DNA of 40,997 nt from Candidatus Woesearchaeota archaeon (GTDB lineage: Archaea > Nanobdellota > Nanobdellia > Woesearchaeales > JAGVZT01). The notes under the pieces were generated by a model that did not search any database, was not told the DNA's origin, and was given only the letters and a program-made list of their open reading frames with translations. Below, one piece after another: positions 1 through 40,997 of the stretch (the stretch's first letter is position 1; each line of letters opens with the position of its first letter). Made by a program: the position numbers and the translations under genes. The stretch spans positions 1 through 40,997 of the forward strand of contig JAGVZT010000023.1 of the NCBI GenBank assembly GCA_018302335.1, read 5' to 3'.

Positions 1-641
1 ACGAGCGGCTCGACATAGAAGGGTCCGAGGGCATCATAACCGCAGAGGAGAGTGCCGAGCCTGTCCCCCCACATGTCAGCGGCGAACTTGATGCGCTGGC
101 ATTCCTCGGAAGTGGCCCAGGCCTTGGGGTCGAGCCTCGCGGTGAGCCCCGCTCCGTCCACGTGCGCCGCGAGTTCCCGGGCGAGCGCATAGGCCCGTGG
201 AACCTCCTGGTACACCTCGAAGCGGAACTGCGGCTCTCTTCCCCTCGCATGGTAAAGCTTCACTGCCAGGAGCTCCGGGTGGATGCGCATCCCGTCCCAG
301 ACCACCGGTCCGGATGCCAAATCCGGAAGCGAGGTCTTGAGGCCCTCATACAGGGATGACAATCTCTCCTTCTTCTCCCTGGCCTGACGATACCTTCCGC
401 TGAACCTGCTGGGGTCCGCCCACCGGGTTGCCTCCTCGATGGTCTTCTCCCAACCCACGAGGACGGTGCGCACCGCGAGCTCCAACGTGTCGCCCGCGGC
501 CGGAAGGTACAGTTCGTACGAGCCGCGCTCTTGGCGCAGTGTGCAGTCCGGGGATTCGAGCAGCTCCTGGAGAACCTTCTCGCTCTTCTTCGCTTTCTGC
601 TCACTCACCTTGGGCTCTTTGACATTATCGATGATGGACAT
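1..641 (-). CDS. Hypothetical protein, partial (runs off left edge)
   Basis: My minus-strand translation from ATG at 641 (MSIIDNVKEPKVSEQKAKKSEKVLQELLESPDCTLRQERGSYELYLPAAGD...) is open to position 1. It is missing from the ORF track because no stop lies in the window. Confidence 0.75.
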   Translation of the reverse strand, partial: MSIIDNVKEPKVSEQKAKKSEKVLQELLESPDCTLRQERGSYELYLPAAGDTLELAVRTVLVGWEKTIEEATRWADPSRFSGRYRQAREKKERLSSLYEGLKTSLPDLASGPVVWDGMRIHPELLAVKLYHARGREPQFRFEVYQEVPRAYALARELAAHVDGAGLTARLDPKAWATSEECQRIKFAADMWGDRLGTLLCGYDALGPFYVEPL

Positions 642-696
642 AGGGTCACCTCAAGAGTCACTACTTCAGAAAAGAGATTATCAACGATTAATAAAT

Positions 697-3096
697 CTAG
701 TGCCTCATCCCGGCGGGAACGACCTTGCGGTACACATCCTCAGGGGCTCTCTTCTCGCCGTCCACGGTGAGCAGCAGCCCGACCGTGATGTCGAAGAGCC
801 GCTCATTCTCCTGCAGATAGGGCAGGATGAGCTTCCAGTCCTCTGCAGTGAAAGGAGCGAATTTCCCTCCGTTGAGCTGGCTCTCCTCCACCTTGCGCTG
901 CGGGTCCCGCACATAAATAGCGCCTCCTGATGCGAGCGAGAGCAGATTGCCCCCTGGATACGGCGTCTCGAGCTCCTCGATGCCGCGCTCAGCGGAAATT
1001 CCGTTGAGCACCACGAATCCCCCGCCTTTCAGCGGGTCGCCGGCCATGAAACTCTCTGCAAGGTAATCGAGACAGGTTCCGTTGATGACCACGCGGGGCT
1101 TTCCCACGGCGTTGATGAGCGGCCTGCCTGCGCAGTTCCCGCGGATGAAAATCTCGCCTCCCTTGGCGGCATAGCCCATGGTCTGCCCCACGTCCCCGTG
1201 GATGACCACCTTGCCGGACTTGAGGATCTGGCAGAGCTGGTCCTGGCCCGCGCCGTGCACGTGCACCTCCGCGCCGTCGAGCCCGGAGCCGAGATAATCG
1301 CCAGGGTTGCCGTAGCAGTCGACCCGCAGCGCGCTCTCGGGACCTAGACCGCTGCCGATGAAGCGATGGCCCCGGAGATGGTAGAGCAGCAAGCGCTTCC
1401 ATCCCATCCGGGACGCCTTGACCACGAAGCGCGCCGCGCTTTCCGGTCCCTCGACAGGAAAATCCTGGCAATCGACGGCAAGGGCCTCGCCGGGCTTCGG
1501 TAGCTTTCTCTGCGTCGCCCAGCTGCAGCGCGGCAAGCCTGAGAGCGCCTTGACCAGCGCCTCGTCCAGCACGTCGAGCAGCGCGCTCCTTGGCTCCTTC
1601 GAGGGATAGCGCAGGTTCATGAGCCCGGTCAGCGCCTCCACCGCAGCGAGCTTGTCCTTTCCTGCGGCGATGCCGAGGGCGTGCTTGCGGAACGCAGCGA
1701 GGTCCATGGCCGCAATCCTGCCGCTGTCCGCATTGTGGATATCATACGGTATGGCGGCCGAGTCTGGATGCTGTACCTTTATTTCGCGCCCGAACTTGTC
1801 CGCGCAGCGCAGCTCCCTCGTCGCGCGGTCCACGGTGAACACGAAGGCTCCGCCGTCGGTGTGCGAGCCGCCGCGGGCATTCCAGTAGCGGTCCGCGCGG
1901 GACGATGCGGCCTTTCCATCCTCGTGGAGGGAGCCGAGCATGGCGTCAATGGCCTGGCGCTCCGATGCGATGAGCCCCAGTTCCTTGCCCTGGAGCGCGA
2001 AGACCTGGGGGCGCAGCATGGAGGTGTCGGTGATGCCTATCAGCTCATAGCCGGAACTCTGAGGAGCGTTGGCCGCGATGATGAAGAACCACGGGCCGTC
2101 CGGCGAGCTCGGGAGGTGCACCGTCTGAATCTCCCGGTAGATGCGCTGCTTCTCCGGTGGCAGCAGGTGGAAGTCCCGTTCGGTCGTGGGGGCGAGGGCC
2201 TCGATGAGGTATTCCAGCGGGTAGCCATATGTTCTGCGCAGGACATCGAAGAGCAGCGCCGCGACCTCCGTGTCGGTGAGGAAGAGGGGCGTGATGCCGC
2301 GCTCCGCGAGGTACGCCACCGTGCTGCTGTAATTGGAGAAGTCGCCGTTGTGCACCAGGGCGTCGTGCAGTCCGATGAAGGGATGAGCGCCACCAGGATG
2401 CCACACGGCTCCTTTGGTGGGATAACGGTGGTGGCCTATCCAGACATGGGCGCGCAGGTTCTCCAGCTTGTAGCAGGGGATGACGTCGTCGCCATACCCG
2501 ACAAGCTTGAAGACCACGAGGTTCTTCGCATGAGACAGCACGAAGGCGCGCTTCTCCTGGAGCGAAGAGTAGAACGCGCTGTTGAGCAGATAGGTGTTCT
2601 GGTAGACGAACTCGTCCTCTGCGGCATCCCGGGTCAGCGCAGCAAGATGATGCTTCGCGATGAACGATTCCAGCTCGGCCGGAAGGGCACGCACGAAATA
2701 CTGCACCACTTTCGGAGGCGGGACCTCAAGGCCGAGCTTCCGATAATCGCGCATCGCGACCTCGCGCCCCTTGTCCACGCGGAAGCGCGGGGTGATGAAG
2801 CGGGACTCCACCTCATCTCTCGCCGAAGGGTCGAGGTACGCGACCTGCAGGATGTAATCCTCCTCCAGGACCCTTGCGGAGACGCCGAGTTGCCTTGCAT
2901 CAAGCCCTGCTGCGGCGATGCCTCCCCCTTTTCCGTTGCCGCGGTTCTTCATCTGCCGCAGCGCGGTGAGGAGGTACTTTCCCTCGAGCTGTTTCGCGCT
3001 CGCCGCACCGATGACCCCGCAGCCGCCCTCGTCCTCGCTCCGCTGCGGGACAGCGCCCTGAGGGAGAAGTCTCCTGGCCGCGGTGAGGGGGTTCAT
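697..3096 (-). CDS. Glutamate synthase, class II glutamine amidotransferase domain fused to GXGXG domain
   Basis: GCGVIGA GATase-II start, IGHHRYPTKGAVWHPGGAHPF and LVHNGDFSNY motifs; C-terminal GXGXG-type repeats (GNPGDYLGSGLDGAEVHVHG, GDVGQTMGYAAKGGEIFIRGNCAGR). Start taken at MNPLTAARR, overlapping the upstream stop by ATGA. Confidence 0.88.
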   Translation of the reverse strand: MNPLTAARRLLPQGAVPQRSEDEGGCGVIGAASAKQLEGKYLLTALRQMKNRGNGKGGGIAAAGLDARQLGVSARVLEEDYILQVAYLDPSARDEVESRFITPRFRVDKGREVAMRDYRKLGLEVPPPKVVQYFVRALPAELESFIAKHHLAALTRDAAEDEFVYQNTYLLNSAFYSSLQEKRAFVLSHAKNLVVFKLVGYGDDVIPCYKLENLRAHVWIGHHRYPTKGAVWHPGGAHPFIGLHDALVHNGDFSNYSSTVAYLAERGITPLFLTDTEVAALLFDVLRRTYGYPLEYLIEALAPTTERDFHLLPPEKQRIYREIQTVHLPSSPDGPWFFIIAANAPQSSGYELIGITDTSMLRPQVFALQGKELGLIASERQAIDAMLGSLHEDGKAASSRADRYWNARGGSHTDGGAFVFTVDRATRELRCADKFGREIKVQHPDSAAIPYDIHNADSGRIAAMDLAAFRKHALGIAAGKDKLAAVEALTGLMNLRYPSKEPRSALLDVLDEALVKALSGLPRCSWATQRKLPKPGEALAVDCQDFPVEGPESAARFVVKASRMGWKRLLLYHLRGHRFIGSGLGPESALRVDCYGNPGDYLGSGLDGAEVHVHGAGQDQLCQILKSGKVVIHGDVGQTMGYAAKGGEIFIRGNCAGRPLINAVGKPRVVINGTCLDYLAESFMAGDPLKGGGFVVLNGISAERGIEELETPYPGGNLLSLASGGAIYVRDPQRKVEESQLNGGKFAPFTAEDWKLILPYLQENERLFDITVGLLLTVDGEKRAPEDVYRKVVPAGMRH

Positions 3097-4346
3097 CGTC
3101 GGTACACCAGCAGGTCCTTCCTTCCGCGCAGTTCCTGCACGCTCTTCAGTCCGAGGGAGGCGAGCAGCTCGCGCAGTTGCGCCGCCCACGAGGAGTAGAG
3201 ATTGAGCAGGCGCCTCGCGCCCCACTCGGGCTGGATGAACTGCCCGAGAAGCTCGTCGGTGGTGCAGATGCCAATCTGGCAGCCCCTGCCGCGCTCACAG
3301 TTCCCGCAGTGCGTGCAGCCGACCGCGATGGTCTCTGCGGTGCCGATGACGCAGCCGTCGGCGCCCAGGGCGATGGCCTTCGCGACATCGTACGCGGTGC
3401 GGATGCCACCGCTCGCGATGAGGGTCACCTTGTCTCGTACTCCCTCGCTGGAGAGGTACCTGTGCACGCGGGGGATGGCGAGCTCGATGGGCATGGCGAT
3501 GTTCTTCTTCGCAATCTCCGGCGCAGCGCCCGTCCCCCCGTAGCCGCCGTCGATGTGGATGATGTGCGCGCCCGCGTCGTAGGAGCCGATGGCGACCATC
3601 TCCACGTCAATGGGTGTCGAGACCTTGACCGAGACCAGCACTCCGGGATGCACGGTCTTGACCCAGTCGACGTGCTTCTTGTGGTCCTCGACGGAGTAGA
3701 CGCTGTGGAACGGGAACGGCGAGTAGAGGCTGGTCTTCTCCGCGGACTCGCGCATCCGCGCGACCTCTGCGGTGACCTTGTCCGCCAGCAGATGCCCTCC
3801 CAGTCCGGGCTTCGCGCCCTGGGCGTACTTGAACTCCATCACCCGGCAGCTCTGGATGGTCTCCTCGCTGACCCCGAACATCCCGGTGGCGACCTGGGTG
3901 ATGACGTGGTCCTTGTAGGGCAGGAGTTCAGATGGATACCCTCCCTCGCCTGTTGAGGTGAGGGTGCCTGCTGCCTTCGCAGCCATCGCGCGGGAGAGCA
4001 TGAAATTCAGACTCACGCTCCCGAGGGACATGCCTCCGCCGTACCACGGAAGGGAAAGCGTGACCTGGCCGCTGTCCCTGCGGTTGAGCGGGATGGAAAG
4101 GGACACCTGCTCGGCCGCGATGCCTGACGAGCTCAACTTGAAGTCGAGCCTGTCGAAGCCTCCGCCCGAGGCGCCTATGCGATGCTCGATGTTCTCCGGA
4201 GACTTGCCCGTGAGAGCCTGCCACCACGTCGCGAGAATCAGCTCCTTGGTCCAGCGCAGGTCGCCCAGCGCGCTGTCCTGCGGAAGGCCGAGCTGCGGCA
4301 GCAGCTCGATACCTCTGCGGATGTGCGCGCGGTGCTTCTCCGCCAT
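3093..4346 (-). CDS. gltB: Glutamate synthase FMN/Fe-S (GltB-like) domain protein
   Basis: GGMSLGSVS, GEGGYPSELLPY, HIIHIDGGYGGTGAAPEIAKKN, ASGGIRTAYDVAKAIALGADGCVIGTA and CTHCGNCERGRGCQIGICTT motifs. Start chosen at MAEKHRAHIRRG. Confidence 0.88.
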   Translation of the reverse strand: MAEKHRAHIRRGIELLPQLGLPQDSALGDLRWTKELILATWWQALTGKSPENIEHRIGASGGGFDRLDFKLSSSGIAAEQVSLSIPLNRRDSGQVTLSLPWYGGGMSLGSVSLNFMLSRAMAAKAAGTLTSTGEGGYPSELLPYKDHVITQVATGMFGVSEETIQSCRVMEFKYAQGAKPGLGGHLLADKVTAEVARMRESAEKTSLYSPFPFHSVYSVEDHKKHVDWVKTVHPGVLVSVKVSTPIDVEMVAIGSYDAGAHIIHIDGGYGGTGAAPEIAKKNIAMPIELAIPRVHRYLSSEGVRDKVTLIASGGIRTAYDVAKAIALGADGCVIGTAETIAVGCTHCGNCERGRGCQIGICTTDELLGQFIQPEWGARRLLNLYSSWAAQLRELLASLGLKSVQELRGRKDLLVYRR

Positions 4347-4350
4347 CAGC

Positions 4351-5745
4351 TCAATAGCCCTGGATGTCACCGAATGCCTCCCGTTCCAGCTCGTCCGCGA
4401 AGAGCGCCCTGCCGACATTGCCGCGCAGCCGTCTCGCCTCTCTGACTCCCATCGCGCTCATCATCTCGATGAGCTGGTGGTGCCAGCTCGTCATGAGATT
4501 GAGAATGCGTCGGGTGCCCCATTCCACCGGGATGCGATGCCTCTGGATGGCGCTGCGCTCGGGGAAGCGGCACTCCCCCAGGAAGCGGGCCTGCAGCGCG
4601 ACCAGCAGCGCGGTATCCAGCGCGACAGCATCGGCGCCGCAGAGCAGTGCCTTCGGGATGTGCTCCGCGAGGATGATGCCTCCGCTCGCGATGAGGGTGA
4701 CCTCGTTCCGGATGCCCTCCTGCACGAGACGTTGATGGACATCGAGGAGGGCATCCTTGAGATGGCGTTCCGTGCTCTCGAAGGTGCGGCCGTGGTAGTC
4801 CGCGCAGAGATGGAGGAAATCCGCGGTGCGGGACAGCTCCACAGCCCTTTCCACAAAGCCTTCTTTCGTGGGAAGCCGCACCCCTAGGGGTCCGGAGAAG
4901 AGTTTCCGTGCCTCCTGCAGCAGCGCAGCGTCCTCCAGCTCGATGGCCGCGCAGCGCTGCGCCGCGCGAACGCTGTCCAGGTCGCCTGCGAGAGCGATGC
5001 AGCGCGCTTCCTTCTGCACATAGCGGCCGACAAAGAGTGTTCCTACGTTCCCGGCCGCAGTCCTGATGCTTTCCGTGATGTCGGCGTTGCTCACCTGCTC
5101 GGGCAGCGCATCGAAGATGATGGGGATAGGTATCTCCACGGTTCTTGAGCTGGTGATGAGGTCGCCGCTGGCATCGAACTCCAGATGGCTTGCGCGCCTG
5201 CCGATATCCACCGAGGTGGAGATGTATTCCCTGCCGTAGACTCCGTCCCGCGTCGGGCGCACGATCTCGGACATGTCGGTCCACATGGCATCCCAGCCCT
5301 CGCCACGGAAGGCGCCCTTGTAGCCCATGCCGCGCACAGGGACCTTCCCGGTGTGCGCCTCGTACAGCACCGTGGACAGAGGCGTTGAGCCGGTCGCGGC
5401 CGTGGGCGTCCAGTAGCTGTCCCCCTGCTCGGCGAACGCGGGGTTGCGTACCACCGAGCAGACCTCGGGATGCTCCTGCACGCAGCGCATGCAGCCGGTG
5501 CACTTCTCCACGCGCGGCGAGAATCCACCGAACGGCCCGGAGAAGACGCCGTAGATGCATGGCCTGCTGAGCAGTGCCTCCCGGTGTGCGCTGCCGAGGA
5601 GCTTGCGGTTGTACCCGAGAGCTTCCTTGAGAATGAGCCTCGCGAGGCCAGGCTTGCTGACCTTCGGAAGGAACGGCCCAGGCTGGGGGAAGAGCGGAGG
5701 AGTCTCCTCCGCACGCAGGCGAAACATTCGGTAGGTGCTCCCCAT
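4351..5745 (-). CDS. Divergent GltB-like FMN-domain paralog with N-terminal Cys cluster
   Basis: C-terminal half parallels the downstream GltB (NEVTLIASGGIILAEHIPKALLCGADAVALDTALL; EWGTRRILNLMTSWHHQL). N-terminal CTGCMRCVQEHPEVC resembles a 4Fe-4S motif. TATA-like tataaata on the minus strand about 25 nt upstream. Confidence 0.75.
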   Translation of the reverse strand: MGSTYRMFRLRAEETPPLFPQPGPFLPKVSKPGLARLILKEALGYNRKLLGSAHREALLSRPCIYGVFSGPFGGFSPRVEKCTGCMRCVQEHPEVCSVVRNPAFAEQGDSYWTPTAATGSTPLSTVLYEAHTGKVPVRGMGYKGAFRGEGWDAMWTDMSEIVRPTRDGVYGREYISTSVDIGRRASHLEFDASGDLITSSRTVEIPIPIIFDALPEQVSNADITESIRTAAGNVGTLFVGRYVQKEARCIALAGDLDSVRAAQRCAAIELEDAALLQEARKLFSGPLGVRLPTKEGFVERAVELSRTADFLHLCADYHGRTFESTERHLKDALLDVHQRLVQEGIRNEVTLIASGGIILAEHIPKALLCGADAVALDTALLVALQARFLGECRFPERSAIQRHRIPVEWGTRRILNLMTSWHHQLIEMMSAMGVREARRLRGNVGRALFADELEREAFGDIQGY

Positions 5746-5949
5746 ACCTTACTAGGGATTCATGGGGTATTTATAGGTTATGATGAACAAATGCACTCAA
5801 AAAAAGGATAATAGTAATCTTCTGTCCAATCCGCTACCTTTCCTGCAGCGCGACCGATACGGATGTTTGGATGCATTCCAGCACAGGCATTCTTCCTCTT
5901 ACGAAAAAGATTTATGAACCTGTGGGCTTTCTGTACGCAGGGGGAACGG

Positions 5950-6843
5950 ATGACCACTGTCATCGCAGTAACAGGGATTGACCCGGACACCGGGAAGCCC
6001 TATACTATTCTCGCTTCTGACACCCAGGGCACCCTGACAGGATACGAGGTGGTGGAGGAATGGGGCAGGCGCGGGGTGCAGCGCTACGCGCGCCCGGTGA
6101 ACCAGAAGCAGGAGTTCTCGAAGCTCCGTGCTCCGGAGGGCATGCATTATGCCATCGGCTTCGCGGGCGCGGCGCCGGGCCAGCTGGCGGTCCGCGACCC
6201 CTCCGAATTCGACAATGTCCCGATGTACCCCTGGGAGCGCAAGGCCCTCTACCGCTCCGCGGGAGAGGCGAAGGACCTCGTGGAGCGCTGCAGGCAGCTC
6301 CTTGGAGAAAAGCCTGTTCCGCAGAGAGAACGCCAGGGTTTCGAGGATGCTCTCTATGCTGACCTCGATGGCAAAGGCGGCTCCTCCCTCGTGGACCGGC
6401 TGAACAGGCTCCAGCGCTCGGTCGCGGGGGACGAGGGCTCGACGGTCTACCTGCTCGCACGGGATTTTGGGGATTCGCACGCGCTGTATTACCTGGACCG
6501 CAACGGCAAGGCAAAGCGCATCGACGCGCAGGGTGCCGGCGCCGCGATTGGCTCCGGAGAGCGGGTCGCCGTGGAGTACATCCAGCAGGAGGGAGGCGCG
6601 CTGCTCGGCCAGCACAAGGGGCGCAAGGTCCTGTTCGCGAAGCCCGAGGACGCGCTCCGCCTCGTGGTCGGAGCGGTACGCGCCGCGACGGAGAAGGACC
6701 TCTTCAGCAGCGGCCTTGACGTGGTGGTGATGTCCGATGGGAAGCGGGTCTCCTATCGGAAAGACATCGAGCAGTGGACGGACGACTTCCGCCGCACGCT
6801 TGGTGAGAGCCTCGAGAAGCTCGTCGAGAAGGAGACGAGCTAG
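5950..6843 (+). CDS. Proteasome-beta-like Ntn hydrolase, paralog 1
   Basis: MTTVIAVTGIDPDTGKPYTILASDTQGT (Thr after Met, Asp in ASDTQ), GMHYAIGFAG, STVYLLARDFGDSHALYYLDRNGK, AIGSGERVAVEYIQQE, PEDALRLVVGAVRAATEKDLFSSGLDVVVMSDGKRV. These follow the order of proteasome beta motifs. Start set at the Met immediately before TT. Confidence 0.75.
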   Translation: MTTVIAVTGIDPDTGKPYTILASDTQGTLTGYEVVEEWGRRGVQRYARPVNQKQEFSKLRAPEGMHYAIGFAGAAPGQLAVRDPSEFDNVPMYPWERKALYRSAGEAKDLVERCRQLLGEKPVPQRERQGFEDALYADLDGKGGSSLVDRLNRLQRSVAGDEGSTVYLLARDFGDSHALYYLDRNGKAKRIDAQGAGAAIGSGERVAVEYIQQEGGALLGQHKGRKVLFAKPEDALRLVVGAVRAATEKDLFSSGLDVVVMSDGKRVSYRKDIEQWTDDFRRTLGESLEKLVEKETS

Positions 6844-6873
6844 CGCATCCTACGGACTCGTATCCTGAATTCC

Positions 6874-6941
6874 TCGGCCGCGATGCCTAGGATATCCGGC
6901 GGTCTGGCCGGTATGCCGACGATTCCTCCCAGCGCGGCTGA
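6874..6941. repeat. Palindromic intergenic element, copy A
   Basis: tcggccgcgatgcctaggatatccggcggtctggccggtatgccgacgattcctcccagcgcggctga; imperfect terminal inverted repeats and alignment to copies B, C, D and H. Confidence 0.75.
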
Positions 6942-6977
6942 CCCTGTGCACGAGCATACGGGCTCTGCACGGAAATG

Positions 6978-6985
6978 TTTAAATA
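6978..6985 (+). promoter_or_regulatory. Archaeal TATA box for the ORF at 7002
   Basis: TTTAAATA about 20-25 nt upstream of ATG 7002, consistent with a leaderless mRNA. Confidence 0.6.
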
Positions 6986-7001
6986 GTAGTATCACTAATA
7001 A

Positions 7002-7862
7002 ATGACAAAAATGACAACAATATTCTCCCTCACCGCACGGGACCCGAAGAGCGGCAAGCCCTATACCCTGCTCGGGACTGACCGGCAGAGCACGAGCGGG
7101 GGTATCAAGGAGTCCGTCGACAAGATTCATCTCCCGGAAGGGATGCGCTATGCGGTGGCGGCCACAGGGCGCAGGCCGCAGTACTTTGGCGACGAGTTGG
7201 GCCTGAAGTATATTGCATACCTGTACGATATGCGTGGGCCGTCCGAGAACATTGGATTCTCTCCTGCCGATGTCCCGCAGCTGATTGAGGCTCGCAAATG
7301 GCTGCTCACCGCGGAGAAGCCGGTGCGCGCGGAGCTTCGGCAGCGCGGCCAGGAGACGCTTCTGCGGTTGCTGGAGGGAGGTCACTGCGCCCTGGTTGAG
7401 CAGCTCAACGCCTTGCAGGCTCACCTGGAGGGTGACGACAAGGCGGTGACCTCCTACCTCATCGCGGACGGTGATGATTCTCGCCACACGGTGTATCGCG
7501 TGCGGCCGGACGGAGAGGTCGAGAGCGCGCACGCAGGCCCGCTGGCCATGGGCTCCGGCGGGCCATTCGTGGAGGACTATCTCCAGGACGAATGCGCGCG
7601 CCTGGGGAAATCCTATGACCCGCAGAGAGGATGGGACGTCTGGATGCGGCCGGAAGAGGCGGTGGGCATCGTCCTCTCGGCGGTGGGAGACGCCACTTCG
7701 CGCGACCTCTACAGCAGCGGCCTCGACCTCGTGATGCTGCACGACGGCAGGCGGATGCGCTTCACCGACGACATTGATGCGGTCGCGGCGCAGTACGAAA
7801 GCGTCCTGCGAGAGACGTTGGAGCAGCGCGTCGCGCGCGCGCTGGCGGTGAAAAGGTCATGA
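7002..7862 (+). CDS. Proteasome-beta-like Ntn hydrolase, paralog 2
   Basis: M(TKM)TTIFSLTARDPKSGKPYTLLGTDRQST, VDKIHLPEGMRYAVAATG, SYLIADGDDSRHTVYRVRPDGEV, AMGSGGPFVEDYLQDE, EEAVGIVLSAVGDATSRDLYSSGLDLVML. TATA TTTAAATA about 22 nt upstream. Start could be 7002 or 7011. Confidence 0.8.
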   Translation: MTKMTTIFSLTARDPKSGKPYTLLGTDRQSTSGGIKESVDKIHLPEGMRYAVAATGRRPQYFGDELGLKYIAYLYDMRGPSENIGFSPADVPQLIEARKWLLTAEKPVRAELRQRGQETLLRLLEGGHCALVEQLNALQAHLEGDDKAVTSYLIADGDDSRHTVYRVRPDGEVESAHAGPLAMGSGGPFVEDYLQDECARLGKSYDPQRGWDVWMRPEEAVGIVLSAVGDATSRDLYSSGLDLVMLHDGRRMRFTDDIDAVAAQYESVLRETLEQRVARALAVKRS

Positions 7863-8707
7863 CCACGCTCATCGGCATCCAGGGACATGATTCGCGCTTG
7901 GGCACTCCGTATGCGCTGCTCGCTGCTGATACGCGTGTGTCGCACTGGAGGATGGGTCCTCTGCATGACGACAAGGACAAACTCATCATGCCCGCCGACG
8001 AGCGGATTGCTCTCGCGCAGGCAGGGACGGACCTGCGTTCGCTCGCCCTTTCAGTCGAGCGAGGGCTCCTTGGCACACCGGAATGGACAGGTCCGTGCTC
8101 CAGCGATGCTGCGCCGTGGGACTGCACGCAGGGGAGCCACGGGGAGGCAGAGTGCAGTGCGTGGGAGGACTTGGTCAGCTCGATGCAGGCCGAGAGAAGG
8201 CCTGACTTCCTGACTGCGCTCGGCGCGACCGCGGGGATATACCGGAGCCTCATACGAGAGCCTGACTCCTGTTCTGCCGCGAGGGCGATGCTGTCGCTCG
8301 GCGGCGCCACGAGGGAGATGAACGATTACCTTATCCCCTTCGGATGGTGCGTCGAGTTCATCGTCGGCGTGCAGACCCCTGGCAGCGCTGGACTGGCGCG
8401 GGCCGGCTCAGAGGGGTTGAGAGCAGTGCAAGAGTGGCGTGTGACTGAAGGAAGCGGTTGTGCGCACGCGAGAATGTTCCTCTCTGGCAAGCAATCCTCG
8501 TCCCTTGAGGAGGCTGTTTCCCTCTCGCTCGGCGCCTTGGAGGCCGCTACGAGTGCAGATCCCCACACCTCACCGTGGGCGCAATTCGCAATTCTCGTTC
8601 CAGGGAAACGAATCCGCCTTACGGATCGATATGCGGCAGGCTACTCGCCGGAGGGGCAGTCCGATGCCATCCGTGCGTACCAGGACTGCCTCGCCGTCCT
8701 CCGCTAG
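7859..8707 (+). CDS. Proteasome-beta-like Ntn hydrolase, paralog 3 (most divergent)
   Basis: MTTLIGIQGHDSRLGTPYALLAADTRVS, KDKLIMPADERIALAQAGTDLRSLA, EGSGCAHARMFL, LEEAVSLSLGALEAATSAD. ATGA overlap with paralog 2. Confidence 0.68.
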   Translation: MTTLIGIQGHDSRLGTPYALLAADTRVSHWRMGPLHDDKDKLIMPADERIALAQAGTDLRSLALSVERGLLGTPEWTGPCSSDAAPWDCTQGSHGEAECSAWEDLVSSMQAERRPDFLTALGATAGIYRSLIREPDSCSAARAMLSLGGATREMNDYLIPFGWCVEFIVGVQTPGSAGLARAGSEGLRAVQEWRVTEGSGCAHARMFLSGKQSSSLEEAVSLSLGALEAATSADPHTSPWAQFAILVPGKRIRLTDRYAAGYSPEGQSDAIRAYQDCLAVLR

Positions 8708-9786
8708 CGCAGGTGCACCTCGAGCACGTCCTGGTCCCTGAGCACGTGGGGCAGCATCCTCTTCTGGCCCGGGAAGCGCGATGACGGCCCCCAGACGCGC
8801 GAGAATTTGAACTTCGCCACGAAATCGCGATGCAATCTCGTGCAGACATCCTGCACCGTGCAGCCCTGGCGCATGATGACCGGCTCGTCCATGTCCGGTT
8901 TCTTGCCTATCTGCTTGAGATAGACGCGCATCAGCCGCATCCGGGTGAAGATGAGTTCCTTCAGCTCCGCGAGGTTGGTGCCGAGCTGGGCGCTCACCAT
9001 GATGTCCACCTTGCATGCCTCTGCCACCTCGCGGGCCTTCTGCGCAGGCACCATGTCCACCTTGTTGAGCACCACGATGGCCGGGAGGTAGATGCGGTTG
9101 CCCAGGATACAGTCGATGAACTCTTCCACCGTCACTTCGGAGCGCAGCACCACATCGCAGTTCATCAGGCGGTACTCGCGCAGCACGGTCTCGAGCGTCT
9201 CCCTGTCCATGTGTCGTTGCGGCACCGTAGATGCCATGGAAATGCCGCCGCGCATCTTTCGGCTTATCTTCACGTCCGGCCGCGAGGTGTTGGCCCTGAC
9301 GCCGGAGTCGTAGAGCTCTTGCTGCAGGACGCGGAGATGGCCGGGATGGAACACATCGAGCAGCATGAGCACCAGGTCCGCGCTCCTCACCACGGAGAGG
9401 ACCTCCCTGCCGCGCCCGCGTCCCGAGGCGGCGCCGTGCACGATGCCCGGGACGTCCAGGACCTGTATCTTGGCGTGGTTGTGCAGCATGAGCCCGGGGA
9501 TGACGTCCAGGGTGGTGAAATCGTATGCCCCGACCTTGCTCTCGGCGTTGGTGATTGCGTTGAGCAACGTCGATTTTCCCACCGAGGGGTAGCCCAGCAT
9601 GATGACCGTGCCGTCTCCTGTCTTGCGGACAGCATAACCCTCGCCCTTGCCACCGGAGGACTTGTGGAGCTCCTCGTCCTTCAGCCGGGCAATCTTGGCC
9701 TTGAGCAGCCCGACGTGGTGCTGGGTGGCCTTGTTGTACTTTGTCTTCCGGAGCTCTTCCTCGAACTCCTCCACGCGGGAGCCCAT
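8704..9786 (-). CDS. drg: Drg-family GTP-binding protein (OBG/Drg with C-terminal TGS domain)
   Basis: GYPSVGKSTLLNAIT, GAYDFTTLDVIPG, VLDVPGIVHGAASGRGRGREVLSVVRSADL, VVLNKVDM and a TGS-like C-terminus. Start at MGSRVEEFEEELRKTKYNKATQHHVG, about 25 nt downstream of a minus-strand TATA (tatataaa). Confidence 0.93.
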   Translation of the reverse strand: MGSRVEEFEEELRKTKYNKATQHHVGLLKAKIARLKDEELHKSSGGKGEGYAVRKTGDGTVIMLGYPSVGKSTLLNAITNAESKVGAYDFTTLDVIPGLMLHNHAKIQVLDVPGIVHGAASGRGRGREVLSVVRSADLVLMLLDVFHPGHLRVLQQELYDSGVRANTSRPDVKISRKMRGGISMASTVPQRHMDRETLETVLREYRLMNCDVVLRSEVTVEEFIDCILGNRIYLPAIVVLNKVDMVPAQKAREVAEACKVDIMVSAQLGTNLAELKELIFTRMRLMRVYLKQIGKKPDMDEPVIMRQGCTVQDVCTRLHRDFVAKFKFSRVWGPSSRFPGQKRMLPHVLRDQDVLEVHLR

Positions 9787-9957
9787 GGTCGTGGCGGACT
9801 CGTCGCCGTTTATATACCTGCCGCCGACTCTGTGAGCGGATGGAATCCGGTGGAGGCGCGATATCCTGCCTCGCGGGGATATCTTCCCGGATGGCGACCG
9901 GCTGTTCCGCGCCGCAAGATTCTTAAGCGGGCTTGACGCAAGACGGCCGGAGGTGGC

Positions 9958-10092
9958 ATGATGGCCCGTTGCGTCCACTGCAAGAAAGAGACCGAAAAGT
10001 ACACCCTCATCGAGGGACTGGGCAGGATTGCGGTGTGCGAGCGCTGCATGGAATCGAACGACGTCGCCACCGAACGGCCGCTGAGGAAATAG
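9958..10092 (+). CDS. Small zinc-ribbon-like protein (44 aa)
   Basis: My translation MMARCVHCKKETEKYTLIEGLGRIAVCERCMESNDVATERPLRK*; two CxxC knuckles. Below the size cutoff of the ORF track. Confidence 0.6.
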   Translation: MMARCVHCKKETEKYTLIEGLGRIAVCERCMESNDVATERPLRK

Positions 10093-10096
10093 CAGG

Positions 10097-10609
10097 GTGC
10101 GCCTGTCCTCTTTGCCTGGGGGTCCCCGCGTGCCGGACGCCGAGCGCCTTCTGCGTGAGTGCGTCAGGGACTACAAGCCCCCGCTGACCGAATCGCGCAT
10201 CCGCAACCTTCTGCGGTACGCCAGGAGCCCAGGGCATAGCCTTCTGCTTTACTCCGGGAAGGATCTGGTTGCGATGGCGGCATTCCGTCGGTATCGCACG
10301 AGAGACTTCTCGTATTACGGCTACCCGAGGGCGCGTGGCCTCGCGGGCTTCGCGTACCTGAAGACGCTGCTCGTCGCTCCGCGTTGGAGAAGGAAGGGAG
10401 TCGCGCTGCTGCTGCGCACTCGTGCCGTTGCGCTCCTCCGAAAGCGCGGATTCAAGGGCGTCGCGAGCACCTGCTGGGCGAAAAACGTTTCGATGGTCCG
10501 CCTGAACGAGCGGATGGGCTTCACGATGCTTGGCCGATTTCCCGCTTCGTGGCGGGGGAAGGGAGAGGAAAGCCTGCTCTGGGAGAAGCGCTTCAGAGCT
10601 CATCCCTGA
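10097..10609 (+). CDS. GNAT-family N-acetyltransferase
   Basis: YLKTLLVAPRWRRKGVALLLRTRAVALLRKRGFKGVASTCWAKNVSMVRLNERMGFTMLGRFP is GNAT-like (V.P..R.KGV...L; N..M..LNE.MGF). GTG start. Confidence 0.8.
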   Translation: MRLSSLPGGPRVPDAERLLRECVRDYKPPLTESRIRNLLRYARSPGHSLLLYSGKDLVAMAAFRRYRTRDFSYYGYPRARGLAGFAYLKTLLVAPRWRRKGVALLLRTRAVALLRKRGFKGVASTCWAKNVSMVRLNERMGFTMLGRFPASWRGKGEESLLWEKRFRAHP

Positions 10610-11327
10610 GGAGGGAGAGCGCTTCGGCAACTCCGTCGTCTTCTGCTGTCTGGACGATGTAGTCCGCGAGGGCCCGAAGCTCTTCGGGCGCGTCGCCCAT
10701 GGCGACCCGCGTTCCCGCGACGGCGAAGAGCGGCACATCATTGTAGCTGTCCCCGATGGCAGCGAGGTCTTTCCTCGGGATGCCCATGAGCCTGCAGTAC
10801 CGCTCCGCGGCGTCTCCCTTGGAAGCGGCGGTGAGGTCCAGCCCCCAGCGTCCGGAGCTGCGCTGGAGGAACTTCGCGAGGCAGAGCGTGCCAGGCATGA
10901 GGTAGCGCTTCTTCAACTCCTCCAGCTGTCCGTCGCTCAGCTGCAGTGCGGAGATGCGGGTCACCTCGCCCTTCGGCAGCGGTGCCATTCCCTCCTCCCA
11001 GGGGATGCCCCTCCCTCCGATGACGGCGTTGAGGGCAATGCCCTGTTGCTGCAAGACAGAGAGGATATCACGGGCCATCGCGGCCGGAAGAGGCCGTTTC
11101 CATCGCGTCACTCCGTCCGAGGAGACGATGCGGCCGCCGCCATCGCAGACATGCATGCCCCGCAGCCCGAGCGCAGATGCGAAGCGGAGAAGGTGCTGAG
11201 CGTCCCTGCTGGAGCAGAGGCCGATGGGAAAGCGCGCGGAGCGGACCGCCTCCAGGACCCGTGGAGATATCTCCTTGCTGCGACCCACCAGTGTCCCGTC
11301 CAGGTCGATGAGGCAGGCCTTGAGCAT
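10593..11327 (-). CDS. HAD-superfamily phosphatase (phosphoglycolate phosphatase/Cof type)
   Basis: LIDLDGTLVG and IGDSYNDVPLFAVAGTRVAMGDAPEELRALADYIV. TATA (catatttatatgg on minus) about 25 nt upstream of the MLKAC start. Confidence 0.85.
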   Translation of the reverse strand: MLKACLIDLDGTLVGRSKEISPRVLEAVRSARFPIGLCSSRDAQHLLRFASALGLRGMHVCDGGGRIVSSDGVTRWKRPLPAAMARDILSVLQQQGIALNAVIGGRGIPWEEGMAPLPKGEVTRISALQLSDGQLEELKKRYLMPGTLCLAKFLQRSSGRWGLDLTAASKGDAAERYCRLMGIPRKDLAAIGDSYNDVPLFAVAGTRVAMGDAPEELRALADYIVQTAEDDGVAEALSLLRDEL

Positions 11328-11499
11328 CCCAGCAGCGCGGGACATTCCGCCATATAAATATGTCGGATTGGCGGCCAGAAGGGGCGTTCAGCGCACTCTC
11401 AGATAGCTCCTTAAAGCCCTGCGCGCTTTCCCTGGCAGCGGCCAGGAAGACAGTGAGTGAGACAAAAAAGTTACTTCAGAGTGGTGAAAAAGCGAAAAG

Positions 11500-11507
11500 T
11501 ATATAAA
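11500..11507 (+). promoter_or_regulatory. Archaeal TATA box upstream of the 11552 gene
   Basis: TATATAAA in aaaagTATATAAAgga. Confidence 0.65.
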
Positions 11508-11551
11508 GGAGAGAGTATCTATAACATGCACGGTAAACCCGAGGTGACAAC

Positions 11552-12244
11552 ATGACAGAGGAGCAGAAAGGCGAGGCGAACAGCGCCAAGGGAATAATCG
11601 ACGAACTCCAGAACAAGGCCAAGAGCTACGGCAAGGCGGTCAGCGCATCCAAGGATGCCACTGCCATAGCCTACGGGGCTCACGCGGTCAGGACCTCCTG
11701 GGGCGGTTTCGAGACCGACGAGGATGGCAATCTCAAGCTTGATGACAACGCTGCCGCGCGCACGGACGGCATCAGTGCCGGTGCGATGCAGTACACCGCG
11801 GGGCACCTCGCTCCCGGTGAGTCTGATGATGTCTACGCCAACCTGAAGGGAGTGTACGACAGGCATCCGGACCGGATGGCCTCCATCGTGCTCGGCGACC
11901 TCATGGGAGAAGGGGCTGCTGGTAACCTGCTCGCCGCGATGCAGCAGGGCTATGTGCCGGTTGCAGACATTGTCGGCACGATTGCGAAGGGCAACGAGGC
12001 ACGCGCGAAGGCGTGGGCGCAGAAGTTCCAGACGGAGACCCTCACCGAGGAGAACCTCGAGGTGCTCGTGGAGCAGACGAGGAACGACCTCACGGCGAGG
12101 GGCTACACCGTGAACCACGTGACGCCTGACCTGGCTGTCCAGTACCAGTCCATCATGGCTGGCGGAGACCCGATGGCGGAGATTCTCGGCGAGTACGAGA
12201 AGGCTGGGCTCATCAGCGGCGGCAAGAAAGGCGAGAGCCACTAA
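11552..12244 (+). CDS. Hypothetical protein (230 aa)
   Basis: Continuous ORF with a Shine-Dalgarno-like GAGGTGA upstream; next ORF follows 7 bp downstream. No recognised family. Confidence 0.8.
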   Translation: MTEEQKGEANSAKGIIDELQNKAKSYGKAVSASKDATAIAYGAHAVRTSWGGFETDEDGNLKLDDNAAARTDGISAGAMQYTAGHLAPGESDDVYANLKGVYDRHPDRMASIVLGDLMGEGAAGNLLAAMQQGYVPVADIVGTIAKGNEARAKAWAQKFQTETLTEENLEVLVEQTRNDLTARGYTVNHVTPDLAVQYQSIMAGGDPMAEILGEYEKAGLISGGKKGESH

Positions 12245-12251
12245 GCCGTAG

Positions 12252-13295
12252 ATGGACCTGGCAGAACTCCTGTCGGACGCAGAGGCGAAGCTGAAGGCGG
12301 CTGAGCCTCTCGTCGAACAGGGCGGCCAGCTGTACCGGCTCCGGGAGCGGCCCTATGGCGGGGTGTTCGCCATCAGCGATTTCCTGGTCCCGGCATACCA
12401 CTCCCTCAAGGAGAGTGCGCTAGCGGGCGAGCGCGACGAGCGACTCCTCAGGCTCCTCAGCGAGAGCGCAGTCGCGCTCACCCGTGCGTACCTCAAGGAG
12501 AATGAGCGGCTGGGCAACGAAGGCCACCTGGACAGCATGCTCGAAGTTTCCGAGGACGGACAGCTTCTTCCTCTCTATGCTGAACCTACGCGTGGACGGC
12601 TTCTGGACGACACCCATGAGGCTCAGCGGAGGCTCATCGGTTTCTTCCTCCGCGTTCCGCGGCGGATGAATGACAAGGTCGCGAAGCAGATGCAGGAGTG
12701 GCTGCACAGCTGCAAGAGCCCGGAACTCGCGGTGCGCATGGGCCAGTATCAGGACGCCGCAATCTGGGCGCATCAGCAGGGTTCTCTTCTTCCCATGCTC
12801 GACTCGCTGCTCCAGGGAGAGCATCCTGAGGGGCATACGCTCGCACTGCAGCTTGCGCAGCGGGCCATCCCCGTGGCTGCTCTGGATGTGAAGGATTTCA
12901 TCGTCGTCGGACCAAGGAACTTCAGCGGGGAATACGACGCGCTGAATGCGATGGAACTCGCGGCGAGCGAGCGTGTCCTCGCGGCGCAGGGCGTGCCGCT
13001 CGGTCCGGAGGCATACCAATCCGCAGCCTCTTCAGCCAAGGAGGACCCCCTCAGCCAGGAATCCCTTTCCACACTGCACGGCCTGGTGTACCTGCACCAC
13101 CTCGCCGCGGACATACTTGAGCGAACGCCGAAGGTGGGGGCGGAGCTGCGGGAGCGCATCGCCCTGCGCCAGCGCGAGTACGGCGCGCTGGAGCGCAAGT
13201 GGAACGACGAGGTGCTCCTGGGCGCAAGCGGCGCACGGCTTCTCACCCCGGACATGCCTGGTTTCCGGCAGGGCCTCGAGGCGCTGCGGCGCTAG
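12252..13295 (+). CDS. Hypothetical helical protein (347 aa)
   Basis: Continuous ORF directly downstream of the 11552 gene; no recognised family. Confidence 0.8.
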   Translation: MDLAELLSDAEAKLKAAEPLVEQGGQLYRLRERPYGGVFAISDFLVPAYHSLKESALAGERDERLLRLLSESAVALTRAYLKENERLGNEGHLDSMLEVSEDGQLLPLYAEPTRGRLLDDTHEAQRRLIGFFLRVPRRMNDKVAKQMQEWLHSCKSPELAVRMGQYQDAAIWAHQQGSLLPMLDSLLQGEHPEGHTLALQLAQRAIPVAALDVKDFIVVGPRNFSGEYDALNAMELAASERVLAAQGVPLGPEAYQSAASSAKEDPLSQESLSTLHGLVYLHHLAADILERTPKVGAELRERIALRQREYGALERKWNDEVLLGASGARLLTPDMPGFRQGLEALRR

Positions 13296-13921
13296 AGTCG
13301 CCTCAGCCTCATCTCCATCTCCTGAGCGTTCTCGAACTGCCGCTCCCTCGCGCGGAATTCGGCAGTGTGGTACCGCGCGGAGCCTCCGCAGGGCTGATAT
13401 TTCAGCACGCGGTGCAGCAGCTCGTGATAGAGCACGTAGTCCAGCAGCAGCGGCTCCCGGCGGAGGAGGCTGCTGAGCGTGACCATGTCGGTCGCGTAGT
13501 GATAATGCCCCAGCGTACGCCTTGACGCGGAGCCGAAGCGCATGAGCGGCTTTGTCAGGGCGCCGTTGAAGTAGCGCGCATTCACACGCGCGAAGCTCTC
13601 CTCCAGCATCACGTCCGCCTCGTGCTCTGGCGTCGCGAGGTGGAGGCTCTGCAGATAATGATGGTAGAGCGCGATATTCACGCTGTCGCGCTTCTCCCGC
13701 AGCGCCTTGAGGATGAGCATCTGCAGCAGCCCGATGAGAATCTCCTCGCTCACCCCGCGCCACGCGGAGGAGAGGCGGAAACGCATCTCGGCCGCAGTGT
13801 ACCGTATGGACGCATTGTACGGCGTGAAGCGCGATGAGAAGGAGACTCGCACGGCATACAGGAAATCCTGGCCGGGAAAAAGCCTCAGGTACGCGTCGCG
13901 GACCAGCTCATCGTGTCTCAT
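13292..13921 (-). CDS. SprT/WLM-like zinc metallopeptidase
   Basis: LLDYVLYHELLHRVLKYQPCGGSARYHTAEFRARERQFENA: HExxH motif with a downstream conserved H...F...E. Confidence 0.72.
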   Translation of the reverse strand: MRHDELVRDAYLRLFPGQDFLYAVRVSFSSRFTPYNASIRYTAAEMRFRLSSAWRGVSEEILIGLLQMLILKALREKRDSVNIALYHHYLQSLHLATPEHEADVMLEESFARVNARYFNGALTKPLMRFGSASRRTLGHYHYATDMVTLSSLLRREPLLLDYVLYHELLHRVLKYQPCGGSARYHTAEFRARERQFENAQEMEMRLRRL

Positions 13922-15008
13922 ACCGGAGAATCGCCCCTATCTTGCCCAGGTCTCGCAGCTGGACCCCCTCACGCGTCTCGGTGGAGATGAGTTCGACGGT
14001 GGTGCCCATCTTCTTCGCCTCCTCCTCGAACTCCTCGAGGGTCGCGTCGTCCAGGGCCTCGGAGAGCAGCAATGTCTCGACCGCCCCGAGCTTGAGAAGC
14101 CGCATCACCGCGTCCTTGCCGTAGGAGACCATTCCCATCTGCGTGGCGAGAAACTTGAAGAACCGGTTCATGAGCGCCTTCTCGCGCCCGACCTCCTCGT
14201 TGGCCAGCGCGTCCTGCGACTTGTCCAGGAGTTCCTCGAGCCCGAACTCCCCGGTGTACGAGAGGTCGCGCACCGCGATGATCTTCTGCTTCACCTCGGT
14301 GGGGATGAAGTTGCCCTCGATGAAGGTGTATTTTGTCGGCCCGGGACCGCCGACGAGGATGCCCTTGATTTCCGGCTTGCCGAAGAACTGCTCTTTCACC
14401 AGCTCGCCGAGGCGGTTGTAGAAGTCCTTCGCCGCGTTCTCGCGGAGCTGCTCGAACCGGTGCGCGCTCTGCCCTCCTGCGCGATGCTTGCCCGGGACGT
14501 TGCTCTTCTTCTTCACCAGCGGGATGAGCTGCCGCCCCTTGAGCAGCGCGAGATTGCCCTCGCGGCGGTCCATCACGATGAGGCCGTAGATGCTCTTGGT
14601 CTCGAGCATCTGCTCCAGGAGGTCAAGCACGAAGGTCTTGTCGCAGCGGTACAGCCGCGTGTTCAGGGGGATGGGCGGTTCGAGGCTCCAGACCTTGATG
14701 TCCTGGCCTCCCTCGCGCTCGGAGACATTGCCGGAGAAGACCGCGAGGCCTTTCGGGGGCGTTTGCTTGAAGAGCCGGAGATGCTGGACCATCCGTTCCA
14801 GCGCGTCCACGACGTTCTTTCTCGTCGTCGCATCCTTGATGTTCGAGGCGGTGCCCTGCTCCTGGCTCAGGTGCTGGATGATCTTGACCAGCTCATACCC
14901 CGTGGGAACGTACACAGAGACCAGTTCGGTGTGCCTCCCGCGGTAACGCGAGAGGTCCTTGATGAATCTCTTGAGCTGGAAGCGCTCCGCTGCGCTCGCC
15001 TCGTCCAT
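13908..15008 (-). CDS. prf1: Archaeal peptide chain release factor 1 (aRF1)
   Basis: KHRAGGQSAHRFEQLRENAAKDFYNRLGE (GGQ motif), SNIKDATTRKNVVDAL, GGPGPTKYTFIEGNFI. TATA about 25 nt upstream. Confidence 0.95.
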   Translation of the reverse strand: MDEASAAERFQLKRFIKDLSRYRGRHTELVSVYVPTGYELVKIIQHLSQEQGTASNIKDATTRKNVVDALERMVQHLRLFKQTPPKGLAVFSGNVSEREGGQDIKVWSLEPPIPLNTRLYRCDKTFVLDLLEQMLETKSIYGLIVMDRREGNLALLKGRQLIPLVKKKSNVPGKHRAGGQSAHRFEQLRENAAKDFYNRLGELVKEQFFGKPEIKGILVGGPGPTKYTFIEGNFIPTEVKQKIIAVRDLSYTGEFGLEELLDKSQDALANEEVGREKALMNRFFKFLATQMGMVSYGKDAVMRLLKLGAVETLLLSEALDDATLEEFEEEAKKMGTTVELISTETREGVQLRDLGKIGAILRYETR

Positions 15009-15072
15009 GGGAACGCAGGTCCGGCCGATGTTTATAAACTTTCCCCGGCGAACGCCGTGTGGAAAGTCCGCA

Positions 15073-15141
15073 TCGGCCGCGCTGTCGCGCGCTTTCCGCG
15101 TTGTCTCGCAGCGATTCCGGACATTCTCAGCCGCCCGGCCG
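15073..15141. repeat. Palindromic intergenic element, copy H
   Basis: tcggccgcgctgtcgcgcgctttccgcgttgtctcgcagcgattccggacattctcagccgcccggccg; aligns to the reverse complement of copy C (tcggccgcactgccgcacgatttccgggctgtctcgc...). Confidence 0.6.
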
Positions 15142-15151
15142 TTAGCGATTT

Positions 15152-16033
15152 CTACTCGGCGCCGGCGAGGACCTGCGCCACGAGGTCCTCGATTTCCGCG
15201 TGATGGCTGTATTCCTGGACATGCAGTCTCGAACGCAGCTCGGACAGCCCCTCGGACGCGACGTCCGGGAAGGACGCAGGATGCGGAAGACGTTCGCTGA
15301 GTTCGAGAGCGCGGCCGGAAACCGCCCGGTTGAGCTGTCCCAGGTATGCGCCGAGCAATCCGGTGGCGTCCATGAGCGCCGCGAGACTCTCGGACTGGGA
15401 CCCGAGGCTGCCATAGAGCCTGCGGACATGCTGGAGATGGTCGTTGACCATGGCTGCCTGCTGTCCCACCGATGCTGCATGGTGCGCTGCACTGGCGAGC
15501 ATGCGCTCGTACTCGTCGAGGAGCCCGAGCTCGCGGTGGCGGAAGAGGATGCGCTGGCCGGCGAGACTCTGCTGTCCGGTGAGGGACTTTGCCTCCCGCA
15601 GCTGCGCTGCCGTGGGTGTCTCTCCTGCCTCAGCGACGAGGGTCGCGAGCTCTCCGCGCTGGCTGCGGTAGAGATGGCAGTCTCGCTCGAGCGCAGAACG
15701 CGCATCCTGCGCATAGGACGCGATGTCGGCGTGCAGCGCCTCGCTCTCTGCTGCCTGCTGCTCAAGCCGGAGGCCGAGGTGGCGGAGGTTGCGGAGCTGG
15801 CTGCCGAACAGCTCCTCCGGAGTCCGGCGATGCGGCGGTTCGCCTGCGAGCCCCCGGGCCCAGTCCCGGCAGTCCGCCCAGAGCGAGTACCACCACGATG
15901 CCTCGCGGCGCAGGGCATCCTCCATCTCCGCATGGGTCTCCTGGGCTCGCGCGAGTGTCTCTCCCAGTTCCGTGGGCCGCTCTGATGCGAGAAGGCGTTG
16001 GACTTTTTCCGTGAGGTTCACTTCCAGCTCCAT
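15152..16033 (-). CDS. Hypothetical coiled-coil protein
   Basis: Glu/Ala/Leu-rich helical sequence (MELEVNLTEKVQRLLASERPTELGETLARAQETHAEMEDALRREA...). Confidence 0.75.
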   Translation of the reverse strand: MELEVNLTEKVQRLLASERPTELGETLARAQETHAEMEDALRREASWWYSLWADCRDWARGLAGEPPHRRTPEELFGSQLRNLRHLGLRLEQQAAESEALHADIASYAQDARSALERDCHLYRSQRGELATLVAEAGETPTAAQLREAKSLTGQQSLAGQRILFRHRELGLLDEYERMLASAAHHAASVGQQAAMVNDHLQHVRRLYGSLGSQSESLAALMDATGLLGAYLGQLNRAVSGRALELSERLPHPASFPDVASEGLSELRSRLHVQEYSHHAEIEDLVAQVLAGAE

Positions 16034-16034
16034 C

Positions 16035-16616
16035 TCACTCACCGCCGAACAGGGAGCGCAGTGCGTCGAGCGCCTCATGATACAGGCCAGATGCCGCATC
16101 TCCCAGATAGTTGCCGAGCACCGCGCGCCGTGCTCCCGGAGAGAGTTGCTCCATCAGCAGGAGTGCCGCTCCCTCCCGCGATTCTGCGGGGAGCGCAGCG
16201 AGCTCTGCGGTGACGAACGCGGTCCGCTGCTGGACATCGAGTGTCCCGAGCTCCTCGTGGAGCAGCGGAGGCCTCGCCTCCGGGGGCAGGGAAAGGTACG
16301 CTGACCTCGCCGCGTCGAGGCGTGTCATCTCCGGGGAGCCCAAGATGATGGTGCGCAGGGTGGCAGGCTGTAGCTCGTCGGGCATCCTGGAGTACGCTGA
16401 TTCCGCAAGACGCGCCAGGCTCGTCCCCGCTCCGCGAGTCTCTTCCTCGCTCGCGGAGAGGATGGCTGTCTCCGTTTCTGTGGCGAGCTCCTCCAGGCTG
16501 CGGCTCCCTGACAGGGCGAGGGCGCAGCCTCCCGCGAGGGCGGCGATGCCGAGCACGCTCGCGATGCGCTTTGCTTGCACCGTGATGCGCGGCCTGCGAT
16601 AGTATCCACGTCCCAT
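16035..16616 (-). CDS. Hypothetical protein with one N-terminal transmembrane segment
   Basis: MGRGYYRRPRITVQAKRIASVLGIAALAGGCALALSG...; directly upstream of the coiled-coil ORF on the same strand. Confidence 0.7.
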   Translation of the reverse strand: MGRGYYRRPRITVQAKRIASVLGIAALAGGCALALSGSRSLEELATETETAILSASEEETRGAGTSLARLAESAYSRMPDELQPATLRTIILGSPEMTRLDAARSAYLSLPPEARPPLLHEELGTLDVQQRTAFVTAELAALPAESREGAALLLMEQLSPGARRAVLGNYLGDAASGLYHEALDALRSLFGGE

Positions 16617-16843
16617 GCGAGCCCTCCACCGGCAACACCGGCGCACCATCCTGACGGAACAGGATTCAAGAGTGTATCTGCCCTTCGGCCGCAATCGTAG
16701 CGTGCATCGTGATGTCGTTGCGGCGGCAGCAGGCTCTCTTCCGGCGCAGGCAGGGTGCAGCGGAGGGCTTCCGGGGATACCGAATGCCTCGCCCATTCCG
16801 GGCGCAATAGCTTTAAAAGTCGCGAGCGCTTCCCTGTTTCGGG

Positions 16844-18088
16844 ATGCCTTCACCTCGTCGACCAGCGAGGGAGACTTCGAGGAGGCTCCCTTCTGAGCGT
16901 TTTGACCTTTCCCATGACGATGAGTTCCGTGCGAGCGCGCGGGACGACTGGGAGCGGACTGCGGCGCACGTCAGCCTCGACACCTCTCCCGAGACGGCGT
17001 ACCTGCTTCTCGGCCAGACCATATCCGGCCACGCCCAGGAGGGCCACGGATGCTTTTCCAGGCGCTACCTGAACGCCACCATCGGGGAGACCATCGCCGC
17101 TGCAGGCGAGGATGCCGAGCATATCCGACAGCGTCGGGAAGGGGTGCTTCAGGACATTGAAGCACTGCTCTCGGACGCGCTGCATGCCAATGGTGAGTTG
17201 CCGCTGCGGAATACCGGTGGCGAGACTATCGCCGGACTCAACATTCTGGACCAGTCCGCTGACCCGATGCTCTTCCTCTGGGGTTTTTACGTCGCAGGAG
17301 CAGTGATGGATAACCGGGGGTGGCGCGAGAGGATGGCCGCATGGACGAAGCGGACACTCGGGAAAGAGTTCAATGTCCACACCGGAGACAGCTATCCGGT
17401 GAGCCTTGCTGCGCTGGAGGGCCGCGGCGTGACGCTGGACAGCCTGGCGAAGGGGGGGAGAGTGAACATGGACGGCCTCGCGCTGCCGGAAAACCCCGCG
17501 CTCGGCTCTCGGGACGTTGTTTCGGCCTACGTCCAGAACTCCGCCGGCAGCGGGGGCTCGGACGACGCCTCCCTGGTGTACATCGGGATGCTCTACGGCA
17601 GGGATGCCATGGCCGGAGCGTTCCTCGCGGACCATGTGGACACCCTGGACAAGTACTGTGCGCTCATCTATCACGGGGGGAGGGACCAGCTCCTCGCGGA
17701 CTCGCTGCTCGGCGAGACGCGGTTCCTCGCGCAGTTCGGGCCTGATGGGCGGGACTGGCTCCGCGAGGAGGTGCTGTTCCCCTTCCTGCTCTTCGGCAAC
17801 AAGAGCCCGGTGAAGAGACTCTGGGACGCTCCGCCGAAGAAGGTCAAGTTCGTGCAGCTGCCCAGCAGCTCGCAGTCCTACTTCCAACGTGTGCGGGAGA
17901 GCGGGCTGACTGCGATAGAGGCCCACATGGAGTACGCGACCAACGGCACAGTCCTCGATGAAGGACTTCCGATAGCGTTTGAAAAGATGCCTTACTTCCG
18001 TTTCGCCGAGGAGTTGGAGAACCGCATCGCGTTCTTCACCGCTCGGGGCCTGTTCCCTTCGAGCGAGATGCGTGCTTCTTGGTTTTAG
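16844..18088 (+). CDS. Hypothetical protein (414 aa)
   Basis: ATG 16844 about 30 nt after TATA-like ctttaaaag; continuous ORF; no recognised family. Confidence 0.78.
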   Translation: MPSPRRPARETSRRLPSERFDLSHDDEFRASARDDWERTAAHVSLDTSPETAYLLLGQTISGHAQEGHGCFSRRYLNATIGETIAAAGEDAEHIRQRREGVLQDIEALLSDALHANGELPLRNTGGETIAGLNILDQSADPMLFLWGFYVAGAVMDNRGWRERMAAWTKRTLGKEFNVHTGDSYPVSLAALEGRGVTLDSLAKGGRVNMDGLALPENPALGSRDVVSAYVQNSAGSGGSDDASLVYIGMLYGRDAMAGAFLADHVDTLDKYCALIYHGGRDQLLADSLLGETRFLAQFGPDGRDWLREEVLFPFLLFGNKSPVKRLWDAPPKKVKFVQLPSSSQSYFQRVRESGLTAIEAHMEYATNGTVLDEGLPIAFEKMPYFRFAEELENRIAFFTARGLFPSSEMRASWF

Positions 18089-19256
18089 GGGGCGACTCCC
18101 CTTCCGGTCGAGAGGGAGCCGTTTCCGCAGGCTGCTCCGCTGGTGGGGATTCCTTCAACCCCGGGGATACAGTCTCTGTTACCTTCGTTGCGGTCTCCGG
18201 GGGGTTCGCAGGCTTCGGTGGGCTTGCCGTGCTGGTGGATTTCTGCTCGCGGCGCTGGACGATGCGCGCGAGCAGCCTGAGGGAGATGCCCAGCAGCGCC
18301 ATCCCCGCAGCGCCCGCGACCAGGGTCCCGGTATAGGTCCTGGACAGCAGGATGGGAAGGAGGGAGAGCAGGCTCCGCGCGATTCCTCCGAGGTCTCCGG
18401 CGCCCGCGAGCTGGAAGAAAGCGGAGGTGTCCGAGCCCACGATGCCGAGGTACACCTGGATGACCGCATAGGGCACCAGGGTGAGCAGCCCGAGGGTGGT
18501 CATCCGGTTCGAGATGGCGCGCATCGCCTTCTCCGGCTGGCGGAGATTGGTGAGGAAGAGCGTGCCGCACAGCAGGATGAGCGCGGCGAGCAGGAGCAGC
18601 CTGCTCTGCTCCAGAAGATGCATGGCGCTCAGCAGGGGGGAGAGGACGCGCATCGGGCCTTCCGAGAGATTGCCGCCCCCGATGCCCTGGAAGGTCCCCA
18701 GGAGGAAGGCTCTGGAGAGCTGCTCTCGCGAAAGCTCGCCGGCGTCGAAGCGGTCGCACGTTTCCTGCAGAGGGCCCAGTACGGGATTCTGCTCCATCCC
18801 CTCGGAGAGGTTGGAGCACGCTCCTGCGATTTTACCCTCCCAGAGCGCAGTGCAGCCCTCGTCCATCTCCCGGATGGAATCGAAGCTCCACTCGCCCCTC
18901 GGGAGCCTCACCGCGGTGGGATTGCTCTTCCGCCAGTCGCATTCCTTCTCGAGCGCGGCGTACGCGGACTCGTTGGAGCACAGCTCGAACAGCATGCCAA
19001 CGCCCTGGGCCTTGTCCTCGGGAACATGCTCAGTGATTGCCTCCGCAGGATTCACGCAGAACAGCGCGAGCGTATCGGTGAACTCCGCCCGGGCTTCGGG
19101 GGACGCGTACTGATGGAGGTCATGCACCACTCCGGTGAAGAACAGTTCAGGGGTGAGCTGCCAGAAAGAGGAGAAGAGCAGCGCAGCGAGAATGATGCCC
19201 AGCGCGTTCGCCTCCAGCCAGGTGAGCAACCAGCGCGCAACGCCAAGGAGACTCAT
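18036..19256 (-). CDS. Multi-pass membrane protein of unknown function
   Basis: Several hydrophobic helices (ALGIILAALLFSSFWQL; LLLLAALILLCGTLFLTNL; LVAGAAGMALLGISLRLLARIV). Start overlaps the upstream ORF stop by ATGA. Confidence 0.78.
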   Translation of the reverse strand: MSLLGVARWLLTWLEANALGIILAALLFSSFWQLTPELFFTGVVHDLHQYASPEARAEFTDTLALFCVNPAEAITEHVPEDKAQGVGMLFELCSNESAYAALEKECDWRKSNPTAVRLPRGEWSFDSIREMDEGCTALWEGKIAGACSNLSEGMEQNPVLGPLQETCDRFDAGELSREQLSRAFLLGTFQGIGGGNLSEGPMRVLSPLLSAMHLLEQSRLLLLAALILLCGTLFLTNLRQPEKAMRAISNRMTTLGLLTLVPYAVIQVYLGIVGSDTSAFFQLAGAGDLGGIARSLLSLLPILLSRTYTGTLVAGAAGMALLGISLRLLARIVQRREQKSTSTASPPKPANPPETATKVTETVSPGLKESPPAEQPAETAPSRPEGESPPKTKKHASRSKGTGPER

Positions 19257-19852
19257 CGTGCCGGTCTCGCAAGCCGCCTGCCGAGGAGTGCGAGGTTCAC
19301 GAGAACGAGTGCGGCGAGCAGCCCGTACAGCATGATACCCTCGGCTCCAGCGGCGCCGCCCGCGACGAATCCGGTCACGCGTATCATCCCAGCGTCAGCA
19401 GCTGCGACAGCGCCTCTGCCCGAGACGCCGAGGAAGGTCAGGGTGTTGTGGAGCAGGGCAGCTGGCTGCCTTCCTTCGCGCAGCACGATGGACGCGCTCC
19501 TCGCGCTGCTCGCTGCGCCATGCGCATCCACCGCGAATGCCTCGCACGTTACTTCGTCGCCTGCGACGAGACCGTAATCGGCCGGAACGAACGCCTGCTC
19601 GTTGGAGAGCAGCTCGCTGCCGCGCAGCCAGCTGACCCTGAGCGAGAGTCCATCAGGCTCGTTGTCGCGGATTTCTCCCGTGCAGGAAAGCGTGTGATAG
19701 GGCGCGGCGTCGTCAGGCGAGATGGCGAGCGACAGGAGCGCAGGAGGCGCGTTGAGGACCTCAAACCTGACAATCGCGACCGCACTGCTCGTCTCCGCGG
19801 AAACGACGGGAAGCAGGAGGAGCACACACGCGAGGAACGCGAGGGCGCGCAT
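19253..19852 (-). CDS. Secreted/membrane-anchored protein with Ig-like region
   Basis: Signal peptide MRALAFLACVLLLLPVVSAETS, repeated beta-type segments with paired Cys (LSCTGEI..., VTCEAFAVD), C-terminal hydrophobic anchor. TATA about 25 nt upstream. Confidence 0.75.
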   Translation of the reverse strand: MRALAFLACVLLLLPVVSAETSSAVAIVRFEVLNAPPALLSLAISPDDAAPYHTLSCTGEIRDNEPDGLSLRVSWLRGSELLSNEQAFVPADYGLVAGDEVTCEAFAVDAHGAASSARSASIVLREGRQPAALLHNTLTFLGVSGRGAVAAADAGMIRVTGFVAGGAAGAEGIMLYGLLAALVLVNLALLGRRLARPAR

Positions 19853-19915
19853 GCATTGTCGGGATGCACCGCGCTATTTAAGCCTATTGGCGACGTGGAA
19901 AAGGCAGGGGCCGAA

Positions 19916-19985
19916 TCGGCCGCTTTATCGGGGATACCTGCCATTCCGGCGAGACAGCCCGGAAATCGTGCGGCAGTGCGGCCGA
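19916..19985. repeat. Palindromic intergenic element, copy C
   Basis: tcggccgctttatcggggatacctgccattccggcgagacagcccggaaatcgtgcggcagtgcggccga, 8 bp downstream of the cysteine desulfurase stop; inverted-repeat ends. Confidence 0.8.
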
Positions 19986-19992
19986 GGGAGCT

Positions 19993-21069
19993 CTATCGAA
20001 GCAGGCGCAGGGAGCGCATGACCTCGCTGACCGAAGGCACGGTGCGGCTGATCTCACGCGAGGTGGTGTATCGGCTGAGGGAGAGCCGTAGCGCTCCGAA
20101 TGCCTCGGTGCGGCCAATCGCGTCGAGGACATGGCTGCGCTTCTTCCGCAGGGAGGAGCACGCGCTTCCTGACGAGACGCAGATGCCCATCGCGTCCAGA
20201 TGCCCGACAAGCTCATGGCCGTCGAGCCCGCGGAACGCGAGGTTCGCGATGTGCGGGGCGCGATGCTCCGGATGGCCGTTCAGCTCGACACCCTTCAGTG
20301 CGAGAAGCCCGCGCTCAAGACGCTTCCGCAGCGAGGCCATACGGCCGCTATCGTTCTTGAGGGAAGCTGCTGCAGCGAAGCCCACGATGCCCGCGACATT
20401 CTCGGTGCCTGCGCGCAGCCCGCGCTCCTGTCCTCCTCCGCGGAGAAGCGGTTCCACAGGGATTCTCGCGATGAGGGCGCCGGTGCCCTTCGGGCCGTGG
20501 AGCTTGTGCGCATTGATGGTCACGAGGTCGGCATCGGGAAGGGGGAGCTTGCCGAAGGACTGGCAGGCGTCGACGTGGAGCAGGACGCCGCCTCTCCTGC
20601 AGAGCTCCGTGATGTCCTCCACCGGCTGCACTGTCCCGAGTTCGTTGTTGACGTGCATCACCGAGACGAGCGAGGTCTTCCGCGAAAGGGCGCGCTTAAC
20701 CTGCTCTACCGAGACGATGCCCTGTCGGTCGCACTGCAGGATGCGCACCGGGATGCCTCGCTGCCGGAGATGCTTGCAGCTCTCAAGGATGGAGGGATGC
20801 TCGATATTGGTGGTGATGACCTCGCCTTTCGCCGCGAGGAGCGCGAGGGTGTTCGCCTCCGTGCCGCCCGCGGTGAAGATGATCTCCTCCGGCCGCGCTT
20901 CGCAGCGTCTCGCGAGTTGCTCCCGAGCTTTCTCGACCGCTTCCCTCGCACTCCTTCCCAGCGCGTGGTCCGATGAGGGGTTGCCGTACCTGGTGCCGAG
21001 GAAGGGAAGCATGGACTTCAGCGCCTCGGGAGCGAGTCGGGTGGTGGCGGCGTTGTCGAGGTAAATCAT
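19993..21069 (-). CDS. Cysteine desulfurase (NifS/IscS-like)
   Basis: MIYLDNAATTRLAPEALKSMLPFLGTRYGNPSSDHALGRSA, FTAGGTEANTLAL, HVNNELGTVQP, DLVTINAHKLHGPKGTGAL, GICVSSGSACSS. Confidence 0.95.
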   Translation of the reverse strand: MIYLDNAATTRLAPEALKSMLPFLGTRYGNPSSDHALGRSAREAVEKAREQLARRCEARPEEIIFTAGGTEANTLALLAAKGEVITTNIEHPSILESCKHLRQRGIPVRILQCDRQGIVSVEQVKRALSRKTSLVSVMHVNNELGTVQPVEDITELCRRGGVLLHVDACQSFGKLPLPDADLVTINAHKLHGPKGTGALIARIPVEPLLRGGGQERGLRAGTENVAGIVGFAAAASLKNDSGRMASLRKRLERGLLALKGVELNGHPEHRAPHIANLAFRGLDGHELVGHLDAMGICVSSGSACSSLRKKRSHVLDAIGRTEAFGALRLSLSRYTTSREISRTVPSVSEVMRSLRLLR

Positions 21070-21129
21070 ACCCGGAGGAACACGGAGAGCCTTAAAAAGC
21101 CTACGCGGGAGCGCGAAAGGGTGCAAAGC

Positions 21130-21136
21130 TTTATAA
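21130..21136 (+). promoter_or_regulatory. Archaeal TATA box upstream of the 21162 mini-ORF and 21230 gene
   Basis: TTTATAA about 29 nt upstream of ATG 21162. Confidence 0.6.
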
Positions 21137-21229
21137 CGCTAATAATTTTCCCTCTAGAGTGATGATTCAGTGGCTAGGGGAGGCGCTTGATAGAATTTCG
21201 CTTGAAGACATTTGCGTGAGGTAAGCAGC

Positions 21230-22438
21230 ATGACAAAGGTACCAACGGACGGCGAACGCATCGAGAATCCGCTTGCGGCGCTCTGGAAGCGCGCCCGGGG
21301 GATCGCGGAGCGGCAGGGCGACTCTCTTGACGATGACGTGAAGGAGGCCGTGGGAGACCTCGCGACCGAGCTGCCAAAGATAGGAGGAGAGCTCGGCGTC
21401 AGGGCCGGCGAGCATACCCTGCGCGTCATGGTGGAACTCGCCATGTACCAGCGGGACAAGGAGGGGTATCTTGCGAGGAAGCGCGAGACCGCGCAGGAGC
21501 GCATCGCCAGCGCTCGCGCAAGGGCAGGAGACATAGCTGGCAAGGCCGAGCATCTCTATGCTGCCGAGCGAGCCAAGCTCGGAGAGCAGGGTACCGGCAC
21601 TTACGGAAGGGGGCTTGCAAAGCGCGGGCTCAACGCCGCGAGGGGCATCTTCGGAAAGCTGCGGCAGGATGGCGAGGCGTTGCTCGATGAACTGGCATCC
21701 TCTGAGATTGCCACCTCTTCGGAGCGGCGCATTCCAGGATGCAGGGCGCTCATCGGGGAGTATGCCGTGGGAGAGGTAATCACCCGTGCGCGAGCGTCGC
21801 GTGTCCGCAATGTCGTGAGCGCGCTGGAGCGGGATGAGGCGATGGATGCCACGGTGCGGAGCCAAGTGCTCGAGCTGTACTCCGGATTCGCCACCACCGA
21901 TGTCGATGAGGTGCTTGAGCGCGCTTCGGACGACCCGACGCTCGGCGGCCGGATGCGGGACCAGGAGGCCCTGATGCAATCCATCGCGCTGCTTGAGGAA
22001 CGCAGGGAAAGCTTCGCGCGGAAGGCTTCCCTGCCCGGCAAGTCGGACATCGGTTCGCTCGCCGCCGAGCTGACCCTCCGCTTCTCGGACTACCCGGATA
22101 CCGCAGACCTGCTCGTGCCAGGCCATGAGGAGATGCTCATCGGCGAATATCTGCCCCGGGGCCATGCGCCCCTCACCAAGGGCAGGGTGCGGACGGTCAA
22201 GTATCTCATTGCCGCCGCGGAGGATATCCTACCGGACAGTGTCGCTGCGCGACAGCTGCTCAAGGACATCGCCGGCTATGCGGCCGAGGGCATCAGCAGC
22301 GTCGAGGGCCATCTGGTCATGGATGCGCAACGGCTGGAGCCTCAGGTCGCACAGTATCCTGAGCTGAAGGTGAGGCTGCAGCGCACCAGGGAGGAGCTGG
22401 AGCTGCTGTACGCGCACCGCGACGCGCTGGGAGGTTAG
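21230..22438 (+). CDS. Hypothetical coiled-coil protein, paralog 1 of a duplicated module
   Basis: Start MTKVPTDGERIENPLAALWKRARG after GAGGT. Clearly paralogous to 22730-23572 (LYSGFATTDVDEVLERASDDPTLGGRMRDQEALMQSIALLEERRESF). Confidence 0.82.
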   Translation: MTKVPTDGERIENPLAALWKRARGIAERQGDSLDDDVKEAVGDLATELPKIGGELGVRAGEHTLRVMVELAMYQRDKEGYLARKRETAQERIASARARAGDIAGKAEHLYAAERAKLGEQGTGTYGRGLAKRGLNAARGIFGKLRQDGEALLDELASSEIATSSERRIPGCRALIGEYAVGEVITRARASRVRNVVSALERDEAMDATVRSQVLELYSGFATTDVDEVLERASDDPTLGGRMRDQEALMQSIALLEERRESFARKASLPGKSDIGSLAAELTLRFSDYPDTADLLVPGHEEMLIGEYLPRGHAPLTKGRVRTVKYLIAAAEDILPDSVAARQLLKDIAGYAAEGISSVEGHLVMDAQRLEPQVAQYPELKVRLQRTREELELLYAHRDALGG

Positions 22439-22442
22439 CACC

Positions 22443-22724
22443 ATGGATGACTTGTTCAGCAGGACAGTGGAACCTGACGATAAGGACCTCAAGGAACGTT
22501 TGGAGGAGAGGCTCGGGGTGGAGATTGACCCCAAGGTCGCTGCCCTGGAGGTGGGAGGCGGCGCTGCGGCACTCTATCTCGCGGTCGGAGCGATACCGTA
22601 TGTGGGTGTGCCTGCCCAGCGTATCTTCGGGAAGTTCCTCCTGGGCGCGGGCGCTGCCCTCGGGGGAGAGGTCTACCGGAGGACCCACAAGAAGCGTGCT
22701 ACAAAGCTCGATGAGGAGAGGTGA
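22443..22724 (+). CDS. Small transmembrane protein (93 aa)
   Basis: MDDLFSRTVEPDDKDLKERLEERLGVEIDPKVAALEVGGGAAALYLAVGAIPYVGVPAQRIFGKFLLGAGAALGGEVYRR. Confidence 0.72.
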   Translation: MDDLFSRTVEPDDKDLKERLEERLGVEIDPKVAALEVGGGAAALYLAVGAIPYVGVPAQRIFGKFLLGAGAALGGEVYRRTHKKRATKLDEER

Positions 22725-22729
22725 CGGAT

Positions 22730-23572
22730 ATGGCGAAAAAGGGAGTACCGGCTGATGATGGCGCATTGCGCGATGAGAAAGGCGTTGCGAGCGGAGTCCC
22801 GCTGTCCTCGCATTTCAGCTCGCTCTGGAAGCGTGCGGAGAGCATCGCGGAGAGCGGCGAGAGCATTGACGACGCGGTGCGGCAATCTGCTGCGGAACTC
22901 GCGGTGCCTGGAGTGGATACCGAACTGCCCCAGCGGACAGGAGAGTACACCCTGCGTGCGATGGTAGAGCTTGCGCTCTACAAGAAGGACCCTGACGCAT
23001 ACCTTCTCAAGAAGCGCTCACAGGTGGAGGAGGGCATCGCACAGGCGAAGGAGAGGGCCGGAGACCTCGCGGACAAGGCGGCCGGGCTGTATGACGCCCA
23101 GCGGAAGAGGATTGAGCAGGAGGGCATCGGAACCTACAGCAGGGACGTCGCGAAGCGCGGGCTGGACGCAGCGCGCGGGCTCTTCGGAAGGCTGCGCGTC
23201 CAGAGCGAGAAGGCCTTCGACTACCTGGCGGAGTCGGACATCGCCACGCCGTCGGAGCGGCGCATCGAGGGCTGCGCTGTCCAGATAGGCGCGTATCTGC
23301 CCATGGAGCTCATCACTGCCGGCACCGCGAATCGCGTGAGCGCGTTCGTGGGCAAGCTTGGCCAGGATCCGGAGATGCTCGCGCTCGACGAGAGCGTGCG
23401 AAGCCAGGTCACGGAGCTCTATTCGGGCTTCGCCACCACCGAAGTGGGCGAGGTCCTGGAGCGCATCTCGCAGGAGCCGACCCTCGGGGGGAGGCTCAAG
23501 GACCAGGAGCGGCTGCTGAAGGCAATCTCGCTTCTGGAGGAGCGCAGGAAGAGCTTCGAGGACAAGGCGTAG
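22730..23572 (+). CDS. Hypothetical coiled-coil protein, paralog 2 (shorter)
   Basis: MAKKGVPADDGALRDEKG...LYSGFATTEVGEVLERISQEPTLGGRLKDQERLLKAISLLEERRKSFEDKA*; colinear with paralog 1. Confidence 0.8.
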   Translation: MAKKGVPADDGALRDEKGVASGVPLSSHFSSLWKRAESIAESGESIDDAVRQSAAELAVPGVDTELPQRTGEYTLRAMVELALYKKDPDAYLLKKRSQVEEGIAQAKERAGDLADKAAGLYDAQRKRIEQEGIGTYSRDVAKRGLDAARGLFGRLRVQSEKAFDYLAESDIATPSERRIEGCAVQIGAYLPMELITAGTANRVSAFVGKLGQDPEMLALDESVRSQVTELYSGFATTEVGEVLERISQEPTLGGRLKDQERLLKAISLLEERRKSFEDKA

Positions 23573-23649
23573 GATACAGCGTCGGCGACACGAAGGATAT
23601 CGAGGCGCTTGCGCATCGCGGCCTTCCGGTAGAGAACTATGGCTTCCCC

Positions 23650-23847
23650 TTGTACATGGTCGAGGGTTCGCTCATGGTCCTGCTCGCGATCGCTGCCCCT
23701 CCGGTCGGGGCGGTCCTGGGCGCGGATATGGCAGTGAGGACGGTGCGCGGACTGGGTGGGAAGGCACCCGTCGGACTTGTCGGGACGGCACGCGACCTGT
23801 ACCGGCTTGTTTCCGACAAATACCAGGGAGCGAAGGCACCAGAGTAA
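23650..23847 (+). CDS. Small transmembrane ORF, likely second copy of the 93-aa protein
   Basis: The frame is open back into the upstream ORF (VGYSVGDTKDIEALAHRGLPVENYGFPLYMVEGSLMVLLAIAAPPVGAVLGADMAVRTVRGLG) and resembles the 93-aa TM protein. Only a weak TTG (23650) or internal ATG (23656) start is available. Confidence 0.45.
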   Translation: MYMVEGSLMVLLAIAAPPVGAVLGADMAVRTVRGLGGKAPVGLVGTARDLYRLVSDKYQGAKAPE

Positions 23848-23920
23848 TCCGTTTTGCCCGGACAAAGGATATAAACGCGGAGGACTTCCTGATGACCATG
23901 GGGGACGAGTTGAGCATCCG

Positions 23921-24517
23921 GTGAGGCTTCCCGGGCTCGAGTACGTGGACCGCATCCCCGGCGCGCTGCGCGGTTTCCTGAAGTCAGCGAAAGGCACGAG
24001 GCTCGGCAGGGATCTCTCCAACCTCATGACTCTTGCAGAGGAGAGCAATCGCATCTACGAGACGCACCGCGACATCATTGTGGAACTCCGCGAGGAATAT
24101 GAGCATGCGAGGCTGCTCCCGAAGCCCGGTGAGCCGAGCCTGCTGGAGAAGCTCACGCACAGGGGCCGAGAGGACCCCGAGGAGCGATTCATCTCCGAGC
24201 TTCCGTCGCGCTACTACGGGATGCTTGCAGCCCATTTGGAGCAGGACGCGCTCACGCAGTACGTGAGTTCCATCGCGGACGCGCTCTCCCTCCTCAGGTA
24301 CAAGCCTGTGCAGCGCGCCTTCCGTGAGGGGATGGTGCGCGTCGCCGAGGAGAGCGGGGTGCCTGGGGCGAAGGTATTCATCGGCCTCACCGTGGACAAG
24401 CTCATCCAGCATGTCAACACCCGGCCGGACGACATGGAAACGGCCATCTCGCAGCTACGCGACTCCGGTCATGCCTTCGTCGGCACGCTGTACGCGCGGG
24501 GCAAGAAGGATGCGTGA
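23921..24517 (+). CDS. Hypothetical protein (199 aa)
   Basis: GTG start (VRLPGLEYVDRIPGALRGFLKSAKG...); earlier ORF-track residues look non-coding. Confidence 0.65.
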   Translation: MRLPGLEYVDRIPGALRGFLKSAKGTRLGRDLSNLMTLAEESNRIYETHRDIIVELREEYEHARLLPKPGEPSLLEKLTHRGREDPEERFISELPSRYYGMLAAHLEQDALTQYVSSIADALSLLRYKPVQRAFREGMVRVAEESGVPGAKVFIGLTVDKLIQHVNTRPDDMETAISQLRDSGHAFVGTLYARGKKDA

Positions 24518-25274
24518 GCAGACGCTGGCGGATTCTCTCGATGAGCTCCTGGAAGAGGCCCCGGAGCCGAAGGAAGAGCTGCAGAAGGCCCACTCGCCAC
24601 TGCGGAGCGCCTGGGATGAAATCGTCTCAGCCGACTACTGGCCACTCGGCGTTCCTAGGGAGATTTACCAGAGCCTCCGGGAAAGCGTTGCGTCCATTCT
24701 GGAGGCGCTGCGCAGGCTCCTCACCCCCAAAGATGCGCGGATTGACACTATCAGGGCCATCGTGGTCCCGGTCAGCGCCGATATATCGATAGTCCATGTG
24801 GAGAATCTTCAGGACATCGTCGCATACGGCCTCAAGGATGAGTACACCTTGCACCTCGCGCACAGTGGGAAATTCTCGAAGGCACAGTGCCCGAAAGTGC
24901 TCGATGCGGTGAAAGAGGAGGTTCTCCAGGCGTACTCAGGCGCCAGTACTGGGTATCTCCAGGCTCTGATTGATAATCCCCGCTGGGAGATGGTGGAGAG
25001 CCTCAGCCGCTACTGGAAGCGGCAAGATGCGGTGAGAACCATCCTTGCCGGAGGTGCGCCATCCGTTACGGACGCTTACGATTTCGAGGTCGACCTGCTG
25101 GAGGATACGTTCAACGGAGCGAGGGCACCATTCGACCTGAGTTCCCGAATGGCTGCGCTGCTCGCCACCATCGATCGCAAGCTGGAAAACATCCCGCGCG
25201 CGCCGAAGCGGATGCGGGCGCTCGCCAAGCTTCTCAGCCAGCGCGGGTACGGTGACGACCGTGAGTACCGCTGA
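24510..25274 (+). CDS. Hypothetical protein (254 aa)
   Basis: ATG 24510 overlaps the end of the upstream ORF (MREQTLADSLDELLEEAPEPKEELQKAHSPLRSAW...). Confidence 0.72.
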   Translation: MREQTLADSLDELLEEAPEPKEELQKAHSPLRSAWDEIVSADYWPLGVPREIYQSLRESVASILEALRRLLTPKDARIDTIRAIVVPVSADISIVHVENLQDIVAYGLKDEYTLHLAHSGKFSKAQCPKVLDAVKEEVLQAYSGASTGYLQALIDNPRWEMVESLSRYWKRQDAVRTILAGGAPSVTDAYDFEVDLLEDTFNGARAPFDLSSRMAALLATIDRKLENIPRAPKRMRALAKLLSQRGYGDDREYR

Positions 25275-25815
25275 GCTGGTCCGCGAGTTCTTGGACGGCT
25301 TTGCGCGTCATCTCCAGCGGGCCGCCGTTGTCGATGATGACATCGGGTTTCTCCAGCAATTCCTGCGCACGGAGACGCTGCTCGAGCATCGGGAACCTGC
25401 CTCGGTTGCGCGCGAGAATCTCCCGCTCTGGAGCGCGGACTTCCACCACGATGTCGGCCTTCCGCAGGAGATCGAGTTCCTTCGGCAGCGCCGCCACCAC
25501 GAGGAGTGTCCCCTTTGCGGCCGAGATGCGGTGGTGGAGCTTCGCGATGAGCCGCGGGTGGGTGATGGTGTTGAGCGTCTCCCTCGCCGCAGTGCCGGAG
25601 AACGCGCGCTCGGCGAGGAGCGGCCGGTCCACCGTGCCATCGCGGAGAACGCCGCCGAAGGCGTGCGTGAGTTCCCGTTGCACCTCTGGCAGCTCCAGGA
25701 CCGCATGGCCTATCTCATCCGCCTCGACCAGCTCAGCTCCGAGCATCTCGCGGAGCATGCCTGCCACGGTGGTCTTCCCGCTCCCCACGCGGCCGCAGAC
25801 GAGAATGACCCTCAC
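25234..25815 (-). CDS. coaE: Dephospho-CoA kinase-like P-loop kinase
   Basis: VILVCGRVGSGKTTVAGMLREMLGAELVEADEIGHAVL, LNTITHPRLIAKLHHRI, DIVVEVRAPEREILARNRGR, DVIIDNGG. Confidence 0.82.
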   Translation of the reverse strand: MRVILVCGRVGSGKTTVAGMLREMLGAELVEADEIGHAVLELPEVQRELTHAFGGVLRDGTVDRPLLAERAFSGTAARETLNTITHPRLIAKLHHRISAAKGTLLVVAALPKELDLLRKADIVVEVRAPEREILARNRGRFPMLEQRLRAQELLEKPDVIIDNGGPLEMTRKAVQELADQLSGTHGRHRTRAG

Positions 25816-25858
25816 AACGCATTTCGTGCGGCGGGCGTTTATAAATATTTATAAGGGA

Positions 25859-25880
25859 TAGTATACGTTATTGTATACTA
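25859..25880. promoter_or_regulatory. Perfect inverted repeat TAGTATAC-gttatt-GTATACTA upstream of coaE-like gene
   Basis: 8-bp perfect arms with 6-nt spacer, next to TATA-like tttataaatatttataagg; candidate operator. Confidence 0.6.
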
Positions 25881-25958
25881 AACTCTAAAATACACTCTTC
25901 TGATATCTATTATAGAAGAAAGTAAAGTTTATATACCAGCTCGACCACGTAGATTTTC

Positions 25959-26023
25959 AATGGAGGCTCCCTGACCCTAGTTTCTGTACCTCCCCCAATT
26001 CCCTAGGGAGCCTTCCATTTTTT
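25959..26023 (+). ncRNA. Candidate structured small RNA with 3' T-tract
   Basis: TATA (tttatata, ~25928) about 30 nt upstream. Ends pair: AATGGAGGCTCCCT (25959-25972) with AGGGAGCCTTCCATT (26005-26019), one bulge, followed by TTTTTT. Confidence 0.5.
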
Positions 26024-26031
26024 ATGTTCAG

Positions 26032-26060
26032 TGTTTCTCTTGCCGATGTTTCTCTTGCCG
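26032..26060. repeat. Two tandem copies of TGTTTCTCTTGCCG
   Basis: tgtttctcttgccg at 26032-26045 and 26047-26060. Confidence 0.7.
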
Positions 26061-26154
26061 CATCGACCGAGTTGCTGAGAATGTCCGCGCTGTTCAGAGT
26101 GCGTCAAGACAATGCGGAGCTCGCTCGGCATCGCGGCCGAGAACGGCTGAACGG

Positions 26155-26739
26155 TTACTGCAGCGCCCCGCGCGTCGAGAGCGCGAGGGTGAGCTGGGGT
26201 GAGATGCCGGCGATGTTCGCCTTGGCCTGCAGCTCCTTGAACTGCTGGTCGAGCTTGACGTAGCTCTCCTGGTAATGGACCTTGCGGGTGATGGGCACGC
26301 CCTTCTCCATCAGGGTGGTGATGAACTGCACCACGCTCTTGTCCGAGACGCCGAGGCGCTCGCTGACCTCGCGCTCCGAGATGAAGCCGTTCGCGGTGTA
26401 GAGAAGGAGGAAGACTTCCTGCTCGCGCAGCGTCATGGGCTCGACGCGCTGGGGCTCGCTCCCGTTGGACGTGCCGAGCTTGCCGCGCAGCTCCTCGAGC
26501 ATCTCGTGGAGCTTGTCGAGCTTCTGGCTGAGCTGGTAGACAGCCTCGTGGTTGGCCTGAATCTCTTCGGTGTTCTGGTTGATGGTGACGCGGTGGTCGT
26601 CGAGCTCCTCGCGTATGAGCTTCAGGAGGTGGACTGGCGCGCCGAGTTGCACGGGGCTGCGGCCGGGCTTGTGCTCAGGGTAGAATGTGAGCGTTTCGTC
26701 CTTCAGCGGTCCACCTGTCTTGCGAAAAAGGTCCAGCAC
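26155..26739 (-). CDS. Winged-helix DNA-binding protein with coiled-coil region
   Basis: Helical region INQNTEEIQANHEAVYQLSQKLDKLHEMLEELRGKL followed by LREQEVFLLLYTANGFISEREVSERLGVSDKSVVQFITTLMEKGVPI. Confidence 0.7.
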   Translation of the reverse strand: MLDLFRKTGGPLKDETLTFYPEHKPGRSPVQLGAPVHLLKLIREELDDHRVTINQNTEEIQANHEAVYQLSQKLDKLHEMLEELRGKLGTSNGSEPQRVEPMTLREQEVFLLLYTANGFISEREVSERLGVSDKSVVQFITTLMEKGVPITRKVHYQESYVKLDQQFKELQAKANIAGISPQLTLALSTRGALQ

Positions 26740-26803
26740 GAGTCATCACCCCTTCCGCGCTAACCGAATATCCTCTATAAATACATTGTTGCGGCGCAAT
26801 ATG

Positions 26804-26818
26804 TGCGACCGCGTCGCA
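26804..26818. promoter_or_regulatory. Perfect inverted repeat TGCGAC-CGC-GTCGCA in a divergent promoter region
   Basis: Between the wHTH regulator (minus) and the 26865 gene (plus); a second small palindrome TTGC-GGC-GCAA lies at 26789-26799. Confidence 0.5.
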
Positions 26819-26864
26819 TAGTTTCCGGAACACAGAAGGATTTTTATGCCCGGCGGGGTTCCGC

Positions 26865-27302
26865 ATGGTCATGAGCGGGCCGGTGAAGCCTTCCGGGCTG
26901 GAGAAGCTTCTCGAGGATGCGGGCAGCGCGCTGGCTAGGCTCTTCGGCGCAAACTCTCCGGACAACATGGCTGCCGCCTATCGGGAGCTCGACCGTGAGT
27001 ACCGCAGGGTCGGCCTGCAGGCCCATAAGATGACTCCCACCGAGGACTTCCCCTACGGCAGGAACCTCGCCCTCAACTATCCCGGAGACAATCCGCGGTA
27101 TATCAAGGAGACGAAGCACGGGATTCACCTGACCTTCGACGGCCCCAGCGAGGAGCTCATCGCCGAGGCGCATCTCATCGCGGACACCTGCAGCGCGGTC
27201 GCGAAGCGCCACGGCCTCAAGGCGTTGTACACCGCTCCGGATTTTGACTGCGGGGGAGCGCTCCGCATGTACGTGGGATTCGCGGACCATGAGCCTGAGT
27301 AA
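26865..27302 (+). CDS. Hypothetical protein (145 aa)
   Basis: TATA-like atttttatg about 23 nt upstream of ATG 26865; continuous ORF overlapping the METTL5-like start. Confidence 0.75.
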   Translation: MVMSGPVKPSGLEKLLEDAGSALARLFGANSPDNMAAAYRELDREYRRVGLQAHKMTPTEDFPYGRNLALNYPGDNPRYIKETKHGIHLTFDGPSEELIAEAHLIADTCSAVAKRHGLKALYTAPDFDCGGALRMYVGFADHEPE

Positions 27303-27927
27303 GGGCCGGCTCGCGGTGCTGCTCTCCACCCTGCCGCCTCTGCAGATTCCGTCCGTGCAGGAGGAGCAGTACCAGACCGACGCGGAGACTGCGGCAGAGG
27401 TCCTCTCTCTGGCAATGCTTCTCGGTGACATCACGGGAAAGCGCGTGCTCGACCTCGGATGCGGAGCTGGGCTGCTGGGTCTGGGCGCTGCGCTGCTCGA
27501 CGCAAGGGAAGTCATCGCGATAGAGCGCGATGAGCGCCTCATCAAAGCGGCCGAATCCAACCGTCTGCTGCTAAGGGAAGAGGCCGGCCGCGATCTGGAC
27601 AATATCCGCTTTGTCTCGCAGGACATCGCGGCGTTCTCCGGGCGCGGTGACACTGTGCTGCAGAACCCCCCTTTTGGCACGAGGGTGGAGCACGTCGACC
27701 GAGCGTTCCTCGCGAAGGCCTTCAGCGTTGCGGACGTCGTGTGGTCATTCCACAAGGAATCCACCTCTGGCTTCGTGGAGCGCTTCGCGGAAGATTCAGG
27801 GTTCCTCGTGACGCACCACCTCTCCTTCGACTTCCCGTTGAAGGCGACGATGCGTCACCACACCCGAAGAATCCGTCGCATCGGGGTCGGGTGCTGGAGA
27901 CTGGTGAGAGGAACCCCTGTGGACTGA
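27289..27927 (+). CDS. METTL5-like SAM-dependent methyltransferase
   Basis: VLDLGCGAGLLGLGAALLDAREVIAIERDERLI (SAM motif) and DTVLQNPPFGTRVEHVDRAFL (NPPF). Confidence 0.85.
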   Translation: MSLSKGRLAVLLSTLPPLQIPSVQEEQYQTDAETAAEVLSLAMLLGDITGKRVLDLGCGAGLLGLGAALLDAREVIAIERDERLIKAAESNRLLLREEAGRDLDNIRFVSQDIAAFSGRGDTVLQNPPFGTRVEHVDRAFLAKAFSVADVVWSFHKESTSGFVERFAEDSGFLVTHHLSFDFPLKATMRHHTRRIRRIGVGCWRLVRGTPVD

Positions 27928-27928
27928 C

Positions 27929-28537
27929 ATGCTCCTGCCCTGGCTTGTCCTTCTCATCTGCGCGCTGATGCTCAGCATCTTCAGGAGCGCGAAGAGCTAT
28001 GAATCTGGGAGGGGTATCGTGCTCCTCGCGCTCCTTCTCCTTGCGACGCTCCTGAGAGTTCGCGCGGGCATCGCGTCCCACCTCTTCGTCGCGCCGACTC
28101 TTCTCCTTTCCGGTCTCTTCACTGCCATTGTCACCCTTGCCGGAGCCCTTATCCTGCTGTTGGGCAGGAAGGACCGCAAACAGGAGAGACCGAGGTTCAT
28201 CTCTTTCCTCCTTCCGCTGTATCTCCTGTTCGGGCTGGTCCAGCAACTCTTCTTCCAGTATGTGGTGGTGGACACCGTCTCGCACCTCAGCAGCATCCCC
28301 TTGACAATCCTGCTCGGCTCTCTCTATTTCTCGCTCTTCCACATTTCAAAGACACTCAAGCTGTTCGCTCCAGGAGCGTTCTTCCTCTTTGCCTCCTGGT
28401 CGGTCATCTATCTGCTGCTCGGCAACATCATCTGGCTGGTGCTCTCACACGCGCTGCTGGCCACCCTCTTCTATGCCTGGGGGTTCACCACACCAACACT
28501 CTCCAGGACGTACTTCGTGGTGAGAGACAACGTCTAG
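27929..28537 (+). CDS. CPBP-like polytopic membrane protein
   Basis: Multiple TM helices; FGLVQQLFFQY, LGSLYFSLFHISK and LVLSHALLATLFYAW fall at positions of the CPBP EExxxR / FxxxH / H motifs, with EE replaced by QQ. Confidence 0.5.
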   Translation: MLLPWLVLLICALMLSIFRSAKSYESGRGIVLLALLLLATLLRVRAGIASHLFVAPTLLLSGLFTAIVTLAGALILLLGRKDRKQERPRFISFLLPLYLLFGLVQQLFFQYVVVDTVSHLSSIPLTILLGSLYFSLFHISKTLKLFAPGAFFLFASWSVIYLLLGNIIWLVLSHALLATLFYAWGFTTPTLSRTYFVVRDNV

Positions 28538-28601
28538 AGCGCAACTCCTCCGGAATCAGCCACTGCATGGCTGCGCGGCTCTAGAGAAACCCTCAGATTC
28601 T

Positions 28602-28664
28602 TCGGCCGCAGTGTTGTAGGATATCCGCCGCGGTCATGCCGATGATTCTTCCCAGTGCGGCCGC
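28602..28664. repeat. Palindromic intergenic element, copy B
   Basis: tcggccgcagtgttgtaggatatccgccgcggtcatgccgatgattcttcccagtgcggccgc; ends inverted; homology to copy A continues a little beyond the 3' end (cccatgtgcccgagca vs accctgtgcacgagca). Confidence 0.75.
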
Positions 28665-28706
28665 CCATGTGCCCGAGCAGTTCTCTACGGCTGGCTGCGC
28701 GGAAGA

Positions 28707-28714
28707 TTTAAAAT
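28707..28714 (+). promoter_or_regulatory. Archaeal TATA box for ccdA-like gene
   Basis: TTTAAAAT centred about 26 nt upstream of ATG 28736. Confidence 0.6.
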
Positions 28715-28735
28715 GTACCGCGTGCCGCTGGCGGC

Positions 28736-29455
28736 ATGGCCCGCGACTGGCGCATCTTCCTGAGCAGTGTCTGCTTTGTGCTGGGCTTCTCGCTGGTGTT
28801 CTCGGTTGTCGGGGTGCTGCTCCAGAGCGTGCTGTCCTCGGCGTCCTACGAGATCCAGCGGTGGCTGGGCCGCATTGGAGGCACGGTCATCATCCTTTTT
28901 GGGCTTCATCTTCTTGGATTGCTGGATTTTGGCTTCCTGCGGCAGGAGAGGAGACTGCGCCTCACGAGGCATTTCGGCTCACGGTACATCACGTCGTTCG
29001 TCTTCGGCGCCGCGTTCGCGGTCGGATGGTCACCGTGCGTCGGCGCTGTCCTCGGGGCGGTGCTGACCCTCGCGGCGACGCAGCCCGGCATCGCCTTCTT
29101 CCTGCTGCTCGCGTACACCATAGGCCTGGGCCTGCCGTTCCTCCTGGTCGGCCTGTTCACGAACGAGGCGCGCCAGCTCATCTCCCGGTATGCGAAATGG
29201 ACGCGCTACCTGAGCTATGTCTTCGCACCGGTGCTCATCCTGCTGGGCATCTTGGTCTTCACCTCCCAGCTCTCGCGCGTTGCCAACTTGTCCTTCGCCT
29301 CCCAGCTGCTGCTGGCGATGGACGCGGGACTCCAGCTGGAGGGAGCGAGCATCGGCGTCTCCTTCATCGCCGGCCTGGTATCCTTCCTGAGCCCTTGCGT
29401 GCTGCCGCTCATCCCGGCGTACCTCACCTATCTCGCGAGCGAGGTAGTGCAGTGA
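28736..29455 (+). CDS. ccdA: CcdA/DsbD-family thiol-disulfide membrane transporter (apparently permuted)
   Basis: FGAAFAVGWSPCVGAVLGAVLTLAATQ and FIAGLVSFLSPCVLPLIPAYLTYLAS, the two CcdA Pro-Cys helices, here in reversed order. Confidence 0.85.
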   Translation: MARDWRIFLSSVCFVLGFSLVFSVVGVLLQSVLSSASYEIQRWLGRIGGTVIILFGLHLLGLLDFGFLRQERRLRLTRHFGSRYITSFVFGAAFAVGWSPCVGAVLGAVLTLAATQPGIAFFLLLAYTIGLGLPFLLVGLFTNEARQLISRYAKWTRYLSYVFAPVLILLGILVFTSQLSRVANLSFASQLLLAMDAGLQLEGASIGVSFIAGLVSFLSPCVLPLIPAYLTYLASEVVQ

Positions 29456-30573
29456 AGCAGAAGACTCTCGCGCTCATCGTGGTGCTCGCGCTGGTCCTCG
29501 CTGCGATTGCGGTGCTTGACCGCCAGAAAGCGGCTCCCCGGAACAATGCGGATAGCTCTCCCATCGCGGCCGATATTCAGGGACTCTCACCGGAAGACGC
29601 GGCGCGCATCGAGGAGAAGGCGCGCATGTATCCCATCGCGCCGGAACTCGCGGGCATATCGGGATATCTCAATGCTGATGAGAATTTTACCATTGCAGGG
29701 CAGCGCGGCAAGGTCGTCCTGGTGGATTTCTGGACGTACACCTGCATCAACTGTATCCGTACCCTGCCGCATCTCGTCGCGTGGGACCGCGCGTACCGGG
29801 ACAAGGGGCTGGTCATCATCGGCGTGCACACCCCGGAGTTCGCCTTCGAGAAGAAGCGTGAGAACGTCGCGGCTGCGATGGAAAAACACGACATCGGATA
29901 CCCGGTGGTGCAGGACAATGGCTACGCGACCTGGTCCGCATACCGCAACCGCTTCTGGCCCCGGAAGTATCTCATCGACGCGGACGGATTCATCCGTTAC
30001 GACCACATCGGCGAAGGCGCGTACGACGAGACCGAGGAGATGCTACAGGCGCTCCTCATCGAGGCAGGGACCCTTGAGGAGGAGATGCCCGTCACCGGGT
30101 TGCCCGACGAGACGCCAAGGGTCCTGACCACGCCAGAGCTCTACGCCGGCGCCGAGTTCGCGATTCCGCGCGGGCAGGAGCTGGGCAACGGCGAGGGGTG
30201 GCAGCAGGGCTCAGCGGAGTATCAACTGCCTGAGACGGTCCCGCGGGACCGCATCACCCTGAACGGCACCTGGCGTCTGGAGGAGCAGGGGCTGGTGAGC
30301 GAGAGCGATGCGCAGCTCTTCCTTCTCTATAGCGCCGCTTCTGTCAATGTCGTGGTGAACGCCGAGCGGATGCTCAAGATAGAAGTCTTGCTCGACAGCG
30401 AACCCCTCCCGGCCGCGATGGCTGGGCAGGACATCCTCTACGAGGGAGATACTGCGCGCCTGCGCATGGACGAGCCGCGGCTGTACAACGTGGTGAGCGG
30501 GCCCCTCGGGAGGCATCTTCTGGAGCTGCGGGTCCCCGCGGGATTCAGCATCCACGCGTTCACGTTCGGGTAG
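29452..30573 (+). CDS. TlpA/DipZ-like membrane-anchored thioredoxin-fold protein
   Basis: N-terminal TM, VVLVDFWTYTCINCIRTLPHLVAWDRAYRDKGLVIIGVHTPEFAFEK, PRKYLIDADGFIRYDHIGEGAYDETE and a C-terminal beta-rich domain. GTG start overlaps the ccdA stop. Confidence 0.9.
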   Translation: MKQKTLALIVVLALVLAAIAVLDRQKAAPRNNADSSPIAADIQGLSPEDAARIEEKARMYPIAPELAGISGYLNADENFTIAGQRGKVVLVDFWTYTCINCIRTLPHLVAWDRAYRDKGLVIIGVHTPEFAFEKKRENVAAAMEKHDIGYPVVQDNGYATWSAYRNRFWPRKYLIDADGFIRYDHIGEGAYDETEEMLQALLIEAGTLEEEMPVTGLPDETPRVLTTPELYAGAEFAIPRGQELGNGEGWQQGSAEYQLPETVPRDRITLNGTWRLEEQGLVSESDAQLFLLYSAASVNVVVNAERMLKIEVLLDSEPLPAAMAGQDILYEGDTARLRMDEPRLYNVVSGPLGRHLLELRVPAGFSIHAFTFG

Positions 30574-30655
30574 GCCCGTTTATGTGAGAGGAGCGTCGCA
30601 GAAGGCTCGGTGTCGGTTGCAGGACATGTAAGAATGGCCAGACCACTGAGGCGTG

Positions 30656-30829
30656 ATGGTTGATACAAAATTGGTATTGGCCGTTTCGCTCGCGGTGGCA
30701 AACTATGACCCCAATGTGTGCGATGAGTACTTCGCAAACGGGACCACCGTGAACGGGGACTGCAAGACTCGCGCCAGAGCGCTGATGAATGGGATTCAAA
30801 CAGGGGCTCTGTCGGCCTGGGCCAAATGA
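30656..30829 (+). CDS. Small ORF (57 aa), unknown
   Basis: My translation MVDTKLVLAVSLAVANYDPNVCDEYFANGTTVNGDCKTRARALMNGIQTGALSAWAK*, in an otherwise empty ~500 bp gap and followed by a hairpin. Too short for the ORF track. Confidence 0.35.
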   Translation: MVDTKLVLAVSLAVANYDPNVCDEYFANGTTVNGDCKTRARALMNGIQTGALSAWAK

Positions 30830-30843
30830 CCTTTGCCAAGAAA

Positions 30844-30862
30844 AGAGCCGCCAGACGGCTCT
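30844..30862 (+). terminator. Hairpin AGAGCCG-CCAGA-CGGCTCT downstream of the small ORF
   Basis: 7-bp perfect inverted repeat, 5-nt loop, 14 bp after the 57-aa ORF stop. No T-tract, so terminator function is tentative. Confidence 0.35.
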
Positions 30863-30884
30863 GAAGAGCGGACATAAATAGCAG

Positions 30885-30952
30885 CATTGCGGGAGAATGT
30901 CCACCATTCCGGCGAGGCAGCCCGGAGCTTGTACGACATCACGGCCGGAATC
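30885..30952. repeat. Palindromic intergenic element, degenerate copy E
   Basis: Core ccattccggcgaggcagcccgga matches copy C (ccattccggcgagacagcccgga), followed by acggccgga; the left arm is poorly conserved. Confidence 0.5.
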
Positions 30953-31074
30953 AGGTGACTTTCCACAACGTCTCGCGCAACCTTTTTAAAGAGGGAGGCG
31001 TCCCACGCTGCTGACGAGATGTGGGGAATCGCTTCCCTGAATCGTCCGAGAACAGAATAATGGAGGCGTAGGAA

Positions 31075-31647
31075 ATGGGATTCTACAAGTATCTGCGGGA
31101 CGCGTACCAGGAGCCGGGAGAGTTGCTCGAGAAGGTCTGGAAGGAGCGGCTCATCACCTGGCGGCAGGGGCCTGTCTCCGTCAGGGTGGAGCGGCCGACG
31201 CGGCTGGACCGCGCGCGCTCCCTCGGCTACCGCGCGAAGCCCGGTCTCATCATCGTCCGACAGCGTCTCAACCGCGGCGGAAGGATGCGCGAGCAAATCC
31301 GCGCGGGACGGCGGAGCAAGCACTTCCGCAGGCAGAGAGTCCTCAGCAAGAACTACCAGCAGGTCGCGGAGGAGCGCGCGGCGCGCGCGTTCCCGAACTG
31401 CGAGGTGCTGAATAGCTATCTCCTGGCGCAGGACGGCACGCACTACTGGTTCGAGGTGTTCCTCCTGGACCGGGCGCATCCCTCCGTACTGGCTGACCCG
31501 GTGTACTCGCGGATTGCTGCCCAGCGCGGCCGCTCCGCCCGTGGCCTGACATCGGCGGGAAGAAGGGCGCGCGGGCTGTGGCGCAAGGGCAAGGGCGCGG
31601 AGAAGGTCCGGCCGAGCCTGCGGGCGCACGGCAGGCGCGGGAACTGA
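31075..31647 (+). CDS. rpl15e: Ribosomal protein L15e
   Basis: MGFYKYLRDAYQEPGELLEKVWKERLITWRQGPVSVRVERPTRLDRARSLGYRAKPGLIIVRQRLNRGGR...LNSYLLAQDGTHYWFEVFLLDRAHPSV. Confidence 0.97.
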   Translation: MGFYKYLRDAYQEPGELLEKVWKERLITWRQGPVSVRVERPTRLDRARSLGYRAKPGLIIVRQRLNRGGRMREQIRAGRRSKHFRRQRVLSKNYQQVAEERAARAFPNCEVLNSYLLAQDGTHYWFEVFLLDRAHPSVLADPVYSRIAAQRGRSARGLTSAGRRARGLWRKGKGAEKVRPSLRAHGRRGN

Positions 31648-31721
31648 GTTCGGAAGCGCTGTCCGTTGGATAACCCCACATAGTAGAAAACATTATAAAT
31701 ATGTAGGGTTATCCTCTCTCA

Positions 31722-32675
31722 ATGACGTTCATCAGCGTGAAGACCATCAAGGGGAAGAAGCGACGCTACCTTGAGCGCTCTTTCCGTCTGCCTGACGGCA
31801 GGGTCCGGAAGCTCTCCGTCTACCTGGGCGGCGCCGTCCGGGAGCGCAGCTTCCCCGACGAGAGCAGAAAGCGTCTGGACTCCAAGGTGAGGGAGGCGTA
31901 CCTTGATTTCGCCAGCGGGCGCTACAGGAAAGTAGGTGTGTTCACCAACGCCCTCATCAGGAGGCTCGAGGAGATGCGTCTCGCCTATGCGGACATGAAG
32001 AGGGGCCTCACCCGGTCGCAGATGCAGGATGTCATCGACCGGTTCACGGTGAACTTCACCTACGAGTCGAACGCGCTCGAGGGAAACTCCCTCACCCTCA
32101 AGGATGTCAGCATGGTCTTCCAGGAGGGCCGCGTGGCAGGGGAGAAGGAGCTTCGCGAGGTCTATGAGACCATCAACACGCGGAAGGCCATGCGCCTCCT
32201 GTTCTCTGGAAAGCTTCGGATGAGAGAGCGCGACATCATCCGCCTCCATCGTATTCTCGTAGAGCGCACTGGTGTCCCGCCAGGATACAAGAGATTTCCC
32301 AACTTCCTCCTGCACCGCACGGTGCGCACCACCCCACCGGAGAGTGTAGCGCATGAGATGGGTTCTCTCCTCGACTGGTACAGGACCAGCACGGAGATGC
32401 ACCCCCTCAAGAGGGCTGCGGCCTTCCATGCGAGGTTTGAGCGCATCCATCCCTTCGAGGATGGCAACGGCCGCATGGGGAGGCTGCTCGTCAACATCAT
32501 CCTCATCGAGAACGGCTTCCCGCCGCTCATCATCCGCAAGACGCAGAGGCTCTCCTACCTTGCTACCCTGGAGGCATTTGACAAGGGTCACTCGACAAAG
32601 CTCGACCGGTTCTTCGTTGAGCGCTACAAGGAGACCTACCGGAGGTTTTTCCTAGTGTACGTGCGGTATCTTTGA
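31722..32675 (+). CDS. Fic-family protein with N-terminal inhibitory-type motif
   Basis: Fic motif HPFEDGNGRMGRLLVN; upstream TYESNALEGNSLTLKDV inhibitory-helix-like motif. TATA (ttataaatatg) upstream. Confidence 0.92.
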   Translation: MTFISVKTIKGKKRRYLERSFRLPDGRVRKLSVYLGGAVRERSFPDESRKRLDSKVREAYLDFASGRYRKVGVFTNALIRRLEEMRLAYADMKRGLTRSQMQDVIDRFTVNFTYESNALEGNSLTLKDVSMVFQEGRVAGEKELREVYETINTRKAMRLLFSGKLRMRERDIIRLHRILVERTGVPPGYKRFPNFLLHRTVRTTPPESVAHEMGSLLDWYRTSTEMHPLKRAAAFHARFERIHPFEDGNGRMGRLLVNIILIENGFPPLIIRKTQRLSYLATLEAFDKGHSTKLDRFFVERYKETYRRFFLVYVRYL

Positions 32676-32694
32676 GCACACCTAGGGCCTGTCC

Positions 32695-33282
32695 TCAAGC
32701 GCCTGGCTTGCGCGTCTGCTGGTCCTTTGTGTAGTATGCCCCTTCTATCAGTGTGCGGATGGGCTGCAGCACTGCTCCGATGGTGGCGCCAAGCGGAGCA
32801 TACATGGCCAGCTCCGTCCAGGCAAGCTGGGTCCAGGGCAGCTGCTCCGCTCCTTCAATTCCCAAATACTTGACCGCCCCCAGAACCGCGGCAACGGCGA
32901 GACCCGCCAGCGCGCCGAAGACGGCACCGCCCTTCGCTTCGCGGGCAATCTTCCCGAGGCTGGGCTTCTGCCAGAGGGACATGCTGTCCGAAAGATACGT
33001 CTCAGAGTCACGCAGGTCATCATTGAACGCAATCATGCCGGCGACCAGGGGGAAAGGGCTGTCTGGCATGAGATAATGGCTCTGCATGACGATGGCAAGC
33101 GTGGGCAGGAGGCGGGTGAGGGCGCCCGGAGCCCCGAATTGGCGCTGGAACGTCTGGGGGAAGCGGCTCTCGTGCTCAATGAACGCACTCTCCAGAGAGT
33201 CAGCGGAGAGGTCTGCGCCCTCGCGCTCGAACAGCATATCCTTCAGCGTTTCGTAGCGGTCGCGTTTCTGTACCATGTGCAT
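32695..33282 (-). CDS. Membrane protein, tandem paralog 1
   Basis: GGAVFGALAGLAVAAVLGAVKYLGIEGAEQLPWTQL...APLGATIGAVLQPIRTLIEGAYYTKDQ; start at MHMVQKRD about 25 nt from a TATA. Confidence 0.75.
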   Translation of the reverse strand: MHMVQKRDRYETLKDMLFEREGADLSADSLESAFIEHESRFPQTFQRQFGAPGALTRLLPTLAIVMQSHYLMPDSPFPLVAGMIAFNDDLRDSETYLSDSMSLWQKPSLGKIAREAKGGAVFGALAGLAVAAVLGAVKYLGIEGAEQLPWTQLAWTELAMYAPLGATIGAVLQPIRTLIEGAYYTKDQQTRKPGA

Positions 33283-33347
33283 GGGAAATAATCTTTTCTT
33301 TAAATAGTTTACTATCAAGTAACAAAATTTGGTTGGGCGATTGCGCG

Positions 33348-33902
33348 CTACGCGCTCTCGTCCTTGACCGGAACCTTGTCCATACGTCGGGAGTGGTACC
33401 ATCCCTCGACGTAGGCGCGGAGCGGCTGCAGGACAGCCCCGACCGTGGAGGCCGTTGGAACGTACAGCAGCAGCTCGTTCCAGGGGGTTTGCTCCACGCC
33501 GTCAATGCCAAGAAGCTTGCCTACCGTCACGACGCCCATGAAGGATGCTCCGAGTAAGACTCCGTAGAGCCCGCCGTGCTTGACCTCCTTGGCGAAGCCC
33601 TTCGCGGTCGGTTCCTGGTACAGGTTCACCGCATCGCGCGCTGCCTCTCCCACTTCTCTACTGCCTCTGGACATGGCCGAAACGGCGGCCACAGTCGCTA
33701 TGGTGGAAGGCTCCGGCATCAGGTACATGCTCGCTGCGGCCACGGCTGCGGCCGGCGCCACTCTGGTGAGCAGGCCAGGATTGAAGAAAGTGGAGCGGAG
33801 GCCTGGCCAGAACTTGTCCAGTGTGCTGAAATACTCACTCTGATTACCAGCAGCCTTCCCTTCTGTGACCTCGACAACCTTTTCCTCTAGGGAGTCCGTC
33901 AT
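33348..33902 (-). CDS. Membrane protein, tandem paralog 2
   Basis: GGLYGVLLGASFMGVVTVGKLLGIDGVEQTPWNELLLYVPTASTVGAVLQPLRAYVEGWYHSRR; parallel to the adjacent ORF. Confidence 0.78.
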   Translation of the reverse strand: MTDSLEEKVVEVTEGKAAGNQSEYFSTLDKFWPGLRSTFFNPGLLTRVAPAAAVAAASMYLMPEPSTIATVAAVSAMSRGSREVGEAARDAVNLYQEPTAKGFAKEVKHGGLYGVLLGASFMGVVTVGKLLGIDGVEQTPWNELLLYVPTASTVGAVLQPLRAYVEGWYHSRRMDKVPVKDESA

Positions 33903-33984
33903 GTCGCCACCTCTGCCGCAGGGAGTGGCATGCCGTTTATAAATGATGCCAAGGAATAAATACGCACGGCAGCATCATGCGGCC

Positions 33985-34845
33985 ATGACCAAGCCGCCGT
34001 GGCTCACCATCCGCGTCGCTCCCGGCGACGGCGTGCCGCGCCTGCGGACGCTGATGCGCTCCTCGCGCCTGCACACGGTGTGCGAGGAGGCGCACTGCCC
34101 GAACATGCAGGAGTGCTGGTCAGGCGGCACCGCCACTTTCATGCTCATGGGCGATGTCTGCACGCGCGGCTGCAGGTTCTGCCATGTCTCCTCGGGAACG
34201 CCCGGACCGCCGGACGCAGGAGAGCCCGAGAACATCCTTCTCGCAGCGAAGGAGATGCAGCTCTCCTATGTCGTGCTCACCTCGGTGGACCGGGATGACC
34301 TCGAGGACCAGGGAGCGGAGCATTTCGCAGAGGCAATCAGGCTGCTGAAACAGGAAGGGTTTCTTGTGGAAGCTCTTATTCCTGATTTCCGCGGCGAGAC
34401 CGCGCTTGTCTCGCGCGTCATCGCTGCCGGCCCGGACGTGCTCGGCCACAATATCGAGACCGTGTCGAGACTGCAGGGTAGAGTCCGTGACCGGCGAGCG
34501 AACTACGAGCAGAGCCTCAAGGTTCTGCGCCATGCGAAAGGCCCTGGCGTCTACACCAAGAGTTCGCTCATGCTCGGTCTCGGCGAGACGGAGGAGGAGA
34601 TTCTTGCGACCATGGACGACCTTCTCGGCGCAGGAGTCTCGCTGCTGACCCTCGGTCAGTACCTGCGGCCGAGCAGACGACACCTTCCCGTGGCGGAGTA
34701 CGTCCGGCCCGAGGTCTTCGCGGAACTGCGCTCGGCCGCGTTGCAGAAGGGTTTCCTGTACTGCGCTGCGGGGCCCTTCGTGCGGAGCTCCTACCGCGCG
34801 GGAGAGCTGTTCATGGAACGGGTGCTCCGGAAGATATCCGGTTGA
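33985..34845 (+). CDS. lipA: Lipoyl synthase (radical SAM)
   Basis: VCEEAHCPNMQECWSGGTATFMLMGDVCTRGCRFCHVSSG, VVLTSVDRDDLEDQGAEHFAEAI, GPDVLGHNIETVSRLQGRVRDRRANYEQSLKVL, YTKSSLMLGLGETEEEI. Confidence 0.97.
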   Translation: MTKPPWLTIRVAPGDGVPRLRTLMRSSRLHTVCEEAHCPNMQECWSGGTATFMLMGDVCTRGCRFCHVSSGTPGPPDAGEPENILLAAKEMQLSYVVLTSVDRDDLEDQGAEHFAEAIRLLKQEGFLVEALIPDFRGETALVSRVIAAGPDVLGHNIETVSRLQGRVRDRRANYEQSLKVLRHAKGPGVYTKSSLMLGLGETEEEILATMDDLLGAGVSLLTLGQYLRPSRRHLPVAEYVRPEVFAELRSAALQKGFLYCAAGPFVRSSYRAGELFMERVLRKISG

Positions 34846-34886
34846 GGAGACGAAACATACTTAAGTGCGCGAGGCAATCCTTAGGC

Positions 34887-35021
34887 ATGGTCAAGCGCAA
34901 GACGAAGGCGACCACCGTGAGATTCCACGATAAGCAGCTGCAGAGAGTTTATGAAGAGGCGAGGGAAGCATTTCAGCGGGCTGGAATCACCCTTGAGGAT
35001 GTTCTGGAGTGGTTCCCCTAG
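34887..35021 (+). CDS. Small basic protein (44 aa), possible antitoxin-like
   Basis: My translation MVKRKTKATTVRFHDKQLQRVYEEAREAFQRAGITLEDVLEWFP*; TATA-like atacttaag about 25 nt upstream; the TTVRF start resembles a short RHH strand. Confidence 0.5.
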   Translation: MVKRKTKATTVRFHDKQLQRVYEEAREAFQRAGITLEDVLEWFP

Positions 35022-35467
35022 GGTTCACTATACGGATGCCAAGTTGGGCGAGCCGTTCCCGGTTTCTCGTGAGTTCTTCATCAACAGTGACGAACTCCGC
35101 TAGTCCGTGAAGTTCGAGTTCCGCAAGATGGAGGCTATCATCTTCGGTGAGATGAGGAAGGGCCCGCCGCAGATTGCTCAGGTCTGATAGTCTTGTACGG
35201 AAGAACGCTGATGCGGTTTCTGACGAGCATCTCTTCGAGGTACTCGAACACCTTGCGACGCAGGAACAGGTCGCGTACATGCCTGCATGAGCCATTGACG
35301 ACCTCACCGATGAGCGGATGGGTGATGTGCCCATGATGCTGATAGCCGAGCCCAGACAGATAGCGGGCGCAGGATTCATCCCTCTCTGCGAGCGATGCGA
35401 TAAGGATACAGGCATCAATGACACGATGTGGCTTCCGCGCTGTCCTGCGGGCGAAGGAGCTCGGCAT
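34987..35467 (-). pseudogene. PIN-domain protein split by a frameshift
   Basis: N-terminal half in ORF 35138-35467 (HRVIDACILIASLAERDESCARYLSGLGYQHHGHITHPLIGEVVNG); C-terminal half in ORF 34987-35490 (LPHLTEDDSLHLAELELHGLAEFVTVDEELTRNRERLAQLGIRIVNPR). Together they form one PIN domain. Confidence 0.65.
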
Positions 35468-35594
35468 GAGCCCAGCGGCCGGTACGTCATTGATATACCT
35501 TCTGGGTCGCAGTCCGGAAGGTTTCCGAACCCGAGAGTTCCCTTTTTTTGGTTCTCTCGATAACTATATAACAGGGCGGCCGAAAAGCACGACT

Positions 35595-36278
35595 ATGCAA
35601 GAGGCATGGTTGCTGGAGCTCGGGGTCACTCCCTATGGAGAAGCCCTTGCGCTGCAGGAGCGCCTGGTGGAGCTTCGTCTGCAGGACAGGATACCTGACA
35701 CCTTCCTGCTGCTCCAGCATACCCCGGTTGTCACCCTCGGACGGCGCGCCTCGGGGAGCGGGCGCGAGGTTGCCCTCGCGGTGAACGAGGAGGAGCTCGG
35801 TCGCAACGGAGTCGCGCTTTTCGAGATCAATCGCGGAGGGCTCGCGACCTACCACGGGCCCGGCCAGCTCGTCGGCTATCCCATCATCTCACTTTCCGGA
35901 AAGCTTGACCTCAAGGGCTACATGGACAGGCTCTGCAGGGTGATGTCTTCGGCGTGCGCCCACTACGGCATCGGCGCGCGCATCGACAAGGGCCTCTGGG
36001 TGCAGGCGGAGAAGATTGGCTCGACCGGCGCCGCGGTCGTCTCCCGGGGAGGCAAGCATGTCACCATGCACGGCTTCGCCTTCAACGTCGCGGACCAGTC
36101 CTCCGGCTTCTCTCTCATCGTGCCCTGCGGGATGGCCAGCCTGAAGGTGACTTCCCTGGAGCAGCTCATCTCTCGACAGCCCCCCCTGGATGAGGTCGCC
36201 GCCCTGCTAGCAAAGGCTTTTAAGGATGAATTCCGCTACGCAACACTCGAGCGAGTCGCCCTGAGCGACCTGGAGTGA
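35595..36278 (+). CDS. lipB: Octanoyltransferase / lipoate-protein ligase B
   Basis: FLLLQHTPVVTLGRRAS, EINRGGLATYHGPGQLVGYPII, EKIGSTGAAVVSRGGKHVTMHGFAFNV, FSLIVPCGM. Confidence 0.95.
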   Translation: MQEAWLLELGVTPYGEALALQERLVELRLQDRIPDTFLLLQHTPVVTLGRRASGSGREVALAVNEEELGRNGVALFEINRGGLATYHGPGQLVGYPIISLSGKLDLKGYMDRLCRVMSSACAHYGIGARIDKGLWVQAEKIGSTGAAVVSRGGKHVTMHGFAFNVADQSSGFSLIVPCGMASLKVTSLEQLISRQPPLDEVAALLAKAFKDEFRYATLERVALSDLE

Positions 36279-36281
36279 ACC

Positions 36282-38906
36282 ATGACGCAGAAAGCCCAGC
36301 TGACTGTCTTCATCGTCCTCGGCCTCGTCATCCTCTCGGTCTTCGCGCTTGCCATGTACGTCCGCGTGCAGACCGTCGAGACCCGCGTGGGCTCCCTGGA
36401 GCAGCAGGTGGACCTGCAGGGCGAGCGCACCGCGCTGAAGCTCATGGTGGACGACTGCCTCAAGCAGAAGACGGTGAGGGCCATCGAGCTCTACGGCATC
36501 AACCCGGACGAGGAGACGGAGGGGCTCATCACAGCCTTTGTGGAATACGAGATAGGCCCATGCCTTGACCTGGAGCAATTCCGCAAGGCAGGCTTCGAGA
36601 TTGACCAAGACGCAGGATACGCAGCAACGGAGATATCGGAGGGCGCGCTGAGCGTGGAGCTGCATCTCCCGCTCACCCTTGCCTCAGCGGAGAGCCGCGT
36701 CTCTGTCGAGGATTTCTCGTTCACCCTGCAGAAGACGAGATACATCAGCCTGCCGACCGATGACCAGGGAGTGATGCTCCAGCCCTTCACGGTGACGACT
36801 CCCAACGGCCGCGCTGAGCTCAGCATCCCGCAAGGGGTGCGCGTCTGGCGGAGCGGCTCTCCTGTGCGTCAGGACGAGGTGCTGGAGCTGCGACTGGTGG
36901 ACAGGAATCACGAGGGGCTGCTGAACGCACTCTCCATCGGGGAGACGCTCTACCTCATGGAAGGAGGTATCGAGTTCGACCCCGGAGCAGTGCTCACAAT
37001 GTATTATCGGGATGGGGAGATTCCGCTCTGGGAGAGCCAGCAGGACCTCACCCTTTCGGTGTACAACGAGCGGACTGGGTTGTGGGAGACGCTGCCCACG
37101 GCAGTGGACCGTAGGCGGAACCGCATCTCCGCGCTCGTGACGCACTTCTCGATGTTCTCAGTCACCTCCAGCTTCTGTTCTCACAAATCGAGCAATGACC
37201 AGGTGCTCTCATCCGGCGCGGTGTTCAAGGAGCGTTGCAGGTCGTGCACGGCTGCAACCACAAAGGAGGGGAGCAGCCTGTACTTCACCGGCACCGGGGC
37301 GCAGTACTACTCCTATCCCGTGCTCGGGACTCCCAACGGACCGTGCATCCTCCGGGACTGGGACGGGGACGACCCGGACGGCGATGGCAAGAAAGAGCGG
37401 ACGAGGAAGATGGACGAGCTGGACTGCGTCATCGGGGAAGAGGGTGACTACAACTACGCGACCGGCGAGTGCACCTACGAGGTGGACGCGACGCCGGAGA
37501 CCTACGGCTACACCAGCGTCCAGCAGGTGGGCGGCCGCGGGACGTACAGCTTCTATGTCCAGGAGAAGGGGAATGCCTGCCGGACCAGCGAGGTCCCGGT
37601 GGACATCGTCATCTCGTCGCTCTCTGCCGGGGACATCGCCACGGGCTCTCTCCGTGGCGGGGAGATCCATGCCGGGACGAACTACATCGACGTCCAGGTG
37701 GACAACACCAACGGGGACGCATGCGCCTCGGCAGAAGTCACGGTCACCGTGCGCGGCGCCGGCTTCGTCCCGAGCTGCGCCCGCGGCGCAAAGGGCGGTC
37801 CGGGTGCTCGCATCACGCAGAACTGCCAGTGCGGCACCGCCAATGTGGACATCCGCGGAGGAAAGGAGCTGTACTGCTGCAACAGCGGCATCGTGGTGGA
37901 CAATGCTCTGAAGTGCGTCCAGAGCGCTTCGAGTTCCTGCCGGCTCGGCTATCTCAGCACCTCGGACAACGGGTGCTGGTGCGGCTCGAATCAGTTCAGC
38001 TTCAACGCAGCCGGGAATGCGTTCTTCTGCTGCCCTGGCAAGGGACTCGTCGCATCAGGGGAGCAGTGCAATGTCTCCGGCCCCTCGTGCGGCATGCCCG
38101 CCGGAGCGGCGGTGACCGGCGCAAGCATCAGCCCGGATGAAGTCCTACGGCCGCTCTGCTCGCCTGCCGCGCAGGAATGCAGTTGCTCGTACTGCGACAA
38201 TATCCAGGAGCAGCTCCAGAAGGAACTCTGCTCGTACAACTGCCTTTCGGACTGCATGGGTGTCGGCGCCATGGTGAATGAGGTGCGCGCTGCCGAGAGC
38301 TACTGCTTCCCGAAGTTCGGTATCTCGGTGGGCAGCACCGAGGACCTCGTGCAGCAGCTGCAGGACTACGACCCCGATGCGGCCATCAGTGTCGGGGACT
38401 ACATCCCGCTCGCGGATTCCCTAAGCTGCGTGGCGGAGCAGCTCAGCGGCGTGAATCCCCAGCTCGGCCCTCTTGCGCAGGTAGCATCCGGAGTGTCCTC
38501 GTTCGTGCTTGATGTCATCCAAGGGAACGAGGTGGACCTGCTCTGCTCCTGCGGCCAGCTTGAGAGCGGCGCTGCCTGCAGCGCGCGCATATGGAACGAC
38601 CCCCTGTGCAATCCCGAGTGCTGCGAGTGCCCTGGCGGGCTGGACATCCTGGACTCTATCGGCTGTGCGATCCAGCAGGCCCTTGAGTCCCGGTGCGTGG
38701 ATGAGCGGCCGCCCACGGGTGACGGATTCAGACGAAGGATAGGCCACTGCCAGAAGGACAGCGATGGCACCCTGTACGATTGCGCCCCCGGAGCGCTGGG
38801 CATCATGAGCTGCAAGCCGGCGCCGGATGCACAGCCCAGCGAGAATGTCGAGCCTGCGGTGCTCCTGCCGCCCGAGTGGACTCCCACTCCTGATGTAAAT
38901 CCCTGA
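36282..38906 (+). CDS. Large Cys-rich extracytoplasmic protein, N-terminally anchored, paralog 1
   Basis: N-terminal TM LTVFIVLGLVILSVFALAMYV, coiled segment, EF-hand-like DWDGDDPDGDGKKE, then repeated CxC...CC...C modules. Confidence 0.88.
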   Translation: MTQKAQLTVFIVLGLVILSVFALAMYVRVQTVETRVGSLEQQVDLQGERTALKLMVDDCLKQKTVRAIELYGINPDEETEGLITAFVEYEIGPCLDLEQFRKAGFEIDQDAGYAATEISEGALSVELHLPLTLASAESRVSVEDFSFTLQKTRYISLPTDDQGVMLQPFTVTTPNGRAELSIPQGVRVWRSGSPVRQDEVLELRLVDRNHEGLLNALSIGETLYLMEGGIEFDPGAVLTMYYRDGEIPLWESQQDLTLSVYNERTGLWETLPTAVDRRRNRISALVTHFSMFSVTSSFCSHKSSNDQVLSSGAVFKERCRSCTAATTKEGSSLYFTGTGAQYYSYPVLGTPNGPCILRDWDGDDPDGDGKKERTRKMDELDCVIGEEGDYNYATGECTYEVDATPETYGYTSVQQVGGRGTYSFYVQEKGNACRTSEVPVDIVISSLSAGDIATGSLRGGEIHAGTNYIDVQVDNTNGDACASAEVTVTVRGAGFVPSCARGAKGGPGARITQNCQCGTANVDIRGGKELYCCNSGIVVDNALKCVQSASSSCRLGYLSTSDNGCWCGSNQFSFNAAGNAFFCCPGKGLVASGEQCNVSGPSCGMPAGAAVTGASISPDEVLRPLCSPAAQECSCSYCDNIQEQLQKELCSYNCLSDCMGVGAMVNEVRAAESYCFPKFGISVGSTEDLVQQLQDYDPDAAISVGDYIPLADSLSCVAEQLSGVNPQLGPLAQVASGVSSFVLDVIQGNEVDLLCSCGQLESGAACSARIWNDPLCNPECCECPGGLDILDSIGCAIQQALESRCVDERPPTGDGFRRRIGHCQKDSDGTLYDCAPGALGIMSCKPAPDAQPSENVEPAVLLPPEWTPTPDVNP

Positions 38907-38922
38907 GAGACTAACGTCACGG

Positions 38923-38992
38923 TCGGCCGCGTTGCCGAGGATACCCGGCATTCCGGCGAGACAGCACGGATATCGTGAAGCAGTGCGGCCGA
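38923..38992. repeat. Palindromic intergenic element, copy D
   Basis: tcggccgcgttgccgaggatacccggcattccggcgagacagcacggatatcgtgaagcagtgcggccga, 17 bp after the upstream stop; perfect TCGGCCGC/GCGGCCGA ends. Confidence 0.8.
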
Positions 38993-39032
38993 GACGTGGA
39001 GACGCTCTTCAGGGCCCGCGGACTGCAAAGAT

Positions 39033-39039
39033 ATTTAAA
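39033..39039 (+). promoter_or_regulatory. Archaeal TATA box for the 39061 gene
   Basis: atatttaaac about 25 nt upstream of ATG 39061. Confidence 0.6.
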
Positions 39040-39060
39040 CTTCTCCGCTCCGGCAGGACC

Positions 39061-40997
39061 ATGGGCCTCTCGGAGAGACGCGCGCAACTCACCACCTTCA
39101 TCATCGTCGGCCTCGTCATGGTGGCTGTCTTCGCGCTGGCCATCTACGTGCGCGTGCAGACCGTCGAGACCCGCGTGGGCTCCCTGCAGCAGCAGGTGGA
39201 CTTGCAGGCGGAGCGCACCACGCTGAAGCTCATGGTGGACGACTGCCTCCGGCAGAAATCAATCAAGGCAATCGAGCTCTACGGCCTGAACCCTGACGAT
39301 GAGACGCAGCATCTCATCACCTCCTTCGTGGAATACGAGGTGGTGCCCTGCCTGGACGTGCAGCAGTTCGTCAACGCGGGCTTTGGGATCCAGCAGGGTG
39401 CCGGCTATGCCGCCACCACCATCAGCGAGGGTGCGGTCGAGGTCAAGCTCCATCTTCCGCTCACGCTGCGGAAAGGGCTCGCCAGCACGGTCGTCGAGGA
39501 CTTCTCCTTCACCCTCCAGAAGGTGCGTTACATCAACCTTCCCACGGATGACAGCGGCGTGCTGCAGCAGGCGTTCACCGTCACCACCCCGAACGGCCGC
39601 GCGGAGCTCACCATCCCGCAGGGGGTCGCGGTGCGGCGCTCGGGAGCCCCTGTCAGGCCTGACGATGTCCTGGCGCTCCGTCTCGTCGACCGCAACTACA
39701 ACGGCATGCAGAACGCGGTCTCCATCGGGGAGGTGCTCTACCTCATGCAGAGCGGGGTCGCCTTCCAGCCGGCGGCCACCCTGACACTCTTCTATGAGGA
39801 TGACGAGATTCCCCCATGGGAGAATGAGGAGCAGCTGACCCTTTCGGTCTACAATGACGAGCGCGGAATCTGGGAGACGCTCCCGAGCATCGTGGATGCG
39901 GAGCGCAACAAGATCACCGCGCAGGTGACGCATTTCTCCCTCTTCTCGGTCACGAGCAGCCTCTGCCGCTTTGATGTGGAGACCGAGCAGGTCATCGCCT
40001 CGGGGCTGGTGTACAAGGAGCGCTGCAGGCCGTGCAGCGCGCCGACGCAGGCGAAGGGCGCGGGACTCTACTTCACGGGAACCGGGCCACGGGATTACCC
40101 CACGCCTGTCCTGGGCACCCCCAACGGGCCCTGTGTCCAGCGCGACTGGGACGGCGACGACCCGGACGGCGATGGCAAGAAAGAGCGGACCAGGAAGATG
40201 GATGAGCTGGACTGCGTCATCGGGGAAGAGGGCGACTACAACTACGCGACCGGCGAGTGCACCTACGAGGTGGACGCGACGCCCGAGACCTACGGGTATG
40301 ATGATGCGCGATACGTGGGTGGCACAGCCACCTGGACGTTCCAGGTAGCGAAGGACGGGAACGCCTGCGAGGCGAGCGAGAGCGTCAGCGGCCCGGTGGA
40401 CTTCACCGTCATCGCGTCTCCGGGCGACACGGTGAGCGCAACCCTCAACGGCGTTTCCGTGCTGCAGGCAGGCGGCCCGGTGGCGAGCAAGGCGCAGCTT
40501 CGGCAGGGCACCAACACCATGACCTTCGCCGTGGAGAACGCCAACGGGGACGCGTGCGCGGAGGCCCAGACGGAGATCACCGTCCACGGCGCGGGCTTCC
40601 TGCCGAGTTGCTCCACGGGCGGCCAGCTCTCCGGCAACTGCCAGTGCGATCAGCAGAACGTCAACATCCAGGGCAAGAAGCTCTTCTGCTGCCCGAACGG
40701 CGTCATCGTGGAGAACAGCAGCGCGAAGTGCCAGCCGGGCTATGTCGACCCGCTCACCAACGCCACGAACATCTGCGGGAGCGAGTTCCTCTCTGCCGCG
40801 GACCACGGCTGCTACTGCGGTTCAGCGGGCCAGCAGTACAACCACTACGGCGCGGCGAAGCACTACTGCTGCGGACTCGATGGACTGAGTAAGACCCCGT
40901 GCGAGCAATGCAGGAAGGACGGCGGCGACGCGAGCGATGGCTGCCTCTGCGGTGGATTCCAGGCGAAAGCGGGACAGGTATGCTGTCACGCAGGCGG
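39061..40997 (+). CDS. Large Cys-rich extracytoplasmic protein, paralog 2, partial (runs off right edge)
   Basis: My translation MGLSERRAQLTTFIIVGLVMVAVFALAIYVRVQTVETRVGSLQQQVDLQAERTTLKLMVDDCLRQK... is colinear with 36282-38906. Open to the window end, hence absent from the ORF track. Confidence 0.9.
   Translation, partial: MGLSERRAQLTTFIIVGLVMVAVFALAIYVRVQTVETRVGSLQQQVDLQAERTTLKLMVDDCLRQKSIKAIELYGLNPDDETQHLITSFVEYEVVPCLDVQQFVNAGFGIQQGAGYAATTISEGAVEVKLHLPLTLRKGLASTVVEDFSFTLQKVRYINLPTDDSGVLQQAFTVTTPNGRAELTIPQGVAVRRSGAPVRPDDVLALRLVDRNYNGMQNAVSIGEVLYLMQSGVAFQPAATLTLFYEDDEIPPWENEEQLTLSVYNDERGIWETLPSIVDAERNKITAQVTHFSLFSVTSSLCRFDVETEQVIASGLVYKERCRPCSAPTQAKGAGLYFTGTGPRDYPTPVLGTPNGPCVQRDWDGDDPDGDGKKERTRKMDELDCVIGEEGDYNYATGECTYEVDATPETYGYDDARYVGGTATWTFQVAKDGNACEASESVSGPVDFTVIASPGDTVSATLNGVSVLQAGGPVASKAQLRQGTNTMTFAVENANGDACAEAQTEITVHGAGFLPSCSTGGQLSGNCQCDQQNVNIQGKKLFCCPNGVIVENSSAKCQPGYVDPLTNATNICGSEFLSAADHGCYCGSAGQQYNHYGAAKHYCCGLDGLSKTPCEQCRKDGGDASDGCLCGGFQAKAGQVCCHAG

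Follow-up and report, generated by a model that had tools for sequence, protein, structure and literature searches.

Three tandem genes of an archaeal genome predicted to encode divergent, propeptide-free proteasome-beta-like Ntn hydrolases

Introduction

Why would a small-genome archaeon carry three proteasome-like genes in a row, and what kind of proteins do they encode? The window, by which we mean the whole 40,997-nucleotide stretch of archaeal DNA analysed here, contains three adjacent genes (P1, P2 and P3, together the trio) that a preliminary description took for proteasome-beta-like Ntn hydrolases, suggesting an undescribed protease system. We ask how the three proteins relate to known proteasome homologs and to the canonical proteasome of the same genome, whether their active sites look functional, and how much of the system is new.

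The background to this question is the catalogue of Fuchs, Alva and Lupas (2021), which adds 22 proteasome-like subfamilies from bacteria and archaea, several of them archaeal (PMC8665760). As the parts of the catalogue used here describe them, these subfamilies are propeptide-less, many of them with inserts, and are found together with other proteasome homologs, while neither AAA+ partners nor telling gene neighbourhoods were found for them; in the PHI and PMI proteins an insert at the pore loop could block ring formation (PMC8665760).

Results

The three open reading frames are where the preliminary description put them, all on the + strand: P1 at 5950..6843 (297 aa, predicted to be a propeptide-less proteasome-beta-like Ntn hydrolase), P2 at 7011..7862 (283 aa from the ATG at 7011, or 286 aa if the ATG at 7002 is used) and P3 at 7859..8707 (282 aa, the most divergent copy). 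GC by codon position (positions 1/2/3) is coding-like in each, at.69/.44/.83 for P1,.68/.45/.80 for P2 and.64/.55/.72 for P3, and because this pattern fits the + strand, we rejected the antisense open reading frames that run across the trio (e.g. 6840-7742 on the - strand). P1 is 37% identical to P2 and 27% identical to P3. The trio lies between glutamate-synthase-like genes and a gene for a DRG-type GTPase.

Signals upstream of the genes help to choose between alternative starts. By eye, we find an archaeal TATA box, TTTAAATA (6978..6985, +), about 26-30 nt 5' of the ATG at 7011. It is a putative promoter of P2 and P3 in their own right, with a leaderless start and an expected start of transcription at about 7007-7011; since the box lies too near the ATG at 7002 for that codon to be included in the transcript, P2 more likely starts at 7011 (M|TTIF). 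A weak TATA-like element, TTTATGAA (5911..5918, +), also found by eye, lies upstream of the P1 ATG, and its position favours the start at 5950 over an upstream ATG at 5863. P3 follows P2 without a gap: the P2 stop and P3 start share 4 nt (ATGA, 7859-7862, +), and a Shine-Dalgarno-like GGTGA (7847..7851, +) lies 7 nt before the P3 ATG. At their likely starts all three proteins read Met-Thr, with no autocleaved propeptide before Thr1.

We first consider what the trio is related to. A profile built from the trio recovered divergent relatives of full length from genomes of the same order, and iteration brought the set to 22 proteins from 22 other genomes (counting only full-length proteins that start with M-T). 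When the trio is left out of the profile, these 22 relatives score P1 at 80.3, P2 at 64.6 and P3 at 24.2 bits, where the highest score among 900 shuffled sequences is 3.9 bits; when the profile is made from 21 canonical psmB proteins instead, the scores are 11.4, 16.2 and 9.4 bits. In the PDB, the profile of all 25 members finds solved alpha and beta chains of archaeal proteasomes and aligns along their length, with E values of 7.4e-16 and 3.5e-15. Its second position, the Thr, falls on residue 1 of the mature protein in several of the beta structures. The Pfam family Proteasome is matched by 19/25 members at E <= 0.01. Taken singly, only P2 shows a match (E 1.2e-3), which falls below the cut-off, while neither P1 nor P3 has one; no other fitting Pfam family appears for the trio at E <= 1. 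The best of the trio reaches 14.5 bits against TIGR03634, far from the equivalog cut-off of 224 bits. Taken together, the profile comparisons support placing P1-P3 in the proteasome-like Ntn hydrolase superfamily.

Simpler searches miss this relationship. Single-sequence and degenerate-pattern searches of genome contigs, viral contigs, phages and plasmids returned no relatives of the trio, because the trio is too divergent for them, and the wider family was likewise not seen in the viruses or plasmids searched. Several candidates were set aside along the way: a match in genome G055 (E 0.004) is a membrane-anchored, unrelated protein, most of 140 profile-matched genomes contribute canonical psmB, as judged by length and a TGTTT start, and a role in antiphage defence found no match in PADLOC.

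The phylogeny separates the family from the canonical subunits. In a maximum-likelihood tree the divergent proteins split from psmB plus psmA at 100/100; within the divergent clade the trio forms a single clade (95/89), in which P1 and P2 pair at 98/93. Of about 520 genomes sampled from the phylum, 22 (~4%) have a relative: 10 are among 353 genomes of the order, and a further 12 belong to the same class. The distribution is patchy and almost entirely single-copy, although in G436 a second divergent copy lies on a separate contig. The sole genome of the same family that we could compare, G001, has the DRG gene and neither the trio nor a detectable relative of the glutamate synthase. P1-P3 are probably a lineage-specific tandem array belonging to a side-branch of the superfamily that is patchily distributed in the phylum.

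The preliminary description had noted that no ATPase or alpha-subunit gene lies nearby and had proposed a look for the canonical genes. The observation is correct for the locus and does not extend to the genome (1.56 Mb, with archaeal PAN, psm and DRG genes): PsmA, PsmB and PAN are all encoded elsewhere in it, the PsmA gene next to an SBDS-like gene and the PAN-type ATPase as a protein of 384 aa ending in YLRMFG. The missing neighbours therefore say little, and the trio is an addition to the canonical proteasome rather than its replacement. Replacement is rejected for the wider family as well, since each of the 22 other carriers has at least one gene of psmA or psmB type that passes the Pfam cut-off, and most have both.

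Could the trio then be alternative beta subunits, which assemble with the canonical PsmA alpha ring into variant 20S particles? The trio shares superfamily and catalytic residues with PsmB, archaeal alpha and beta chains are the best PDB matches of the family, psmA is encoded in the genome, and haloarchaea, which mix 20S subunit isoforms, offer a precedent. We nevertheless consider this very unlikely. Similarity to psmB is very low (the trio scores 9-16 bits with psmB and 24-80 with the divergent family), the 100/100 split separates the trio from psmB, and the canonical psmB is retained. Furthermore, the trio proteins are 80-95 aa longer than PsmB and differ from it at surfaces used in assembly, where they lack a propeptide, carry a large pore-loop insert and have an extended C-terminus.

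Next we turn to the active site. Each catalytic position named in the preliminary description could be located in the alignment (the Met-Thr starts, the match to D17, the GSG at S129, and D166). The same description gave P2 and P3 a lysine at K33, which they have, and found none in P1; here it erred, as P1 carries K58 in 'FSKLRAPEG'. In canonical numbering (in brackets) the P1 residues are T2 (T1), D24 (D17), K58 (K33), G73 (G47), GSG 201-203, D250 (D166) and S253 (S169). The corresponding residues are T2, D24, K38, G53, GSG 181-183, D232 and S235 in P2, and T2, D24, K41, G56, GSG 198-200 and D234 in P3, where T237 replaces S169. Across the trio and the 22 relatives, T1, D17, K33 and G47 are invariant and the M-T start without propeptide is universal (25/25 in both cases); S129 and D166 are near-invariant, and most members have S or T at position 169. 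We conclude that the N-terminal-Thr active site of the trio is probably intact.

P3 deserves separate consideration, since at least one copy, P3 first, might be degenerating or catalytically dead and serve as a structural or regulatory subunit of a P1/P2 complex. P3 has the longest branch in the tree (3.63), a composition unlike the rest of the alignment and the weakest profile score; it lacks both the serine at residue 169 and the SG-D motif after it, and the relatives L023 and L011 have likewise lost parts of the D166/S169 set. P3 evolves fast. However, its retention of T1, D17, K33, G47, GSG and D166 at 27% identity argues for selection on catalysis, its reading frame is intact and it is coupled to P2 through the ATGA overlap. 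We therefore regard a dead copy as improbable.

The residues predicted to line the S1 pocket differ strongly between the paralogs. We counted the six classical pocket positions, 20, 31, 35, 45, 49 and 53, from the D17, K33 and G47 anchors (for P3, residues 31 and 35 were taken by hand from the sequence, with K41 as K33). In this order, P1 has G F R F A L, P2 has S V H A R F and P3 has V K I Q D L, so that the one shared residue is L53, common to P1 and P3. We infer differing substrate specificities for P1, P2 and P3: with a separate pocket for each paralog (F, A and Q at position 45; F, V and K at position 31), the array likely gives three specificities.

The roughly 80 extra residues of the preliminary description are real and, measured against the mature psmB of the same genome (202 aa), turn out to be distributed over several sites. 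The S1/S2 hairpin accounts for about +6 (T1-D17 spacing of 22 in the trio versus 16 in mature psmB), the D17-K33 interval at the S2/S3 turn for +18 in P1 only, the G47-S129 interval for +42 (P1), +42 (P2) and +56 (P3), the S129-D166 interval for about +10 to +12 in P1 and P2, and the C-terminus for about +20. The hairpin signature DxxxGxPYxLLxxD, said to be common to all three, is exact in P2 and P3, whereas P1 reads TILASD; the PY signature of this hairpin is absent from the other 22 relatives.

The predicted structures serve here as a guide to topology and not as proof of the fold. The AlphaFold models of the window proteins are of low confidence (pLDDT 39.5 and 42.3), because their alignments had three rows, the window sequences only. 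The low-confidence P1 model has the order beta4-alpha3-beta4-alpha2-beta-alpha, which is the one expected for the family with a single helix added. The 50 top-ranked PDB chains that Foldseek returns for this model all come from proteasomes or Anbu, with a probability of at least 0.96 and a best E of 7.6e-5, though the TM-scores are low (0.22-0.48). The weak P2 model has no sensible Foldseek match, the proteasome fold included. The G47-S129 insert is predicted to be helical in a low-confidence model, and in both such models two to three helices come after G47. By analogy with its catalogued counterparts, the large insert at the pore-loop position of the trio could block ring formation.

This insert bears directly on the main rival to our reading, that the trio are connectase-like proteins, i.e. 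monomeric, highly specific peptide ligases or transpeptidases, each acting on one partner protein without degrading it. Connectases are about 290 aa long. The trio is similar in size, archaeal and accessory in distribution, with an N-terminal Thr and no ATPase partner, and its inserts could cover the active site. Connectase itself is a monomeric, highly specific protein ligase which, as described in the parts of the catalogue used here, lacks the first helix pair (H1/H2) and carries its insert between S3 and S4 (PMC8665760). The main insert of the trio instead follows G47, probably in or after H1/H2, and the low-confidence model predicts helices in this region; together with the Pfam result, where Proteasome was the one fitting family, this makes a connectase-like trio unlikely.

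Other genes at this and related loci are recorded here as observations in their own right. Within the window, a glutamate synthase is seemingly split (697-5745, -) into genes in a row for a GXGXG-domain protein of 842 aa and for two Glu_synthase-domain proteins of 441 and 464 aa, the 441-aa one having no match in the only same-family genome. Adjacent proteins at 21212-22438 and 22721-23572 (+) have similar N-termini (LWKRA..IAE..DS.DD.V) and look like a tandem orphan pair, the first without a Pfam match. A Fic/DOC-domain protein (31722-32672, +; E 4e-21) has a relative near a divergent proteasome homolog at L088 (9727-10581). At 33943-34842 (+) lies a lipoyl-synthase-like radical SAM protein, which one would not expect in an archaeon with a small genome. 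A pair of very large proteins of secreted type (36282-40995, +) have N-termini of the form 'AQLT(V/T)FI(V/I)(L/V)G' and no Pfam matches, and similar ones adjoin DRG in the same-family genome (L100). Secreted-protein N-termini of the 'AQLTVFIVLG' type, together with the small genomes found throughout the order and the size and archaeal genes of this one, point to a DPANN archaeon of Nanobdellota/Woesearchaeales-like type. G+C shifts strongly within the family, from about 63% in the window genome to 33% at the locus of G001.

At the loci of relatives, a divergent proteasome-like gene and an archaeal LonB protease gene are divergently transcribed at L078:5917-8900. A gene for NFACT/RqcH, a ribosome quality control factor, adjoins the divergent gene in three genomes of one family, f63 (L073:7859-9758, L075:5724-7583 and L076:1597-3856), downstream in two and upstream in one. 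This is a weak lead towards a link between nascent-chain quality control and the divergent hydrolase; in the window genome NFACT is on contig C2, not beside the trio, and 11/23 carriers have no NFACT match.

Discussion

We consider it probable, from the sequence comparisons, that the trio are divergent, propeptide-free proteasome-beta-like Ntn hydrolases encoded in addition to a canonical 20S proteasome and PAN. The best reading of their function would be specialised N-terminal-Thr peptidases, or connectase-like transpeptidases, beside a normal proteasome. In such a mechanism, methionine aminopeptidase, for which Met-Thr is a good substrate, would remove Met1 and expose Thr1 directly, no autocatalytic propeptide step being required. 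Thr1, with D17, K33, the G47 oxyanion hole and support from S129/D166/S169, would attack peptide bonds in the way the proteasome does. The neighbourhood holds no gene for a dedicated ATPase, and the insert after the first helix pair, together with the longer C-terminal helices, may substitute for gating and ring contacts; targets might be unfolded proteins, peptides or specific proteins. An extension, that P1, P2 and P3 co-assemble into an alpha-less, ATPase-free hetero-oligomeric protease with three specificities, arisen independently of the eukaryotic beta1/beta2/beta5 division and working beside the normal proteasome, seems to us distinctly unlikely.

Which known system comes closest? HslV and the phage 'peptidase HslV family' phrog_1040 share the M-T-T start and exposed Thr1 with the trio family. 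The matches to phrog_1040 are weak and non-significant (E 0.003-0.016 in 5/10 members scanned; for the trio, E 0.015-0.016 for P1 and P2 and none for P3), and we find no NCBIfam HslV match, no HslU-type gene at the locus and no phage relatives of the family by tblastn. We know of no tandem triplets of Anbu or BPH, nor of a pore-loop insert in Anbu as large as that of the trio. Like the trio, Anbu and BPH are propeptide-less proteasome homologs; they are bacterial (PMC8665760, Table 1).

Compared by description, the trio is also close to the PHI, WPH and 'group II' homologs, which are propeptide-less with T1/D17/K33/G47 and an inferred proteasome fold, and occur in archaea alongside a true proteasome with no AAA+ partner nearby; PHI also has an insert at the pore-loop site and a long C-terminal helix (PMC8665760). 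The trio differs in that the parts of the catalogue used here mention no tandem triplet for them (PMC8665760). The idea of an undescribed protease system thus holds in part: similar homologs are catalogued (PMC8665760) and single-copy relatives occur across the phylum, but we found no description of a tandem triplet, and a literature search returned nothing joining proteasome, DPANN and Ntn hydrolase. New in the present case are the triplication in tandem, the signature of the S1/S2 hairpin and the prediction of three S1 pockets, and a three-gene array with three differing predicted substrate pockets seems to be undescribed.

Active relatives that need no propeptide are of practical interest, given that connectase has become useful as a protein ligase. 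For the family itself, the trio adds to the catalogued propeptide-less homologs a patchily distributed side-branch from small-genome archaea and provides an example of one propeptide-less homolog gene becoming three with diverged predicted substrate pockets. It thereby offers one small system for two questions: whether such homologs form rings, and whether multi-specificity proteasome-like assemblies have originated repeatedly.
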